From contig JAJZVA010000007.1 in the NCBI GenBank assembly GCA_021845905.1, forward strand, positions 1-64,000: 64,000 nucleotides of DNA. The letters run 5' to 3'. Below the pieces are notes generated by a model. That model had not been told where the DNA came from, did no database searches, and saw only the letters and a list, made by a program, of their open reading frames with translations. A program made the position numbers and the translations under genes. Source of the stretch: Pseudomonadota bacterium. Its GTDB lineage: Bacteria > Pseudomonadota > Alphaproteobacteria > Micavibrionales > UBA2020. Below are positions 1 to 64,000 of the stretch, in pieces. The stretch's first letter is position 1. Every line of letters begins with the position of its first letter.

Positions 1-139
1 GCCCGCATGTACCGGCGGGTTATTGAACATTGTGAATATTTTTCGCGGGGGATGGCTTCACGCCATGCCGGACATGTTCCGGCATCCATTCGTCGATAAA
101 CCGTCTTGCGCGCACCTTCGCGTTAAAAAAAATCCTCCG
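1..139. other. flank downstream of pyrG, no firm gene
   Basis: No convincing gene is seen between the window edge and the end of pyrG. Two inverted repeats are present: ATGCCGGA (65-72) with TCCGGCAT (78-85), and a shorter ATGGC/GCCAT pair just to its left. Neither is followed by a clear T-run, so I do not call a terminator. On the - strand an ATG at 30-28 opens a frame that runs off the window and could be the start of the next gene, but it has no good ribosome site. Confidence 0.4.
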
Positions 140-1786
<1,647 letters not shown>

Positions 1787-2158
1787 TTACTTCGAAATCG
1801 GCGCGGACGGTCTTTTCTGTTCGGGCGCGGGCTTGGCGGGAACGGCCTTCTCCGGTTCGGCCTTTTTGACCGGCACCAGCTTCTGAACGGTTTTTTGTCC
1901 GGTGCCGACGTCGAGAATGCTCTTCGCCGGGCCGTGATGTTCCGCCAATAGCGCCAGCGCCAAACTGGAAATGAAAAACACCGCGCCGAGATAACCGGTG
2001 ATGCGCGACAAGGCATCGCCCTTGGTGCGCGTCGCGCCGAGGTTGGACATCGAGCCCGAGCCTCCGACGAAACCTGCGTCTTCCGCGGGCTGCACCAGAA
2101 CGACGGCGACGATCGCGAGCGCCACGATCAGTTGAATGACGAGAATGACTGATTCCAT
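1787..2158 (-). CDS. secG: preprotein translocase subunit SecG
   Basis: Small inner-membrane subunit of the SecYEG channel. The 123-residue protein has the SecG plan: a first hydrophobic helix at residues 3-23, a cytoplasmic loop with the family signature around GSGSMSNLGATRTKGD, a second helix near residues 55-75, and a Lys/Pro-rich cytoplasmic tail (about 40 residues) that is longer than in E. coli. GAGGA precedes the ATG. It sits between tpiA and pyrG on the same strand. Its functional partner SecA is at 32.7 kb. Confidence 0.93.
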   Translation of the reverse strand: MESVILVIQLIVALAIVAVVLVQPAEDAGFVGGSGSMSNLGATRTKGDALSRITGYLGAVFFISSLALALLAEHHGPAKSILDVGTGQKTVQKLVPVKKAEPEKAVPAKPAPEQKRPSAPISK

Positions 2159-2264
2159 GGATGTTTCCTCGAATCTTTTATTTATGGAATTATACGTCTT
2201 TTATGTCAGCTATTTCTAAGCGCAATCCGCCAAAAAATCCAGAGCTTTATATTTTCAATATGCC

Positions 2265-2996
2265 TTATGTCAATTTGCTGGCCGACGCGATCGCCATGAA
2301 CTCCTCTGGCTTGAGGCTTGCGCCGCCGACCAGCACGCCGTCGACGTTGTCGATGTGGAGAATCTCCCGCGCGTTCGCCGCCTTGACCGAGCCGCCATAG
2401 AGGATTTGCATGCGCCCGACCTTGCCGCGGATAAAGGCATGCATCTGCCGGATATCGTCGTCGGAAGCCGTCTTGCCGGTGCCGATCGCCCAGACGGGCT
2501 CATAGGCGATGACGGTGTTTTCCGGCGACGCCGTATCTGGAATGGATTGAGAAAGCTGCTGCCCCACGACGCTTTCATGCTTTCCAGCATCGCGCTCCGC
2601 TTCCAGCTCGCCGACGCAGATGATGGCGACAAGCCCCGCCGCATGGGCGCTTTTCGCCTTGGCCGCGACGTCCGCGCTGGTTTCCTTGTGGCGCCCGCGG
2701 CGCTCGGAATGGCCGAGAATCACGAAGTCGCACCCCAGATCCTTCAGCATCGGCGCGGCGATATCGCCGGTGAACGCGCCGGACGCCGCGGCATGGCAAT
2801 CCTGCCCGCCCCAGCGGATCGCCTTATCTTTCAGCTTCGCGCCCAAGGGGGCGAGCAGCGTCGCGGGCGGACAGACGACCATATGAAAATTATTGGACGA
2901 ATCGTTTTCCACCGCCACGGCGAGCTTTTCGACGCGGGCAAGGCTCTCCGCCGCGAGGCCGTTCATTTTCCAGTTCCCGACGATCAGTTTCGGCAT
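2265..2996 (-). CDS. tpiA: triosephosphate isomerase
   Basis: Interconverts dihydroxyacetone phosphate and glyceraldehyde 3-phosphate in glycolysis and gluconeogenesis. The open frame extends much further upstream, but the real start is the ATG at 2996: it gives MPKLIVGNWKMNG, the canonical TIM N-terminus, and has AAAGGAGA five bases upstream. The 243-residue protein carries the catalytic Lys in GNWKMNG, the His in ILGHSERR, the Glu in AYEPVWAIGTGK and the phosphate loop YGGSVK. It is divergent from ppiD across a gap of about 70 bp that must hold both promoters. Confidence 0.97.
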   Translation of the reverse strand: MPKLIVGNWKMNGLAAESLARVEKLAVAVENDSSNNFHMVVCPPATLLAPLGAKLKDKAIRWGGQDCHAAASGAFTGDIAAPMLKDLGCDFVILGHSERRGRHKETSADVAAKAKSAHAAGLVAIICVGELEAERDAGKHESVVGQQLSQSIPDTASPENTVIAYEPVWAIGTGKTASDDDIRQMHAFIRGKVGRMQILYGGSVKAANAREILHIDNVDGVLVGGASLKPEEFMAIASASKLT

Positions 2997-3068
2997 ATCT
3001 TTCTCCTTTGCATTCGGCGTCATTTTCGCTAAATATCTTTTAATAATCAATCTTAATAAGGATACCCC

Positions 3069-4979
3069 ATGCTCAAACAGATGCGCGACGGCGCCAAGTC
3101 CACTCTGGTGAAATTCGTTCTTTTCGGCCTGTTGCTGCTGGCGATGACCGGCCTCGCGCTGATCGGCGGGCAAGGCGTCTTCAACAGCGTGACCGGAAAC
3201 GACGTGGTGGCGAAAGTCGGCGGCACGAAAATCCACTCCGAGGATTTCGAGCGCACGGTGCGCGACACGCTTGACCGCAAAAACGTCCGCGAATCCGACG
3301 CCATCCGCGCCGGAATCCCGCTCAAGATCCTGAAACAGCAAATCGACCAGCAGGTCTACGCCATGGCGGCGCGCGACGCCGACATCCTGCCGGGAGACAC
3401 GCTCGCCGCGCGGCAGATCAGGGACATCATCGCGCCGCTGGTCAAAAAAGGCATGTCGCAGCAGGACGCGCTCCAGCGCCTCGAAGAAGCCTACAACATG
3501 CGCGAACCCCAGCTCGTCGCCACGGTCAAAACCGACATCGCGACCCAAATGCTGTTCAATGTCATCACCGCCGGCACCGCCGCGCCCGAGCAGCTCGTCG
3601 ACGACGCGCTGAAGTTCCGCAATGAATACCGCAGCGGCAAGTATTTCATGCTGACGTCGAAAAACATCCCGCCGGTCAAAATCCCGTCTTCAGCCACGCT
3701 GCAAGACTATTACAATTCCGTCCAAAGCGACTACACACTGCCGGAATACCGCACGCTCAGCGTCGTCACGCTCAGCCGCAAGGCCGTCGCCGCCACCATC
3801 AAGATCCCCGACGCGCGCCTCGAACAACACTACAAGAACAATCTCGAAGCCTACAAAACGCCGGAAACCCGCATCGTCGCGCAAGCCATCGCGCCGGATG
3901 AAGCGACGGCGGAACGCATCTACAAGACCGCCGAAAAAGACCATGACCTCCGCGCCGCCGCCAGATCAGCGGGCGCCAAGGTGAGCTACGTCGCGCCGGA
4001 GCCTTTCAAGCGCGAACAGATCGCGCAGGAGTTGCGCCTCGCCGCCTTCGCCGCGAAAGCCGGAACGATCACCGCGCCGATCCAGACGCCGCTCGGCTGG
4101 CACGTGCTCTATATCAAGAAAGTCGAACCCGGCGTCGTCCGGCCGTTCAGCGCCGTGAAAAGCGAGATCGAGAGCAACCTCGCGCAGGACAAAATCGACA
4201 CCGCCATCTACAACGAATCGAACAAGATCGAAGACGCCATCGGCGGCGGATCGACCCTCTCGGAAATCGCCAAACAGTTCAAGCTGCCTGAAACCGTGCT
4301 GACCAAAGTCGACGCGAACGGCATCCCCGCGGGTCAAAAGCAACCTGACGCCGCCGTTCCCAATCTCGCGAAAATCGTCGCCGCGGGCTTCAGCCTCGAC
4401 AAGGGCGAAGCGAGCCAGATGATCGAAGCGCCCGGCGGATCCTATCAGGTCGTCAGCGTGCGCGACATCTATCCCGCCAGCCAGCCGCCGTTCAGCGCCG
4501 TCCGCGCCGACGTCCTCGCCCGCTGGATGAAAGACCGGGAGATGAAAGCCCTCGGCGACAAGGCCGACGACATCATCGCCCGCCTTCAAAAAGGCGCGTC
4601 TTTCGACAAGATCGCGGCGGAACTGCACCAGCCGGTGATGCAGACGGGAGAGATCAGGCGCGGCGAATCCTCCATGCAGGCCAAGCTCGACGACAACATG
4701 CTGAACGGCCTCTTCGCGCTTGACGCCGTGGGGCAGACGACCACCGTCACCGAAGACAACGCGCTCGCCATCCTCCGCCTCACCGGCCGCGAGATCAAAA
4801 TGCCGCAGGCCCATCTGAAGGAAGACAGGCAAAACCTCGCCGACGTCATGCAACGGCTGATCGACAACGACCTCATCGAGCAATACCGCCAGAGCCTGTG
4901 GGCCAAATACGACGTCCACATCAACCAGAAGCTGTTCAACACGCTCTATGCGCAAAACGGTGCAGACGGTTCGGACTGA
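3069..4979 (+). CDS. ppiD: peptidyl-prolyl cis-trans isomerase D (PpiD/SurA family)
   Basis: A membrane-anchored periplasmic chaperone with a parvulin domain that helps secreted proteins fold near the Sec channel. The 636-residue protein has one N-terminal hydrophobic anchor (about residues 16-38), a SurA-like N-terminal helical region, a PpiC parvulin domain around residues 265-360 ending in TPLGWHVLYIKKVEPG, and a long C-terminal chaperone region. AAGGA lies six bases before the ATG. Its position next to tpiA and secG is the usual alphaproteobacterial context. Here a nucleoside kinase follows, where many relatives have trpE. Confidence 0.9.
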   Translation: MLKQMRDGAKSTLVKFVLFGLLLLAMTGLALIGGQGVFNSVTGNDVVAKVGGTKIHSEDFERTVRDTLDRKNVRESDAIRAGIPLKILKQQIDQQVYAMAARDADILPGDTLAARQIRDIIAPLVKKGMSQQDALQRLEEAYNMREPQLVATVKTDIATQMLFNVITAGTAAPEQLVDDALKFRNEYRSGKYFMLTSKNIPPVKIPSSATLQDYYNSVQSDYTLPEYRTLSVVTLSRKAVAATIKIPDARLEQHYKNNLEAYKTPETRIVAQAIAPDEATAERIYKTAEKDHDLRAAARSAGAKVSYVAPEPFKREQIAQELRLAAFAAKAGTITAPIQTPLGWHVLYIKKVEPGVVRPFSAVKSEIESNLAQDKIDTAIYNESNKIEDAIGGGSTLSEIAKQFKLPETVLTKVDANGIPAGQKQPDAAVPNLAKIVAAGFSLDKGEASQMIEAPGGSYQVVSVRDIYPASQPPFSAVRADVLARWMKDREMKALGDKADDIIARLQKGASFDKIAAELHQPVMQTGEIRRGESSMQAKLDDNMLNGLFALDAVGQTTTVTEDNALAILRLTGREIKMPQAHLKEDRQNLADVMQRLIDNDLIEQYRQSLWAKYDVHINQKLFNTLYAQNGADGSD

Positions 4980-5121
4980 AAACGGACTTTCGCGCATCGC
5001 GCCGCGCCGAAAAATAATCCATTGATTTTTATATCAGGTTTTTATTTTCCGGAAAAACCTTGCTTTTTGTTTCCGCGTTCATTATACTCGCTCTCACCCA
5101 TTGCAGAGGAGGATTGGAAAC

Positions 5122-5790
5122 TTGAGACAAGGCCTGCGTATCGCTGTCGAAGGCAATATTGGCGTCGGGAAATCCACTCTGTTGCCGCGCCTCCAGCAAA
5201 TTCTCTCCGGCGGCGCGCCGTGGGACGTGATGTCAGAGCGCGTCGATGAAGACCCCGAATTCAAAAACCTGCTCAAGGCCTTCTACGACGACCCCAACAA
5301 GCAGGTCCAGCTCCAGTCGTGGATCACGCACCGCCGCTTAAGGGAATTCCGCGCGCTGCAAGGCAACCCCACCAATTATATCTTCGAGCGGTCTTTCATG
5401 GGAGAACTGGTGTTCTGCCACGCCAATCTCGTCCGCCACGAAAAGCCCGAAGGCCCCTATATCCGCTTTTTCTACGACGTCGTCGCCGCGCTGAAGGAAT
5501 GCCGCTACGATGCCGTGATTTACCTCAAAGCCGCGCCCGACACCTGCTTTTCGCGCATCAAGTTCCGCGCCCGCGACGCGGAAAACACCATTCCCTTCGA
5601 ATACGTGCAATACCTGAACGCCTGCTACGAGGCCCACCTGCCGGAAACGGCCCGCGCCCACGACATCCCGCTGGTGACGGTCGACTGGGACAAGTTCGGC
5701 TCCGCGGAAGACGTGGCCGAAAGACTGCAAACAACGCTCGACTTTTACGGACAGGACAACCTGCCCGAAATAAAAGCGAAAGCGGGATAG
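5122..5790 (+). CDS. deoxynucleoside kinase (dNK/TK2 family)
   Basis: Phosphorylates deoxynucleosides in salvage; the exact nucleoside is not predictable from sequence. The P-loop is GNIGVGKSTL near the N-terminus. Further family marks are the ERSFMGE segment (DRS/ERS motif) and an Arg-rich lid region around SRIKFRARDAENT. I choose the TTG at 5122 because AGAGGAGG ends nine bases before it; the product is then 222 residues, normal for the family. The next gene starts four bases after the stop, so the two are probably co-transcribed. Confidence 0.85.
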   Translation: MRQGLRIAVEGNIGVGKSTLLPRLQQILSGGAPWDVMSERVDEDPEFKNLLKAFYDDPNKQVQLQSWITHRRLREFRALQGNPTNYIFERSFMGELVFCHANLVRHEKPEGPYIRFFYDVVAALKECRYDAVIYLKAAPDTCFSRIKFRARDAENTIPFEYVQYLNACYEAHLPETARAHDIPLVTVDWDKFGSAEDVAERLQTTLDFYGQDNLPEIKAKAG

Positions 5791-5794
5791 GCGC

Positions 5795-6883
5795 ATGGGT
5801 CGTCCACAGATAAAGATTTTCCGCAGGGAGCTTGCGCCGCAGTTCATCGCCGCCGCGACCAAAAAGCCCCAAAAGCTCCTGCCCCTGTTGCTCGCCGCGA
5901 CGCAGCATGTGCGCGACGCCATCCTTCTTCCTTCGGCGCAAAATCTCGACGACATTCCCATCGAGCATAAAGACACCGGCGCGCAGCGCGACGCCGACGC
6001 CAAGACCTTCACCATCATAACGGACAAACAATGCGAAGCCGAGATGGCGCGCCTCCTGTCCGCATCCTTCCCGCAGGCGCTCCTGATCAGCGAGGAAAAA
6101 TACGGCGACAGCGCGACGGCGGAAAAACAGCGCGTTCTCGATGAAGCCCTCGCGACCGACAGAATGGTCATCCTCACCGATCCGCTCGACGCGACGCGCG
6201 ACTTCCGCACCGGCGGCGACGGCTACGGGACGCTGGTCGCCGTGCTGCAAAACGGGGAGATCACCGCCGCCGTCGCCCACCGCAGCACCGATTACGCCGA
6301 CCCTTCGGGCCTCGGCCACACGCTGACCTTCGAAAAAGGCGACGGCGTGCGCCGCGACGGCCGCCTGATCTCGCCTTTGTCAGGCCGCGTTTTTCCCGAC
6401 GACACCTTAAAACTGCGCGGCTACGCGGGCGCGGAATTCATCGCCCCCATGCGCCGAAAGGGTGCCGCGGACAAAACCGGCTTTCCCGACCTTGCGGGAA
6501 AATTCGATTCCCTGAGCGACCTTTGGACGTGTAGCAAGCTTCTCGACGACCTCCTCACCGGCACGCACCATTTCGCGCTCGTGCCGCCGCCGCCCGATCT
6601 CTTCGATTACCCCGCCGCGCTCGGCCTGATCAACGCCGCCGGCGGCACGGCCAGGTTTCTCGACGGCACGCCCGCCACGTTCGCGGAGATCGTCCGCCGC
6701 CAGAATTTCGACGGCGACGACAAGGCGGCGAAAGCGCTCCTCAACACGCTGGTCTTCGCCGTGTCGGAAAACGTTTTCAAAGCGGTGCAAAAGACGGTGT
6801 GCGACGCCGCGGGTTTGACGATACCCGCCAGGCCGTCGCCGCGCGAGATACCCAAACCCCGGATCCGGGACTTGCATAAATAA
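5795..6883 (+). CDS. inositol-monophosphatase-fold phosphatase (CysQ/IMPase-like)
   Basis: The metal-binding motifs of the lithium-sensitive phosphatase superfamily are present: ISEEKYGD (Glu ligand), DPLDATRDF (the DPLDGT motif with Ala for Gly), and a third acidic site in DLFDYPAALGLINAAGG where WD is usual. Members hydrolyse inositol monophosphate or 3'(2')-phosphoadenosine nucleotides; I cannot choose between these. At 362 residues it is about 90 longer than typical CysQ, with extra N-terminal helix and a C-terminal tail. It starts four bases after the kinase gene and ends convergently with prs, nine bases away. Confidence 0.75.
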   Translation: MGRPQIKIFRRELAPQFIAAATKKPQKLLPLLLAATQHVRDAILLPSAQNLDDIPIEHKDTGAQRDADAKTFTIITDKQCEAEMARLLSASFPQALLISEEKYGDSATAEKQRVLDEALATDRMVILTDPLDATRDFRTGGDGYGTLVAVLQNGEITAAVAHRSTDYADPSGLGHTLTFEKGDGVRRDGRLISPLSGRVFPDDTLKLRGYAGAEFIAPMRRKGAADKTGFPDLAGKFDSLSDLWTCSKLLDDLLTGTHHFALVPPPPDLFDYPAALGLINAAGGTARFLDGTPATFAEIVRRQNFDGDDKAAKALLNTLVFAVSENVFKAVQKTVCDAAGLTIPARPSPREIPKPRIRDLHK

Positions 6884-6891
6884 AGTATAGA

Positions 6892-7845
6892 TCACGCCCC
6901 TGCGGGAACCACGCTGAACAGAGAAGAGACGGAACGCTCCTCGCTGATGCGCAAGACCGCCTCGCCGATCAGCGGCGCGACGGGCAGATATTTAAGCTTT
7001 TTGCAAGATTGCGCGGCGGGAGCGGCGACGATGCTGTCGGTCACCACCATTTCCGTCAGCGGCGACTTTTCGATGCGGTCTATGGCGCTGCCGGAGAGGA
7101 CGCCGTGCGTCGCGAAAGCGCGGACGGACGCCGCGCCCTCCTTGATCAGCGCCGCGGCGGCGTTGCAGATCGTGCCCGCGCTGTCCACCATGTCGTCGAT
7201 CAGGATGCACTCCTGCCCCGCGACTTCGCCGATGACGTGCATGACTTCGGAGATGCCCGCCTTCTCGCGGCGCTTGTCGATGATGGCGAGGCCTGCATCG
7301 AGCTGCTTGGCGAGCGCGCGGGCGCGCACCACGCCGCCCACGTCGGGCGAAACGACGGTCAGCGGCTTGTCCGATTTCGTCTTGCGCGCATACGGCACGA
7401 AAATCGGCGTGCCGGCGAAAAGATTGTCCACGGGAATGTCGAAGAAGCCCTGAATTTGCCCGGCATGCAGATCCAGCGTCAGCACGCGGTCGGCGCCCGC
7501 CTTGGTGATCAGGTTGGCGACGAGCTTGGCGGAGATGGGCGAGCGCGAGCCGGTCTTGCGGTCCTGCCGCGCGTAGCCGAAATAGGGCATGACCGCCGTG
7601 ATGCGCCGCGCCGAGCCACGCTTGAGCGCGTCGAACATGATCAGCATTTCCATCAGATGGTCGTTGGCGGGGGATGACGTCGACTGGAGGACGAACACGT
7701 CCTCGCCGCGCACGTTTTCCAGCACCTCGACGAAGATCTCCTGATCGGCGAACCTTTTGACGTTCACCTCCGTCAGCGGGATGCCAAGATAAGCCGACAC
7801 CGCCGCGGCGAGCGGCGGGTTGCTGGAACATGCTATCAATTTCAT
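6892..7845 (-). CDS. prs: ribose-phosphate pyrophosphokinase (PRPP synthetase)
   Basis: Makes PRPP from ribose 5-phosphate and ATP, feeding purine, pyrimidine (PyrE), His and Trp synthesis. I start at the ATG at 7845 (MKLIACSSN), which aligns with the usual family N-terminus and gives 317 residues; an ATG five codons upstream is also possible. Landmarks are [10 protein letters not shown], the catalytic flexible-loop region [10 protein letters not shown], the Mg-PRPP signature [15 protein letters not shown] and the ribose-phosphate loop [11 protein letters not shown]. Confidence 0.97.
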
Positions 7846-7934
7846 TTTTTTCTCGCCCATGGTTTTCCGGTTGCTCGTACGCGGCATTAAACTAGCCAAT
7901 TTTCAGCGGGAAAAGAAGGGCTCTTTTAACCGCT

Positions 7935-8702
7935 TCATTTTATTGAAATAATCGAGATCTGCAGCCCGAAGCCTTTTTCGCCGTTCAAAAAAGCGCGGCG
8001 GTTGCTGAAGAAATCTTCCGCGTTCATGCGCGTATCCTGCCCGACGTCATGGATCGTTTCCACGCCCGCAAGCTTCAGCCGGTGCGCCACATAACCCGGC
8101 AGATTGAAGATCTGGTGCCCCTGTCTCGGCGCGGCCCTGAAGAAACGGGCGTTCCCCGCGTCCTGCGCCATGAACGGCAGGGTGAAGTCGTCGCTCACCT
8201 CGTATGAATCCGCGCCGATGCAAGGGCCGATGGCGACGGCGATGTCTTCGGGCGGCGCGCCGCGCTTTTTCAGCGTCGCGACCATTTCCTCCGGCATGCC
8301 GCCGAGCGCGCCTTTCCATCCGGCATGGCACGCGCCGACGATCTTCCTGCTTTTGGAGGCGAACAGCACCGGCACGCAATCCGCGGTGAGAACGCCGAGC
8401 CCCATGCTGCTTTCCAGCGTCACCATTCCGTCGGCTTCCGGCGCGTTCTTCGGCACCCACGGCTTTCTGACCGTCACCGCCTTGGCGCTGTGCGTCTGCC
8501 GCGCGATGACGAGCCGGTCGGAAGCGATCTCGAGCGCCGCCGCCGCGCGCGCGCGGTTGGCGCGCACGTTGGCCAGCTTGTCGTCTTTCTTGAATCCGCA
8601 GTTGAGAGAATCATACAGCCCCTTGCTGACGCCGCCGTGACGGGTGAAGAACCCGTGCCGCACCCAGGGTATGGAGGAAAGGTCAGTCGTCAGATACTTC
8701 AT
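7935..8702 (-). CDS. pgeF: peptidoglycan editing factor PgeF (YfiH/laccase-domain family)
   Basis: Zn-dependent enzyme of the DUF152/YfiH family; characterised members clear mis-built peptidoglycan precursors, and older annotations call them polyphenol oxidase. Expected metal and active-site residues are visible in RQTHSAKAV, LTADCVPVLFA and GACHAGWKGALGG. The ATG at 8702 has GGGAG six bases upstream, better than the earlier TTG at 8720. At 255 residues the length is normal. It overlaps the 3' end of the methyltransferase gene by 20 bp, so the two are translationally coupled behind lgt. Confidence 0.9.
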   Translation of the reverse strand: MKYLTTDLSSIPWVRHGFFTRHGGVSKGLYDSLNCGFKKDDKLANVRANRARAAAALEIASDRLVIARQTHSAKAVTVRKPWVPKNAPEADGMVTLESSMGLGVLTADCVPVLFASKSRKIVGACHAGWKGALGGMPEEMVATLKKRGAPPEDIAVAIGPCIGADSYEVSDDFTLPFMAQDAGNARFFRAAPRQGHQIFNLPGYVAHRLKLAGVETIHDVGQDTRMNAEDFFSNRRAFLNGEKGFGLQISIISIK

Positions 8703-9846
8703 GCGCGTCTCCCTCGGCAAGCGCGAAGCCTGCCGGATGGATGCGGGCTTTGCGCGGCGTTAACGCAAGAACCTTGAACAGCCGCCCCATTTCCTTGGGC
8801 GCGACGAGGCGGCAGAGCGCCGTCATGATGTCCTCGCGCTGTTTTTCCGTGGCGTTTTCGCACAACTTCTGCGCCCGCGCCTCGATGCCGAGGCCGATCA
8901 AAAACGAACCCTGCGTCACCGGCCCCGCAACGGCGGCATGCTGCGCCGCGACCGCCTTGAGCGTGCCGAAATCGACGTGCGCGGTGATGTCGCGCAGGCC
9001 CGGCTCTTCCAGCACGTCGGCGTATTCATGCCGCGACACCGCCTGCAGCGTGTCGCCCAGCCCGGCTTCGGCGTGGCCGTAATCGAGGAACAATGCCGCG
9101 CCGCCCCCTGCGCCCTGCGCGTCCGGATCATTTCGCGCGATGCGCTCCGACACCTGCTTCACGATCTCCAGCGACGGAGGGCTGATCTCGAAAACGCTGC
9201 CTTCGGGCGCGTTCAGGAAATCCTCCGGCATCATGCCGTCGAGCGTGAATTCCAGCGGCGCGGTGGTGAAGAAAAAAGCGTCATGCTCGGCATCGTAATC
9301 GACGCGCCGCTCGCGCCAGCCGTCTTTGGTCTTTTTCAACTGGTGTATCGGCAGCGCGTCGAAGAACTCGTTGGCGACGACGAAGCAAACGCCTTCCGGC
9401 ACCTCGGAAAAATTCTCGTGCCAGGTCGCGGGATAATCCTTCAGCGCGGCCGCCTGCAATTCCCTGAGGCGCGGGCTGGTCTCGACCAGATGCAGCGTCA
9501 GCGCGTTTTTGAAATCCGGCCAGCTGGAAACCGTGCGCATGACGTCCGCCGCGAGCGTGCCTCTGCCGGGGCCGAGCTCGACCAGCTTCACGTTTTCCGG
9601 CCTGCCCATCTGCATCCACATGTCAACGAGCCATGCGCCGATCATCTCGCCGAACATCTGGCTGATCTCCGGCGCGGTGGTGAAATCGCCCTTCGCGCCG
9701 AACGGCTCCTGCGTCTCATAATAGGCGGAAACCGCGCGCGCCATGTATTCCGCAACCGTCAGCGGCCCGCGCGCCGCGATGTCGTCCGCGAGCGCGTCGT
9801 GCACGGGGTTGGCCCCTTTAAGCTTTCTTTTGACGTTTTCTTGCAT
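8683..9846 (-). CDS. class I SAM-dependent methyltransferase, MidA/NDUFAF7 family
   Basis: A homologue of the mitochondrial complex I assembly methyltransferase NDUFAF7 (MidA), which methylates an Arg of a complex I subunit. The bacterial role is less settled. Visible marks are GDFTTAPEISQMFGEMIGAW, the SAM loop ELGPGRGTLAADV, and LFLDYGHAE. The start is the ATG at 9846, giving 387 residues and a 29-bp overlap with the end of lgt; the TTG at 9867 is an alternative. The gene order lgt, this gene, pgeF on one strand is a frequent alphaproteobacterial operon. Confidence 0.87.
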   Translation of the reverse strand: MQENVKRKLKGANPVHDALADDIAARGPLTVAEYMARAVSAYYETQEPFGAKGDFTTAPEISQMFGEMIGAWLVDMWMQMGRPENVKLVELGPGRGTLAADVMRTVSSWPDFKNALTLHLVETSPRLRELQAAALKDYPATWHENFSEVPEGVCFVVANEFFDALPIHQLKKTKDGWRERRVDYDAEHDAFFFTTAPLEFTLDGMMPEDFLNAPEGSVFEISPPSLEIVKQVSERIARNDPDAQGAGGGAALFLDYGHAEAGLGDTLQAVSRHEYADVLEEPGLRDITAHVDFGTLKAVAAQHAAVAGPVTQGSFLIGLGIEARAQKLCENATEKQREDIMTALCRLVAPKEMGRLFKVLALTPRKARIHPAGFALAEGDAHEVSDD

Positions 9847-10633
9847 AGTGAATGATGTAAAGCCCAATGAAGATCATCGGCAGCGACAGCACCTGCCCCA
9901 TGGTGAAATATTGAAGGATGAACCCGATCTGCGGATCCGGCTCGCGGAAAAACTCGACGAAGAAGCGGCAAAGGCCGTAGCCCGTCACGAACATGCCGAA
10001 CAGCAGGCCTTCGGTGTGGCGGACGGCTTTCTTGCGCGCGGCGAGATAAAGCACGGTGAAAAGGCAGATGCCTTCAAGGAACGCCTCGTAAAGCTGGCTG
10101 GGATGGCGCGGCAGCGGCCCGCCCTGCGGAAAGACCATCGCCCACGGCACGGTCGTCACGCGGCCGAACAGCTCGCCGTTGATGAAGTTGGCGATGCGCC
10201 CGAAGAACAATCCGATCGGCGTCACGCAGGCGAGGATGTCGCCCAGCGCCCATGCCGAAAACTTGTGCTTGCGCGCATAGAGCGCGACAACGGCGATCAC
10301 GCCCAGCAATCCGCCATGGAACGACATGCCGCCTTCCCAGATCGCCGGAATGCGCAAGGGGTGCGCCATGTAATAGTCGAAGTTGTAGAACAGCACGTAG
10401 CCCGTGCGCCCGCCGAGAATCACGCCGAGCACGAGCAGCGGCAAAACGTTGTCGATATCCTCGCGGTTCGGGCGGCGCCCCGGATCGCGGTCGCAAATGC
10501 GCCCCGCGTAATACCAGCCGCCGAGAAATCCGGTGAGATACGCCAGCGCGTACCAGCGGATGCCCGGAATGCCGTACTTGACGAGAAACGGAATATGAAC
10601 GGCAATCGGGTCTATATTGGGATAAGGGATCAT
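9818..10633 (-). CDS. lgt: prolipoprotein diacylglyceryl transferase
   Basis: Transfers diacylglycerol from phosphatidylglycerol to the lipobox Cys of prelipoproteins, in the inner membrane. The 271-residue protein is multi-spanning and carries the Lgt signature GRIANFINGELFGR, the conserved periplasmic loop with MSFHGGLLG, and HPSQLYEA. The window encodes at least two candidate substrates, the lipoproteins at 21.1 and 40.4 kb. It leads the lgt-midA-pgeF operon. The ribosome site in front of the ATG is weak. Confidence 0.96.
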   Translation of the reverse strand: MIPYPNIDPIAVHIPFLVKYGIPGIRWYALAYLTGFLGGWYYAGRICDRDPGRRPNREDIDNVLPLLVLGVILGGRTGYVLFYNFDYYMAHPLRIPAIWEGGMSFHGGLLGVIAVVALYARKHKFSAWALGDILACVTPIGLFFGRIANFINGELFGRVTTVPWAMVFPQGGPLPRHPSQLYEAFLEGICLFTVLYLAARKKAVRHTEGLLFGMFVTGYGLCRFFVEFFREPDPQIGFILQYFTMGQVLSLPMIFIGLYIIHYARKRQKKA

Positions 10634-10749
10634 ATTTACATAACCATATTATGTGTCAGATATGGCACTCACCTTAGCGAAAGTCTCGCGCCACGTCACG
10701 AGATTGCTATGCGCCAAACGAGAAAAAACATTAAAACATTGCATAACCT

Positions 10750-10772
10750 GCCCTTAGCATGATAATAAGGGC
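10750..10772. promoter_or_regulatory. 7-bp inverted repeat upstream of ubiK
   Basis: GCCCTTA (10750-10756) and TAAGGGC (10766-10772) form a hairpin with a 9-base loop, 20 bp before the ubiK start. It could be an operator or a 5'-UTR hairpin. No other evidence of function is visible. Confidence 0.3.
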
Positions 10773-10792
10773 GGAAAACATGGTGAGTTATT

Positions 10793-11104
10793 ATGAGAAG
10801 TACGCGCAACAAGCCCAAATTCATCGACGATCTGGGCAAAATGGGAAGTTTTAAAGATTTCGCCCGCATGGCCGGAGGCGCGGCGGAATCGCTCGGCGCG
10901 GTCCGCGGACAGGTCAAATCGGTGGTCAACGGTTTCCTCGCCGAGATGGATTTCGTCACCCGCGACGAGTTTGAACGGGTCGAGGCGCTGGCGCAAAAAG
11001 CCCGCGAGCGGCAGATCGCTCTTGAAAAACGCCTTGAAGAGCTGGAAAAACACCTCGGCGCGCGCACCCCGCAAACCGCAAAAACCAAGAAAGCAAAGAA
11101 ATGA
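10793..11104 (+). CDS. ubiK: UbiK/BMFP family accessory protein
   Basis: A 103-residue helical protein of the membrane fusogenic (BMFP) family. The E. coli member UbiK assists ubiquinone synthesis by holding Ubi enzymes near lipids. The sequence shows the amphipathic segment FIDDLGKMGSFKDFARMAGG and a C-terminal coiled coil (about residues 60-92) with the conserved FVTRDEFERVEALAQKARE. The Lys-rich tail lacks further domains. GGTGAG precedes the ATG. The stop overlaps the ybjN start in an ATGA. Confidence 0.82.
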   Translation: MRSTRNKPKFIDDLGKMGSFKDFARMAGGAAESLGAVRGQVKSVVNGFLAEMDFVTRDEFERVEALAQKARERQIALEKRLEELEKHLGARTPQTAKTKKAKK

Positions 11105-11607
11105 TCGGCGCGCCGTTTGAACTTTCCCACGACAGCAACAACCCCGTCGACATGGTGGAGGAACTCGCCGAAACCAAAGGCTGGAAGTTCACCCGCCACG
11201 ACGAGTGCACGCTCGATCTCTCGCTGCCCGGGCAAATGACCAGCATCAGCGTCGGGCTCGAATGGCAGGACGAGTTTTCGGCGTTGCTCGTCTCGTGCGC
11301 GATGCCGGTCAAAATCCCCGCCGCCAATTACGAGATGGCCGCGGTCGCGCTGGAAAAAATCAACCAGAACCTGTGGCTCGGGCACTTCGACCTGTCGCAT
11401 CAGGACATGTTGCCGACCTTCCGCCACACCCTGCTCCTGCGCATGATCCCGAGCGGCATCGCCATCGATCTCGTCGCCGACGTGCTCGACATCGCCGCCG
11501 CCGAATGCAACCGCTTTCATTCGACCTTCCGCCTCGCCGCCGCGGGCGATGTGCGCCTTCACGACGACCTCAACGCCGCCGTCTTCGAAACCATCGGTGA
11601 AGCTTGA
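11101..11607 (+). CDS. YbjN domain-containing protein
   Basis: A 168-residue protein of the YbjN family, which has a type III secretion chaperone-like fold. E. coli YbjN affects motility and stress responses, but no biochemical role is established. The family pattern is visible in the N-terminal strand-rich segment and in NYEMAAVALEKINQNLWLGHF. The start ATG shares four bases with the ubiK stop, and its stop overlaps the TTG start of proC, so all three are translationally coupled. The trio recurs in alphaproteobacteria. Confidence 0.8.
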   Translation: MIGAPFELSHDSNNPVDMVEELAETKGWKFTRHDECTLDLSLPGQMTSISVGLEWQDEFSALLVSCAMPVKIPAANYEMAAVALEKINQNLWLGHFDLSHQDMLPTFRHTLLLRMIPSGIAIDLVADVLDIAAAECNRFHSTFRLAAAGDVRLHDDLNAAVFETIGEA

Positions 11608-12371
11608 ACGTCCTCCTCATCGGCTGCGGCAAGATGGGCGGCGCGATGGCGCGGCGCTGGCAGGATAAAAACATCTGCGAGAAGCTGATCATCGTCGATC
11701 CCGCCGCCTCGCTGATAAAGTCCTTCGCCGACATTCCCAAGAATTTCAAGCCGGACGTCATGGTGTTCGCGGTCAAGCCGCAAATTTTGCCGGAGATGAT
11801 AGACGATTACAAAGCCTGGCCCGACGCGCTCGCCGTCACCATCGCCGCCGGAAAACCGATTTCGTTTTTTGCAGAGCGTCTCGGCGCGGGCGCGAAAATC
11901 GTCCGCGCCATGCCCAACACCCCCGCCGCCATCGGCAAGGGCATCAGCGTCGCCGTCGCCGGAAAAAACGTCAGCGGCGCGGAAAAGGACCGCGCGGCGA
12001 AGCTGCTCGGCGCGGTGGGCGAAGTGCTGTGGGCGGAAGAAGAATCCCTGCTCAATCCCGTGACGGCGCTCTCCGGCTCCGGCCCGGCTTACGTGTTCTT
12101 GCTGATCGAAACGATGGCGCGGGCGGGCGCGCACATGGGGCTCGATCCGTCCATGGCGGAAAAACTCGCGCGGCAGACGGTGATCGGCGCGGCGGCGCTC
12201 GCCGAAAACGATGCCGCGACGCCTGCCGATGTTTTACGCCAAAACGTCACCAGCCCCGGCGGCACGACGGAAGCCGCGCTGAAAGTTTTGATGATGGATC
12301 CGGGCATGCAGGACCTCTTCAACCGCGCGCTCAAGGCCGCAACGCGGCGGGCGGAAGATCTTTCGCTGTAA
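11604..12371 (+). CDS. proC: pyrroline-5-carboxylate reductase
   Basis: Reduces pyrroline-5-carboxylate to proline with NAD(P)H. The 255-residue protein starts with a Rossmann loop VLLIGCGKMGGAM and contains AVKPQILPEM, ALSGSGPAYVFLL and the family signature VTSPGGTTEAAL. The start is a TTG overlapping the ybjN stop (TTGA). It ends three bases before the convergent histidine kinase gene. Confidence 0.94.
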   Translation: MNVLLIGCGKMGGAMARRWQDKNICEKLIIVDPAASLIKSFADIPKNFKPDVMVFAVKPQILPEMIDDYKAWPDALAVTIAAGKPISFFAERLGAGAKIVRAMPNTPAAIGKGISVAVAGKNVSGAEKDRAAKLLGAVGEVLWAEEESLLNPVTALSGSGPAYVFLLIETMARAGAHMGLDPSMAEKLARQTVIGAAALAENDAATPADVLRQNVTSPGGTTEAALKVLMMDPGMQDLFNRALKAATRRAEDLSL

Positions 12372-12374
12372 AAA

Positions 12375-13715
12375 CTAAACCGGCAATCTCACAACGACGC
12401 GCAAGCCGCCCATGTCGCTGTCGGCGAGCGATATTTCTCCGCCGTGGCCGTGGATGATGTCCTGCGCGATGGACAATCCCAAACCCACGCCGCCGGTTTT
12501 CGGATTGCGCGATTTTTCGAGGCGGAAAAACGGCTTGAAAACATCCTCGCGCTGGCCCAAAGGAATGCCCGGGCCGTCGTCGTCGATGGTGATCTGCACG
12601 GATTCCGGCTCGGTCGCGAGGCCGATGCGCACGCGCGTCGCGTATTTGCAGGCGTTGCTGACGATATTGCCGAGCGCGCGCTCGATCGCCACGGGACGCG
12701 CGCGGAGCGGCGCATGATCGACGCAGTCTTCCGCGATGTCCGCGCCCTGCCGCCGCGCGTTGCCGGCGATGCGGGAAAGCACGGCGCGCATGTCCACCAG
12801 CGCCGTCGGCTCGTTGCCTCCGCCGCGCGCGAAGGCGAGATAGCCATCGAGCATCTTTTCCATTTCCTCGAGGTCCTGCCGCAGGTTGTCCGTCTCCGGC
12901 GAAGGCTTTTGCATGGCGAGTTGCAGCTTCATGCGCGTGAGCGGCGTGCGCAAGTCATGCGAAACGCCCGCCAGCATCGCGGTGCGCTGGTCGATCTGGC
13001 GGCGGATGCGGTCGCGCATGTCGAGAAACGCCCTGCCCGCCTGCCTGACCTCGCGCGCGCCCTCGACCTTGAACGTGGCGAGATCCTGCCCCTTGCCGAG
13101 TTTCTCGGCCGCGAGCGCGAGCCGGTGGATCGGGCGGATCTGGTTGCGCATGAAAACCACGGCCAGCGCCATCAGCACGACGGCGCTGCCGATCAGCCAG
13201 AGAATGAAAATATAGGTGCGCGGATCCATCAGACGGTCGTCGGAGCTGACGAACCTGACGACGCGGCTGTTGTCGATCTGCACATCGACCTCGAACTGCC
13301 TTTTCTTCGGATGGTCAATGATGGTGAACGGCTCCGGCAACGTCTTTTGCAGATATTTCTGCAACTTGGTCTCGACGCTGTACCACGTGATGCCGTCGAA
13401 GAAAATCGCGTGGCGGGCGGCTTCGCGCTTGCCCTCGATTGAGACTTGCAGGCCGAGATTTCGCCCCGCCAGGTCGATGATCCGCTGCACGTCGGATTTG
13501 GCAGGCGCCTGGCGGATCTCGCCGATGATCATCCGGATCTCGCCGGAAAGGGAAGAGACCAGCGCGTCGCTCACCCGCTCCCACGGCTGGCTGATGAAGA
13601 TATAGGCGACGATGATCTGGATCAGCATGATCGGCACGACGATGATCATCAGCGAGCGCCCGTACAGCGAGCGCGGCAGCATCTTCTGCTTGATGGTTTT
13701 GAACGTATGCGCCAT
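12375..13715 (-). CDS. EnvZ-like sensor histidine kinase
   Basis: Inner-membrane sensor kinase, 446 residues from the ATG at 13715 (GAGGAGG eight bases upstream). Order of parts: first membrane helix about residues 24-43, a periplasmic region of about 110 residues, second helix about 155-176, HAMP linker, HisKA with the phospho-acceptor His in AGVSHDLRTPLTRMKL, then HATPase_c with NIVSNACKYA, DDGPGIP and GVGLGLSIAQD. It follows the response regulator by 13 bp, so the pair forms one operon. The signal is unknown; osmolarity is the guess for EnvZ relatives. Confidence 0.92.
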   Translation of the reverse strand: MAHTFKTIKQKMLPRSLYGRSLMIIVVPIMLIQIIVAYIFISQPWERVSDALVSSLSGEIRMIIGEIRQAPAKSDVQRIIDLAGRNLGLQVSIEGKREAARHAIFFDGITWYSVETKLQKYLQKTLPEPFTIIDHPKKRQFEVDVQIDNSRVVRFVSSDDRLMDPRTYIFILWLIGSAVVLMALAVVFMRNQIRPIHRLALAAEKLGKGQDLATFKVEGAREVRQAGRAFLDMRDRIRRQIDQRTAMLAGVSHDLRTPLTRMKLQLAMQKPSPETDNLRQDLEEMEKMLDGYLAFARGGGNEPTALVDMRAVLSRIAGNARRQGADIAEDCVDHAPLRARPVAIERALGNIVSNACKYATRVRIGLATEPESVQITIDDDGPGIPLGQREDVFKPFFRLEKSRNPKTGGVGLGLSIAQDIIHGHGGEISLADSDMGGLRVVVRLPV

Positions 13716-13728
13716 CAGTCGCGCCTCC

Positions 13729-14466
13729 TCAGTCCGCCCATAGCACATATCCTTTTCCGCGCACGGTCTGGAGATATTTGGGCATCTTCGGGTCCTCTTC
13801 CAGTTTTTTGCGCAGGCGCGTGACCTGCACGTCGATGGTGCGGAGGTTGGCGAGATCATCCGCGTCTATGCCGCAAAGACGAGCCAGGTCCTCGCGGCCG
13901 ACGACTTCGCCCTTGCGTCCGGCCAGCGCTTTCAGCAGCGTATGCTCCGCCTGCGTCAGCGGCAGGCGCGCGCCGCCGCCGACCAGCTCGCCGCGCGTGA
14001 GATCGAGCGTCCATTTGCCGCAACGGATCGCCGCATCGGCGCGCGCCGGCGCGGCGGCGACGCGGCGCAAAATCGCGTGCAGGCGCAACAGCAGCTCGCG
14101 CGGCTCGAACGGCTTGGAGAGATAATCGTCAGCGCCCGCCTCCAGCCCTTCGATGCGCTCGTCGGTTTCGCCGCGCGCCGTCAGCAGCAGCACGGGCGTT
14201 TGCAGCTTTTCCGCTTTCAGGGATTTGGTGAGCGCAAGACCGTCCTCGCCCGGCATCATCACGTCCATGACGATCAGGTCGTATTCGAGATATTGCAACT
14301 TCCGCCTTGCATCCGCCGCATCCACCGCCGTCGTGACCAAAAATCCGCTCTCCGACAGAAACTGCGACAGCAATTCGCGCAGGCGCTCGTCATCATCCAC
14401 CACCAGCACGTGCGGCAGTTCCGAAAGACGGTTGAGGCGTTCGCTTTGCGTCTCTTTATTGGACAT
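13729..14466 (-). CDS. OmpR-family response regulator
   Basis: A 245-residue DNA-binding regulator. The receiver domain (about residues 20-135) shows LVVDDDERLRELL, the phospho-acceptor Asp in IVMDVMMPGEDG, the Thr in LLLTARGETDERI and the Lys in DDYLSKPFEPREL. The C-terminal winged helix of the OmpR type ends with TVRGKGYVLWAD. I use the ATG at 14466; an in-frame TTG 12 bases upstream is possible because neither has a strong ribosome site. It is divergent from ilvE across 81 bp. Confidence 0.93.
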   Translation of the reverse strand: MSNKETQSERLNRLSELPHVLVVDDDERLRELLSQFLSESGFLVTTAVDAADARRKLQYLEYDLIVMDVMMPGEDGLALTKSLKAEKLQTPVLLLTARGETDERIEGLEAGADDYLSKPFEPRELLLRLHAILRRVAAAPARADAAIRCGKWTLDLTRGELVGGGARLPLTQAEHTLLKALAGRKGEVVGREDLARLCGIDADDLANLRTIDVQVTRLRKKLEEDPKMPKYLQTVRGKGYVLWAD

Positions 14467-14547
14467 AAAAACATTCAAGTTGGGGGTGGAAACGCATACA
14501 AATATCCTGTAGAAATTCATCATCAAATTTAGACAGGAAACATAATC

Positions 14548-15432
14548 ATGGCAACCACTCCCGCAACAATTCCTTATGACGAGCGCGACGGATTTATCTG
14601 GGTGGACGGAAAAATGGTGCCCTGGCGCGAGGCGAAAGTGCATTTTCTCACCCACGCGCTGCACTACGGCAGCGGCGTTTTCGAGGGCATCCGCGCTTAT
14701 AACGGCAAGCCTTTCAAGCTCCGCGAGCATAGCGAACGTCTGCGCGAAGGATGTAAAATTATGGATATGGAATGCCCCTACACCGCCGACGAAATCAGCG
14801 CCGCCTGCCTGGAAGCCGTCAAGGTCAACAATGTCGTCAACGGCTATATCCGCCCGCTGGCCTGGCGCGGCACGGAGCAGATGGGCGTTTCGGCAAAACT
14901 CACGAAAACCCACCTCGCCGTCGCGGCGTGGGAATGGGGCAACTATTTCGGCGCCGAGGCGCAGGAAAAAGGCGCGACCCTGAAAACATCGCGCTGGCGC
15001 CGCCCGCCGCCGGACAGCGCGCCGGTGCACGCCAAGGCCTGCGGCCTTTACATGATCTGCACGCTCTCGAAGCATGAAGCGGAAAATGACGGTTTTACCG
15101 ACGCGCTGATGCTCGATTACCGCGGCCGCGTCGCCGAACTGACCGGCGCGAACTTCTTCATGGTCGTGAACGGCGAACTGCACACGCCGGAAGCCGACTG
15201 CTTCCTCAACGGCATCACGCGCCGCACGGTCATCGACCTTGCCCGCCAGAACGGCATCAAGGTCATCGAACGCGCCATCATGCCGGAAGACCTGAAGGCC
15301 GGGCAGGAATGCTTTGCCACCGGCACCGCCGCCGAAATCACGCCCATCGGCAGGATCGACAACACCGTTTATCAGGTCGGACCGGTCACGAGACTGCTCC
15401 GCGACGCCTACGGCAAGCTGGTTCGCTCATAA
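14548..15432 (+). CDS. ilvE: branched-chain amino acid aminotransferase
   Basis: PLP enzyme interconverting Leu, Ile and Val with their 2-oxo acids. The 294-residue fold-type IV aminotransferase has HYGSGVFEGIRAY near the N-terminus, the PLP Lys in VHAKACGLY, ELTGANFF and the C-terminal ECFATGTAAEITPI. AGGAAACATAATC precedes the ATG. It stands alone between the two-component operon and the acyltransferase gene. Confidence 0.93.
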   Translation: MATTPATIPYDERDGFIWVDGKMVPWREAKVHFLTHALHYGSGVFEGIRAYNGKPFKLREHSERLREGCKIMDMECPYTADEISAACLEAVKVNNVVNGYIRPLAWRGTEQMGVSAKLTKTHLAVAAWEWGNYFGAEAQEKGATLKTSRWRRPPPDSAPVHAKACGLYMICTLSKHEAENDGFTDALMLDYRGRVAELTGANFFMVVNGELHTPEADCFLNGITRRTVIDLARQNGIKVIERAIMPEDLKAGQECFATGTAAEITPIGRIDNTVYQVGPVTRLLRDAYGKLVRS

Positions 15433-15472
15433 AATAAAACAATATCAATATCTTAAATTAACACAAAAAGAG

Positions 15473-15501
15473 TTGTTGATTTTATTTATTATCCATATAA
15501 T
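15473..15501 (+). promoter_or_regulatory. sigma70-type promoter of the acyltransferase gene
   Basis: TTGTTG at 15473-15478 and a perfect TATAAT at 15496-15501 are separated by 17 bp, in a strikingly AT-rich 93-bp gap. The start codon at 15526 follows AGGAG at a good distance. Confidence 0.65.
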
Positions 15502-15525
15502 AAATAAATATACAGGAGATATGGT

Positions 15526-16389
15526 ATGAACAGATTACGCGCCCTCGGCCGAGCGGCAACGCTTATGGCTTATTTTCCCGCCGTCGTCGTCCTCGCGGCG
15601 TTGCAAAGCCTCGTCGTCGGCCCGCTGCTGCGCAACGACACGGCCATTCCGAACATGATTTACGGCGGCCTGCGGCGGATTTTCGGCTACAAGATCGTCT
15701 TCAACAAGGCGTCCGCGCCGCTGGTCAAGGACAAGCCCGTCTGGTTTCTCGCCAACCATTTGTCGACGGCCGATTTCATCCTGACAGGCGTGACGCTCAA
15801 CGGCTCCTTCGTCGGCAAGGGCGACATTCTCAAGACTCCCGGCGTGGCGCAAATCGCGCGCGCGCTGAAATTCATCGGCATCGAGCGCAAATCGGCTTTC
15901 AACGCGCAGTCGCGCGGCAAGATCGCGCGGAACTTCAACGGCGGTCACAACACCATCATGTTCCCCGAAGCGACGACCACCGACGGGGAGGAAGTGAAGC
16001 TTTTTCACGCCGGCCTGCTGACGCTTTTGTTCGGCGACGCCGCCGTCGATAAAAAGAACCGCCCCACGCCGCTGAAAAAAGACGTCGTCGTGCAGCCCGT
16101 CGCCCTGCGGGTCAAATCCGTCGACGGCAAGGACGCCCTGCATGACAAGAACGTGCGTGAGATCTACTGCATGAACGGACACAAGGGCGGCGATGCGTCG
16201 CGGATCTGGAAGCGCCTGCATGTCAGGAGCACGATACTGGAAGTGACGGCGCTGGAACCGCTCGACCCCAGGCAATTCGCAAACGCGCAGGATCTGGCCA
16301 ATGCCGCCGCGCGCGAAGTCGCCAGCGTCATCAATCCCGGGCAGACGACCTTCAAGAAGGCCGTCATCCCCGGAAAAACTCACGCCTGA
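15526..16389 (+). CDS. lysophospholipid acyltransferase (PlsC-like)
   Basis: Membrane-associated acyltransferase, probably adding an acyl chain to lysophosphatidic acid or a related lysolipid. The catalytic HX4D motif is NHLSTAD, and the second block reads FPEATTTDGEE where FPEGT is typical, so Gly is replaced by Ala. An N-terminal hydrophobic helix (about residues 12-33) anchors the 287-residue protein. The C-terminal 60 residues are not typical of PlsC, so substrate assignment is uncertain. It is convergent with the marR-like gene. Confidence 0.8.
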   Translation: MNRLRALGRAATLMAYFPAVVVLAALQSLVVGPLLRNDTAIPNMIYGGLRRIFGYKIVFNKASAPLVKDKPVWFLANHLSTADFILTGVTLNGSFVGKGDILKTPGVAQIARALKFIGIERKSAFNAQSRGKIARNFNGGHNTIMFPEATTTDGEEVKLFHAGLLTLLFGDAAVDKKNRPTPLKKDVVVQPVALRVKSVDGKDALHDKNVREIYCMNGHKGGDASRIWKRLHVRSTILEVTALEPLDPRQFANAQDLANAAAREVASVINPGQTTFKKAVIPGKTHA

Positions 16390-16431
16390 TCATTGATGCG
16401 GTAAAATAATATCCGTTCGCGACGCGAAACA

Positions 16432-16899
16432 CTAACCGTTCGCGACACTGAGACCGCCCGCGCCCATCTGCTCGCCCCAGAAGGCTTCGAGATCGCGCAA
16501 GACCTGGTTCATGCTTTCAAGGCGCGTGCTCTGCAACCCTGCGGGCGCGAGACGTTCCTCGTGCTTCTTGTAAAGGCTGGCGAGCGCGTCGTCGAGCTTG
16601 CGGCCTTTGTCCGACAGCTTCACGCGGATCGAGCGCTTGTCGTGGATGGAACGCTCCTGCACCAGATATCCGTTCTCGACCATCTTCTTGACGTTGTAGG
16701 ACACGTTGGAGCCGAGATAATAGCCGCGCACGGTCAGCTCGCCGACCGTCAGCTCGTCCGTGCCGATGTTGTGCAGGATCATGCTTTGCACGTTGTTGAT
16801 GTCGAGGATGTTGGCGCGCTCGAGCTCGACCTTGAGGATGTCCAGAAACTGGCGGTGCAGGCGCTCGATCAGATTGATTGATTCATAATAAGGCATCAT
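16432..16899 (-). CDS. MarR-family transcriptional regulator
   Basis: A 155-residue winged-helix regulator. The recognition segment includes LTVGELTVRGYYLGSNVSYN and the wing region around RSIHDKRSIRVKLSDKG, which holds the conserved D-x-R of MarR proteins. The N-terminus MPYYESINLIERLHRQFLD resembles the LdtR subgroup of alphaproteobacteria, which controls envelope genes; that is a resemblance from memory only. An ATG one codon downstream could be used instead. Targets are unknown. Confidence 0.85.
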   Translation of the reverse strand: MMPYYESINLIERLHRQFLDILKVELERANILDINNVQSMILHNIGTDELTVGELTVRGYYLGSNVSYNVKKMVENGYLVQERSIHDKRSIRVKLSDKGRKLDDALASLYKKHEERLAPAGLQSTRLESMNQVLRDLEAFWGEQMGAGGLSVANG

Positions 16900-16949
16900 C
16901 GCGTTATGTCTCCCGCTATTATTCTCTTATTATAGTAAGACACCTGAAC

Positions 16950-17999
16950 TTATAATACAAGCTCTTGCGCGCCGAGGCTCTGGAAACAGGCGGCAACGTC
17001 GGCGTCCTTCACCTTGTCAACCGTGGGCGGATTCCAGCGCGGCGTTTTGTCCTTGTCGATCAGCGCGGCACGCACGCCTTCATAGAAATCAGGCCGGTCG
17101 ATGCAGGCCTGGCTAAGCCTGTATTCCATAGCCATAACGTCCGCGAAATCCATCTTCGCGCCGCGGCGGATCTGTTGCAGCGTGACTTTCAGGCTGAAGG
17201 GCGACAGCGATGTCATGGTTTTGAGCGTGCCCAGCGCCCACGGCGACGCATCGCGCTCCAGCGCGGCGAAAATTTCCGCGATGCTGTCATGCCCAAAACA
17301 GCTGTCGATCTTTTCGCGGTACGGAACGAGACCGGAGACGGGCGTGGGCGCTTGCGAAAATCTCTTCAGGATCGCTTCGAGCCTGTGCGGCGACGCGGCG
17401 ATCGCCGCGCGCAAGTCCGCCATTTTCGCGCCCGGCACGAAATGCGTGGCGAAGCCGATGTAAAGGCTGTCGAAAGCGTTCGCGCGGCGGCTGGTGAGGC
17501 CGAGATACAATCCCGTTTCTCCGGGACAACGCGGCAGGAAATATCCGCCGCCGACGTCGGGGAAGAACCCGATCGTCGCTTCCGGCATCGCAAACACCGT
17601 GTTTTCCGTGACGATGCGGTGCGACCCGTGCGCGGAAACACCCTTGCCGCCGCCCATCACGATGCCGTCGATCAGCGCAATATAAGGCTTGGGGTAGGTG
17701 AAGATGCGGTGGTTGAGCGTGTATTCGAGGCGGAAAAATTCTCCCGCCTCTTTGCGCGCCGCCGCGCCATTCTTTACCATCTCGGCGACGCTCTTGATAT
17801 CGCCGCCGGAGCAAAAAGCGCGGTCTCCCGCGCCGGTGATCATCACGACCTTGATCGCGGAATCGCCCGCCCAGTCGACAAGCTGGCGGTCCATGCGCCT
17901 GACCATATCGAAGGTCAGGGCGTTGAGCGCTTTCGGACGGCTGAGGGTGATCACGCCCGCGCCGCCTTCCACGCTGAAAATGATTTCAGGTTCGGTCAT
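16950..17999 (-). CDS. enoyl-CoA hydratase/isomerase family, 3-hydroxyisobutyryl-CoA hydrolase-like
   Basis: Crotonase-fold protein of 349 residues. The length, the ALNALTFDMV start of the fold, the GAGDRAFCSGGDIKS oxyanion segment and the HIBCH-type MPEATIGFFPDVGGGYFLPR point to 3-hydroxyisobutyryl-CoA hydrolase, which acts in valine breakdown, rather than to a 260-residue hydratase. The active-site acid is expected in the EATIGFFPD block. The ATG at 17999 is chosen; the frame extends 18 codons further. It is divergent from lexA. Confidence 0.83.
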   Translation of the reverse strand: MTEPEIIFSVEGGAGVITLSRPKALNALTFDMVRRMDRQLVDWAGDSAIKVVMITGAGDRAFCSGGDIKSVAEMVKNGAAARKEAGEFFRLEYTLNHRIFTYPKPYIALIDGIVMGGGKGVSAHGSHRIVTENTVFAMPEATIGFFPDVGGGYFLPRCPGETGLYLGLTSRRANAFDSLYIGFATHFVPGAKMADLRAAIAASPHRLEAILKRFSQAPTPVSGLVPYREKIDSCFGHDSIAEIFAALERDASPWALGTLKTMTSLSPFSLKVTLQQIRRGAKMDFADVMAMEYRLSQACIDRPDFYEGVRAALIDKDKTPRWNPPTVDKVKDADVAACFQSLGAQELVL

Positions 18000-18046
18000 A
18001 TGCTTTTTTCTCTTATTTTGCAGCCAAAAACCAGCATAAAAACCTG

Positions 18047-18075
18047 TTGACACAGAGGAGGAACTAAACTAGAAC
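18047..18075 (+). promoter_or_regulatory. lexA promoter with alphaproteobacterial SOS box
   Basis: A perfect TTGACA (18047-18052) is followed after 17 bp by TAGAAC (18070-18075). The direct repeat GAAC-N7-GAAC, the established LexA site of alphaproteobacteria, lies at 18061-18075 and covers the -10 element. LexA bound here would block its own promoter, giving classical autorepression relieved by DNA damage. Confidence 0.85.
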
Positions 18076-18107
18076 AAAGAGAGAATATTTTGAAAGGAAA
18101 AGCCTCC

Positions 18108-18800
18108 ATGCTGACCCAAAAACAACGCGACCTTCTCATTTTCATCAATGATTACATACAGAACACCGGCCTTTCGCCGTCGTTCGAGGAAATGAAGACG
18201 GGGCTCGATCTCAAATCCAAATCCGGCATCCACCGCCTGATCAACGCGCTGGTCGAGCGCGGCTTTCTGGCGCGGCTTCCGAATAAAGCCCGCGCGCTTG
18301 AAGTCCGCAAACTGCCGGAAAACGTGCCCGCCGCGTCCAACAGCAACAGTCCCGCGGGTCGCGCCTCCGCCGCGAAAACGCAATCCGCGCGCAACGTCAA
18401 AAACCACGACGTCGAGGAAGTCGCGCAACTCCCGCTCTACGGCAAAATCGCCGCCGGCACGCCGATCGAGGCCCTGCGCAACGAACAGGAGATGATCGGC
18501 ATCCCCATGGGCATGCTCGGCCTGCAACCCTGCTACGCGCTGACCGTCGAGGGAGACTCGATGATCAAGGCCGGCATCATGGACGGCGACATCGTCGTCA
18601 TCGAAAAATGCGACCGCGCCGCGGACGGGGAAATCGTCGTCGCGCTGGTCGACGAGGAAGAAGTCACGCTCAAACGCCTGCGCCGCGAAATCGGCTCCAT
18701 CGTGCTGATGCCGGAAAACGACGCCTATCAGCCGATCCGCCTCGCGCCCAACCGCGTGCGCATACAAGGAAGATTGCGCAGTCTGCTCCGTTCTTACTGA
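18108..18800 (+). CDS. lexA: SOS repressor LexA
   Basis: Represses DNA-damage genes and self-cleaves with RecA-ssDNA. The start is the ATG at 18108 with AAGGA nine bases upstream, giving 230 residues. The N-terminal winged helix begins MLTQKQRDLLIFI and contains SPSFEEMK and SKSGIHRLI. The cleavage site is Ala116-Gly117 in KIAAGTPIEA. The S24 protease dyad is Ser151 in VEGDSMIKAG and Lys189 in EEEVTLKRL. The linker (about residues 70-105) is longer than in E. coli. It is transcribed from an SOS-box promoter and followed by a strong terminator. Confidence 0.96.
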   Translation: MLTQKQRDLLIFINDYIQNTGLSPSFEEMKTGLDLKSKSGIHRLINALVERGFLARLPNKARALEVRKLPENVPAASNSNSPAGRASAAKTQSARNVKNHDVEEVAQLPLYGKIAAGTPIEALRNEQEMIGIPMGMLGLQPCYALTVEGDSMIKAGIMDGDIVVIEKCDRAADGEIVVALVDEEEVTLKRLRREIGSIVLMPENDAYQPIRLAPNRVRIQGRLRSLLRSY

Positions 18801-18838
18801 CCGCGCCGGATAACACCCGAACACTCCCGCTCCCGAAT

Positions 18839-18877
18839 GAAAAAACCGCCCCGTTCGAAAAAACGGGGCGGCTTTTC
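18839..18877. terminator. bidirectional intrinsic terminator between lexA and the dsbA-like gene
   Basis: CCGCCCCGTT (18846-18855) pairs with AACGGGGCGG (18862-18871). A T-run follows on the + strand (CTTTTC) and an A-run precedes it (six A, so six T on the - strand), so it can end both lexA and the convergent operon. Confidence 0.88.
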
Positions 18878-18897
18878 AAGGATTGTCTTTCGAAGCG

Positions 18898-19659
18898 TTA
18901 TTGCTTGCCCGCTTTAGACGCGCGCACTTCCTCGATCTGCGTCTCCATCTGGTTTTCTGAAAGAATGCCCGCATCGACCTTGTTGCCGATCACGAACGAC
19001 GGCGTGCCGCTGATGCCGAGTTGCTGCGCCAGTTCCTCGTTCTGCTCAAGCTGCTTCATGACGGAAGGCGCTTCGGCGTCTTTCTCGGCCTGATCGACGT
19101 CCATGCCGACCTGTTTTGCGACGCTCTTCAGCAGGTCATCGGTGATCGGCTCCCTGTTGTACATCATGGCGGTATGGAAGGCGAAATACTTGCCCTGCTT
19201 TTGCGCGGCGAGCGCCCATTTGGCCGCCTCTATGGAAGACGGCCCGAGGATCGGAAAATCCTTGAAGACGAAGCGGACGTTTTTGTCATCCTTCAGCAAA
19301 GCCTCGACGGCGGGATAGGAGCCCTTGCAGAAATGGCAGTTGTAATCGAAAAATTCCACGACCGTGACGTTGCCGTTGGGGTTGCCCGCTTCGGGAGAAT
19401 TTGCGCTCAACAGCTCTTTCTTGTTTTTCTTCACGCCCTCGGCGGCCTGCTCGTTCGCCGCCTCGAAGCGGTAATTGTTTACCGAGTCCATGATCAGCTT
19501 GGGATGGTTGACGATATAATCATGCACGATTTGCTTGACCTGCGCTTCCGTCAGTCCCGCATCGCCCGCGCGCGCCGGCGTCGGGCCGAAAAAGGCGATC
19601 GCGGCGACAAGCATCGCTGACAGCGCCAATCCCGAAAGGGCAATTTTTTTCATCGACAT
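18898..19659 (-). CDS. DsbA/Com1-like thiol:disulfide oxidoreductase, secreted
   Basis: Periplasmic thioredoxin-fold protein of 253 residues. The N-terminus is a signal peptide (hydrophobic residues about 7-27, probable cut after ARA). The active site is Cys-His-Phe-Cys in FFDYNCHFCKGSYP, and the cis-Pro loop reads GISGTPSFVIG. A helical region of about 60 residues between the signal and the thioredoxin domain matches the Com1/ScsC-like subgroup. The ATG at 19659 has AGAGGA nine bases upstream. It lies last in a likely operon with the M48 protease and the lipoprotein gene. Confidence 0.88.
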   Translation of the reverse strand: MSMKKIALSGLALSAMLVAAIAFFGPTPARAGDAGLTEAQVKQIVHDYIVNHPKLIMDSVNNYRFEAANEQAAEGVKKNKKELLSANSPEAGNPNGNVTVVEFFDYNCHFCKGSYPAVEALLKDDKNVRFVFKDFPILGPSSIEAAKWALAAQKQGKYFAFHTAMMYNREPITDDLLKSVAKQVGMDVDQAEKDAEAPSVMKQLEQNEELAQQLGISGTPSFVIGNKVDAGILSENQMETQIEEVRASKAGKQ

Positions 19660-19748
19660 GGTTGACAATCCTCTGCTGTTTACAAGTTGAATGTTTCACT
19701 CTGAATCTGCGGTTTAGGGGCGGTAAAAGCAATCTTTTTCTCGTTTTT

Positions 19749-21083
19749 TCATCCTTTTTTCCCTTCGTGCCCGAGCAAATCCAGAATATCCTCTGCCCGC
19801 TGGTAAGACGGCGTGCCTTTCTGGAGAAGCATTTTCGCAAGCGCCGCCTCGCGATGGGCGAAACTTTTGTTGTTTTCAAGCAAGGCCTCCTCGGCAAGCT
19901 GAAGGCGCGACTGGCCGATGTCGCCCAGTTTGCCATAGGCGATGGCGAGCAGATAGCGCGCTTCCGGATTCTGCTTTTCCGTTTCCAGCGAGAGGTTGAG
20001 CTGGCGTATGGCCTCGACCTCTCGCTGCTTCACGTCTTCATGCGACTGGAGCAGGCTCTGCGCGTATTCGATGCGGATCAGGCCGGACCAGGGCGCCAGC
20101 TTCACGGCTTCGGCGTAAGGCGGAATGGATTTTTCGATATGGCCGTTCTCGTAGAGGATCTGCCCCTTGAGCTCGCGGAAGAAAGGATCGTCGGGTTTTT
20201 CCCTGATCAAAGACGCCATGATGTCGAGCGCCTTGTTCGGGCGGTCGTCGCGGAACCAGGCGACCGCGTGGCCGTAGCGCGTCGCGAGGGAATTGTCGTG
20301 AATGGCAAGCTCCCTGTTCGGATAAAGATAGCCGCGCAGCTTGGCGACGATGCGCGCGTGCATTTCGTTCCAGCCCGGCGGAATCTTGCCCGGCGGGCCG
20401 GTGTCGACGGCGTGCTGCAAAGCGTCGATGCGGTCTTGCGTCAGCGGGTGGTCCTGCACGTAGGCGGATTGCTCCGACTCCGGCAAGAGCTCCTGCGACT
20501 GCAATTTTTTCATGAAGCTCAGAAAGCCGGTGACCGGCAGCCCCGCGCCCTGCAAAAAGCGGATGCCCGCGCGGTCGGCCGACCCTTCGAGCGTGCGGCG
20601 GTACTGGAGATAATTGCGCGTCAGCATGTTGTTGCCGCCCATGCCGATGGCGATGCCCGCGTCGGGGGAACGACCCGCGACGCCCACCACCACGCCGAGC
20701 AGGTCGGCAAGGATGGCTTCCGCCGACAGGTGCGAGGCGTCCATCGCGCCGCGCAGCAAATGCCCGTCGGCGATGTGGCCGGTTTCGTGGGCGATGACGC
20801 CGATCAATTCCGCCGCGTTCGCCGTATCGAGGATCAGCGTCGTATAAAGAAAGATATTCTGCCCGCCCGCGACGAAGGAGTTCATCTGGTCGCTTTCGAC
20901 GATGATGAAGCGCACGTTGCCCGGCACGAGCCCCGCCTGCTTGAACAGCGGCGTCGCCATGATTTTAAGATCGTGTTCGGTTTCCGCGTCGCGCAGGATC
21001 GTCACGCCGTCGGCATAAGCCCGCGCGGTGCCGACGCAGCACAGCAGGACGACGCAAAAAAGAAACTTCCTGATGAACGACAT
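19749..21083 (-). CDS. M48-family periplasmic metalloprotease with TPR region (BepA-like)
   Basis: A 444-residue secreted zinc protease. A signal peptide of about 24 residues (MSFIRKFLF...ARAYA) is followed by the M48 domain with HETGH in GVIAHETGHIADGHLLRG, and a C-terminal half of helical TPR-like repeats (from about residue 255). This is the plan of BepA/YfgC, which checks outer-membrane protein assembly. The gene starts eight bases after the upstream lipoprotein gene. Confidence 0.88.
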   Translation of the reverse strand: MSFIRKFLFCVVLLCCVGTARAYADGVTILRDAETEHDLKIMATPLFKQAGLVPGNVRFIIVESDQMNSFVAGGQNIFLYTTLILDTANAAELIGVIAHETGHIADGHLLRGAMDASHLSAEAILADLLGVVVGVAGRSPDAGIAIGMGGNNMLTRNYLQYRRTLEGSADRAGIRFLQGAGLPVTGFLSFMKKLQSQELLPESEQSAYVQDHPLTQDRIDALQHAVDTGPPGKIPPGWNEMHARIVAKLRGYLYPNRELAIHDNSLATRYGHAVAWFRDDRPNKALDIMASLIREKPDDPFFRELKGQILYENGHIEKSIPPYAEAVKLAPWSGLIRIEYAQSLLQSHEDVKQREVEAIRQLNLSLETEKQNPEARYLLAIAYGKLGDIGQSRLQLAEEALLENNKSFAHREAALAKMLLQKGTPSYQRAEDILDLLGHEGKKG

Positions 21084-21091
21084 TTTAATTT

Positions 21092-21634
21092 CTAGTTAAG
21101 AAACATGCCCTGCGCGGTATAGGCGCCCACAACGTCATGCGTGTGCCAGTCCACCAGGCTGACGTAAGAATAACCTTTCTTGAGATACTCTCTCTGGTCG
21201 ACGAGCAATTTGAGCGTGCGGCGCTGGTCGAGGTCTGACAGTTGATAGAACGTCGGCCCCAGCACGACGGTCGGCTTCGTCCACGGCTCCAGCGCGGGGC
21301 CTGCCGCAAAGATTCCCGCGTTGTAGAATTTTTGAATGGCGATGTCCGGCGTCCAGCGCGGATTCCACATCGCCGGATTCCAGTCCTGTCCGTCCCATTG
21401 ATGCGGATGCTGAGTCTCGGGATCGCTGTTGCTGACCAGCGGGGAAAATTCGTAATAGTCGGGCGTGTTGAACAGCCAGCCGGGCATCACGCTCGCGGCG
21501 GAAACGGACCTGTCCGCCGTGCGGTCAGGCTCGTTAAAGGCCGATTCAGGCGCCGTCGGCGCGCAGGCGCCGACCAGCGACGCGAAAAACACCGAAAAAA
21601 CAAGTAGTAAAGCCGATCTTGACGTCAGTTGCAT
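21092..21634 (-). CDS. predicted lipoprotein of unknown function
   Basis: A 180-residue protein with a lipoprotein signal: hydrophobic residues 8-22, then VGAC with the lipidation Cys at 24. The mature part is rich in Trp, Pro and Tyr (for example HQWDGQDWNPAMWNPRW) and I recognise no domain. It heads the likely operon with the M48 protease and DsbA-like genes, which suggests an envelope quality-control role; that is inference from position only. Confidence 0.75.
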   Translation of the reverse strand: MQLTSRSALLLVFSVFFASLVGACAPTAPESAFNEPDRTADRSVSAASVMPGWLFNTPDYYEFSPLVSNSDPETQHPHQWDGQDWNPAMWNPRWTPDIAIQKFYNAGIFAAGPALEPWTKPTVVLGPTFYQLSDLDQRRTLKLLVDQREYLKKGYSYVSLVDWHTHDVVGAYTAQGMFLN

Positions 21635-21725
21635 GATTCTGCCCCTCCTTAACCTACTATATAAACAAAAAGTTAAGGCTTACTGTATATAATGGTACTA
21701 TACGCTAAAACGGGAGAATGGGCTA

Positions 21726-22124
21726 ATGGTGGATGCTCTTTCGATCGCCCTCAGCGGGCTTATGGCGCAAAACCAGCGCCTTGCGACGTCGGCCAGCAAT
21801 ATCGCCAATGCGGGCACGATGGGCGCGTTGCCGACCCCGCAGGCGCCCGCCACGACCGTTTATAAACCGCTCACGGTCAACTATACGGCATTGCCAGGCG
21901 GCGGCGTGCAATCGACCGTCACGGCAAATCCGAACGGCTACAGCCCGGCTTATGATCCAACCAATCCTTATGCAAATAATCAAGGCATGGTTGCCGCGCC
22001 GAACGTCAGCATCAGTCAGGAAATGGTGAATTTGATTCTGGCAAAAACGCTGTATAAAGCGAATATAGATGTCATAAAAACGCAAGACAGCATGACGAAT
22101 AATCTACTCAACACCATCGCGTGA
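21726..22124 (+). CDS. orphan FlgC-like flagellar rod protein
   Basis: A 132-residue protein with the FlgB/FlgC rod pattern at both ends: the N-terminal ALSIALSGLMAQNQRLATSASNIANAGT and the C-terminal VSISQEMVNLILAKTLYKANIDVIKTQDSM. These helices build the proximal rod of the flagellum. The middle is variable and Pro/Asn-rich. No other flagellar gene is in the window. GGGAGAATGGGCT precedes the ATG, and a TATAAT lies at 21688-21693. It could be a genuine FlgC or a paralogue. Confidence 0.75.
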   Translation: MVDALSIALSGLMAQNQRLATSASNIANAGTMGALPTPQAPATTVYKPLTVNYTALPGGGVQSTVTANPNGYSPAYDPTNPYANNQGMVAAPNVSISQEMVNLILAKTLYKANIDVIKTQDSMTNNLLNTIA

Positions 22125-22259
22125 ATTTCATAACGTCGTAATTTATTTTTTCAGAAAAATTCGGGTTGACTCTTTCTCCATAACCGTATTCATTACGGCT
22201 ATTGACGGCGCATAACGCCGTTTAAAAAACCCCAAACACTCTCAACGTGGAGAAGAATG

Positions 22260-23252
22260 ATGAATCCCAATTTCGAAAAATTCCTTGATCAATTCAACCA
22301 GCACGCCCTGCGCCCGATCATCGCGGCCGGCAAAGAGAAACTCGACAAGACGCTTTCGTCCCTCTCTTCTTCCGACTTCCGCCGCGCGGCTGAAGAAGCC
22401 CTCAACATGATGGGCCGCAACAACGACATCGACGCGCTCATCGACCGGCTCGACGCCAGCGCGATCGGCCGCAGCATCGACACGATGAAAGACAAGCTGC
22501 AGGACCCGCAAATCTCCCTGCAAGTCGCCCAGCTGCTGAAGCAGTTCGCCGAAAACACGCCGCCGGAAAAAATCGAAGACCTCGTCTTCAAGTCCGTGGA
22601 AAAGGCGCCGCTGGAACAGCAATTCGCCGCGCAAATCCTGCTCGCGCAAATGATGCCGCTTCTGGAAGAGATCAAGTCCGCCAGCGTGGAAGATGTCGCG
22701 GCGCAAGTCCGCATGGTCGCCGATAACCTCTCCGGTTACCAGATCGGCGAGGAAATCAAGCAACTCATCAAGATGGGCGCAAAGCAGCTCGGCGACCAGT
22801 CGCTCGGCATGGCCAGCAAGGCCCTTCCCTCGGCTGATGAACTGGCCGACGCCGCCCGCCTTATCGGCGAAACCGCCAGCGACGCGCTCGGCAGAGCCGC
22901 CAACAGCTCCTCGTTCGCGGAAACCCTCGCGATCCTGAAGGAATTCGCCGAAAACGCGGATATCATCGCCAGAACCCTCGACGCCAAGACTTCCGACGGC
23001 CAGCAAGCGCCGAAAAGCCCCGCCGCGGAAGAACCCGCCAAGGACGCTTCGGTTGCGAAAAAATTCAGCACGAAAAGCGCTCCCGCGACGGAGAAGCCGT
23101 CGACGAGAAAATTCAGCACCCGGAAGCCGGCCGCGCCTGTTGCGAAAAAGCCCGTCGTGAAGAAAATCACGACGAAGCCCGCCGCTCCGAAAGTTGCCGC
23201 CCCGAAGAAAGCCGCTCCGAAGAAAGGCAAAAACGGGCCGAAAAACGGCTAA
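22260..23252 (+). CDS. hypothetical protein with Lys/Pro/Ala-rich tail
   Basis: A 330-residue protein I do not recognise. Residues 1-240 are predicted helical and fairly acidic, with no signal peptide or membrane segment. From about residue 258 the tail is basic and low in complexity, with repeated KFSTK/RKFSTRKP and KPAAP/PKKAAPKKG units like histone-H1-type tails. The ATG at 22260 is seven bases after GGAG; an ATG one codon upstream is possible. A hairpin ACGGCG/CGCCGT (22205-22221) sits in its leader, and a strong terminator follows. Confidence 0.7.
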   Translation: MNPNFEKFLDQFNQHALRPIIAAGKEKLDKTLSSLSSSDFRRAAEEALNMMGRNNDIDALIDRLDASAIGRSIDTMKDKLQDPQISLQVAQLLKQFAENTPPEKIEDLVFKSVEKAPLEQQFAAQILLAQMMPLLEEIKSASVEDVAAQVRMVADNLSGYQIGEEIKQLIKMGAKQLGDQSLGMASKALPSADELADAARLIGETASDALGRAANSSSFAETLAILKEFAENADIIARTLDAKTSDGQQAPKSPAAEEPAKDASVAKKFSTKSAPATEKPSTRKFSTRKPAAPVAKKPVVKKITTKPAAPKVAAPKKAAPKKGKNGPKNG

Positions 23253-23310
23253 CCTTAGATAGCTGAAAGCAAATTTCTTCTTTCCATTCCCTATTGGAAG
23301 AAGAGGTTGG

Positions 23311-23349
23311 ACGGGCAAAGGCTTTGAAGTCTTTGCCCGTTTGCTTTTT
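23311..23349 (+). terminator. intrinsic terminator
   Basis: ACGGGCAAAG (23311-23320) pairs with CTTTGCCCGT (23331-23340), followed by TTGCTTTTT. It ends the gene at 22260-23252. Confidence 0.85.
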
Positions 23350-23400
23350 GCCGTCACGGGACTATATTAGGGCTGCATTCACGATGGAAAGGAACACATC

Positions 23401-24765
23401 ATGTCCGGCACGAAACTGAAAACGGCAACGGCGCCGCTGAACATCGAAGAGATCGTTGCCCGCTTCACGAACCATAGCGCGAAGATCGGCGTGATCGGCC
23501 TCGGCTACGTCGGCCTGCCGCTGGCCTGCGCGATGTGCGACAAGGGTTTCCACGCCACCGGCTTCGACGTCGACGCCTCCAAGATCGAAAAACTCTCCAA
23601 AGGCCAGTCCTACATCGGCAACATCCACAACGACCGCATCTCCGCCTTCGTCAAAGACGGAAAGCTCACGCCGACCGGCAAGTTCGACAAGCTTGCCGAC
23701 ATGGACGCGATCATCATGTGCGTGCCGACGCCGCTCGACCGCAACCGCGAGCCGGACATGACCTACATCGTCAAAACGACGGAAACCATTTCCCGATATC
23801 TCCGCCGCGGACAGCTGATCGTTCTGGAATCGACCACCTATCCCGGCACGACCAGCGACGTCGTGCGCCCCATCCTCGAAAACGCCACCGGCCTGAAATC
23901 GGGCGCGGATTTCTTTCTCGCCTTTTCGCCGGAGCGCGAAGACCCGGGCAATCCGGATTTTCACACCGCCATCATTCCCAAGGTCATCGGCGGCGACGGC
24001 GACGCGGCATTGAGGCTCGCGCAAACCATGTACGGCCAGTTCATGAAGAAGACCGTCACCGTCTCCTCGGCGGCGACGGCGGAAGCCGTCAAGCTGACGG
24101 AGAACATCTTCCGCTCGGTCAACATCGCGCTCGTCAACGAGCTGAAAGTCATCTACGACGCCATGGGCATCGACATCTGGGAGGTGATCGAGGCGGCGAA
24201 ATCGAAACCTTTCGGCTACATGCCGTTCTATCCCGGCCCCGGCCTCGGCGGACACTGCATCCCGATCGACCCGTTCTATCTCACCTGGAAGGCGCGCGAA
24301 TACAACATCGCCACGCGCTTCATCGAGCTGGCGGGCGAGATCAACGTCGCCATGCCGCAGTATGTCGTGAACAAGCTCACTGAAGCTCTCGACTCAAAAT
24401 CAGCCAAAGCGCTCAACGGCGCGCGCATCCTCGTCATCGGCATGGCCTATAAAAAGAACGTCGCCGACATCCGCGAAAGCCCCGCCTTCGCCGTCATGGA
24501 CCTGCTGAAACGCCGCAAGGCCGAAGTCGTTTTCCACGACCCTTACGTCGACGTCATTCCGCCGACGCGCGAACACGCGGCCTTTACCGGCCTGAAATCC
24601 GCCGCCCTGACGCCGGAACTGGTGAAAAAGCAAGATGCCGTCATGATTATCACCAATCACGACAACATCGATTACGCCATGATCGCCAAAAACGCCGCGC
24701 TGGTGGTCGATACGCGCAACGCGCTTTCCGGAATGAACGATCGCGGCAATATCGTCAAAGCCTGA
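23401..24765 (+). CDS. nucleotide-sugar (UDP-HexNAc type) 6-dehydrogenase
   Basis: Oxidises a UDP-sugar to the uronic acid in two NAD-dependent steps, for surface polysaccharide. The 454-residue protein has the Rossmann loop GVIGLGYVGLPLACAM, the substrate-binding region YPGTTSDVVRPIL, the catalytic Cys in GLGGHCIPIDPFYLTWKA, and the C-terminal domain opening with VIGMAYKKNVADIRESPA. The FSPEREDPGN block fits the WecC/WbpA group (UDP-N-acetyl sugars) better than UDP-glucose dehydrogenase; this is a judgement from pattern. No other polysaccharide gene is adjacent. Confidence 0.88.
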   Translation: MSGTKLKTATAPLNIEEIVARFTNHSAKIGVIGLGYVGLPLACAMCDKGFHATGFDVDASKIEKLSKGQSYIGNIHNDRISAFVKDGKLTPTGKFDKLADMDAIIMCVPTPLDRNREPDMTYIVKTTETISRYLRRGQLIVLESTTYPGTTSDVVRPILENATGLKSGADFFLAFSPEREDPGNPDFHTAIIPKVIGGDGDAALRLAQTMYGQFMKKTVTVSSAATAEAVKLTENIFRSVNIALVNELKVIYDAMGIDIWEVIEAAKSKPFGYMPFYPGPGLGGHCIPIDPFYLTWKAREYNIATRFIELAGEINVAMPQYVVNKLTEALDSKSAKALNGARILVIGMAYKKNVADIRESPAFAVMDLLKRRKAEVVFHDPYVDVIPPTREHAAFTGLKSAALTPELVKKQDAVMIITNHDNIDYAMIAKNAALVVDTRNALSGMNDRGNIVKA

Positions 24766-24841
24766 TAATAAAGCTTTTATTTCTTTTTTCGCACGGCTTG
24801 GTTAAACTGGAGACTGGAATGCATCCGGGGGGATCGGTCAT

Positions 24842-25342
24842 ATGTTTAACAAAAAGAAGCAGCCCGCAGGCGCAAGCGAAAAGGTCGAAAACGCGCGCCG
24901 CATGATCAAGGAAGGGTATTTCGACGTCAACGCCCCCTCCAAGGGCGGCGGCAAAGCCAGCTATCCCAGCCAGACCATTCCCGTCGCGGCGATTTATTTC
25001 ATCGCGATCGTCATCTCCATCGTGATCAGCAGCAACAACGCGAATCCGCTCTCCGGCCTGCACATCACCGGCATCCCCGCGCTGGACTCCTTCATCACCG
25101 GAACGAACACCCTCGGCGTCACCGGCAATCCGCAGGAAGACAACCTCATCTCGATCTTCGCGCGCGGCACCGCGCTGTTCTTCCTCGCGGGCTTCGCGCC
25201 GATCATCGCCGCCCTGCTGGAGCGCCTGCTGCTCAAATACAAAGTCATGCCGCTGATCATCTGCTGGTTCGTCATCATGGCTGCCATGCTGGCCGGATTC
25301 GAAGGCCACAACATCGCGACCTTCTTCAACAGCATCTTCTGA
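24842..25342 (+). CDS. small three-helix membrane protein, unknown
   Basis: A 166-residue inner-membrane protein with a basic cytoplasmic N-terminus (residues 1-46) and hydrophobic helices at about 47-63, 109-127 and 135-152. The loop between the first two is rich in Gly, Asn and Thr. I recognise no family. The stop and the terC start share one base (TGATG), so the two products are made together and may act together. Confidence 0.65.
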   Translation: MFNKKKQPAGASEKVENARRMIKEGYFDVNAPSKGGGKASYPSQTIPVAAIYFIAIVISIVISSNNANPLSGLHITGIPALDSFITGTNTLGVTGNPQEDNLISIFARGTALFFLAGFAPIIAALLERLLLKYKVMPLIICWFVIMAAMLAGFEGHNIATFFNSIF

Positions 25343-26286
25343 TGGCGCACGCACCCATGATGTGGACGGCCTTCGCGGGCGTGATCATCGCGCTGATGAC
25401 GCTCGACCTCGGCCTCCTGCACAGGAAAAACCACGTCATCGGCATCCGCGAAAGCCTGATCTACAGCGCGGGATACGTCGCGGTCGGGCTTTTGTTCGGC
25501 GCATGGGTCTGGCACGAGATGGGCCGCGCCGCGGCGGCGCTTTACTGGACGGGCTTCATCGTCGAAAAAACCCTCTCGATCGACAATATCTTCGCCATCT
25601 CGCTGGTTTTCACCGCGCTCGCCATTCCGCGTCAATACCAGTACCGCGTATTGCTGTGGGGCATTCTCGCCGCCATTCTGCTGCGCGGCGCGATGATCCT
25701 CGCGGGCGCGGAAATCGTCTCGGATTTCCACTGGGTTTTATATCTCTTTTCCGCGTTCCTGATTTTCACCGGCGTCAACATGCTCTTCGCCAAAGAAGAG
25801 GCGGAAGCGGCGCCTAAAAACAAAGCGCTGCATTTCTGCAAAAAATACATGCCCGTGACGGAAAAGCTCCACGGCGAGAAATTTGCCGTCCTGCTTGACG
25901 GAAAATTCCTCTTCACGCCGCTGATGCTGGCGCTTGTCGTGGTGAACATCGTGGACGTGATTTTCGCCGTCGACAGCGTGCCCGCGATCCTCGCGCTCAC
26001 CACCGACACCTATATCGTCCTGACCAGCAACATCTTCGCCGTATTGGGCCTGCGCGCGCTCTATTTCGCGCTCGACGCCATGCTCCACCGCTTCGAATAC
26101 CTCAAATACGCGCTCGCCGCCGTGCTGGTGTTCATCGGCGGCAAGATTTTCGCGGTGGATTTCGTGCTGCACCGGCCGTTTCCGCCCGTGCTGTCGCTCG
26201 GGATCACCGTTTCCATCCTCGCCCTCGGCGTACTATACTCCCTTTATCAGACACGTCATCATCCGCATAAGGAGAAAAAGTCATGA
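25342..26286 (+). CDS. TerC-family integral membrane protein
   Basis: A 314-residue multi-spanning protein of the TerC/Alx family, members of which export Mn2+ or are linked to tellurite resistance. The paired Asp motifs are visible: TGFIVEKTLSIDNIFAISLV and DVIFAVDSVPAILALTTD. About eight or nine hydrophobic helices are apparent. It overlaps the preceding membrane gene by one base and the following beta-oxidation gene by four bases (ATGA). Confidence 0.88.
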   Translation: MAHAPMMWTAFAGVIIALMTLDLGLLHRKNHVIGIRESLIYSAGYVAVGLLFGAWVWHEMGRAAAALYWTGFIVEKTLSIDNIFAISLVFTALAIPRQYQYRVLLWGILAAILLRGAMILAGAEIVSDFHWVLYLFSAFLIFTGVNMLFAKEEAEAAPKNKALHFCKKYMPVTEKLHGEKFAVLLDGKFLFTPLMLALVVVNIVDVIFAVDSVPAILALTTDTYIVLTSNIFAVLGLRALYFALDAMLHRFEYLKYALAAVLVFIGGKIFAVDFVLHRPFPPVLSLGITVSILALGVLYSLYQTRHHPHKEKKS

Positions 26287-28709
26287 CCATTCAAAAAGCC
26301 GCCGTGATCGGCGCGGGCGTCATGGGCGCCGGCATCGCGGCGCAACTCGCCAACGCGGGGCTTGAGGTCGAGCTTTTCGACATCGGCGACCGCGCGAAAA
26401 CCGCCATTGAAAAACTCCTCAAGACCAACCCCGCGCCGCTGATGCACAAAAGCTTCGCCGGACGCATCCGCCCCGGCAGCACCGAAAGCGACATCGCCCG
26501 CCTTAAAGAGGTGGACATCATCATCGAGGCCGTGTTCGAGGACCCGAAAGTCAAATCCGACATCTTCAAGAAAATCGACGCCAACCGCAAACCCGGCACG
26601 ATCGTCGCCTCCAACACCTCGACCATTCCGCTCGCCGATCTCACCAGGGATCAGTCCGACGCGCTGAAAAAAGATTTCGTCATCACGCACTTCTTCAACC
26701 CGCCGCGCTACATGCCGCTGCTCGAACTGGTGACGTCGGAGCACAACGACAAGGACATGATCGCGGAGCTGACGCGCTTCATGGACGAAAAAATGGGCAA
26801 GGGCGTCATCCCCTGCAACGACACGCCGGGCTTCATCGGCAACCGCATCGGCACGTTCTGGATCCAGACCGCCATCAACGAAGCCTACAGCCGCAAGCTC
26901 ACCGTCGAGGAAGCGGACGCGGTGATGGGACGGCCGATCGGCGCGCCGCGCACCGGCATTTTCGGCCTCGTCGATCTCGTCGGGCTCGATCTCATGCCGC
27001 ACATCACCAAGAGCCTGACCACGCTGCTGCCGCCGGACGACAGCTACTGCAAAAACAACAAATCCTATCCGGTGATCGACAAGATGATCGCCGACGGCTT
27101 TACCGGCCGCAAGGGCAAGGGCGGCTTCTACCGTCTCGACGAACGCCGCAACAAGCTGGCCGTCGACCTCGACACCGGCACGACGCGCCCGTCCAAACGC
27201 GTCAAGCCCGGCAAGAAATCCTTGCGCGAACTCGTCTCCTCGGGCGACAGGCTCGGCGATTACGCCTGGGCCGTGCTGTCGCAAACGCTCTGCTATGCCG
27301 CGCAGCACGCGCACGACATCACCGGCAACATCACCGGCGTCGACGACGCGATGAAGCTCGGCTACAACTGGAAATACGGCCCCTTCGAGCTGATCGACAA
27401 AATCGGCGTCGATTATTTCATCTCCCGCGTGCAAAAGGAAGGCGGCGCGGTGCCGCAATTTCTCCAAAAAGCCGCGGGCCGCAGCCTCTACCGCACACAC
27501 AACGGCAAACTGCAATATCTCGACCGCGACGGCGTCTATCAAAACATCGTCCGCCCCGAAGGCGTGTTGCTCCTTGCCGACGTCAAGCGCGCGTCGCAAC
27601 CCGTCGCGCAAAATATTTCCGCCAGCCTGTGGGATCTGGGCGAAGGCATCCTCTGCCTTGAATTCCATTCCAAGATGAACGCGCTCGACTTCTTCAGCCT
27701 GCGCATGGCGGGCAAGGCCTGCGACATCCTTGAAAAACCGCAAAGCCCTTTCAAGGCGCTCGTCATCCACAACGACGCGGATGATTTCTCGGTCGGCGCG
27801 AATATCGGCGTCGCGCTCTATGCCGCGAAGCTCAAGCAATACTGGATCATCGACCTGATGGTGAAGATGGGGCAGAAAACCTACAAGCGCCTCAAGTACG
27901 CGAAGTTCCCCGTCGTCTCCGCGCCCTCCGGCAAGGCGCTCGGCGGCGGCTGCGAGATCCTTCTCCACTCGCACCACGTGCAGGCGCATGCGGAAACCTA
28001 TCCCGGCCTCGTCGAGGTCGGCGTGGGGCTTTTGCCCGCCTGGGGCGGCTCGACCGAGCTTCTCACCCGCGCGCAACAGAGCGAAAAAACCGCCCATGGG
28101 CCGATGCCCGCCACAGCCTTCGTTTTCGAAACCATCTCGACCGCGAAAGTCGGACTTTCCGCCTATGAAGCGAAGGATTTTCTGTACTTGCGCGAAACCG
28201 ACGGCGTGACGATGAACAAATCGCGCCTGCTCGCCGACGCCAAAGCCAAAGCCTTCGAAATGGCGCAGAACTTCACGCCGGAAAAACCGTTCGACCTCAC
28301 GCTGCCCGGCCCGGGCGGCAAGGCCGCGCTCGACATGGCGGTGGACGGCTTTTACATGCGCGGCCTCGCCACGACATACGACGTCGTCGTTTCAAGCCGC
28401 GTGGCCAGCGTGCTGACCGGCGGCGCGCTCGCGGGTCCCGGCGTCAAACTGACTCAAGACTACGTGCGCCAGCTGGAGCGCGAGAACTTCATGGCGCTTG
28501 TGCATGACCCGCGCACCGTCGCGCGCATCGAGGCGATCATCAAATCCGGCAAGCCCCTGCGCGAAAAACCGGAGCCTTCGGTCAAAGCCGCGGATCTGCG
28601 CGCCGCCGCCGACCGCGCCGCGCCCGTTTCCCACACTGCCAACGACAACGGCGGACTTGTCGCCAACACCAAGCCGCCCTTCAACTGGCCGGATACCGCA
28701 CAACGCTGA
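26283..28709 (+). CDS. 3-hydroxyacyl-CoA dehydrogenase / enoyl-CoA hydratase (FadN-type order)
   Basis: Beta-oxidation enzyme of 808 residues. The 3-hydroxyacyl-CoA dehydrogenase comes first: Rossmann loop IGAGVMGAGIAAQLANAG, IIEAVFEDPKVK, THFFNPPRYMPLLELV and the second helical domain. The crotonase domain is C-terminal (about residues 455-720), with PSGKALGGGCEILLHS and the active-site region GLVEVGVGLLPAWGGSTELL. This order is the reverse of E. coli FadB and matches Bacillus FadN. No thiolase is adjacent. It is translationally coupled to terC. Confidence 0.9.
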   Translation: MTIQKAAVIGAGVMGAGIAAQLANAGLEVELFDIGDRAKTAIEKLLKTNPAPLMHKSFAGRIRPGSTESDIARLKEVDIIIEAVFEDPKVKSDIFKKIDANRKPGTIVASNTSTIPLADLTRDQSDALKKDFVITHFFNPPRYMPLLELVTSEHNDKDMIAELTRFMDEKMGKGVIPCNDTPGFIGNRIGTFWIQTAINEAYSRKLTVEEADAVMGRPIGAPRTGIFGLVDLVGLDLMPHITKSLTTLLPPDDSYCKNNKSYPVIDKMIADGFTGRKGKGGFYRLDERRNKLAVDLDTGTTRPSKRVKPGKKSLRELVSSGDRLGDYAWAVLSQTLCYAAQHAHDITGNITGVDDAMKLGYNWKYGPFELIDKIGVDYFISRVQKEGGAVPQFLQKAAGRSLYRTHNGKLQYLDRDGVYQNIVRPEGVLLLADVKRASQPVAQNISASLWDLGEGILCLEFHSKMNALDFFSLRMAGKACDILEKPQSPFKALVIHNDADDFSVGANIGVALYAAKLKQYWIIDLMVKMGQKTYKRLKYAKFPVVSAPSGKALGGGCEILLHSHHVQAHAETYPGLVEVGVGLLPAWGGSTELLTRAQQSEKTAHGPMPATAFVFETISTAKVGLSAYEAKDFLYLRETDGVTMNKSRLLADAKAKAFEMAQNFTPEKPFDLTLPGPGGKAALDMAVDGFYMRGLATTYDVVVSSRVASVLTGGALAGPGVKLTQDYVRQLERENFMALVHDPRTVARIEAIIKSGKPLREKPEPSVKAADLRAAADRAAPVSHTANDNGGLVANTKPPFNWPDTAQR

Positions 28710-28794
28710 TATACGTTTGAAATATAATAATATTTTGATGTTGTCATATTTGTAAAAGCATGTTAGTTTCCGTATGAAAGCATAACTTACGGAG

Positions 28795-29742
28795 ATGGCT
28801 ATGGGTTTTTTTTCCAGAGAAAAAAAAGAAAAGACGCGAACAGAGCAAGTGAACTATTTTGAAATCGGGCACACCGGTCAGGCATCCCAGTTCAGGGAAG
28901 CGCTGGAAAGCGTCTATGAACCCAGTCAACGATTCCTTGCGCTTGGCAAGGGCGCCATGCAGGCCTTCAATGAAGGCCGCCCCGAGAACATGCAGATCCT
29001 CTGCCATGCCTTGCATAAATTTTCCGAGCACTCATCGTTAAATATATTGTTGCAACTGATCAACAGCGCGCACAGCGAGCCAGCCGACGCCTTGGCGTCG
29101 GCCTTCAAGACAACATCGGAAGCAAACAGGAAAAATATCCTCACAAGGAGTCTTATCTACGTTTGTAACGCAGAAGACATAAAAAAATATGAAAGCTTTA
29201 TCGAAGCGGCGCTTAAGAACGGCGCGGATGCAAATACCGTCGAGGACGGTTTCCCCGGATCGTTGCTTGCAAAAGCGGTTTGCGAGGACGCATCGCAACA
29301 CATTACCGATCTGCTCCTGACATACGGCGCAGACGCCAATGGCGCGCTCGCAAGAGCCAATGACCGCACAAAGTATACAGACGCCCACAAAGATATCCTG
29401 AAAGGATACGTCGAAAAACAAAAAAAACTGGCCGCCGGAGTAAATCCCCTCACTCCCCGCCGCGTTTCCGCCGCGCAGGAGAGCGATATCCGGACAATAC
29501 TCCGCCAGATGCAGGAAAACATCGCCGACCTCACGGAACAAGTGAGGGCCGTTGCAAAACAGACGGCATGCGTGCCGGGCCTTGAAGAAAAAATCGGCGA
29601 TATCGGCCACAGCGTCGACGGACTCATAGAAGTCATCGGCTATCTGGTGGAAGACAAAAAAGAACAAAATGCACCGCGGGAAGACGGCGCACAACAAGCG
29701 CAAAACAACCCGCCCGCGCAACGCAGGCCGCCCGCGCCCTAA
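28795..29742 (+). CDS. ankyrin-like protein with C-terminal coiled coil (paralogue A)
   Basis: A 315-residue cytoplasmic protein of unknown function. The middle region contains ankyrin-like blocks (FIEAALKNGADANTVEDG and ITDLLLTYGADANGALARA), and the C-terminal part around residues 230-290 looks like a coiled coil. It is clearly related to the gene at 41069-41851: both have YFEIG/YYEIG near the N-terminus followed by a G-A-x-x-A-x3-GR-x-EN-x-Q pattern. The start codon may be either of two Met codons. It overlaps the convergent methyltransferase gene by four bases. Confidence 0.7.
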   Translation: MAMGFFSREKKEKTRTEQVNYFEIGHTGQASQFREALESVYEPSQRFLALGKGAMQAFNEGRPENMQILCHALHKFSEHSSLNILLQLINSAHSEPADALASAFKTTSEANRKNILTRSLIYVCNAEDIKKYESFIEAALKNGADANTVEDGFPGSLLAKAVCEDASQHITDLLLTYGADANGALARANDRTKYTDAHKDILKGYVEKQKKLAAGVNPLTPRRVSAAQESDIRTILRQMQENIADLTEQVRAVAKQTACVPGLEEKIGDIGHSVDGLIEVIGYLVEDKKEQNAPREDGAQQAQNNPPAQRRPPAP

Positions 29743-30482
29743 TCGCGCTGATGGCTGCTGGCCACGGGTTTCGGGGCGGGCGCGAATCTTTTCCGCGCCT
29801 TGGCGGCGGCGGCGCCGACGGTTGTTCCGGCATAAAGCTGCTTGCTGGCCTCGACGATATTGACGCCGCCGAACGCGTTGAACAAAAGACTGCCGATTTT
29901 TTCCCACGCGCCGGAGGTGGTCAACACCGGCCTTGAGGCCGCGGGCGGAAAAAACAGCGCGCGCTCGGCGCGCTCCGGCACGAACATATGCTCTTTCAGC
30001 GCCTGACGCATTTGCGAGACGGAATAAGGCGCGCCGTGCCCGAACGGCGTATTGTCCATCCGCGCCCAGATGCCCGAACGGTTGGGCGCGATCAGCAGCA
30101 AGCGTCCCTGCCCGGTGAGAATGCGCCACGCCTCCTGCAGCACGGCATCCATGCCGCCCGCGCCGTCGAGCGCATGGATCACCAGCAGGCGGTCGACGGA
30201 ATTCGACTCGATCGGCAGTTCTTCCGCATCGCACACCGAAACAAGCCCGTCGCCCTCGCGCGGCCAGAAAACCGCGCCCTGCTGCATCGGCATCAGCGCG
30301 ACAAGCCTTTCGGCCTCGCCAAGGAACAGGCGCAGGTATGGCGTCGCGTAGCCGAGCCCGACCATGCGCTGCCCTTTGACATCCGGCCAGAAATTGCGGA
30401 TATGCTGGCGCAGGATGCGCTGCACAACCTTGCCCTGAAGGGTACTGTAAAATTCCTTGAGATCGATGGCGCTGTTATTCAT
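29739..30482 (-). CDS. class I SAM-dependent methyltransferase
   Basis: A 247-residue protein. The SAM-binding region around residues 35-75 (QRMVGLGYATPYL) and the motif IESNSVDRLLVIHALDG followed by EAWRILTGQGRLLLIAPN are typical of methyltransferase_11 proteins. The substrate is unknown. It follows mutT on the same strand without a gap, and the methyltransferase-mutT-parvulin-secA grouping is common in Rhodospirillales-type genomes. Confidence 0.8.
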   Translation of the reverse strand: MNNSAIDLKEFYSTLQGKVVQRILRQHIRNFWPDVKGQRMVGLGYATPYLRLFLGEAERLVALMPMQQGAVFWPREGDGLVSVCDAEELPIESNSVDRLLVIHALDGAGGMDAVLQEAWRILTGQGRLLLIAPNRSGIWARMDNTPFGHGAPYSVSQMRQALKEHMFVPERAERALFFPPAASRPVLTTSGAWEKIGSLLFNAFGGVNIVEASKQLYAGTTVGAAAAKARKRFAPAPKPVASSHQRD

Positions 30483-30926
30483 TTATGACAATAGCTCCCG
30501 CAAAGCAGGCAGAAGCGGCAGATCGGCGGACGGCATTTTATATTTTCCAAAATCTTCAGCACGCACCCAGAGAAGCGCCTGCCCCTCGCGCGCAGTGACA
30601 TGTCCGCGCCAGACACGGCAGACATAAAGCGTCATCAGCAAATGAAAATCCTCATAACGGTGGGAGGAGAATGTCAGCGGCGCAAGACAGGATGTCGAGG
30701 TGTCGATATCCAGCTCCTCCTTCAGCTCGCGCACCAGTGCCTGTTCCGGCGTTTCGCCCGCTTCTATTTTGCCGCCGGGGAACTCCCACAGGCCCGCCAT
30801 CTTTTTCCCTTCCGGACGTTGCGCCAGCAATACGCGCCCATCGGCATCGACCAGCGCAACGGCTGAAACCCAAACGGTCTTCAGCGGCGGGAGATTTGCG
30901 GAAGAAAGCTCAAAACAGTTTGACAT
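30483..30926 (-). CDS. mutT: 8-oxo-dGTP diphosphatase (MutT, Nudix)
   Basis: Cleans oxidised 8-oxo-dGTP from the nucleotide pool. The Nudix box reads GGKIEAGETPEQALVRELKE followed by ELDID, fitting GX5EX7REUXEEXGU apart from the last Gly, which is Asp. The protein is 147 residues, slightly longer than E. coli MutT. Its start overlaps the stop of the DnaQ-like gene by one base (TGATG), so the two are coupled, and it ends flush with the methyltransferase gene. Confidence 0.88.
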   Translation of the reverse strand: MSNCFELSSANLPPLKTVWVSAVALVDADGRVLLAQRPEGKKMAGLWEFPGGKIEAGETPEQALVRELKEELDIDTSTSCLAPLTFSSHRYEDFHLLMTLYVCRVWRGHVTAREGQALLWVRAEDFGKYKMPSADLPLLPALRELLS

Positions 30927-31516
30927 CAGGGAGATGGCGGTTTTGGTTTATGTTGTTTCTTAAATTTATTATAATCCGCCAGAAGCTTTGGATAGGCGGC
31001 GGCGAGCAGTTGCGCGTCCAGCGTCGCGCTGTGGCCTTCGCGGTCGCGCTGAGAACGGTCGATCTTGTAGCGGTCGAGAATATTATCGAGATGCGCCTGA
31101 TCGCTCCCGAACATCGCCTCCGCCCAGCGGCGGACATTGACCCACTGCCGGGCCGGAAAAGGCGCAAGGCCCGCTTTTTCCATCTCCATATTCAGCATGT
31201 CGATATCAAGAACATAGTCGCCGCCGTCATGATCCTTCATCGTGTAACAGGTGATGATAATCGGAGAAGCCCCTATAAAATCTTGCAATTCTTTTGCAAC
31301 CGCCGGGAAGGCGGGCTTGTCCTTGACCATCTCGTCAGTAATGCCGTGGATTTTCGTGGTTGCGGCCGGAATGTCCCGCCCGGGATTGACGATGACGGAA
31401 AATTCTTTCCCGGTCGGCTTGCGGTCAACCAGCTCGATCGCCGTCACGGAAACAAGGCGATGCCCGTCGGCAACCAGAAATCCCGTCGTCTCCGTATCCA
31501 ATACAATCTCGCGCAT
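30926..31516 (-). CDS. DnaQ-like 3'-5' exonuclease (DEDDh)
   Basis: A 196-residue exonuclease related to the epsilon proofreading subunit of DNA polymerase III. ExoI is intact (IVLDTETTG), and ExoIII-epsilon is intact (GHSATLDAQLL: His and Asp). ExoII is unusual: where epsilon has HNAxFD the segment reads IITCYTMKDHDGG then DYVLDIDML, so an Asp is available but the HN pair is gone and the loop is longer. The ATG at 31516 has AAGGG eight bases upstream. It could be the true epsilon or a side-branch exonuclease; it is coupled to mutT. Confidence 0.75.
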   Translation of the reverse strand: MREIVLDTETTGFLVADGHRLVSVTAIELVDRKPTGKEFSVIVNPGRDIPAATTKIHGITDEMVKDKPAFPAVAKELQDFIGASPIIITCYTMKDHDGGDYVLDIDMLNMEMEKAGLAPFPARQWVNVRRWAEAMFGSDQAHLDNILDRYKIDRSQRDREGHSATLDAQLLAAAYPKLLADYNKFKKQHKPKPPSP

Positions 31517-31556
31517 GACAATGACCCTTCTTTCGCTGATCACTTAACATATGGAT

Positions 31557-31597
31557 AAAAAAAGGCGGGTCAACAGATTTTTATCCGCTGACCCGCC
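31557..31597 (-). terminator. intrinsic terminator of the parvulin gene
   Basis: GGCGGGTCA (31564-31572) pairs with TGACCCGCC (31589-31597); on the - strand seven T follow the stem. It lies about 50 bp past the stop of the parvulin gene. Confidence 0.9.
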
Positions 31598-31646
31598 GTA
31601 TTTTCATTCCCAGGCAATAAAAAGCGCCTGAGAAACATGGACATAT

Positions 31647-32510
31647 TTAGCCTTTTTTAGATGCGGCGACAGGTCTGCCGTTCATGTCGAAGTGCTTGAT
31701 ATCAGCCTTGGCGCGCAGGCTGTTCACAAGGTTCTGAACCGCTTCCTGCCCCAGCTTGTTGCGGATGGCGGCCTCAAGATTCTTGAGCGGCGGAACCTTG
31801 ATGGTGCGCTTGCCGACGACATAAATGACATGCCAGCCGAGTTGCGTGTGAACCGGCGTCTGCGAATAGGTGCCGGGTTTCAGCTCGAAAGCCGCCTTGG
31901 TGAAGGCCGCGAATTCGGGCGAAAGCTGGTCTTTGGTGAACCAGCCGACATCTCCGCCGTTGCTGGCCGAAGGATCGATCGACTTTTCCTTGGCGAGCGT
32001 ATCGAAGCTGGAACCGTGGTTCAGCTCGGCGATAATGCGTTCGGCTTCGGCTTTGGTCTTGACCAGAATGTGACGGACGTGAACTTCCATCTTGCCCTGA
32101 TTGCCGGCCTTGAACTTCTCATAGGCCGTCTTGACGGCGCTGTCCGTTACTTTTGTTTTCAGGTAGTTTTCCAGATAAACTGACTTGACGAGCTGTTCCT
32201 TGGCAAGCGCGAGCCTTTGCTTGTATTCAGGGCTATTTTCAACATCGGCCTTTTTCGCCGCTTCGGAGATCAGCTTTTCGTTGATCATCTCGTTGACGAT
32301 GATCGGAAACGCCTTCTGGACATCCGCCGACTTGACGTTGTTTTGCTCCAGAGCGCTGACGACCTGGCTTTTGAAGATTTTGCTGCCATTGACGATGGCA
32401 ACAACGGTTCCGTTTTCAGCCTTGGCGCGTGCCAGAAGGGGCGTAGCTATCACAGCTATTGCGGCAAGAGCCAGAACGGCAAAACCAGCCTTTTCTTTAC
32501 GTGACAACAT
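31647..32510 (-). CDS. parvulin-type peptidyl-prolyl isomerase, secreted
   Basis: A 287-residue periplasmic folding factor. The N-terminal hydrophobic stretch (about residues 9-28, then ARA) is a signal peptide or anchor. A SurA-like N-terminal helical region follows, then the PpiC domain (about residues 140-240) with VRHILVKTKAEAERI, SNGGDVGWFTKDQLSPEFA and TQLGWHVIYV. It is transcribed divergently from secA, and its product would act on SecA-exported proteins. Confidence 0.88.
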   Translation of the reverse strand: MLSRKEKAGFAVLALAAIAVIATPLLARAKAENGTVVAIVNGSKIFKSQVVSALEQNNVKSADVQKAFPIIVNEMINEKLISEAAKKADVENSPEYKQRLALAKEQLVKSVYLENYLKTKVTDSAVKTAYEKFKAGNQGKMEVHVRHILVKTKAEAERIIAELNHGSSFDTLAKEKSIDPSASNGGDVGWFTKDQLSPEFAAFTKAAFELKPGTYSQTPVHTQLGWHVIYVVGKRTIKVPPLKNLEAAIRNKLGQEAVQNLVNSLRAKADIKHFDMNGRPVAASKKG

Positions 32511-32632
32511 TACATATTCTCCGTGATTTTATATTTTACACAATCTTTCAGCGGCACTACCCATGCCTTAAAAGGCTTTATCATGGGTTATATAATGCTT
32601 TTCAGATTTTTTTATCAAGCGAAAAGGTTGCA

Positions 32633-32660
32633 TTGACATAGGATTAATCTTCACTATATC
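32633..32660 (+). promoter_or_regulatory. probable secA promoter
   Basis: TTGACA at 32633-32638 and TATATC at 32655-32660 with a 16-bp spacer, in the AT-rich divergent gap of about 210 bp between the parvulin gene and secA. Transcription would start roughly 55 bases before the secA ATG. Confidence 0.6.
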
Positions 32661-32722
32661 TCACCTATGGCATATATATAGGCGCTGAACGTCTTCATCA
32701 AAAAGTACGGAAAATCATCACG

Positions 32723-35449
32723 ATGTTTTCATCCCTGGCACGCAAAATCCTCGGCACGTCAAAAGACCGCGTCCTGAAAGAATACAGACGCACGGTCGGG
32801 CGCATCAACGCCCTTGAACCCGAGATCCAGAAGCTCAACGATATCGAGCTCGGCGCGCAGACGGACAAGTTCAAGCAACGTCTCGCCAACGGGGAGACGC
32901 TGGACGACATCCTGCCCGAAGCCTTCGCCACCGCGCGCGAGGCGGCGCGGCGCACGCTGGGGCAACGCCCCTTCGACGTGCAGCTGATGGGCGCCATCGC
33001 CCTGCATGAAGGCTACATCCCCGAGATGCGCACCGGCGAAGGCAAGACGCTCACCGCCACCCTCGCCATCTATCTCAACGCCCTCACCGGCAAGGGCGTG
33101 CACGCCGTCACGGTCAACGACTACCTCGCCCAGCGCGACGCCCTGTGGATGAAGCCGATCTACGACATGCTGGGCATGCGCGTGAAGTGGATCATCAACG
33201 GCCTCGACGACGACGGGCGCCGCGCCGCCTACGCCGCGGACATCACCTACGGCACCAACAACGAATTCGGCTTCGATTATCTCCGCGACAACATGAAGTT
33301 CAGCATCGACGACATGGTGCAGCGCCCGTTCTATTACGCCATCGTCGACGAAGTGGACAGCATCCTCATCGACGAGGCGCGCACCCCGCTGATCATCTCC
33401 GGCGCGATCGAGGACAGCGCCGATGAATACCGCGTCATCGACAAGGCCATCCCCAAGCTCGTGCCCGAGGACTACGAGAAGGACGAAAAGCACAAAAGCA
33501 TCGCCCTCACCGACCGCGGCAACGAGCATATCGAGCAAATCCTCCGCGACATGGGCATCCTGACGCAAGGCAACCTTTACGACGCCAACAACATCACCCT
33601 CGTCCACCACGTCAATCAGGCCCTGCGCGCGCACAAGCTCTTCCAGCGCGACGTGGACTACATCGTCAAGGACGATCAGGTCGTCATCATCGACGAGTTC
33701 ACCGGCCGGATGATGGAAGGCCGCCGCTTCTCCGAAGGCCTGCATCAGGCGCTTGAAGCGAAAGAGAACGTCAGCGTCAACAACGAGAACCAGACGCTCG
33801 CCGCCGTCACCTTCCAGAATTATTTCCGCATGTACCCCAAACTCGCGGGCATGACAGGCACGGCGCTGACGGAAGAAGAGGAGTTCGAAGGCATCTACAA
33901 CCTGCGCGTGGTCGAGATCCCGACCAACCTGCCCATCGCCCGCGTCGACTACGACGACGAAATCTACCGCACGGCGGCGGAAAAATACAAGGCCATCGCC
34001 AGGCTCGTGCAGAAATGCCAGGAAAAGCTGCAGCCCGTGCTCGTCGGCACGACGTCGATCGAGAAATCCGAAATGCTCTCGAAGATGCTGCACAAGATGG
34101 GCATCAGGCACAACGTGCTCAACGCCCGCTACCACGAGCAGGAAGCGCACATCATCGCGCAGGCCGGCAAGCCCGGCGCCGTGACCATCGCCACCAACAT
34201 GGCGGGCCGCGGCACGGACATCAAGCTCGGCGGCAACCTCGAAATGCGCATCGCCGAGGAAGTGCCCGCCAACCTGCCCGCCGAAGAACGGGCGAAGATG
34301 ATCGAAAAAATCCGCATGGAGATCGACGAAGCCTACAAGATCGTCAAGGAAGCGGGCGGCCTCTATGTCATCGGTTCCGAGCGGCACGAATCCCGCCGCA
34401 TCGACAACCAGCTCCGCGGCCGCTCCGGCCGTCAGGGCGATCCGGGCGCGTCGAAATTCTTCATCTCGCTGGAAGACGACCTGATGCGCATCTTCGGCTC
34501 GGAGCGGATGGACAAAGTCCTCCAGTTCCTCGGCCTCGAGGAAGGACAGGCCATCATCCACCCGCGCATCAACGCCACCATCGCCGGCGCGCAGAAAAAG
34601 GTCGAGGCGCTGCACTTCGAAAGCCGCAAGAACATCCTCAAATTCGACAACGTCATGAACGACCAGCGTCGCGTCGTCTACGACCAGCGGCGCGAGATCA
34701 TGATGGCGGACGACATCTCCGGCACCATCCACGACATGCGCCACGAGGTGATCGACAATCTCGTCGCCGACGCCATCCCGCAAGGCTCCTACGCCGAGCA
34801 ATGGGACGTCGACCTGCTGAAAAGCCGCAGCCTGCGCGATCTCGGCCTCGCCATACCTGCGGAGGACTGGGCGCACGAGGAAGGCATCGACGCCGAGGCC
34901 ATCGCCACGCGCCTCAAGGACATGATCGACAGGAAAATCGCCGAAAAACAGGCGCACGTTCCGCCCGAAATCATGCATCAGATCGAAAAATCCATCCTGT
35001 TGCAGTTGCTTGACCAGATCTGGAAAGATCACCTGCTCAATCTCGAATATTTGCGTCAGGGCATCCACTGGCGCGGCGTCGGGCAGAAAGATCCGCTCAA
35101 CGAATACCGCACCGAGGCCTTCCGCATGTTCGAAGGCATGCTCGACTCCCTGCGTGAAAAAGTCACCGGCGCGCTCTGCCTGATCGAGCTGCACGCCGAA
35201 GACGAGCCGCAGCCGCTCCCGCAACTGAAGCCGCCGACGAACACCATCCTCACGCATGGAGATGAGGCGGCGTTCGATCCGACACTTGGCCCCGCGTTCG
35301 GCCCCGAAGGCGTGCCGCATCCCTATGAAGTGCCGGAATTCGATCAGGAAAACCCCGAAACATGGGCGAAAACGCCGCGCAACGCCGCCTGTCCCTGCGG
35401 CAGCGGCAAGAAATATAAGTATTGCCACGGCAAAATCGCAGGGCAATAA
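32723..35449 (+). CDS. secA: preprotein translocase ATPase SecA
   Basis: Motor that drives proteins through SecYEG. The 908-residue protein is full length: Walker A in [14 protein letters not shown], Walker B in [15 protein letters not shown], the second nucleotide domain with [17 protein letters not shown] and [18 protein letters not shown], the helical scaffold, and a C-terminal zinc/SEC-C motif [14 protein letters not shown] that binds SecB and lipid. The ribosome site is weak. A long antisense frame covering the gene is only a codon-bias shadow. Confidence 0.98.
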
Positions 35450-35492
35450 TAACCTCTGGACGGACGGAAAGCGCCGTCATACGGGGGAATAT

Positions 35493-36119
35493 ATGAGCGT
35501 CACGAAAGAGCAAGTCATCCTGTGCCTCTACCAGACCGTCCGCACCTTGTCGGATACCATCGGCTTGAAAGAGGCCTATACGCCCGGTCACCAGCACCAC
35601 GTCGCGCAGCTGGCGCGCACCATCGGTCAGGTCATGGGGCTGGACAGCGACGCGGTCGACGGCCTGCGCATCGGCGCCATGTTGCATGATTTCGGCATCA
35701 TCCGCATCCCGTCGGAAATCCTGAACAAACCCGGCAAACTGACGCAGGCCGAATACGAAACCATGAAGCAACACCCCGTCCATGGCTATCAGATCCTCAA
35801 AAGCATCGAATTTCCGTGGCCGGTCGCGCGGATGATTTTGCAACACCATGAAAGGCTGGACGGCTCGGGCTACCCCGGCGGCATCGGCGGGGACGACATC
35901 ATTCAGGAGGCGCGCATCATCGCCGTCGCCGATGTCATGGATTCAATGATCTCCGACCGCCCGTGGCGGCGCGCGCTGGCGGTTGAAAAGGCGCTTGACG
36001 AACTCAAAGGCGGGCGCGGCACGAAGTACGACCCCGCGGCCGTAGACGCCTGCATAGAAATTTACACAAACCGCAGGGAACTGCTTGATCCGGGTTTCTA
36101 TAACAGAAACGCGAGTTAA
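35493..36119 (+). CDS. HD-GYP domain protein (possible c-di-GMP phosphodiesterase)
   Basis: A 208-residue protein that is almost entirely an HD-GYP domain. The HD pair is His65-Asp66 in MLHDFGIIRIPSEIL and the GYP motif is HHERLDGSGYPGG. Active family members usually have HD-x-GK; here the position after Gly is Ile, so activity is uncertain. There is no receiver or membrane segment. The start is the ATG at 35493, after GGGGG; the frame extends back into secA but earlier starts would overlap it widely. Confidence 0.8.
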   Translation: MSVTKEQVILCLYQTVRTLSDTIGLKEAYTPGHQHHVAQLARTIGQVMGLDSDAVDGLRIGAMLHDFGIIRIPSEILNKPGKLTQAEYETMKQHPVHGYQILKSIEFPWPVARMILQHHERLDGSGYPGGIGGDDIIQEARIIAVADVMDSMISDRPWRRALAVEKALDELKGGRGTKYDPAAVDACIEIYTNRRELLDPGFYNRNAS

Positions 36120-36209
36120 GATATTTTTAACCATTCCGCCGCTATAATGAAGCCGTGCAAGGGTTCCGCATGTTTGCGGGCCCGTTATCAAGAGGGAACC
36201 AATCGCGCG

Positions 36210-36304
36210 AGGGCTGCCAGAATGTGCAGCCCTCTCGTGTTTTTAATGCCCTGCCAGAATGTGCAGCCCTCTCGTGTTTTTAACGCCCTGCCAGAATGTG
36301 CGCG
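36210..36304 (+). repeat. 37-bp tandem repeat carrying a terminator hairpin
   Basis: Two complete 37-bp units (from 36214 and 36251) and a partial third (from 36288) begin CTGCCAGAATGTGC. In the first unit AGGGCTGC (36210-36217) pairs with GCAGCCCT (36226-36233) and is followed by a T-run at 36240-36244, an intrinsic terminator for the HD-GYP gene. In the later copies the left arm has changed and pairs poorly, so only the first is a full hairpin. Confidence 0.8.
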
Positions 36305-36332
36305 CCGTTCGTTTTTCTTGCATCCCTGGCGC

Positions 36333-36371
36333 AAAAAAACCCCGCCGCGCAGCACGCGCGAACGGGGTTTT
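36333..36371 (-). terminator. intrinsic terminator, mainly for the - strand gene
   Basis: AAAACCCCG (36336-36344) pairs with CGGGGTTTT (36363-36371). On the - strand the stem is followed by a run of T (seven A at 36333-36339 on +). It lies 20 bp beyond the stop of the gene at 36392-37234. Confidence 0.85.
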
Positions 36372-36391
36372 GAAGAAGAAAAACAAGAGCC

Positions 36392-37234
36392 TTATTGCGG
36401 GCCTTGCGGCTTGCCCGCAGCCTTCGGCACCGCGGTTTTGGATTGCGCCGCCGCAACTTGCGCGGCAGGCTCAAACTCTTGCTTCAGGCTGATATAGAAC
36501 TGCTCTTTCTTCTCGCGCGGCAAATTGGCAAGACCGTCTCTGACCGCATCCATCTTCTTGCGCTCGTAGCGCGCCGAAGGGGAACTGCGGTCAAAAGCGG
36601 CCGCCTCTTGAGCCAGTTGATCTTCGGTCAGCTTGACGCCCTTGAAGCTCGCCTTGGAGCGGCGGAAAGCCACCAGCAGATTGGCCGGCGCCAAAACGAC
36701 AGCCGAATAAACCGAAGCGGCGGCGGCAAGAACCGTCGCGACCGCGATATTGCCCGCCGTGAAAACGGGACGGTGCAAAACAAGGCCGGCCGCCGCCGTG
36801 GCGATGGTATAGCCCGCGCCCGTGGCCAGAGCGCCCGTGCCGAGAGCGGCGGCGATGACCGGGCCGCCGAAAAAGGCGGAAGCGCCGACCGCGCCGAGAA
36901 CGGCAAGGCCGCCCGCCGCGTTTCCGATCCACGCGTAACCGGTATCGCCTTCCTGATCGCTGACGTTATAAGCCGAGCGCGCGCCATTGCGTAGCACGAT
37001 GCCGAGGGGCATGCCGATCAGCGACGCATTGCCGACCATCATCTTCTTGCTCGCGGTTTCCATCTTGCGGGCGACGGCGTGATAAATCTTGAACGGCTGT
37101 TTGTAGGTCAGGTAGTTGAACGCCGTCAGCAGTGCGCGCAAGGGATTGGAGATTTTTACCTCGCGCAGTCCTTCAAATTCTTTTTCTGTAAGCGTTGCAG
37201 GGGCTTTGGCAGCGGAAGCGTCTTTCTTGGCCAT
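36392..37234 (-). CDS. hypothetical membrane protein, Ala/Gly-rich
   Basis: A 280-residue protein with a central block of three to four hydrophobic, Ala/Gly-rich segments (about residues 85-175) between a basic N-terminal region and a helical charged C-terminal region ending in a Pro/Ala/Lys tail. No family is recognised. The ATG at 37234 is preceded by AGAGAG at six bases; the ATG two codons upstream has no room for a ribosome site. A promoter (37284-37312) and terminator flank it, so it is a single-gene unit. Confidence 0.65.
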   Translation of the reverse strand: MAKKDASAAKAPATLTEKEFEGLREVKISNPLRALLTAFNYLTYKQPFKIYHAVARKMETASKKMMVGNASLIGMPLGIVLRNGARSAYNVSDQEGDTGYAWIGNAAGGLAVLGAVGASAFFGGPVIAAALGTGALATGAGYTIATAAAGLVLHRPVFTAGNIAVATVLAAAASVYSAVVLAPANLLVAFRRSKASFKGVKLTEDQLAQEAAAFDRSSPSARYERKKMDAVRDGLANLPREKKEQFYISLKQEFEPAAQVAAAQSKTAVPKAAGKPQGPQ

Positions 37235-37283
37235 GATCATCTCTCTTCTATTAAATTTTTATAATATGTCGGTTGACAGGGAA

Positions 37284-37312
37284 AGATTAGGTAATCCTCC
37301 CCCTTGAGTCAA
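37284..37312 (-). promoter_or_regulatory. sigma70-type promoter, - strand
   Basis: On the - strand TTGACT (37312-37307) and TAATCT (37289-37284) are separated by exactly 17 bp. This places a start about 45 bases before the ATG of the gene at 37234. Confidence 0.6.
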
Positions 37313-37346
37313 TGTGCGTTTTGGAAATTTAGCTTATATTATGAAA

Positions 37347-38812
<1,466 letters not shown>

Positions 38813-38816
<4 letters not shown>

Positions 38817-40327
38817 GACGTTTTCTTCGACAGGATGATCTTGACGGCGCGGCGGACGTTCGTCTCGGTTTCCTCGGAAACATGCAGGCCGAGTTTGGAG
38901 CGGCGCCACAAAATATCGTCCGCGGTCAGCGCCCACTCGGTATTGACGAGATAGGCGATCTCGACTTCGTAGACGTTGTCGCCAAGGTGCGCGCCGAGGT
39001 CGGCCATCCGCTTGAAGCCGCGCAAAAACTCGCGGCAGCGCGCGCCGTAAGCGCGGGCATAGCGGTGCGCCAGCGCTTCAGGGAGCCAGTTGAACTCGCG
39101 CCGGAGCGTCTTGTAGAACATTTCGAAGTTCGCCGCCGCGCCCTCGCCGCCCGGCAGCGGCGCATGCGCCGTCCAGCCGCCCTTGCCGCGGCCGATCAGC
39201 GCGACGATCCTGTCGCCCGCTTCCTCGGCCAGCCTGCGGGACGTGGTGATCTTTCCGCCGTAGACGCTCAATATCTTTCCGCCCTGATATTCCTCGACGT
39301 CGAGCAGATATTCGCGCGTCGCGGCGGCGGCGCTCGTCACGCCCGGCTCTTCGTGCAACGGACGCACGCCGCTATAGGTCCACTCCACGTCTTCAGGCGT
39401 CGTCTGCTTGCGGAAGTATCCGTTGACCGCGGCGCAAAGGTATTCCACTTCTTCCATGCTGATGCGCACTTCATCGAGGTCGCCGTGATAATCGACCTCC
39501 GTCGTGCCGACCAGCGTGTATTTCTTCTCGTAGGGAATGGCGAAGACGATGCGCTTGTCCGCCTGTTGCAAAATATATGCGTGATCGCCCTGATAAATCC
39601 GCGGCACGATGACGTGGCTGCCCTTGACCCAGCGCACCTTGAACTTCTCGATCCCCTCCGCCGCGAGCGACAGGATCCTGTTGACCCACGGCCCCGCGGC
39701 ATTGACGACAAGCCGGACGTGCACGCGGGTTTTTGAATCCGTGATATGGTCGTGCAGCGTGGCGATCCAGCCCTGGTCTTCCGGATGCCGCTCCAGCTTG
39801 ACGCATTCGGTGCGCGTCAATACCTGCGCGCCCTTTTCGTAGGCGTCGAGCGCGTTGACGACGACGAGCCGCGCGTCGTCCACCCAGCAGTCGGCATAGG
39901 AAAAACCATAGCGGAAATCCTGCTTCAGCGGCTGTCCCGCCCTGGTGCCGGCGAAGGGCATGCCGCGCGAGGCGGGCAATGTCTTGCGGCCGCCGAGATG
40001 GTCGTAGATGAAAAGCCCGAGACGGATCAGCCAGCGCGGGCGCAAGGCCTTGTGGTGCGGCAGAATGAACTGCAAAGGCCAGACGAGATGCGGCGCGGCG
40101 CGGAGCATCACCTCGCGCTCGATCAGCGCCTGGCGCACCAGCCCGAACTTCCGGTATTCAAGATAGCGCAGGCCGCCGTGGATGAGCTTGGTGCTGGCGG
40201 AAGACGTCGCGCCCGCAAGGTCGTCCTTTTCGCACAGCATCACGGAGAGGCCGCGGCCGGAAAGATCCCGCGCGATGGCGGCGCCGTTGACGCCGCCGCC
40301 GATCACCAGAACATCCAATGTCTTCAT
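38813..40327 (-). CDS. glpD: aerobic glycerol-3-phosphate dehydrogenase
   Basis: Membrane-associated FAD enzyme that oxidises glycerol 3-phosphate to dihydroxyacetone phosphate and passes electrons to quinone; TpiA at 2.3 kb uses the product. The 504-residue protein begins with the FAD loop [19 protein letters not shown], and has [17 protein letters not shown] and the C-terminal DAO domain. The ATG at 40327 is used; an in-frame TTG nine bases upstream is the alternative, as neither has a good ribosome site. First gene of the glpD-glpK operon. Confidence 0.95.
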
Positions 40328-40447
40328 TTTCGACAAATCAAAAACCGTTTCGTTACTTTTAAAACCGCCGCTTCCCTGCGATTATGCGATAATCCGGCGC
40401 AGGCAGAAACAACAAATGTCCGGAAACGACATAACATCCGCTAAAAA

Positions 40448-40957
40448 TTACTTTCGCAGGCTCTTGTCGAGGCTCTTGTCCGCAGCCGCGGGAGGCGGCG
40501 CGGTTTTGACCGGCGCGGGCGTGACCTGCGGCTGAAGCTCCTTCAGGACATAAGGCTTGCGTTCAGAGAAATTTTGCGGCGGCTTCGGCAGAAGGATCAC
40601 GGTAATCTTGTCGGGATAGGCGTAAACGGAATGGCTCCAGACGTCGTAGGACGTGGCGACGAAACCGTTGGCGACATTCAGGGGCGCATACGGCGCGGAA
40701 AAATGCGACTGCACGATCACGGAAGCCGTGTAATAGCCGGGCTTTTCGCAAAGGACGGTCAGCGGATTGGGCGAACGGTCGACGATGACGTGGCGCGTCG
40801 ACAGCACCATATACTGGTTCTTCTTCGTATAGAGATGGCAATAGGCGTTTTCGACGCCCGGCGTGCGCACAAGCAACGTCTGATACTGCTTGTTGTAATA
40901 GGTGTTGCATCCGGTGAGCAAAAGCACCGCGGCAATGGCGAGATATGAAAGGCGCAT
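40448..40957 (-). CDS. predicted lipoprotein of unknown function
   Basis: A 169-residue protein with a clear lipobox LLTGC (Cys17) after a short hydrophobic signal. The mature part contains a beta-rich region with CHLYTKKNQY and VLCEKPGYYTASVIVQ, resembling the PEGA-like surface domain seen in small outer-membrane lipoproteins, and a Pro-rich then Lys-rich tail. Function unknown; a single gene between glpD and the ankyrin-like paralogue. Confidence 0.72.
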   Translation of the reverse strand: MRLSYLAIAAVLLLTGCNTYYNKQYQTLLVRTPGVENAYCHLYTKKNQYMVLSTRHVIVDRSPNPLTVLCEKPGYYTASVIVQSHFSAPYAPLNVANGFVATSYDVWSHSVYAYPDKITVILLPKPPQNFSERKPYVLKELQPQVTPAPVKTAPPPAAADKSLDKSLRK

Positions 40958-41068
40958 GCGATAATTCCCCCTTTTAAGTTAATACCCCAGATCGGGAAAA
41001 ATATCAACCGCACGCCGCGCGGCGAACGCCTGCGCCTTTCAAAAATCACATTTCATAAAGCCGAAAGA

Positions 41069-41851
41069 TCAGGGCTTTTGTTGCGGCGGCTTGCGGCCAG
41101 AAGACTTGACCTCTGATTTTTGTCCGCCTGACTTCTGCTTACCGGCCGTGACAGAAGCGCCGCCGGTGAAGGCTTCCCGCAATGCCGTGAACTCGCTTCG
41201 CAACGCGGCGAGTTCGCCACGCACCGCCGCAAGCTCTTTCAACATGGCGCCCTCTTTCGTGACCGGCTGGCCGGTGAAGGTTTCGCGGTAGATTTTCAGC
41301 TTCTGAACGGTATCGCGACGAGCATCGCCATCCCACTCACGGGAAAGCTGAACATGCTTTATGGCTTTATCAAAATCCGCGCCGTTTTCATGCAAGAGGC
41401 GGATAATATCCTCAGGCTCTTCTTCTGAAACAGCCTTGATCAGCAACTCGGTCGTCACTTTTGCGCCAGCCGCGATCAGGGCAGGATAATGAGATGAATC
41501 AAACGTTTTATTCAGCAGGTCATCAAGAACATTCTGCCTTTTTTCTTCAGGAATTTTTTCCATCAACAAAGCAAGGATGCTCTCTTGATCTTTCGTATCC
41601 TGCAGAATTTTTTCAACTTCACAAAATACAAATAAATGCCAATCAACGGAATCCGTTATGCCAAAAATCGTCTGGATATTCTCAGCCCTTCCCAATTTGA
41701 GCGCCTCAAGCGCTCCTTCTGACAATACCCGCTTCTGCACACCATCCATATCTTCACATTTATTTTTATCTAAAAACTCCATCAGTTTTTCAGATTTCCC
41801 TATCTCATAATAGGGATGTCCTGCGTATATGCTTTCATTTTGTTCAGACAT
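41069..41851 (-). CDS. ankyrin-like protein with C-terminal coiled coil (paralogue B)
   Basis: A 260-residue protein homologous to the product at 28795-29742. Shared features in order are YYEIGKSEKLMEFL near the N-terminus, the SEGALEALKLGRAENIQ block, ankyrin-like segments (FDSSHYPALIAAGAKVTTEL and DIIRLLHENGADFDKA), a basic linker and a C-terminal coiled coil (LKELAAVRGELAALRSEF) ending in a Lys/Gln/Pro tail. No signal or membrane segment. Codon use is more AT-rich than the neighbours. Function unknown. Confidence 0.7.
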   Translation of the reverse strand: MSEQNESIYAGHPYYEIGKSEKLMEFLDKNKCEDMDGVQKRVLSEGALEALKLGRAENIQTIFGITDSVDWHLFVFCEVEKILQDTKDQESILALLMEKIPEEKRQNVLDDLLNKTFDSSHYPALIAAGAKVTTELLIKAVSEEEPEDIIRLLHENGADFDKAIKHVQLSREWDGDARRDTVQKLKIYRETFTGQPVTKEGAMLKELAAVRGELAALRSEFTALREAFTGGASVTAGKQKSGGQKSEVKSSGRKPPQQKP

Positions 41852-42237
41852 GTTTTTTCTCCCAATGTATTTGTCAAAAGTAATTTACGGATATAGATAT
41901 ATGACGTAAATTCATATTATGCAATCGAAAAAATAAAAAAAATGACCTAATACAAGCCATTGAAAAATATAACAATACATATGATTTTCGGACGCCGCCT
42001 TGTAGAAATAACAGGCCGCGTCTTTGACAAGATTCAGATCCCGTGCGATCTTTTGTGCGGTGCAACAGATACAAGCCCGACGGACTTGAATGCCTCATCC
42101 GAACGCACATGACTGCCCGCCCATCGCAGCCCCGCCTGCGCCGCCGCGCGCCGCTTTTTTCAATTTTTCCGCAACCGACCGCCGTTTGGCGGTTTTTTTA
42201 TGCCTGCGAAAAACAGGCCCAGAAAGGACATGACACG
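41852..42237. other. 386-bp gene-free region with inverted repeat and terminator-like hairpin
   Basis: AT-rich on the left, GC-rich on the right. AATTTACG (41882-41889) and CGTAAATT (41905-41912) form an 8-bp inverted repeat close to the start of the ankyrin-like gene, a candidate operator. ACCGCC (42178-42183) and GGCGGT (42188-42193) followed by seven T form an intrinsic terminator only about 40 bp before the ATG of the next gene, so it must end an upstream transcript (perhaps a small RNA) or act as an attenuator. No coding gene is convincing here. Confidence 0.5.
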
Positions 42238-43548
42238 ATGAACCCGGCCGACCTTCACGCCTTCGCCTACGAAACGGTTTTCATCTCCGACATGCATCTC
42301 GCCAGCGGCAAGACCGCCGCGCCTTACCTTTACGAGTTCCTGAAGCATCTTGATTTCACCAAGCTGAAAGACCTTTATCTCGTCGGCGACGTCGTCGGCG
42401 GGTGGGAGCACGAAGAAGGCAGGGCAAAGCCGATGCCGGAAACGGAAAAGCGTATCATCGACATTCTCAACTACGCGGCGGCGAACGGCGTCAGGGTGCA
42501 TTACATCCCCGGCAATCACGACGAGAAGCTCCGCCCGCTGGTCGCAAAGCTGCAAAACCGCGAAGACTTCGGCACGTTCTCCAAAAACATCATCTTCGAA
42601 GCCGAGGCGATCTTTGAAACCGGCGGCCCCGAAAGCAAAAAATTCAAAGTTCTGCACGGCGACAGCCACGACCCCAAACTGTTCGCGAAAAACTGGTTCC
42701 GTCCCGCGGAAAAAGCCGTCAGCAACGGATACGACGATTTCGTGCGGCTCGAAAAACGCCTCGCCCGCAAAATCCACGAAGATCTCGGCATAGACCTTTC
42801 CGCCGCCAAGATGTTCAAGGACGCGCTCAAGAAAACCATCAGCTTCCTTTATTCGCACAAGTCGATCATCGCCAGCATCGAAAAGGGCCAGCTCGACGGC
42901 ATCATCCTCGGCCATACCCACGGCGCGGGCGTGCAGGAGATCAAAGTCGCGGGCCGCGCCGCGCGCATCATCAACGACGGCGACTGGGTCGAGGGCGCGT
43001 CCTACGCCTGCACCGGGAAAAGCGGAGACATTCCCGAAGTCAGGGATTACAGGGAGGAACGTAAAAAACGCGGCTTCAGCGCGCTGCCGCTGGACACCGA
43101 CGCGCACCCCGCGCACTTCGCCGCGCACCGCGAGCAAACCGAACGCCAGATACAGGCCCTGCACGCCCTGTGGCCGCAACGCGACCGGAAAAAACTTGAA
43201 GCCGCATATAACGCCGCGGCGGGCAAAACCCGCGACCTGAAAGAGAAAAACACGCAACTGGAAGCCGCGCTCGGCCGCCTCGGCCGCACCGGCAGGCTCG
43301 ACGCCCAGTCGCGTCACCTGCTTGAAAAAGCCTCGGGCAAGGATGCGTTCAGGAAAAACCAGAAAAAACGCCTGGCCGACGTTTTCAACAAGCATGCGGC
43401 GGAAAAGCCGCTCTCCGAAACCGATGTCGTCTTCACGCGGACGCTCTTTCGCGAGTTGTTGCTGCGCAACGGGCGGCAACTGCAAAAAGAAACCGAAGAC
43501 ATGCGCGCCGCGGCCCGCAAGCTGGATTACAGACCCGCGGCGGGCTAG
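42238..43548 (+). CDS. metallophosphoesterase (LpxH-like) with helical C-terminal extension
   Basis: A 436-residue calcineurin-like phosphoesterase. The metal ligands are visible in VFISDMHLASG, DLYLVGDVVGGWE, YIPGNHDEKLRP, VLHGDSHDPKLF and IILGHTHGAGVQEI, matching the UDP-2,3-diacylglucosamine diphosphatase group. Residues from about 275 form a charged helical extension, with probable coiled coil, that is absent from LpxH. The ATG at 42238 has AGAAAGGA nine bases upstream; the frame extends further but only through the terminator-like leader. Substrate is uncertain. Confidence 0.8.
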   Translation: MNPADLHAFAYETVFISDMHLASGKTAAPYLYEFLKHLDFTKLKDLYLVGDVVGGWEHEEGRAKPMPETEKRIIDILNYAAANGVRVHYIPGNHDEKLRPLVAKLQNREDFGTFSKNIIFEAEAIFETGGPESKKFKVLHGDSHDPKLFAKNWFRPAEKAVSNGYDDFVRLEKRLARKIHEDLGIDLSAAKMFKDALKKTISFLYSHKSIIASIEKGQLDGIILGHTHGAGVQEIKVAGRAARIINDGDWVEGASYACTGKSGDIPEVRDYREERKKRGFSALPLDTDAHPAHFAAHREQTERQIQALHALWPQRDRKKLEAAYNAAAGKTRDLKEKNTQLEAALGRLGRTGRLDAQSRHLLEKASGKDAFRKNQKKRLADVFNKHAAEKPLSETDVVFTRTLFRELLLRNGRQLQKETEDMRAAARKLDYRPAAG

Positions 43549-43606
43549 GCGCATTGCCTCTGCACCGCCGTCCTGCTAACATGGCGCGACGACGAGAAAG
43601 GACGCC

Positions 43607-44728
43607 ATGCCCGCAAACGCGAACACACCTGCACCACGCCTCACCCTGCCGCGCTGGCATGATCTGCACGCGCATTTCCGGCAGGGCGAACTGCTCCGCC
43701 CGCTGCTCCGCGCGCACGCGGCGATGGGCTGCGCCGGCATCCTCGCCATGCCCAACACCGTGCCGCCGGTGGCCAAGGTCTTTCCCGGCGACGCGGCATT
43801 CGACTGCTGGAGCATCGAGGAATATCTCCGCATGATCCGCGACGCGGACGGCGGCTTTGACGATATCATCGTGCCGCTCTATCTTTCCGAAAACGCCACG
43901 CCGGAGATGATCTCCGCGGGCGCGAAAAGCGGCCTGTTGCGCGCCTGCAAATATTACCCGCCGCGCGGCACCACCAATGCGGAACATGGCCGCCCGCTCG
44001 ACCATTACATGCAAAACGGCGTTTTTGAAGCGATGGCGGAACACGGCGTCGTCCTCTGCCTGCACGGCGAGGAACACGGGCTTGCACCCGAAAATTATTT
44101 CGACAGCGCCGCCAACGCCGAAACGTTTTTTTACCGCGAACGCGCGCCGCGTCTTGCCGAAAAATTTCCGGATCTCAAAATCGCCGCCGAGCATGTCTCG
44201 ACCAAAGCCGCCGTGGATTTCGTTTTGCAGGCGGGCGAAAATGTCGCCGCCAGCGTCACGCCGCAACATCTGCTTTATACGGCGGGACATCTTCTGCAAG
44301 GGTGCAAATATCACCTTTACTGCCTGCCGCTGCTGAAATTCGACGCCGACCGCGCGGCCTTGCGCGCCGCCGTCACAGATCCGCGCAACACAAAGTTTTT
44401 CGCCGGCACGGACAGCGCGCCGCACGCCAGAAAAGCCACCGACTGCGGCTGTGCGGCGGGCTGCTTCACCGGCGGCGTCGCGCCGCAGCTTTACGCCATG
44501 GCTTTCGAGGAAGCGGGCGTCGATCTCTCCGCGCCCGTCGGACAGGGCATCTTCGCGCGTTTCCTGTGCTGCAACGGCCCCGCTTTTTACGATCTTCCGG
44601 TTTCAAAAGAAACTTTTACGCTGATAAAAGAAGACCGGAATGTCGCGTCGCTGGCAACGCCGGACGGAAACATCGTCACGCTCGCGGAAGGCGCCGGGCT
44701 CAAAACCCTGCCGTGGCGCATCGCATGA
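43607..44728 (+). CDS. pyrC: dihydroorotase
   Basis: Closes carbamoyl-aspartate to dihydroorotate, step 3 of UMP synthesis. The 373-residue amidohydrolase has the metal pair in WHDLHAHFRQGELL, the carboxylated Lys in ACKYYPPRGTT, His ligands in LCLHGEEHG and AAEHVSTKAAV, and the catalytic Asp in FAGTDSAPHARKATDCGCAAG. This is the E. coli-like class II enzyme. AAAGGA lies four bases before the ATG. Its stop overlaps the pyrD start (ATGA). Confidence 0.93.
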   Translation: MPANANTPAPRLTLPRWHDLHAHFRQGELLRPLLRAHAAMGCAGILAMPNTVPPVAKVFPGDAAFDCWSIEEYLRMIRDADGGFDDIIVPLYLSENATPEMISAGAKSGLLRACKYYPPRGTTNAEHGRPLDHYMQNGVFEAMAEHGVVLCLHGEEHGLAPENYFDSAANAETFFYRERAPRLAEKFPDLKIAAEHVSTKAAVDFVLQAGENVAASVTPQHLLYTAGHLLQGCKYHLYCLPLLKFDADRAALRAAVTDPRNTKFFAGTDSAPHARKATDCGCAAGCFTGGVAPQLYAMAFEEAGVDLSAPVGQGIFARFLCCNGPAFYDLPVSKETFTLIKEDRNVASLATPDGNIVTLAEGAGLKTLPWRIA

Positions 44729-45723
44729 ACCCTCTTCGTCTCCTGCCGCCGGAAACCGCGCACAAACTCGCGCTTTTTGCCGTCAAAAACAAGCTCGTCC
44801 CCGCCGCCGCGCAAGATGAGCCGCAAACACGCCTTGAACTGTTCGGAAAAACATTCGTCAACCCCGTCGGCCTCGCCGCGGGCGCCGACAAGAACGCCAA
44901 AGCGCTGGCCGGATGGGCGCGGCTCGGCTTCGGCTTCGTCGAAGCGGGCACGGTCACGCGTTTCCCGCGCCAGGGCAATCCGGCGCCGCGCCTCTGGCGT
45001 CTCGGCGACGGTCACATCATCAACTGGATGGGCCTGCCGAACAAGGGCATGGATCATTTCGCCGCGCGGCTGCGGGATTTTCAATCCGCACCCGAGCGGA
45101 AAAACCTTATCGTCGGCGCAAGCCTCGCTTCTCCCGAAAACAACGGCGACGACTTGCGCCTTCTCAGCACGGCAATCGCGCCGCTGGCGGATTATCTCAG
45201 CCTCAACGTCTCCTGCCCGAATGTCGGCGCGCACGAAGCCTCGCCCGTTCGGGAGCTTGTCAGGGCCGTCGTCTCCGAAGCGGGAAAAACGCCCGTCCTC
45301 GTCAAGCTCGCGCCCGAAGAGAGCAAAGACGCACTGCAAAAAACGGCGGAAGACGCTTTAAACGCAGGCGCGGCAGGCTTCATCGCCACCAACACCATGC
45401 CGTGGAATAAACGTGGACAACTCCGTAACACGCCCTTCGACTGGCCGCAAAAGGACGGCGCGCCGGTCGGCGGCTACAGCGGGCCGCTGCTGCTCGATAC
45501 ATCCTGCCGCATGGTGCGCGAGATCCGCGCGATCGCGGGCGCCGCCATCCCGGTCATCGGCTGCGGCGGCGTGCAAAGCGGCGACGATGCAAAAGCGTTG
45601 TTCAGCTCGGGCGCGAACGCCGTGCAGATTTACACAGGGCTGGTTTACAAAGGCCCGCGTCTGATCGCCGACATCAAGCGCGCATTCCGCGCGCTGCGGC
45701 GACAGGATCAGCCGCCTCCGTGA
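44725..45723 (+). CDS. pyrD: dihydroorotate dehydrogenase (quinone), class 2
   Basis: Oxidises dihydroorotate to orotate with FMN and quinone at the inner membrane, step 4. The 332-residue protein begins MNPLRLLPPETAHKLALFAV, the membrane-associating helix of class 2 enzymes. It shows GLAAGADKNAKALAG, the catalytic-Ser region SLNVSCPNVGAHE, LVKLAPE and IATNTM. It is coupled to pyrC by a four-base overlap. Its last 50 bp overlap the convergent pyrF. Confidence 0.95.
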   Translation: MNPLRLLPPETAHKLALFAVKNKLVPAAAQDEPQTRLELFGKTFVNPVGLAAGADKNAKALAGWARLGFGFVEAGTVTRFPRQGNPAPRLWRLGDGHIINWMGLPNKGMDHFAARLRDFQSAPERKNLIVGASLASPENNGDDLRLLSTAIAPLADYLSLNVSCPNVGAHEASPVRELVRAVVSEAGKTPVLVKLAPEESKDALQKTAEDALNAGAAGFIATNTMPWNKRGQLRNTPFDWPQKDGAPVGGYSGPLLLDTSCRMVREIRAIAGAAIPVIGCGGVQSGDDAKALFSSGANAVQIYTGLVYKGPRLIADIKRAFRALRRQDQPPP

Positions 45724-46360
45724 TCGGCCGGCCGATCACCAGATAATTCGCGCCCGCTGCCGACGCTTCATCCGGCGTCATCACGCGTTTCTGGTCGCCC
45801 GCCGCACTGCCGGCGGGGCGTATCCCCGGAACGACAAGCAACGTCTCGCGCGGCAGTTCTTTTCTCAGCAACGCGATTTCGCGCGGCGAACAGACGATGC
45901 CGCCCGCGCCCGCGTCCACCGCCAGACGCGCCAGACGCAGGACCTGCGCCTGCGTATCATCGCCCTGCCCGACGGCGGAAAGTTCATTTTCATCCAGACT
46001 GGTCAGCACCGTGACGGCGAGGATTTTCGTCCCGCCCGCCGCCGCGGCCGCCGCGCGGATCATGGCATGCCCGCCGGATGCATGAACGGTCAGAAAATCC
46101 GGCGCGCACCCGGCAACGGCGGAACGCACTGCGCCCGCGGCCGTGTTGGGAATATCGTGGAACTTGAGATCGAGAAAAAATTTCGTTTCCGCGCCCGCCG
46201 CCGCGCGCACTTTTGCAACGCCCGCAGCGCCATGGGCGGTGAAAAATTCCAGGCCCAGCTTGATATCCACCACGCCTTGCAGATCCGTCGCCAGTTTTTC
46301 GGCGGCGGCGAGATCGGGCGTATCAATCGCGCAGAAAATACCGGCGGCTTTTCCCGTCAT
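45674..46360 (-). CDS. pyrF: orotidine 5'-phosphate decarboxylase
   Basis: Makes UMP from OMP, step 6. The 228-residue barrel has IDTPDLAAAEKLA, the catalytic Asp-Lys-Asp core in FLDLKFHDIPNTAAGA, and the phosphate loop VVPGIRPAG. The start shares one base with the pyrE stop. It is the last gene of carA-carB-pyrE-pyrF, and its 3' end overlaps pyrD on the other strand by 50 bp. Confidence 0.95.
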   Translation of the reverse strand: MTGKAAGIFCAIDTPDLAAAEKLATDLQGVVDIKLGLEFFTAHGAAGVAKVRAAAGAETKFFLDLKFHDIPNTAAGAVRSAVAGCAPDFLTVHASGGHAMIRAAAAAAGGTKILAVTVLTSLDENELSAVGQGDDTQAQVLRLARLAVDAGAGGIVCSPREIALLRKELPRETLLVVPGIRPAGSAAGDQKRVMTPDEASAAGANYLVIGRPITEAADPVAAARGMRA

Positions 46361-46911
46361 TACGTCGCCCCGGCGAAATCGCGGCGGGTGAAAAGCGCAT
46401 CGAAGGGAATTTTTTCGGCGGCGAAGGCGGCGGCCGCGCCCTGCTCGCGGTCGACGATGGTGACGACTTTCACCACCTCGCAGCCAAGCTTGCGCAATTC
46501 GGCGACGGCCTGCAACGCGGAACCGCCGGTGGTCGTCACGTCCTCGACGATCACCACGCGGTCGCCTTTTTTCAGATCAGCGCCTTCGATCATCTTTTGC
46601 GTGCCGCGCGTCTTGGCCTCCTTGCGCACGTAAAATGCATTGAGCGGCGTTTTCGCGCCGAAGCTTTTCACGCAAACCGCCGACGCGATCGGGCAGGCGC
46701 CGAGCACCAGCCCGCCGATGGCCGTCGCGTTCACCCCGTCAAGACGTTCCAGAATGGCGTCGGCGACGAGGTTCGCGCCTTCGGGGTCGAGCACGGTCGG
46801 CTTCATGTCGAAGAAAAAGCTGCTCGCCGCGCCGGAGGCGAGCTTGAAATCGCCGCCGGTATTGTAGGATTTCTCATGGATGATGCGCTGAAGCCGGGCG
46901 AGATCCGTCAT
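46360..46911 (-). CDS. pyrE: orotate phosphoribosyltransferase
   Basis: Adds PRPP (made by Prs at 6.9 kb) to orotate, step 5. The 183-residue type I PRTase has the PRPP motif [18 protein letters not shown], the catalytic Lys region [15 protein letters not shown] and a short N-terminus. It is shorter than the E. coli enzyme but within the alphaproteobacterial range. It overlaps the carB stop by four bases and pyrF by one. Confidence 0.95.
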
Positions 46912-49900
46912 GCCGTTTTCCTTTCAAGATAATCCTGCAGCGGGCAGACGCCGAGCGGTCCCGCATTTTTAAGATAAACGATGGTGTCGACCGCCACGCG
47001 CGCGGCGGAGATCGTCGTATAATAAGGGATTTTGTTATGCAGGGCGGCGCGGCGCAGGTTGCGCCCGTCGACGACGGATTGCAGGCCTTCCGTGGTATTG
47101 AGCATCAGATCGATCGTTCCGTTGATCATCGCGTCGACGACGTGCGGCTGTCCTTCGTGCACTTTATTCACCTTGTGCGCGCGGATCCCGGCTTCGACGA
47201 GATGCCGCGCCGTGCCGCCGGTGGCGACGATTTTAAAACCCGCGTCGGCGAGCTTGGCGGCGAGCGGGATGATGCTGTTCTTGTCCGCATCGCGCACCGA
47301 AATAAAGACCGTGCCGGACAGCGGCAGCTTCGCGCCCGCGCCGAGACGCGACTTCGCGAAGGCGCGGCGGAAATCGCGGTCTATGCCCATGACTTCGCCC
47401 GTCGAGCGCATCTCCGGCCCCAGCGTCACCTCGACGCGCGGGAAACGCGCGAACGGGAACACCGGCGCCTTGACCGCGACATGGCGGAATACATGGTTAT
47501 GCAGCAAGCCGTCATCGAGAAGCGCGGGAATTTTTTCGCCGAGCATCAGCCGCGTCGCCGCCGCGACCAGCGGCATGCCGGTCGCCTTGGCGACGAACGG
47601 CACGGTGCGCGAGGCGCGCGGATTGGCCTCAATCACGTAAATCTCGTAATGATCGAGGTTGGCGGGGTCGCGGCTCGTTTTGATGGCGTATTGCACGTTC
47701 ATGTGGCCGACGACTTTCAAGGCCAGCGCGAGTTGCACGGTCTGGCGGCGCAGGTCCTGAATGACGTCATCGCGTAAGGAGTGCGGCGGCAAAACGCAGG
47801 TGCTGTCGCCGGAATGGATGCCCGCCTCCTCGATATGCTCGAGAATGCCGGCGATGAAAACGTCCTTGCCGTCGGAGAGCGCGTCGACATCCACCTCGAT
47901 GCAGTTTTGCAGGTATTTATCGACGAGAATGTCTCCCTCCCCGATAATCTCGGCGTTCTCGGAAATGTATGTTTGCAGCGCCGCCGCATCATGGACAATG
48001 CGCATGCCGCGCCCGCCGAGCACATAAGACGGCCGCACGATCACCGGAAAGCCGATTTTCTCCGCCAGGCTCGCGACATCTTCCGTGCTGCGCGCGATGC
48101 CGCCCGGCGGCTGGCGCAAGCCGAGATCCCGCAGAACTTTGGCGAATTGCTCGCGGCTTTCGGAAAGGTCGATCGCGTCCGGGCTGGTGCCGAGAATTTT
48201 CACGCCCGCTTTTTCAAGGGCACGACAAAGCTTCAGCGGCGTCTGCCCGCCGAGCTGGACGATCGCGCCGAGAAACCCGCCTTTTTCCTGCTCCGCGCGG
48301 ATGATATCGAGCGTTTTCTCGATCGTCACCGGCTCGAAATAAAGCCGGTCGGACGTGTCGTAATCGGTCGAAACCGTTTCCGGGTTGCAGTTGATCATGA
48401 TGCTTTCGATGCCGCGCTCTTTCAGCGCGAAGGCGGCGTGCACGCAGCAATAATCGAATTCGATGCCCTGCCCGATGCGATTTGGGCCGGAGCCGATGAT
48501 GACGGCCTTCTTTTTGTCCGACGGCGCGGACTCGCAGGCATTGCCCCATTCATAGGTCGAATACATATAAGCAGTATGCGAGGAAAATTCGGCGGCGCAG
48601 GTATCGACGCGCTTGAACACCGGATGCACGCCCGCGGCATGGCGCGCTTTTGCGATATCCGCTTCCGTCTTGCCCGTCAGCGTGGCGATGCGCGCGTCGG
48701 AAAAGCCGAGTTGCTTGGTTTCCATCCAGCCCTCGGCCGATTTTGGCGCGCCGTTTTGCTTCAAATCTTCCTCGTGTTCGACCAGTGCGGCGATGCGCTC
48801 CAGAAACCAGCGGTCGTATTTGCTGCAGGCCTGCACTTCATCGACCGTAAAACCATGACGGAAAGCCTGTGCGATGACGAGAATCCTGTCCGGACGCGGC
48901 TGCGAGAGCGCGGCGATGATATATTGCCTGTCAAACTCAGCGCCCTGCGGAACAAGGTTCATGTCCTTCAATCCCGTGAGGCCGGTTTCCAAAGATATAA
49001 GCGCCTTTTGCAAAGACTCCTCGAACGTGCGGCCGATGGCCATCACCTCGCCCACCGCTTTCATCGAGGTGGACAAAAGCGCCTCCGTGCCCTGGAACTT
49101 CTCGAAATTGAAGCGGGGGATTTTCGTCACCACGTAATCGATCGCCGGTTCGAACGAGGCGGGAGTGACTCCTGTAATGTCGTTGCTCAGTTCATCCAGC
49201 GTATAGCCGACGGCAAGCCTGGCCGCGACCTTGGCGATGGGAAAGCCCGTCGCCTTCGACGCCAGCGCGGAAGAGCGGCTGACGCGCGGGTTCATCTCGA
49301 TCACCACCTGCCGCCCCGTTTCGGGATGGACGGAGAACTGCACGTTGGAGCCGCCCGTTTCGACGCCGATGGCGCGCAGAATATCGATCGAGGCGCGGCG
49401 CATCTGCTGGTATTCCTTGTCGGTCAGGGTGAGCGCGGGCGCGACGGTGACGCTGTCGCCGGTATGGATGCCCATCGGGTCGATGTTTTCGATCGAACAG
49501 ACGATGATGCAGTTGTCGTTGCGGTCGCGCACGACTTCCATTTCGTATTCTTTCCAGCCGAGCATGCATTCTTCGATCAAAACCTGCGAGACAGGCGACG
49601 CATCCAGCCCCGCTTTGACCACGGCTTCATATTCCTCGCGGTTGTAGGCGATGCCGCCGCCCGTGCCGCCGAGCGTGAAGGACGGCCGGATGATCGCGGG
49701 TAAACCGACGTAATCGAGAATCTCCAGCGCTTCGGCAAAAGTCTTCACCGTCTTGCCGCGCGCGCACTCGAGGCCGATTTCCTCCATCTTCCGTTTGAAG
49801 AGGTCGCGGTCTTCCGCAAGCTCGATGGCGCGCTGTTTCACGCCGATGAGTTCGATGCCGAGCGTCTCCAGCGTGCCGTGATCGGCAAGCGCGAGCGCGA

Positions 49901-50192
49901 CGTTGAGCGCCGTCTGCCCGCCCATGGTCGGCAAGAGCGCGTCGGGGCGTTCTTTTTCAAGGATGCGGGCGACGACGTCCTCGGTGATCGGCTCGATGTA
50001 GGTCGCGTCAGCAAGCGCGGGATCGGTCATGATCGTCGCCGGATTGGAATTGATGAGGATGACGCGGTACCCTTCGTCCTTCAGCGCCTTGCACGCCTGC
50101 GTGCCGGAATAATCGAACTCGCAGGCCTGACCGATGACGATCGGCCCCGCGCCGATGACGGCGATGGATTTTATGTCGGTGCGTTTTGGCAT
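46908..50192 (-). CDS. carB: carbamoyl-phosphate synthase large subunit
   Basis: Forms carbamoyl phosphate from bicarbonate, ATP and ammonia delivered by CarA. The 1094-residue protein is full length, with two homologous ATP-grasp halves: [18 protein letters not shown] opens the first and [17 protein letters not shown] the second, with [12 protein letters not shown] and [11 protein letters not shown] in each. The C-terminal MGS-like domain (about the last 140 residues) normally binds UMP or ornithine for allosteric control. It starts three bases after the carA stop. Confidence 0.98.
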
Positions 50193-50195
50193 GAG

Positions 50196-51362
50196 TTAAG
50201 CCGCCTTCTGTTTTGCGTCGCGCATCAGCGCGGCGAAACGTTCGAAAAGATACATGCTGTCCTGCGGCCCGGGCGAGGCTTCGGGGTGATATTGCACCGA
50301 GAAGACCGGACGGTTTTTGAGGCGCAAGCCTTCATTCGTGCCGTCGAACAGGCTGACGTGCGTCGCTTCCGCCGCATCCGGCAGGCTGGCGGGGATAACG
50401 TGAAAGCCGTGGTTCTGGCTGGTGATCTCGATTTTTCCGGTAGAAAGATCTTTCACCGGATGGTTCGCGCCGCGATGCCCGAACGGCAGTTTTTCGGTTT
50501 TGCCGCCGAGCGCGATCGCCAGCAGTTGATGCCCGAGACAAATGCCGAATAACGGCAGGCCGGATTGCAACAGGTCTTTAATAACCGGCGCGGCGTAAGA
50601 CGCCGTCGCCGCCGGATCGCCCGGGCCGTTGGAAAGAAAAACGCCCTCGGGCTTGAGCGCGAGGATTTTGTCGGCAGAGAGGTCGCACGGCACCACGGTC
50701 AGCCTGAACCCCTGCGCCGCGAGACAGCGGAGAATGTTGCGCTTCACGCCGTAATCGACCACCACGACATGGCCTTGCGTTCGCGCGCCGACGCCATAGG
50801 CGTTCGCTTCCGCCGACCAGACCGACTGATCCCATGTATAGACGTCCTTCGTCGAAACCAGCTTCGCCATGTCGCATCCGGCCATGGAAGGGATTTCCGC
50901 GGCGCGCTGGCGCAGGGCGGAAACGCCGATGTCTTTTCCGTGGCAGATGACGGCGTTTTGCGCGCCGTGACTGCGGATGTGATGGGTGAGCGCGCGCGTG
51001 TCGATGCCGCAGATCCCGGTGAGATTTTTTTCTTTCAGCCAGTCGTTGAAGTGACCGCCCGCGCGATAGCTGGACGGCGCGGTGATGTCCGCTTTCACGA
51101 CCAACCCGCTGGCGAAAGGCCCTGCCGCTTCATCGTCATCGGCATTCGCGCCGACGTTGCCGATATGCGGAAAAGTGAACGTGACGATCTGCCCCGCGTA
51201 GGACGGATCGGTCATGATCTCCTGATAGCCGCTCATCGATGTATTGAAACAGATTTCGCCGCCCGCGACGCCTTCCGCGCCGATCCCGCGTCCCCAAAAA
51301 ACGCTTCCGTCGGCGAGAATCAGCGCCGCGGTCGCGTGGCTGGGACGGTTGGTGTCGTTCAT
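50196..51362 (-). CDS. carA: carbamoyl-phosphate synthase small subunit
   Basis: Glutaminase subunit that feeds ammonia to CarB. The ATG at 51362 gives 388 residues with the N-terminal CPSase domain (ALILADGSVFWGRGIGAEG, NTSMSGYQEIMTDPSY) and the glutaminase domain with Cys in FGICLGHQLLAIALGG and His-Glu in VQYHPEASPGPQDS. The ribosome site AAGGA abuts the ATG, which is unusual, so the true start could differ slightly. First gene of the leftward pyr operon and divergent from pyrB. Confidence 0.97.
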   Translation of the reverse strand: MNDTNRPSHATAALILADGSVFWGRGIGAEGVAGGEICFNTSMSGYQEIMTDPSYAGQIVTFTFPHIGNVGANADDDEAAGPFASGLVVKADITAPSSYRAGGHFNDWLKEKNLTGICGIDTRALTHHIRSHGAQNAVICHGKDIGVSALRQRAAEIPSMAGCDMAKLVSTKDVYTWDQSVWSAEANAYGVGARTQGHVVVVDYGVKRNILRCLAAQGFRLTVVPCDLSADKILALKPEGVFLSNGPGDPAATASYAAPVIKDLLQSGLPLFGICLGHQLLAIALGGKTEKLPFGHRGANHPVKDLSTGKIEITSQNHGFHVIPASLPDAAEATHVSLFDGTNEGLRLKNRPVFSVQYHPEASPGPQDSMYLFERFAALMRDAKQKAA

Positions 51363-51481
51363 TCCTTGAATCCCGGAACTTATAAGTGGACTTGAAATGG
51401 AATAGCACAATGACGGCAAAAAACAAAGCGACAAAAGCGGCGGCGCACGGTATTCTTTGCGAAACAACAAGATAGAACAGC

Positions 51482-52438
51482 ATGTCCACACTTGAACATA
51501 ACAACAAAACCGCGCCGGAATCGCTGTCTTTCCGCCATTTGCTGAGCGCTGAGGATATTTCGCGCGAGGATCTGGAGATGATTCTCGACCGCGCGGCGCA
51601 ATACCATATCGATGCCAAAAACGGCGCGCCGGTCGGCCAAACTTGCGCGGGACGCATTCTCGCCACGCTGTTTTTCGAAGCCAGCACGCGCACGCGTTTT
51701 TCGTTCGAAAGCGCGATGCTGCGCCTCGGCGGACAGGTCATCAGTCTGGAACAGGGATTGTCGTCCTCGGTCAAGAAAGGCGAATCGCTCGCCGACACGG
51801 GCCGCATCGTCAGCGCTTACGCCGATCTCATCGCCATGCGCCATCCGGAAGCGGGCAGCGTGGCGGAACTCGCCATGAACGCGCGCATCCCCGTCATCAA
51901 CGCGGGCGACGGCATCAACGAACACCCGACACAGGCGCTCGCCGATCTTTACACCATTCGCCACGACAAGGGCAGATTGAACGCGCTCACCGTCGGCATC
52001 GCGGGGGATTTGAAATACGGGCGCACCGTGCGCTCGCTCGTCCGGCTGCTCTCGCTTTATCCGGACATCCGTTTTGTCTTCATCTCGCACCCGTCGCTAC
52101 GGATGGACGCGCCGCCCGCCGATGCCATGATCACGGACAATATTGCGGACGTCATCGGCGATCTCGACGTGCTCTACGTCACCCGCGTGCAAAAGGAACG
52201 TTTCGCGGATGCGGCGGAATATGAAACGGTCAAAAACGCCTTCACCCTCACGCCCGAAAGCCTCGCCCGCACGAAAAAAGACATGATCCTGATGCACCCG
52301 CTGCCGCGCGTGAACGAGATCGACCCCGCCGTCGACGCTCTGCCGCAGGCGCGCTATTTCGAACAGGCGGCGCGCGCCGTCTTCGTCCGCATGGCGTTGC
52401 TCGCGCTGATGCAGGCGCCCGCACCGGTGACGGATTAA
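51482..52438 (+). CDS. pyrB: aspartate carbamoyltransferase catalytic subunit
   Basis: Condenses carbamoyl phosphate with aspartate, step 2. The 318-residue protein has the carbamoyl-phosphate loop FFEASTRTRFSFESAM, the HPTQALADLYTI motif and LMHPLPRVNEID. No pyrI regulatory subunit and no dihydroorotase-like pyrC2 pseudo-subunit is adjacent. It is divergent from carA across 119 bp, which must contain both promoters. Confidence 0.97.
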   Translation: MSTLEHNNKTAPESLSFRHLLSAEDISREDLEMILDRAAQYHIDAKNGAPVGQTCAGRILATLFFEASTRTRFSFESAMLRLGGQVISLEQGLSSSVKKGESLADTGRIVSAYADLIAMRHPEAGSVAELAMNARIPVINAGDGINEHPTQALADLYTIRHDKGRLNALTVGIAGDLKYGRTVRSLVRLLSLYPDIRFVFISHPSLRMDAPPADAMITDNIADVIGDLDVLYVTRVQKERFADAAEYETVKNAFTLTPESLARTKKDMILMHPLPRVNEIDPAVDALPQARYFEQAARAVFVRMALLALMQAPAPVTD

Positions 52439-52445
52439 AATTTAA

Positions 52446-52474
52446 TTGACATAATTATAAAATAGTGCTAGAGT
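52446..52474 (+). promoter_or_regulatory. probable sigma70 promoter
   Basis: TTGACA at 52446-52451 and TAGAGT at 52469-52474 with a 17-bp, very AT-rich spacer. It lies 38 bases before the start codon of the next gene. Confidence 0.6.
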
Positions 52475-52511
52475 ACCCTTAAAATAGCCATTTACAGGGG
52501 TGAGTATATTT

Positions 52512-53435
52512 ATGTCCGCATTAAACGATAAAATCGTCGAATCCATGACCGATGGCAAAACCTCCGCGGAAAAGCCTTCTTTCATCGTCATCGGCGGCGG
52601 CATGCAAACAGGGCAAGCCGTCCTGCAAAAAATGATGACCGACCGGAATTTTATCGATCAGGCCTCCACTGTCGTGATCGCGCCCGGAAAATTCATCACG
52701 ATGGAAGGCTTCGACGCGCACAAAAACGTCCAGCATCCGGAAAAATCGCCCGCGCTCGTCGGCGCGTATCAGGATATCGTGCGCCAGACGGTCGCCAAGG
52801 CCGTGGAAAACGGTTGCTCCGTCCTGCTCGTCGACCACGCCGAAGACAAAGACTTCATCCTCGGCCTGCAGAAAGAATGCGCCGAAGCCGGATACGAAAC
52901 TCTGCTGGTCGGCGTATCTTCCACGCCGCAATCCTATTTCGACTACGCCAACTACACCGAAGCGACGCAACACCGCGCGGCGGATCATCCGCGCGGATTT
53001 CAATTTCTTGCCGCATTCTCCGAAAATTTCAAAAGCTACATCGAGCGTTTCGACGCGGCCACGCTGTTCAAAAGCAGGTTCTCGATGAACAATGGAGAGC
53101 CGGACATTGCGATTGAAAAAGTGGCGGAATTCCGCCGGGCGCGCGTTTCCGGCGCCGTGAAAAAAATCTACGACCCCGTCGCGTATGGCGCATTTCTCGA
53201 CCGCGCGCATCTCGACCGCAACGCGACGACGCCGGAAGACGCCGTGCGCGGCCTCTCTCCGTCCGCGCAAGGCGGGGCGGAAACTTCAGACAAAAACCCC
53301 GGCGACAGTCTCCGCCCGTCGACGCTTGCGGAAGCCTTCAATTCGTTTTCCGGCAAAGGCTTCACGGCCGAAGCCTCCGCCCAATTCAAAAAAATCATGG
53401 CCAAAAGAAACGGCGCCGCGCCCAAAGCGCCTTAA
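52512..53435 (+). CDS. hypothetical protein, resembles a degenerate zeta-toxin/P-loop kinase fold
   Basis: A 307-residue protein. Residues 22-140 follow the layout of zeta-toxin kinases: a strand and loop FIVIGGGMQTGQAVLQK where a Walker A loop would stand, a second strand VVIAPGKFITMEGFDAH, an Ala-rich helix before CSVLLVDHA, and a Leu-rich helix before AGYETLLVGVSS. The GKS/T of the P-loop is replaced by GQA, so ATP binding is doubtful. This is my own structural reading, not a family match. The C-terminal third is Ser/Ala-rich. The ATG at 52512 is chosen over a GTG at 52500. Confidence 0.55.
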   Translation: MSALNDKIVESMTDGKTSAEKPSFIVIGGGMQTGQAVLQKMMTDRNFIDQASTVVIAPGKFITMEGFDAHKNVQHPEKSPALVGAYQDIVRQTVAKAVENGCSVLLVDHAEDKDFILGLQKECAEAGYETLLVGVSSTPQSYFDYANYTEATQHRAADHPRGFQFLAAFSENFKSYIERFDAATLFKSRFSMNNGEPDIAIEKVAEFRRARVSGAVKKIYDPVAYGAFLDRAHLDRNATTPEDAVRGLSPSAQGGAETSDKNPGDSLRPSTLAEAFNSFSGKGFTAEASAQFKKIMAKRNGAAPKAP

Positions 53436-53531
53436 AAGGCTCCGGCGTTTTGTTACCGCGCGAAAAATAATGCGTAACCCCGGCGTAACCCGAAGATTTT
53501 TTTAAATTCCCGAATATGCGTTGAGCGCTTG

Positions 53532-53550
53532 AAAAATGGTGCCAGACGCG
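53532..53550. repeat. attL candidate (imperfect copy of tRNA-Phe 3' end)
   Basis: AAATGGTGCCAGACGCG at 53534-53550 matches 63044-63061 (AAATGGTGCCCAGACGCG) with a single C missing. The match covers the CCA end and acceptor strand of tRNA-Phe. To the right the sequence departs into a hairpin GCGCT/AGCGC. The short, imperfect match keeps confidence moderate. Confidence 0.55.
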
Positions 53551-53611
53551 CTACCTAACCAGCGCAATAACACCATGATTTAAAATGAATATTTCTGTTA
53601 AGTTTTTTGCA

Positions 53612-53630
53612 GTACCCAGATCGGTACCCA
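53612..53630 (+). repeat. paired GTACCCA repeats, left end (putative integrase arm sites)
   Basis: GTACCCA occurs at 53612-53618 and 53624-53630, a 12-bp period. The same pair with the same spacing and orientation occurs beside the integrase gene at 62914-62932. Nothing else in the island explains both. Confidence 0.6.
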
Positions 53631-53697
53631 CCGTCCCGTTTGCTGCACTTTTCTGAACCAGAGGATAGCCCGAGAATAGCCCGAACGGGACAATTTT

Positions 53698-54042
53698 TCA
53701 AGCCGCCGCCATCGCCCCTTGCACGATTTCTTCCATGTTCAATTTTTCCTGTTTGAACAGGGCACGGAAGACAAGATTCAGATTGTGCAGGCTTGGATTG
53801 CCCTTGTTGCTAAACATTTGCATGAGGCTTTTGTCGGGGATACCCGTTTTCTCCGCCAGCTTCTGAAAGCCCAGCGTTGCATTGATATAGTCGCGGATAC
53901 CGGAGCGCCCAATAAATACATCCTCATCATCCCTGCCGAGCATGAGATGGATAAAGCCGTTCACAAGCATAAGCTGGCGAAATTCCTTATCTGCCTTGGC
54001 GCGCTCGATCACAGTTTCCCTGAAACTGCGAGTAATGGGCAT
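53698..54042 (-). CDS. HigA-like antitoxin, helix-turn-helix
   Basis: A 114-residue DNA-binding antitoxin of the addiction-module antidote group. The N-terminal MPITRSFRETVIERAKADKEF and the segment LRDYINAT-like IRDYINATLGFQKLAEKTG followed by PDKSLMQMFSNKGNPSLHNL form the HTH with the family's characteristic GNP. It follows the toxin gene by 84 bp on the same strand, the usual toxin-first order of this class. It would neutralise the toxin and repress the operon. Confidence 0.78.
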   Translation of the reverse strand: MPITRSFRETVIERAKADKEFRQLMLVNGFIHLMLGRDDEDVFIGRSGIRDYINATLGFQKLAEKTGIPDKSLMQMFSNKGNPSLHNLNLVFRALFKQEKLNMEEIVQGAMAAA

Positions 54043-54126
54043 GGCATTTATCCTTTCCTATTCTCTTTAATGGTAATATATATATTACCATTAATCAAGG
54101 GGCATTTAATAACGCATTGATTTTAT

Positions 54127-54441
54127 TTAATTATTTTCCTTATATTCTTGCCAAAGTTCCTTGGCCTTCGCAATATCACGATCTTGGCGGGTCTTTGAGC
54201 CTCCCGCCAGAAGGATAACAAGCTCGTCGCCGTCCTTGCCGAAATAAACGCGAAGCACAGGATTGTGAATACGATGCTCAAACACCCCACCGCCAACGCT
54301 TTTATAATCTCCGAGATTCCCCGCTTCCATGCGGCGTATGGCCTGCACCACTTTATCCGCATGTTGCGCAGACAGGGCGAGAAACCACTTTCTAAAATGG
54401 TTTTTTCCGTTCTCGCTTTCGTATTCGACAACTTCGGTCAT
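54127..54441 (-). CDS. RelE/HigB-superfamily toxin (Gp49-like)
   Basis: A 104-residue toxin of the phage-derived Gp49/HigB group, expected to be a ribosome-dependent mRNA endonuclease. Family pattern: FRKWFLALSAQHADKVVQAIRRMEAGN, then GGGVFEHRI and LRVYFGKDGDELVILLAGG, then SKTRQDRDIAKAKELWQEY. GAGGAT precedes the ATG by about ten bases. It begins only about 45 nt beyond the end of the tracrRNA on the same strand. The pair probably stabilises the island. Confidence 0.8.
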   Translation of the reverse strand: MTEVVEYESENGKNHFRKWFLALSAQHADKVVQAIRRMEAGNLGDYKSVGGGVFEHRIHNPVLRVYFGKDGDELVILLAGGSKTRQDRDIAKAKELWQEYKENN

Positions 54442-54487
54442 GCTGAAATTATCCTCAAATTACGAAGGCAAAATATGATGCGCATGA

Positions 54488-54587
54488 AAATAGGGGATGT
54501 TCCGAAGAACAGAGCCCCACGCGTTTACAAGAAAAACTTGTAACCTTATCATAGCAACATTCCCGACACGGCTATGCTATGTGCGTA
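54488..54587 (-). ncRNA. tracrRNA of the type II-C system
   Basis: On the - strand an anti-repeat runs from 54581 to 54548. Its first 20 nt are identical to the + strand of the CRISPR repeat, so they pair perfectly with a crRNA made from the array's - strand. A 6x6 internal loop follows, then GCTATGAT pairs with the first 8 nt of the repeat (one G-U). After AAGG come a 7-bp hairpin TTACAAG/CTTGTAA (54525-54543) and a second hairpin GGGG...CCCC with a GTTC-TTCG-GAAC tip (54493-54518), then a short T-rich end. A perfect TTGACA stands at 54622-54617 on the - strand with a weak -10 near 54599. Ends are estimates. Confidence 0.88.
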
Positions 54588-54662
54588 AGTCGCATGTTGC
54601 AATCACGGATTGTTTTTGTCAATCTATCATTCAAAAGTTTTTTACACGCAAGGATTTTTATT

Positions 54663-57600
54663 ATGGGATATATTCTGGGGCTTGATGTAGGTATTGCGTC
54701 CACTGGTTTTGCCGGAGTAACGCCCGAAAAACAAAAAATTGATTTCACGGGCGTCCATATTTTTGACTCCGCTGAAAATCCGAAAGATGGTTCTTCTCTC
54801 GCCCTGCCGCGCCGTAAGGCGCGGGGTTTACGGCGCGTTATTCGCCGCCGCGCACAACGTAAAAACAATATCCGCAAGCTGCTTTTAAAATGCGGTTTTA
54901 GCAAACAGGCAGTTGATAGTATTGATTCCTCTCGAACAGAAAATATCTCCGATGTTTGGCAACTGCGCGAAGACGCCTTGAAAAGAAAATTAACCGACTC
55001 GGAATTTGCGCATGTCCTGTTTCATATCGCCAAAAGACGCGGTTTTCAATCAAACAGCAAAAAAGCCGCCGAGAATGACACGGAAGGGAAAAAAGCCCTT
55101 GAAGGCTCCAAGCATCTTCAGGAAAGAATGACTGAAGCTGGCGCAAGAACGATAGGCGCATTTTTAGCAACACAAGACAAGAAAAGAAACGGGCATGGCT
55201 CATACGAAAATTTTGTTGTCCGCAGTCTTTTGCGCGAGGAAGTAAGAGAAATTTTCAGGCAACAGGAAAAATTCGGACAGGATAAGGCTACCCCCGCCCT
55301 GCAAGAAAAATATGAACAAATCGCGTTCACGCAGCGCCCGCTTCAATCCAGTGAAAAACTCGTGGGCTTTTGCTCTCTTGAAGAAAATATAGGTAACAAA
55401 GTAAAACGCGCCCCCAAGTTTTCTTACTCCGCAGAGCTTTTTGTCTTGTGGTCAAAGCTGAATAATCTGCGCATTAAAGAATACGGCGGCAGCGAACGCC
55501 CCTTGACCCAAGATGAAAAAAATCAAGTCGCTGAGCTGGCACATAAAAACAAAGACGTGAAATACAAACAAGTCAGAAAACTTCTCGGCATGACCGATGA
55601 GGAACGCTTTAATATCAGCTATAGAAAGACGGATGACAAAGAGTCGGATTGGGAAAAGATCAGGGATTCCGTGGAAGGCCGTTCCGTATTCATGGCTTTG
55701 AAGGGATATCATGCCCTGAAAGACGCCTTGGGACACAGTGAAACGGACTGGCAAAGATGGATTGGCAAAGATATTGAAAAACTGGACGAGATTGCGCGGG
55801 TTTTATCATTTCACGAAGACAGCGAAGAAATAGAAAAACTGCTTTCGGGCATTGGCGTAAACGCCACAGACAGGCAAGCATTGTCAAAAGTAACAGACTT
55901 TAAAAAGTCTATAGACATTTCAGCAAAAGCGGCACGTAAAATCCTCCCCTTCATGAAACAGGGCATGACGTATGATAAAGCCTGTGAAGCAGCGGGATAT
56001 AGTAAGCAGGAAAACAAGGGACTTCGCTTTGTTCCAAAATTCGATTCAACTCGTAATCCTGTTGTTGACCGCTCTTTGTCTCAAGTCCGAAAAGTTGTTA
56101 ATGCAATCATTCGCAGACATGGCCTGCCGGAAACTATCATTGTTGAAGTTGCAAGCGAACTCGGAAAATCTTTTCAAGACCGCAGAGACCTTGACAAAAT
56201 CAGGGCAAAAAACCAGAAAAACAAAGAAGACGCCGCAAAACACGCGGAAGAAATCTTAGGCCATGAGCCGAATGGCGAGGAACTCCTGAAATATCGCCTG
56301 TGGATGGAGCAAAAAGGATTTTGCATTTATAGCGGCGAGGAAATCAGGCCGGAATTGTTGCGCGATCCTGTCGCAACTCAAATTGACCATATATTGCCTT
56401 ATAGCCGTTCATACGATGACAGCTACATGAACAAAGTTTTGTGCTTTACGGATGAAAACCAGAGAAAAGGCAATAAAACCCCGTATGAATATCTTAAGGG
56501 CACGCAAGCATGGGAAGCGCTGGAAAATAATTTTGCGCGGCAATTGCCCCGCGCCAAAGCCGAACGCCTCTTGATGCAGGATTTTGACGCGGAGAAAGAA
56601 GATAAATGGAAATCCCGCCACTTGAATGATACGCGCTATATCACGCGCCTGCTTAAAAACCATCTTGAAAACAGCCTTGACCTTGGCAAAGGCAACCGTG
56701 TCCAGACCCGCAACGGCGCATTGACGGCACACCTGCGCGGCGCATGGGGTTTCCCCGATAAAAACCGCAGCAATGACAGGCACCATGCGCTTGATGCTAT
56801 CGTTCTGGCCTGTTCAACGCAAAGCATGGTGCAAAAACTGACAAACTGGAATAAATACGAAGCCCGCAAGAAAAATCCAGCTGAAAGGCCGCGCCCGCCT
56901 TTGCCGTGGGAAGGCTTCCGCGAAACGGCCAAGGAAAAGATAGACGGTATATTCGTTAGCCGGATGCCGTACCGGAAAATCACGGGACAGGTGCATGAGG
57001 AAACGATCCGCAGCATACGCCACAATGATGACGGGCAGCGCATAGCCGTGCAAAAAGTGCGTTTGACGGCATTAAAACCCGCCATGCTCGAAAATCTTGT
57101 GGACAAGGACGGGCGCAACGAAAACCTTTATAAAATACTCAAAGCCCAATTGGACGAACACAAGGGCGATCCGCAAAAAGCATTTGCGGAACCCGTCAAA
57201 CTCGTCGGCAAAGGCGGAGAAGAAAAAGCCGCCATCGTCAATTCCGTGCGCATTGTCACAAATGAAAAAAGCGGCGTCGAAGTAAATGAAGGGTTGGCTA
57301 GCAACGGCAACATGATTCGAGTGGATGTATTTAGAAAGGACAGCAAGTATCATCTTGTTCCTATATATGTTCATCACTGTGCCATGACAGCCCTTCCAAA
57401 TCGTGCGATTGTTGCCTTTAAGCCAGAGGATGAATGGACTGATGTGAGCGATGCAGAGTTTCTTTTTAGTCTTTATAAAAATGACTATGTACGGATAAAA
57501 AGCAAAAAAGAAGAAGTTGAAGGATATTATTTTGGAACCCATCGCGGGACTGGGAATATCAATATTCGCGCTCACGATAGAGACCCTTCTTTTGGCAAGG

Positions 57601-57782
57601 GCGGAGACAAAGAGGGGTTGGGAGTAAAAACACTTCTTCTATTTGAAAAATACACCGTGAATTACTTTGGAGAAAAGCACAAGGTGAAGGGGGAAAAACG
57701 TCTTGGCTTGGCGAAATCTGCTCGTGCAAAATCCGGCGCGTCTGTCGCTGAAAAACGCACAGTTGCAACTGGAGAACGATGA
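54663..57782 (+). CDS. cas9: CRISPR-associated endonuclease Cas9, type II-C
   Basis: RNA-guided DNA endonuclease of 1039 residues, in the compact II-C size range. RuvC-I is YILGLDVGIASTG (Asp8). An Arg-rich bridge helix lies at about residues 49-77. RuvC-II is IIVEVASELGKS (Glu495). The HNH domain has QIDHILPYSRS (Asp575, His576) and DENQRKGNKTP (Asn599). RuvC-III is DRHHALDAIVLAC (His708, Asp711). All catalytic residues are present, so both nuclease sites should work. The C-terminal PAM-reading part is divergent. The start at 54663 has AAGGA eight bases upstream; the frame extends 28 codons back into the tracrRNA and is not used. The last 80 bp overlap cas1. Confidence 0.97.
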   Translation: MGYILGLDVGIASTGFAGVTPEKQKIDFTGVHIFDSAENPKDGSSLALPRRKARGLRRVIRRRAQRKNNIRKLLLKCGFSKQAVDSIDSSRTENISDVWQLREDALKRKLTDSEFAHVLFHIAKRRGFQSNSKKAAENDTEGKKALEGSKHLQERMTEAGARTIGAFLATQDKKRNGHGSYENFVVRSLLREEVREIFRQQEKFGQDKATPALQEKYEQIAFTQRPLQSSEKLVGFCSLEENIGNKVKRAPKFSYSAELFVLWSKLNNLRIKEYGGSERPLTQDEKNQVAELAHKNKDVKYKQVRKLLGMTDEERFNISYRKTDDKESDWEKIRDSVEGRSVFMALKGYHALKDALGHSETDWQRWIGKDIEKLDEIARVLSFHEDSEEIEKLLSGIGVNATDRQALSKVTDFKKSIDISAKAARKILPFMKQGMTYDKACEAAGYSKQENKGLRFVPKFDSTRNPVVDRSLSQVRKVVNAIIRRHGLPETIIVEVASELGKSFQDRRDLDKIRAKNQKNKEDAAKHAEEILGHEPNGEELLKYRLWMEQKGFCIYSGEEIRPELLRDPVATQIDHILPYSRSYDDSYMNKVLCFTDENQRKGNKTPYEYLKGTQAWEALENNFARQLPRAKAERLLMQDFDAEKEDKWKSRHLNDTRYITRLLKNHLENSLDLGKGNRVQTRNGALTAHLRGAWGFPDKNRSNDRHHALDAIVLACSTQSMVQKLTNWNKYEARKKNPAERPRPPLPWEGFRETAKEKIDGIFVSRMPYRKITGQVHEETIRSIRHNDDGQRIAVQKVRLTALKPAMLENLVDKDGRNENLYKILKAQLDEHKGDPQKAFAEPVKLVGKGGEEKAAIVNSVRIVTNEKSGVEVNEGLASNGNMIRVDVFRKDSKYHLVPIYVHHCAMTALPNRAIVAFKPEDEWTDVSDAEFLFSLYKNDYVRIKSKKEEVEGYYFGTHRGTGNINIRAHDRDPSFGKGGDKEGLGVKTLLLFEKYTVNYFGEKHKVKGEKRLGLAKSARAKSGASVAEKRTVATGER

Positions 57783-58608
57783 AGGGGTTTTTTCTGTCGC
57801 AGTCGAGGACTTAACCTGCGTCATACTGGAAAGCCATCATATCACTGTCAGCACGGCTTTGCTGGCAAGCTGTCAGGAACAGGGCGTTTGCATCGTCACG
57901 TGTGATTCCGCGCATACCCCGAATGGCGTTTTGCATCCCTTTCATGAACATTCACGGCAAAGCAAGGTTGCTCATTTACAAATCGGCTGGTCAGAACCTT
58001 TCAAAAAACGCTGCTGGCAATCCATTATAAAAACTAAAATAACAGGGCAAGCGGACGTGCTTGAAATATATGGCGACAAAAACGCCGCAAAGGCTCTCCG
58101 CGCCATGCGCCAGCATGTCACGTCCGGCGACGAAAAAAACGTGGAAGCGCAGGCAGCGCGGGAATATTGGCAAAATCTTTTCGGCTCTGATTTCCGCCGT
58201 CATGCAACGGACACTATTAACGGCGCTTTGAACTACGGCTACGCCATCATGCGGGCGTCCATTGCCAGATCGGTTGTAAGTTTTGGGCTGTTGCCCGCTT
58301 TCGGTCTGCACCATGACAGCGATCTCAACGCCTTCAATCTTGCAGATGATGTTATAGAAGTGTTTCGCCCATTCGTGGACAATCAGGTTAAAACAATGCA
58401 ACTGGCGGGCGATCTGTCGCAAAATGAACTGTCAAAAGAAAATCGCCAGAAACTGGCGGGCATTTTGACAACAACCTGCATGTTGTCGCAGGAAGTGCAT
58501 ACGCTGATGAACGCTTCGGACAAAGTTGCGGAAAGGCTGGTTGTCGCTATCGAGAAAAAAGACCCGCAGGAAATGATCTTTCCCGAAATCCAAAAAACCC
58601 TGCTATGA
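57703..58608 (+). CDS. cas1: CRISPR integrase Cas1, type II
   Basis: Metal-dependent integrase that inserts new spacers with Cas2. The start is a TTG at 57703, supported by GAAGGGGG nine bases upstream and by the family N-terminus MAWRNLLVQNPARLSLK; it lies 80 bp inside cas9 in another frame. The product is 301 residues. Expected active-site residues are Glu148 in VEAQAAREYW, His203/His204 in FGLHHDSDLNAFNLADD, and an acidic residue in DDVIEVFRPFVD (215-219). It overlaps the cas2 start by four bases (ATGA). Confidence 0.95.
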   Translation: MAWRNLLVQNPARLSLKNAQLQLENDEGVFSVAVEDLTCVILESHHITVSTALLASCQEQGVCIVTCDSAHTPNGVLHPFHEHSRQSKVAHLQIGWSEPFKKRCWQSIIKTKITGQADVLEIYGDKNAAKALRAMRQHVTSGDEKNVEAQAAREYWQNLFGSDFRRHATDTINGALNYGYAIMRASIARSVVSFGLLPAFGLHHDSDLNAFNLADDVIEVFRPFVDNQVKTMQLAGDLSQNELSKENRQKLAGILTTTCMLSQEVHTLMNASDKVAERLVVAIEKKDPQEMIFPEIQKTLL

Positions 58609-58934
58609 CGGCGGCACAGGATAGATTTATGTGGCTTTTTGTGTTCTTTGATCTCCCCGTCAAATCAAAAGAGGAACGTCATACAGCAACGCGCTTTCGG
58701 AATTTTTTGCTGAAGGACGGCTATATGATGATTCAGTTTTCGGTCTATGCACGTGTCTGCAACGGTCAAGAAAGAGTTGACAAACACCTTTCAAGATTGC
58801 ATAATTCAATACCCTCAAAAGGCAGCGTCAGGGCGATTCAAATCACTGACAAGCAATATGAGCGCATGAAGATTCTGATCGGAAAACAGAAGATTCGCGA
58901 AAAAACAAAGACCGAACAGCTCCTTTTGTTTTGA
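58605..58934 (+). CDS. cas2: CRISPR-associated protein Cas2
   Basis: Small ferredoxin-fold partner of Cas1, 109 residues. The first strand MWLFVFFDLPVKSKEER carries the conserved Asp (residue 16), and RFRNFLLKDGYMMIQFSVYARVC is typical. The stop codon lies inside the stem of the terminator that follows. There is no csn2 or cas4 gene, which with the Cas9 size defines subtype II-C. Confidence 0.94.
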   Translation: MTAAQDRFMWLFVFFDLPVKSKEERHTATRFRNFLLKDGYMMIQFSVYARVCNGQERVDKHLSRLHNSIPSKGSVRAIQITDKQYERMKILIGKQKIREKTKTEQLLLF

Positions 58935-58950
58935 ACTGCTCGGTCTTTTT
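58908..58950. terminator. bidirectional terminator between cas2 and the array
   Basis: GACCGA-A-CAG (58910-58919) pairs with CTG-C-TCGGTC (58936-58945). Five T follow on +, and an A-rich run precedes it on + (T-rich on the - strand). It can stop the rightward cas transcript and the leftward crRNA transcript. Confidence 0.82.
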
Positions 58951-58981
58951 CTAAGTAATATCAAATCATTACAGTGTATGT

Positions 58982-60601
58982 ATCATAGCATAGCCGTGTC
59001 GGGGGGGAAGCTATGACATATCAACGATACCCGCATAATATTGTATAATCATAGCATAGCCGTGTCGGGGGGGAAGCTATGACATTCCAGACAAGACAGG
59101 TGCAGCCACTGACATCATAGCATAGCCGTGTCGGGGGGGAAGCTATGACCCCTCCGACAAGCGGGGATTCCAGCTTGGAATCATAGCATAGCCGTGTCGG
59201 GGGGGAAGCTATGACGCACCACAGGAAATGCACGTACACACGACGATCATAGCATAGCCGTGTCGGGGGGGAAGCTATGACCCGTTGGCATGGTGTACGG
59301 CCTCATATCCAATCATAGCATAGCCGTGTCGGGGGGGAAGCTATGACTTCCGTTCTCAATGCTCTATTTTACAAGCAATCATAGCATAGCCGTGTCGGGG
59401 GGGAAGCTATGACTGTCGGGTTCGCTTTATCAATACCTCCCCTATCATAGCATAGCCGTGTCGGGGGGGAAGCTATGACCATTCGACATAGGCCTGCACG
59501 CCTCCCTGCATCATAGCATAGCCGTGTCGGGGGGGAAGCTATGACACCAGTTCACCTTGCAGGATATGGCACCAGATCATAGCATAGCCGTGTCGGGGGG
59601 GAAGCTATGACATTTCAGGCAGAATATGATAGAATGTTTCAATCATAGCATAGCCGTGTCGGGGGGGAAGCTATGACGTAGAGCTTGCTGCGATTGAAGT
59701 AGTACCTATCATAGCATAGCCGTGTCGGGGGGGAAGCTATGACGCATCACAGGAACCGCCATGCTGTTGCCGGATCATAGCATAGCCGTGTCGGGGGGGA
59801 AGCTATGACGCTTTAGCCATTTTAGTTTCCTTCGATAGAATCATAGCATAGCCGTGTCGGGGGGGAAGCTATGACGTACGGCTAACCGTATTGACACGAG
59901 TTCCGATCATAGCATAGCCGTGTCGGGGGGGAAGCTATGACTAGCGGAGTCGGCGATCTTGACATCGTTGAATCATAGCATAGCCGTGTCGGGGGGGAAG
60001 CTATGACCTCTGTAAGCCTTTGGCACTAATAAGTGTAATCATAGCATAGCCGTGTCGGGGGGGAAGCTATGACTACACGGAAAAGGATCTGGTTGTGCAG
60101 ATTATCATAGCATAGCCGTGTCGGGGGGGAAGCTATGACCAGCGTCTGCATTTGCGTCCAGTGGAGCGAATCATAGCATAGCCGTGTCGGGGGGGAAGCT
60201 ATGACGATCATTTGCTACGCCTGTCGGCATTTGAAATCATAGCATAGCCGTGTCGGGGGGGAAGCTATGACGCAACGCCCCGAATTCCTTGCTGGCAATT
60301 CATCATAGCATAGCCGTGTCGGGGGGGAAGCTATGACGTGTTTTGATTGACTTGCCGTTGTAGGTCTATCATAGCATAGCCGTGTCGGGGGGGAAGCTAT
60401 GACATCCATCAGGCCGAAGGTCAGAAGAAATTGATCATAGCATAGCCGTGTCGGGGGGGAAGCTATGACAAAGCGGGGAGGGGTCTTTTCAAAAAATCGA
60501 TCATAGCATAGCCGTGTCGGGGGGGAAGCTATGACCTCTCGACATTCGCCTCGATCAGTTCCTTGATCATAGCATAGCCGTGTCGGGGGCGAAGCTATGA
60601 T
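58982..60601 (-). CRISPR. CRISPR array, 25 repeats and 24 spacers
   Basis: Repeats of 36 bp recur every 66 bp, so spacers are 30 bp. On + each begins ATCATAGCATAGCCGTGTCG, then has seven G in a row, and ends AAGCTATGAC. The last copy (60566-60601) is degenerate, with a C inside the G-run and a final T. Pairing with the tracrRNA shows that crRNAs come from the - strand: repeat 5' end GTCATAGC, 3' end TGCTATGAT. That 3' end resembles an extended -10 (TGnTATAAT), so each repeat may start its own transcript about 6-7 nt into the next spacer, leaving roughly 24 nt of guide. Spacers are all different. Confidence 0.98.
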
Positions 60602-60662
60602 GCACAAATGCTCCTGAATCTGAATGACCGGACAGTTTGACACCACCGACACCCTCACGCCG

Positions 60663-61088
60663 TCAGATTGAATGTTTCTCATCATGAACTTTTTCTGTTT
60701 GTTTCTTTCTCGCCCTTGCCGCCCCGCTACGCTTGCCAAGTTCTGACATGGTTTGCCGGATCATTTCTTTTTGAAATTCTTCGTCACTCATGGATTCATA
60801 TGGATCGGAAGCGTCTGTTTCGTCATCGTCAACTGTTGTTTCAACCGTTGCGGAGCCGTTCGACGGCGATTTCTTTTCCGGTTTTTTGCCGCTTTTGACA
60901 ACCGCATAAACGGCATACACTGCCAACCCGAGAACGCCGACAAAAAGCCAAGCCGGATTAATAGCTGTCTTCAATGCTTCCAGAAACGCGGGCTGTTTTT
61001 CAGTTTGCTGAATAGAGCCACTTATACTGTTATTAAAGCCGCCGCCTGTGCTGCCGTTCATACCGTTACCAATTCCATTATATATCAT
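60663..61088 (-). CDS. single-helix membrane protein of the island, unknown
   Basis: A 141-residue protein with a Gly/Asn-rich N-terminus (MIYNGIGNGMNGSTGGG), one hydrophobic helix at about residues 46-65 (PAWLFVGVLGLAVYAVYAVV), an acidic Ser/Asp-rich stretch, and a C-terminal basic helical tail (GKRSGAARARKKQTEKV). I recognise no family. It lies between the degenerate end of the CRISPR array and the AlpA-like gene, on the same strand, and its transcript would run into the array. Confidence 0.55.
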   Translation of the reverse strand: MIYNGIGNGMNGSTGGGFNNSISGSIQQTEKQPAFLEALKTAINPAWLFVGVLGLAVYAVYAVVKSGKKPEKKSPSNGSATVETTVDDDETDASDPYESMSDEEFQKEMIRQTMSELGKRSGAARARKKQTEKVHDEKHSI

Positions 61089-61106
61089 GATACTTCCCTT
61101 TCCTGA

Positions 61107-61328
61107 TTAACCGTTAAAATCTGCGGGGCGGCTTTCGTGAATACGCGCTGTCATCCATGCGTTAATTTCACTTTCAAGCCAACCGACAGAACGCGCCCCC
61201 AAACTCACGGGACGAGGGAATATGCCGTTTGAAATATTCAAATAGATCGTGCTGCGGCTTAAGCCTGTGCGAGCTTTTACGTCCGCCAGTCTTAGGAACC
61301 GTTCTTTGTTTGTGATGTCTGTGTTCAT
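61107..61328 (-). CDS. AlpA-family regulator / excisionase-like protein
   Basis: A 73-residue winged-helix protein. ERFLRLADVKARTGLSRSTIYLNISNGIFPRPVSLG is split here as RLADVKARTGLSRSTIY and ISNGIFPRPVSLG, followed by VGWLESEINAWM, the Phage_AlpA signature. Such proteins control integrase expression or assist excision. The ATG at 61328 has AGGAAGGA four bases upstream; the frame extends further without a better start. It is next to the integrase and the AACCGTT cluster, a likely target. Confidence 0.85.
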   Translation of the reverse strand: MNTDITNKERFLRLADVKARTGLSRSTIYLNISNGIFPRPVSLGARSVGWLESEINAWMTARIHESRPADFNG

Positions 61329-61469
61329 AGCGTCCTTCCTGATCTTGTTAATCGCAAATTTATTTTGCCCTTTCATCATGAAAGAAAATGTAGCTTATTC
61401 ACACGGGTCAAAACGCAGGTCAAAACGCATTCCAAGCGCTACCCCAAGAACTGATATAATGATTTAATG

Positions 61470-61610
61470 AACCGTTGCCGAACCGTTCGTAACCGTTGAA
61501 ATAGCGCATTTGTAGCGGTTCGCTTAACCGTTGACCTAAGCCGTTGAACCGTTAATTTAACCGTTCCTGTAGCCGTTCCCCGAACGGTTCCAACGGTTAA
61601 TTGAACCGTT
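61470..61610. repeat. cluster of AACCGTT heptamers
   Basis: AACCGTT occurs at 61470, 61481, 61491, 61526, 61547, 61559 and 61604, and its complement AACGGTT at 61583 and 61592, with near-matches (AGCCGTT, GCGGTT) between. Nine exact copies in 141 bp, in the gap between alpA and the integrase gene, suggest a multi-site binding region. Confidence 0.8.
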
Positions 61611-61623
61611 CATTTTTTATTTT

Positions 61624-62883
61624 TTACGCTTTTTTGCGGAATTTTCCGGCAATAATTTTTCCATCCGCCGCAATCTTATCAATATAGTCCGCCCATTCCT
61701 GCATCATCTTCCGGCGCTGGGGCAAATACTCGGCGCGGTTATAGGCGGCACGGATTTTGTTGCGCTCGGAGTGCGCCAGTTGCCTCTCGATAACATCCGG
61801 CGGATACCCCTGCTCGTTCAATGTCGTGGACGCAAGGGCACGGAATCCATGGCCTACCATTTTCCCTTCATAGCCCATGCGTTTAATCACCATGTTTATC
61901 GTGTTCTCACTCATAAGCATATGTTTCCGGTGCTGTTGCGGCGGAAACAGAAATTCGCGGTGTCCGCTTATTTTGTGCAGTTCCTTGAACAATTCAATGG
62001 CCTGCTTGGAAAGTGGAACAATATGCTCGTCGCGCATTTTTGTGATTTCCGCCGGAAGCCGCCATTCCTTGGCCTCAAGGTCAACGTCTTTCCATGTCGA
62101 TTTCCGCAGTTCTCCGGTGCGGACAAACGTCAACAGCATAAGTCGGATAGCAAGCTTATTTTGCAATGTGGTTTTCGCCTCATCCAGCCGTTGCAGAAAT
62201 TCCGGAAGTTCCTTGGCCGTGATTGCCGGATAATTTTTGGCCTTATGCGGTTTCAGGGCGCGTCCATCCCGCAAAGGATAGGCGGGATTAATCGCCATGC
62301 GCTCGGTCACAATGGCATAGTTGAAAATGGAGCTGGCCGTTTGCAAGACGCGGTGCGAAACTTCCGTCCCGCCGCGCCGTTTCAGGTGCCCGTCCCCGCG
62401 TGTAATTTTCTGGGTTTCAACCTTCCTGATCGTATTCAGCAGTTCCAGCGTGGAAATGTCGGCTATCGGACGTTTGCCCAGTTCCGCGATAAGATGGATT
62501 TCAATGCGCCGCCAGAGCCTGTCCGCATGTTCCGGCGTCCATTTGGACTTGTTGTTCTCAAACCATTCCTTGGCTACCCCCTCAAAGGTGTTTTCCGCAT
62601 TGAAAACGGCGCGGCGCTTTTCTTCCTGCTTGGCCGCGCCGGGGTCTATGCCGTTGGCAAGGGCTTTACGTGCCTCATGGCGCTTGTCGCGTGCCTCGGC
62701 CAGCGAAATTTCAGGGTAAGCGCCCAGCGCCAGCATCTTTTCTTTGCCAAGGACGAAATACCGGAATCGCCAGAACTTCCTGCCTTTGGGCGTCACCTGC
62801 AAATAAAGCCCGTCCCCGTCCGCAAGGCGGTACATTTTGGCCTTGGGCTTGGCGCTCTTGATCTTTAATTCCGTTAATTGCAT
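61624..62883 (-). CDS. int: tyrosine site-specific integrase
   Basis: A 419-residue integrase of the P4/DUF4102 group that uses tRNA genes as targets. The N-terminal arm-binding domain has LADGDGLYLQVTPKGRKFWRFRY. The catalytic domain has Arg in LTFVRTGELRKSTWKDVD, His-x-x-Arg in HGFRALASTTLNEQG, a second His in QLAHSERNKIRAAYNRAEY and the Tyr nucleophile in that last block. AGGAGA lies five bases before the ATG. It starts 164 bp from the 3' end of tRNA-Phe, the typical geometry. It appears intact. Confidence 0.94.
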   Translation of the reverse strand: MQLTELKIKSAKPKAKMYRLADGDGLYLQVTPKGRKFWRFRYFVLGKEKMLALGAYPEISLAEARDKRHEARKALANGIDPGAAKQEEKRRAVFNAENTFEGVAKEWFENNKSKWTPEHADRLWRRIEIHLIAELGKRPIADISTLELLNTIRKVETQKITRGDGHLKRRGGTEVSHRVLQTASSIFNYAIVTERMAINPAYPLRDGRALKPHKAKNYPAITAKELPEFLQRLDEAKTTLQNKLAIRLMLLTFVRTGELRKSTWKDVDLEAKEWRLPAEITKMRDEHIVPLSKQAIELFKELHKISGHREFLFPPQQHRKHMLMSENTINMVIKRMGYEGKMVGHGFRALASTTLNEQGYPPDVIERQLAHSERNKIRAAYNRAEYLPQRRKMMQEWADYIDKIAADGKIIAGKFRKKA

Positions 62884-62932
62884 GGGTATCTCCTAGCTGG
62901 GTACTTTTATCCGGTACCCAGCATGGTACCCA
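62883..62932. repeat. GGTACCCA repeats, right end (putative integrase arm sites)
   Basis: GGTACCCA at 62913-62920 and 62925-62932 form a direct pair with a 12-bp period, like the pair at the left end of the island. TGGGTAC (62898-62904) and TGGGTAT (62883-62889) are inverted copies nearer the integrase start. They overlap the integrase leader, so bound integrase could also repress its own gene. Confidence 0.65.
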
Positions 62933-63042
62933 GCTTCGTGCCGGATGTCACGGAATCCTTGCGGAAGCCATAGGACGCTAAAATGGCTGTTTTCTTAGGT
63001 TTTTATGATGCTTTTGGATTTTGCAGGATGTCTTTGGAGGAA

Positions 63043-63061
63043 GAAATGGTGCCCAGACGCG
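63043..63061. repeat. attR candidate within the 3' end of tRNA-Phe
   Basis: This is the stretch matched by the attL candidate. It covers the CCA end and the acceptor strand of the tRNA gene plus a few bases beyond, and the tRNA stays intact. Confidence 0.55.
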
Positions 63062-63122
63062 GATTTGAACCACGGACACGATGATTTTCAGTCATCTGCT
63101 CTACCAACTGAGCTATCTGGGC
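63047..63122 (-). tRNA. tRNA-Phe (GAA)
   Basis: A 76-nt gene with encoded CCA. The acceptor GCCCAGA pairs perfectly with TCTGGGC. The D-arm contains AGCTCAGTTGGTAGAGC, the anticodon loop is CTGAAAA with GAA, and the T-arm reads GTGGTTCAAATCCGC. The 3' end points towards the integrase, as expected for an integration target. Confidence 0.97.
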
Positions 63123-63197
63123 ATGCTGATTTACAGCGAAGGACTTTATAAGCAATAAAAAGGGTTATGTCCAGCGGTTTTTTGGCCGCCAAGTCTT

Positions 63198-64000
63198 TTA
63201 TTTCGCTAGGTTTTCAGCAAGACTGCCCGCGCGGCGGCGACGGGTGATCTCAACCATACCAAGCCGCGTGAAGCCGTGCACCTGCGTATTGGCCGCATCC
63301 TCGCCCACCGCCGCCTGCAGCTCTTCGAGCAGACGGTGGCGTTCGTCCTTCTTCTCCATATTTATAAAGTCGACGAGAATGACGCCGCTCAGGTTGCGCA
63401 GGCGGCACTGGCGGGCGACGCTTTGCGCGGCGGAAAGATTGGCCGCGACGATGCCGGACGCCGCACCCTGATTGACGTCGATGACCGTGAGCGCCGCGGT
63501 CGGCTCGATGACGAGTGACGCGCCCGAACTGAGATGCACGACATTGTCTTCCAAAGCTTCAAGCGTGCCGTAAATGTCGTGGGCCTCGAAAAGCGCGGCG
63601 GCGTTTTTTTCCGGCTTGAACAATCTCAGGCGCTTCGAGTTTGCCAGCGCAGGCTGATGCGCCGCGCTCCAGTCGGTCAGAAGCGCGAGGACCCTTTTGT
63701 TGCCCGCGCGGATATGCCCGAAAGCATCGGCGCCATAGTCGGTGAGCGCGCGCGCCACGGCATCCGGCCCTTCTTGCAGCAGACCGGGCCTGTCGCCCAT
63801 GGCCTGTTTGTCGGCGAGGATGCGTTGCCATTCCGCCTGCAGGCGCGCGGCTTCGGCCTCGATGTCTTCCTCGGACGCTTTTTCCACGGGGCTGCGCACG
63901 ATCCATCCGCCCGCGCCTTTCAGGTTGGCGGTCAGCGCGAGAATGTCTTCGTTCTCGATCTTGCGCGAAATGGTCACCTGCCGTGAAACGGGGCTGTAGG
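63198..64000 (-). CDS. ribonuclease E/G family protein, N-terminus beyond window
   Basis: The frame is open to the window edge, so this is the C-terminal part (about 267 residues) of an RNase E/G-type endoribonuclease. The DNase I-like catalytic subdomain is visible: LTVIDVNQGAASG with one metal-binding Asp and LSGVILVDFINMEKKDER with the second, then GFTRLGMVEITRRRR. The protein ends shortly after and lacks the Zn-link Cys pair and any RNase E scaffold tail, so it is the short RNase G-like type. It is the first chromosomal gene to the right of tRNA-Phe. Confidence 0.85.
   Translation of the reverse strand, partial: YSPVSRQVTISRKIENEDILALTANLKGAGGWIVRSPVEKASEEDIEAEAARLQAEWQRILADKQAMGDRPGLLQEGPDAVARALTDYGADAFGHIRAGNKRVLALLTDWSAAHQPALANSKRLRLFKPEKNAAALFEAHDIYGTLEALEDNVVHLSSGASLVIEPTAALTVIDVNQGAASGIVAANLSAAQSVARQCRLRNLSGVILVDFINMEKKDERHRLLEELQAAVGEDAANTQVHGFTRLGMVEITRRRRAGSLAENLAK

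Follow-up and report, generated by a model that had tools for sequence, protein, structure and literature searches.

The question raised by this locus is whether a short stretch lying between a toxin gene and a cas9 gene, and read away from the latter, is the tracrRNA gene of an intact CRISPR-Cas9 system and, if so, whether the RNA is of an unusual kind. Judged from its sequence and from comparison with relatives, the region at 54487-54587 on the - strand is almost certainly the tracrRNA gene of an intact type II-C system. The window, that is, the whole stretch of 64,000 nucleotides analysed here, carries beside it the following genes and array.

54663..57782, + strand: cas9, 1039 amino acids, with HNH and RuvC domains (TIGR01865, E 9e-222; PF13395; PF18541)
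57703..58608, + strand: cas1 of type II (cas1_NMENI; TIGR03639, E 2e-89), the position of its start uncertain, since its frame and the end of cas9 overlap
58605..58934, + strand: cas2 (TIGR01573, PF09827)
58982..60601, - strand (the crRNA strand): CRISPR array of 25 repeats of 36 nt and 24 spacers of 30 nt

All of these are intact, and RNase III is encoded in the same genome. A search for csn2, cas4 or any further cas gene over 54663-60601 and among the tested neighbours found none; with the order cas9-cas1-cas2, a Cas9 of II-C size and no csn2 or cas4, the locus is of type II-C. The best solved-structure relatives of the Cas9 are small Cas9s of about 1,080 amino acids, and among its best sequence matches are NmeCas9-like structures. 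The repeat, written on the crRNA strand, is GTCATAGCTTCCCCCCCGACACGGCTATGCTATGAT. The direction of the array follows from the strand of the tracrRNA, and its transcription is accordingly predicted to run against that of the cas operon. At the end away from cas2 the last repeat (60567-60601) is degenerate, with GGGGGCG and a final T; the array is therefore oldest where its - strand transcript would begin, and new spacers are probably added next to cas2. Searches for spacer targets with the whole array against phages (blastn) and with three spacer cores against viral_contigs returned no match, and the window itself gave only a chance-like match with 9 mismatches, so that neither a spacer target nor a PAM was found in the phage, viral_contigs and window searches.

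The tracrRNA gene and its predicted parts are as follows.

54487..54587, - strand: tracrRNA gene, comprising the anti-repeat, two hairpins and a T-rich end; both ends predicted and approximate
54562..54581, - strand: upper 20 nt of the anti-repeat, CATAGCATAGCCGTGTCGGG, identical to the + strand copies of the repeat; its partner is positions 15-34 of the crRNA repeat
54548..54555, - strand: lower 8-bp stem of the anti-repeat, GCTATGAT, pairing with GTCATAGC of the repeat, the end pair being G-U
54525..54543, - strand: nexus-like hairpin, TTACAAG/CTTGTAA, with a stem that covaries in relatives
54493..54518, - strand: 3' hairpin, GGGGCTCTGTTC TTCG GAACATCCCC, presumed intrinsic terminator, with GGGG...CCCC around TGTTC/GAACA
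54492-54487, - strand: TATTTT, the T-rich end after the 3' hairpin
54617..54622, - strand: -35 element TTGACA of the tracrRNA promoter, TTGAC being invariant in 12 of 12 aligned sequences
54594..54599, - strand: -10-like CAACAT

The nucleotides at 54581-54562 of the - strand are those of the + strand repeats and can thus pair with a repeat read from the - strand. Between the two helices lies an internal loop of six against six (TTCCCC in the repeat, AATGTT in the tracrRNA, with one possible C-G pair within it), and the folding that the earlier note had proposed as a check gives a duplex of 28 pairs in a 20-bp upper and an 8-bp lower helix, at -53.2 kcal/mol. The anatomy claimed in that note, from the 20-nt identity through the loop and lower stem to the two hairpins, is all present on the - strand. 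A covariance model, R1, recovers the tracrRNA in its own genome with an E value of 1.7e-15, the sequence itself being part of the model; the structure in R1 consists only of a self-hairpin of the anti-repeat, and R1 served mainly as a sequence model. An Rfam scan of the locus gave nothing above threshold, and a search of the tracrRNA against plasmids gave no match.

A second and better anti-repeat elsewhere in the genome, the case that the earlier note had set against its own reading, was sought in the whole assembly (2.42 Mb, 98.8% complete) and none was found. With up to three mismatches allowed, the array holds 25 copies of the 20-mer and a single further one lies on the other strand, at 54581-54562, and the reversed 20-mer, searched in the same assembly as a control, has no matches. 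Because the 20-mer is found only in the array and here while the reversed control finds nothing, a chance origin of the anti-repeat is excluded.

A genome scan, together with a search through 142 genomes from the order, yielded relatives with Cas9s at 96, 81, 76 and 54-60% identity and one from Halothiobacillus at 36%. Nearly all have the same arrangement upstream of cas9 on the - strand, each with a repeat of its own. Pairing of each repeat with its own anti-repeat beats swapped pairing in 13 systems (sum -652.4, against a shuffled mean of -506.8 with sd 20.8; 0 of 20,000 shuffles as good), and the own-pair advantage is again matched in 0/20,000 shuffles when 10 less redundant systems are taken. 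Covariation with relatives, which had been named as a check, is strong: counted pair by pair in 11 systems, pairing holds in 95.1% of cells and both partners have changed in 11 pairs (0/500 shuffles), a signal destroyed by sliding the repeat against its partner. In the same count the lower 8-bp stem is paired in 100% of cells, with a compensatory change in one pair, and four of the six counted pairs of the nexus hairpin covary in relatives. The upper duplex measures 17-24 bp in all relatives, and the 20 bp that had been singled out as distinctive are normal for the clade. The type II-C locus of Micavibrio sp. UBA5572 (L008/G070) and those of other relatives in the order, whose Cas9s are 57-59% identical to that of the window, share its layout, -35 element, matched repeat and anti-repeat, nexus and terminator hairpins; they differ from it in a stronger, uninterrupted terminator hairpin and in a tracrRNA without higB beside it. 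Across 135 genomes of the order R1 gives 14 strong matches, 11 of them directly upstream of a Cas9 hit; of the rest, one (G083) stands at a contig end where the sequence begins to read into the start of cas9, and two are orphans. R1 was built from most of the 14 sequences that it later found, and the count thus demonstrates linkage to Cas9, not independent detection.

The perfect TTGACA that had been reported at the right distance upstream is confirmed, with a 17-nt spacer to CAACAT, a weak -10 that agrees with TATAAT at 3 of 6 positions when scored against the E. coli consensus. The 3' end is less clear-cut: the second hairpin and the T-rich end are there, the latter as TATTTT, but the T-run is short and the stem interrupted, and because of these two features the automatic scan called no terminator. 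Past this end, and not part of the tracrRNA, lies a toxin-antitoxin pair. On the far side of the array are the features of a mobile element.

54127..54441, - strand: gene of a HigB/Gp49-like toxin of the RelE/ParE superfamily (TIGR02683, E 5e-25; PF05973), downstream of the tracrRNA
53698..54042, - strand: gene of a HigA-like antitoxin, a weak match below cut-off (TIGR02684, E 1e-4)
61107-61379: AlpA, between the array and tRNA-Phe
61624-62883: integrase, between the array and tRNA-Phe
63122-63047: tRNA-Phe, on the far side of the integrase from the array

This neighbourhood offers the best-surviving alternative, which would add to the tracrRNA role and not replace it: if termination is weak, the tracrRNA promoter might also transcribe higBA, all in one transcription unit. 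The gene higB starts 45-50 nt past the end of the tracrRNA on the same strand, the interrupted 3' hairpin was not called as a strong terminator, and the scan gave no - strand sigma-70-like site for higB, although such a scan can miss alphaproteobacterial promoters. Against this, the window genome and its 96% relative are alone in having higB next to the tracrRNA, and many genomes carry higB homologues at places remote from CRISPR; read-through is on balance unlikely. The fuller proposal, that the tracrRNA promoter drives the HigB-like pair by read-through and that the pair guards the CRISPR-Cas9 island, is slightly more doubtful again; if it were true, a cell in which the tracrRNA unit was lost or shut down would have its balance of toxin and antitoxin upset. 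The reading into a toxin gene, which had been considered distinctive, is a local matter, seen at two of the tracrRNA loci. How the neighbours came together is suggested by a pseudo-copy of the tRNA-Phe 3' end at about 53534, by a relative (G133) that matches the window, after a gap, from exactly 53534 onward, by the integrase and AlpA, and by G132, a genome with no Cas9 hit in which the same tRNA has a related integrase beside it. These features point to the CRISPR system and the toxin-antitoxin pair as probably the cargo of one integrative element at tRNA-Phe, spanning 53534-63122.

In the type II-A natural single-guide RNA tracr-L, an upstream segment mimics the repeat and carries a guide to the cas9 promoter. 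A longer form of the window RNA, repressing cas9 as does tracr-L of Streptococcus pyogenes, is improbable here. The RNA is indeed divergent from cas9, and by eye ATGTTGC of the lower anti-repeat is a possible partner for GCAACAT (54600-54594); this last heptamer is explained by its overlap with the -10 CAACAT (54599-54594), however, and its pairing, again by eye, is incompletely kept in relatives. Between cas9 and the anti-repeat there is no repeat-like piece beyond chance (228 of 300 shuffles are as good), and a tracr-L-type upstream segment was rejected for the window for want of a repeat mimic. A different element was noticed in one relative (L017, G092), where GTCATAGCTTCCTGTC on the - strand between cas9 and tracrRNA matches the 5' end of that system's own repeat at 15 of 16 nt (0/300 shuffles) and is preceded by a guide-like stretch. 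It is possibly a regulatory crRNA-like element; no clear target was found in the 6-kb locus.

The opposite strand was weighed too, with the anti-repeat used on the + strand and crRNA and tracrRNA both read towards cas9. Repeat and anti-repeat are complementary either way, and a promoter-like site, TTTACA-17-TATCAT, lies on the + strand inside the tracrRNA gene at 54524-54552. The - strand reading is nevertheless fixed because the conserved hairpins and the promoter fit that strand only: relatives keep the covarying nexus and a terminator-like hairpin downstream of the anti-repeat, as well as TTGAC upstream at promoter spacing, and the + strand site is kept in none but the nearest of them. Given that the arrays of II-C systems are known to run against their cas operons (PMC3936727), + strand use is very improbable, and the earlier placement of the tracrRNA on the - strand, divergent from cas9, was right, in agreement with both the covariation and the unique anti-repeat. 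A conserved cas9 promoter within the tracrRNA gene was likewise rejected, the site being present in the nearest relatives only; if the site were active, the leader of the cas9 mRNA would include a segment that resembles the repeat and is complementary to the tracrRNA. That the element is a decayed repeat or functionless relic, such as the solitary repeat and orphan tracrRNAs found elsewhere in the order, is also very improbable, in that cas genes, array and tracrRNA are intact here and coevolving, and the Cas9 differs from its 96% relative mostly at silent sites (96% amino-acid against about 88.5% DNA identity), which suggests purifying selection.

As a tracrRNA gene, the region would be transcribed from the TTGACA/CAACAT promoter, starting at about 54587 and running away from cas9, and the RNA, some 95-105 nt long, would end with the 54518-54493 hairpin. 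With its 5' part it would pair with the repeat of each crRNA, the crRNAs coming from the same (-) strand of the array, while the duplex would attach to Cas9 through the nexus and 3' hairpins; RNase III may shorten the long paired region, and Cas9 with crRNA and tracrRNA would then cut DNA matching the spacer. These steps, from transcription, RNA ends and termination to processing and cleavage, are predicted from the sequence.

Defluviimonas belongs to the Alphaproteobacteria, and the 36-nt repeat of Neisseria meningitidis ends in an extended -10, TGCTACAAT. By its description, the II-C locus of Defluviimonas sp. 20V17 resembles that of the window: it has a small Cas9 (DfCas9, 1079 amino acids), many repeats with 30-bp spacers, a tracrRNA upstream of the cas genes and an array opposite to cas, small-RNA sequencing having shown that array direction and tracrRNA products of 72-83 nt (PMC7708072). 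A toxin-antitoxin neighbour, which the window has, goes unmentioned in the passages drawn on here (PMC7708072). The N. meningitidis system shares with the window the order cas9-cas1-cas2 and a 36-nt repeat ending in an extended -10, and its array runs against the cas operon (PMC3936727), as predicted for the window. The system differs in the position of the tracrRNA, which in the window is upstream of and divergent from cas9. The window repeat ends in TGCTATGAT, a TGnTAt-like extended -10 kept in 13 of 13 systems, which would agree with the promoters inside repeats that have been reported for Neisseria (cited in PMC5006608). The position of the tracrRNA varies among II-C subgroups (PMC3936727); it is upstream of cas9 in Riemerella (PMC5006608) and upstream of the cas genes in P. 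pneumotropica (PMC7708072). The distinctiveness that had been claimed for the divergent position is not supported, an upstream tracrRNA and an opposite array both being known in II-C (PMC3936727, PMC7708072).

The two orphans among the strong matches lie in genomes without a Cas9 hit. One, in G058 (contig C36, loci L078/L071, 841-987), is an intact tracrRNA that has a promoter as well as hairpins for nexus and terminator. It is immediately preceded, on the same strand, by the 5' part of a repeat, TCATAGCTTCCCTTCTGA, which stands behind an apparent tRNA 3' end at which ARAGORN called no tRNA; folded together, TCATAGCTTCCCTTCTGA and the orphan tracrRNA resemble a single-guide RNA. This orphan could be a relic of a cas-gene deletion. 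The second (L076, G080:C39, 237-470) has a degenerate repeat upstream on the same strand (237-271) and stands just before an ORF (504-1049) that by eye is ECF sigma factor-like. A third genome (G055), a single contig with no Cas9 or strong tracrRNA hit, carries a solitary perfect 36-nt repeat near a tRNA-Gly (L077, G055:C1:427000-433000, 2938-2973), identical to that of locus L018. Intact tracrRNAs beside repeat fragments without a detected Cas9 may have been left behind by deletions or may be guide-like RNAs that stand on their own, and these orphans, with the solitary repeat, are a more open lead than the tracrRNA of the window.

The window tracrRNA itself is well formed and a further example of a known II-C kind, with no unusual mechanism shown, and general knowledge of tracrRNAs is unchanged by it. 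What it adds is a complete guide RNA, backed by comparison, for a clade of compact Cas9s of about 1,040 amino acids in uncultured Micavibrio-like Alphaproteobacteria, for which a matched repeat and tracrRNA can now be written down for a bench test.

Follow-up and report, generated by a model that had tools for sequence, protein, structure and literature searches.

Promoter-like repeat ends in a type II-C CRISPR array on an integrase island of a Micavibrio-like alphaproteobacterium

The 64,000-nucleotide stretch of DNA that we analysed (the window) carries a compact CRISPR-Cas locus in which cas9 (54663-57782, encoding 1039 amino acids) is followed on the plus strand by cas1 (57703-58608) and cas2 (58605-58934), the latter two belonging to type II families. 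All three genes were identified by Pfam and PADLOC scans, in the case of cas9 together with the open reading frame list; neither csn2 nor cas4 was found in these three sources, and the open reading frame list holds no extra gene between cas2 and the CRISPR array. A tracrRNA (54490-54585, ends approximate) lies on the minus strand, divergent from cas9. Its anti-repeat to the crRNA repeat (54549-54581, minus) is followed by TAAGG and two stem-loops, and co-folding of the repeat with the anti-repeat gave -53.2 kcal/mol. This gene content and this tracrRNA place the locus in type II-C; an extended -10 motif at the crRNA-strand 3' end of all 25 repeats, conserved in relatives, fits a II-C array with repeat-embedded promoters. 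An anti-repeat upstream of cas9, on the same strand as in the window, was found at 36 of the 42 array loci compared below. The best Cas9 matches came from a Proteobacteria bacterium (96%), an Alphaproteobacteria bacterium (81%) and a Micavibrio sp. (57%), in line with a Micavibrio-like order for the window. The window's genome also encodes a second, distant Cas9 (G000:C8:62012-66476, 6013-10489 of locus L125; 1088 amino acids, 37% identical in part), followed only by a short Cas1-like start overlapping part of an integrase gene. The 18 kb examined around it hold neither cas2 nor an array with at least three copies, and the gene looks like an orphan Cas9.

The cas genes and the array are carried by an integrase island of 9.5 kb in tRNA-Phe, with a low-GC stretch beginning at about 53.5 kb. 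A tyrosine integrase (61624-62883, minus, Pfam) lies beside the tRNA-Phe gene (63047-63122, minus), the 3' end of which holds the right attachment-site copy (63047-63061). The left copy, TGGTGCCAGACGCG (53537-53550), was identified by eye, once the end of homology given below was known, and is a base shorter than its counterpart in the tRNA; the two differ by one base, and a search for an exact repeat of the tRNA attachment site of at least 13 bases found none. Homology with two relatives breaks off at this other end, at 53531-53534. Between the attachment sites, the island also carries an AlpA-family regulator (61107-61379, minus, Pfam) and ORF141 (60663-61088, minus; 141 amino acids, no Pfam family), which shares the strand of the array transcripts and lies just upstream of the array, as well as a 114-amino-acid open reading frame (53698-54042, minus) and a Gp49-family gene (54127-54441, minus) beside the tracrRNA, which we take to be a possible toxin-antitoxin pair. 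The attachment-site pair recurs in two genus-mates with a shared variant of their own, AGAGGCG (in G004, the halves lie on two contigs). At the same tRNA-Phe site in G005 (L169, G005:C33:31500-50000), an integrase 90% identical to the one in the window accompanies other cargo, including E1-E2-like and HNH proteins, and no Cas9 match was found in that genome. This difference in cargo suggests that the island may be mobile. As seen at L169, the tRNA-Phe site appears to be a cargo-swapping site.

The array (58982-60601) consists of 25 repeats of 36 bp with a period of 66 bp, enclosing 24 spacers of 30 nt. The crRNAs are assigned to the minus strand because the minus-strand tracrRNA body follows the anti-repeat, and since the three cas genes are encoded on the opposite strand, transcription of the array runs head-on towards cas2. 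This bears out the first-pass annotation, which had the array opposing the cas genes and transcribed towards cas2. The minus-strand sequence of the repeat is GTCATAGCTTCCCCCCCGACACGGCTATGCTATGAT, with TGCTATGAT at the 3' end of 25/25 copies, at 58982-58990 and then every 66 bp, which confirms an earlier claim that every repeat ends one mismatch away from TGnTATAAT (TGNTATAAT). Sites within one mismatch of TGNTATAAT number 54 in the window, against 14.7 expected, 25 of them being the repeats and one lying in the tracrRNA, where the 9-mer TGCTATGAT recurs at 54548-54556. The 5' and 3' ends of the repeat are, moreover, near-perfect inverted repeats in the window. Given this recurrence and this inversion, the window by itself is no proof of a promoter, as structure could yield the same motif. 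The window's hexamer, TATGAT, differs from the consensus hexamer; a promoter scan found no array-wide -35 partner, and purines at spacer positions 5, 6 and 7 (10, 13 and 11 of 24 spacers, counted by eye) show no excess.

Searches for spacer targets, which could have supplied a PAM as an independent check of the strand, yielded little. The array matched three weak phage records, joined spacers searched against 94 related genomes hit nothing beyond the array itself and some short, weak stretches (best E 0.002), and two spacer patterns had no match in viral contigs. Spacer 12 (59810-59839, minus) resembles a gene start (GGAAACTAAAATGGCTAAA) and gave repeated weak matches in many genomes. None of the 10 spacers of the closest relative (L009, with a 96% identical Cas9) is shared with the 24 in the window, so array polarity cannot be read from old spacers.

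To ask whether the motif is a promoter, we compared repeats among relatives, which allows promoter function to be told apart, from sequence alone, from constraints imposed by Cas1-Cas2 or the tracrRNA. Class-level Cas9 matches came from 57 genomes, 40 of which were taken in; order-level matches came from 19 genomes, of which 17 others were used along with the other Cas9 locus found in the window's genome, G091 being omitted as weak. After removal of 3 duplicates, 17 loci without an array of at least three copies and 2 with partial repeats (20 or 27 nt), 64 loci left 42 arrays beside Cas9 relatives, with 37 distinct repeats; these are related, and so do not amount to 37 independent events. TA occupies positions 31-32 in all 37, and TANNNT stands at the crRNA-strand end of 35, the exceptions being L091 (TATAAC) and L128 (TATACC), whereas the mirror test, in which the reverse complement of the 5' end was scored, gave 0/37. 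The T, A and T of TANNNT correspond to positions -12, -11 and -7 in a -10 element. The three bases between TA and T vary, yielding 14 different hexamers among the 37 repeats, and a TG precedes this region, as in an extended -10, in 22/37. One GC-rich group ends in TAGGCT or TAGGTT, which would be a weak -10. Where symmetry with the 5' end would not lead one to expect TA (24 repeats), TA was present in 24/24 and TANNNT in 23/24, and TANNNT was likewise kept in 20/21 repeats without inverted ends (at most 4 of 9 identities), so symmetry does not explain it. Nor does pairing with the tracrRNA, since the best anti-repeat match excludes at least the last six repeat bases at 15/42 loci (13 distinct repeats, by eye), and 12 of these 13 repeats retain TANNNT (by eye). 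The comparison thus supports the reading of the repeat end as a probable extended -10, which the first-pass annotation had advanced from the window.

Among the fetched Cas9 loci, a related integrase was found within the fetched stretch at only one other, namely that of the additional Cas9 in the window's genome. Relatives that have no such integrase near cas share the motif, which makes the repeat promoter a trait of II-C systems rather than of mobile copies. The earlier suggestion that autonomous guides suit an element moving between hosts consequently stands only in part: the locus does lie on an integrase island in tRNA-Phe, but the promoter is not tied to mobility.

To look at other phyla, we used plasmid-borne Cas9 records, for which 62 matches were obtained and 10 examined; three Pasteurella and two Neisseria records were deliberately left out. 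Two of the ten had no array, one was type II-A (csn2) and the other seven were used. TANNNT ends the repeats of Ilyobacter (TGTTACAAT), Subdoligranulum (TGGTATAAT), Pigmentibacter (TGATATGCT) and Limnohabitans (GTCTAGACT), that is, 4/4, as against 0/3 for the Bacteroidota Persicobacter, Phocaeicola and Prevotella. The latter repeats (L188, L190 and L192), a sample of three related sequences, instead share TTG at positions 2-4 and TAnnTTT at positions 24-30, followed by G in two of the three.

The two ends of the array differ. On the cas2 side lies a leader (58938-58981) that is conserved in relatives, unlike the distal flank, and is the probable site of spacer acquisition: across 37 systems the summed information of the cas2-array flank was 8.2 bits over 30 columns, compared with 0.0 bits for the distal flank (29 flanks). 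The cas2-distal repeat (60566-60601, minus) is degenerate, an 'extra' repeat that departs from the others at positions 1 and 12 but has its promoter-like 3' end intact, and would serve the oldest spacer. Together, the conserved cas2-side flank and the degenerate distal repeat suggest that new spacers enter beside cas2, at the end of transcription. Acquisition at the transcriptional end of II-C arrays is described in the available parts of two papers (PMC12080349, PMC8092290), the accessible text of the former (Feussner et al. 2025) giving the last repeat as the acquisition site and each repeat its own promoter. The same text has the II-C extra repeat mutated mostly within its first 15 nt, and already proposes promoter function as the reason why the repeat end is kept. 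Our counts agree with this bias. The first repeat was mutated in 16 of 41 arrays with 36-nt repeats, some of which are cut by a contig end so that their 'first' repeat may not be terminal, and the 73 mutations fell 60 times at positions 1-15, 12 times at 16-27 and once at 28-36 (circular-shift control about 1e-4). Two further mutated first repeats, in Ilyobacter and Subdoligranulum, have their last 9 bases unchanged. In the Phocaeicola distal repeat, one of three changes falls in the predicted -7 motif, which counts against promoter retention, and the intact inner end of a terminal repeat could also stem from decay proceeding outside-in from the array edge.

A terminator-like hairpin with T-tracts on both strands (58905-58950) overlaps the leader. 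It could end transcription of the array on the minus strand and of the cas operon on the plus strand, or, given T-tracts both ways, may just end the cas operon. In a home-made terminator scan, with shuffles that preserve single-base composition only, array-strand hairpins of this kind were found in 17/37 cas2-side flanks, against 2/27 distal flanks and 0-5/37 in shuffles; on the cas strand the count was 6/37 cas2-side flanks. These numbers refer to the leader side, whereas the terminators analysed in the available text of PMC12080349 lie upstream of the array. Several of the array-strand leader hairpins are no more than about 15 nt away from the last repeat.

Could the array instead be expressed mainly as a single long pre-crRNA that reads in from the alpA-ORF141 side and is then processed by RNase III and the tracrRNA, the -10-like repeat ends staying silent? 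We consider this unlikely. ORF141, alpA and the integrase are all oriented towards the array, ORF141 being a possible source of read-through transcripts; a scan of the minus strand over 60602-61400 found no terminator match, and none lies between ORF141 and the array. The host also carries one RNase III gene (rnc) above the family cut-off, and the repeat pairs strongly with the anti-repeat. That scan, however, was equally devoid of promoter matches, with no sigma-70-like minus-strand site ahead of the array, and a long pre-crRNA leaves the conserved TANNNT and its retention in the first repeat unexplained while putting the newest spacers last in the transcript. Such a transcript can, in any case, coexist with repeat promoters.

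A still more remote reading, to which we attach very little weight, is that TANNNT is a Cas1-Cas2 recognition element on the side of the repeat that faces the leader, or else a side effect of the terminal inverted repeat, and that its likeness to a -10 is accidental. The motif does face the conserved leader, and the inverted ends and the copy of TGCTATGAT in the tracrRNA would fit. Yet the cas2-distal repeat, which is not the expected site of acquisition, still keeps the TANNNT bases, as do nearly all repeats without inverted ends (see above), and the three Bacteroidota arrays beside Cas9 replace TANNNT by elements at the -33/-7 spacing of their own phylum.

We thus consider it highly likely that this type II-C locus of a Micavibrio-like alphaproteobacterium has an extended -10 in each repeat that starts each crRNA inside its spacer. 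RNA polymerase would begin about 5-7 nt into the next spacer, giving every crRNA a ready-made 5' end and a guide of about 23-26 nt; the roughly 24-nt guides predicted earlier agree with a 30-nt spacer less these nucleotides. Transcription would run from the old, cas2-distal end to the leader beside cas2, where new spacers would enter, so that with a promoter per repeat each spacer could be expressed alone and a new one used although last in line. The host genome encodes one RpoD, with RIPVHMIETINKL near the extended -10 reader, presumably the segment in which sigma-70 reads the TG. Having this RpoD and rnc, the host could use the promoter route as well as trimming by RNase III, and crRNA 3' ends may be formed by RNase III with the tracrRNA or by no processing at all; the independence from RNase III put forward in the first-pass annotation would thus be one of two possibilities.

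A promoter in each repeat is a design already known from Neisseria, Campylobacter and Clostridium cellulolyticum, and the new part here is mainly the comparative support. The Neisseria meningitidis repeat ends in TGCTACAAT, and its II-C array reportedly gives 'processing-independent' crRNAs, a description said to be that of Zhang et al. 2013. Later papers, in their available parts, likewise ascribe to it a promoter in each repeat and only cas9, cas1 and cas2; the locus studied here differs in its -10 (TATGAT), its alphaproteobacterial host and its position on an integrase island. In the accessible text on Campylobacter jejuni II-C (Dugar et al. 2013, PMC3656092), repeats similarly end in an extended -10 (GGTAAAAT) of different sequence, with starts mapped by dRNA-seq at spacer position 5; despite these promoters RNase III is used there, with its action on crRNA 3' ends shown. 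For Clostridium cellulolyticum H10, the sections available (PMC7038990) report a II-C array transcribed opposite to the cas genes, describe the last nine repeat nucleotides as extended -10-like, and give 23-26 nt of spacer per crRNA, albeit in another phylum and with RNA measured in E. coli.

Turning to Bacteroidota, the promoter consensus given in the available part of PMC7366714 is TAnnTTTG at -7 with TTTG near -33. If TTG and TAnnTTT both hold in the repeats, transcripts would start near repeat position 35, which predicts testable promoters in Bacteroidota II-C repeats. Only TTG is named in repeats in the accessible text for F. columnare (PMC8092290) and F. psychrophilum (PMC10309648), a promoter in repeats is reported as absent in that for R. 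anatipestifer (PMC5006608), and no description of a -7 element in II-C repeats was found in the available parts of the open-licence literature searched. Tentatively, then, the II-C repeat promoter might follow the main sigma factor of the host, with a terminal TANNNT in most phyla and, in Bacteroidota, TTG at 2-4 together with TAnnTTTG at 24-31, and the leader at the 3' end of transcription might double as a terminator of array transcripts; the tests behind the phylum contrast and the leader terminator are small or home-made. No additional Bacteroidota cas9 locus came to light when plasmids and viral contigs were searched at the protein level. Single Bacteroidota-like II-C repeat starts were seen at 14 of 15 viral-contig loci (L193-L207), with three copies in L197, and some of the viral repeat starts carry TAnnTTTG (L195, L196). 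The single viral repeats could be decoy repeats or remnants.
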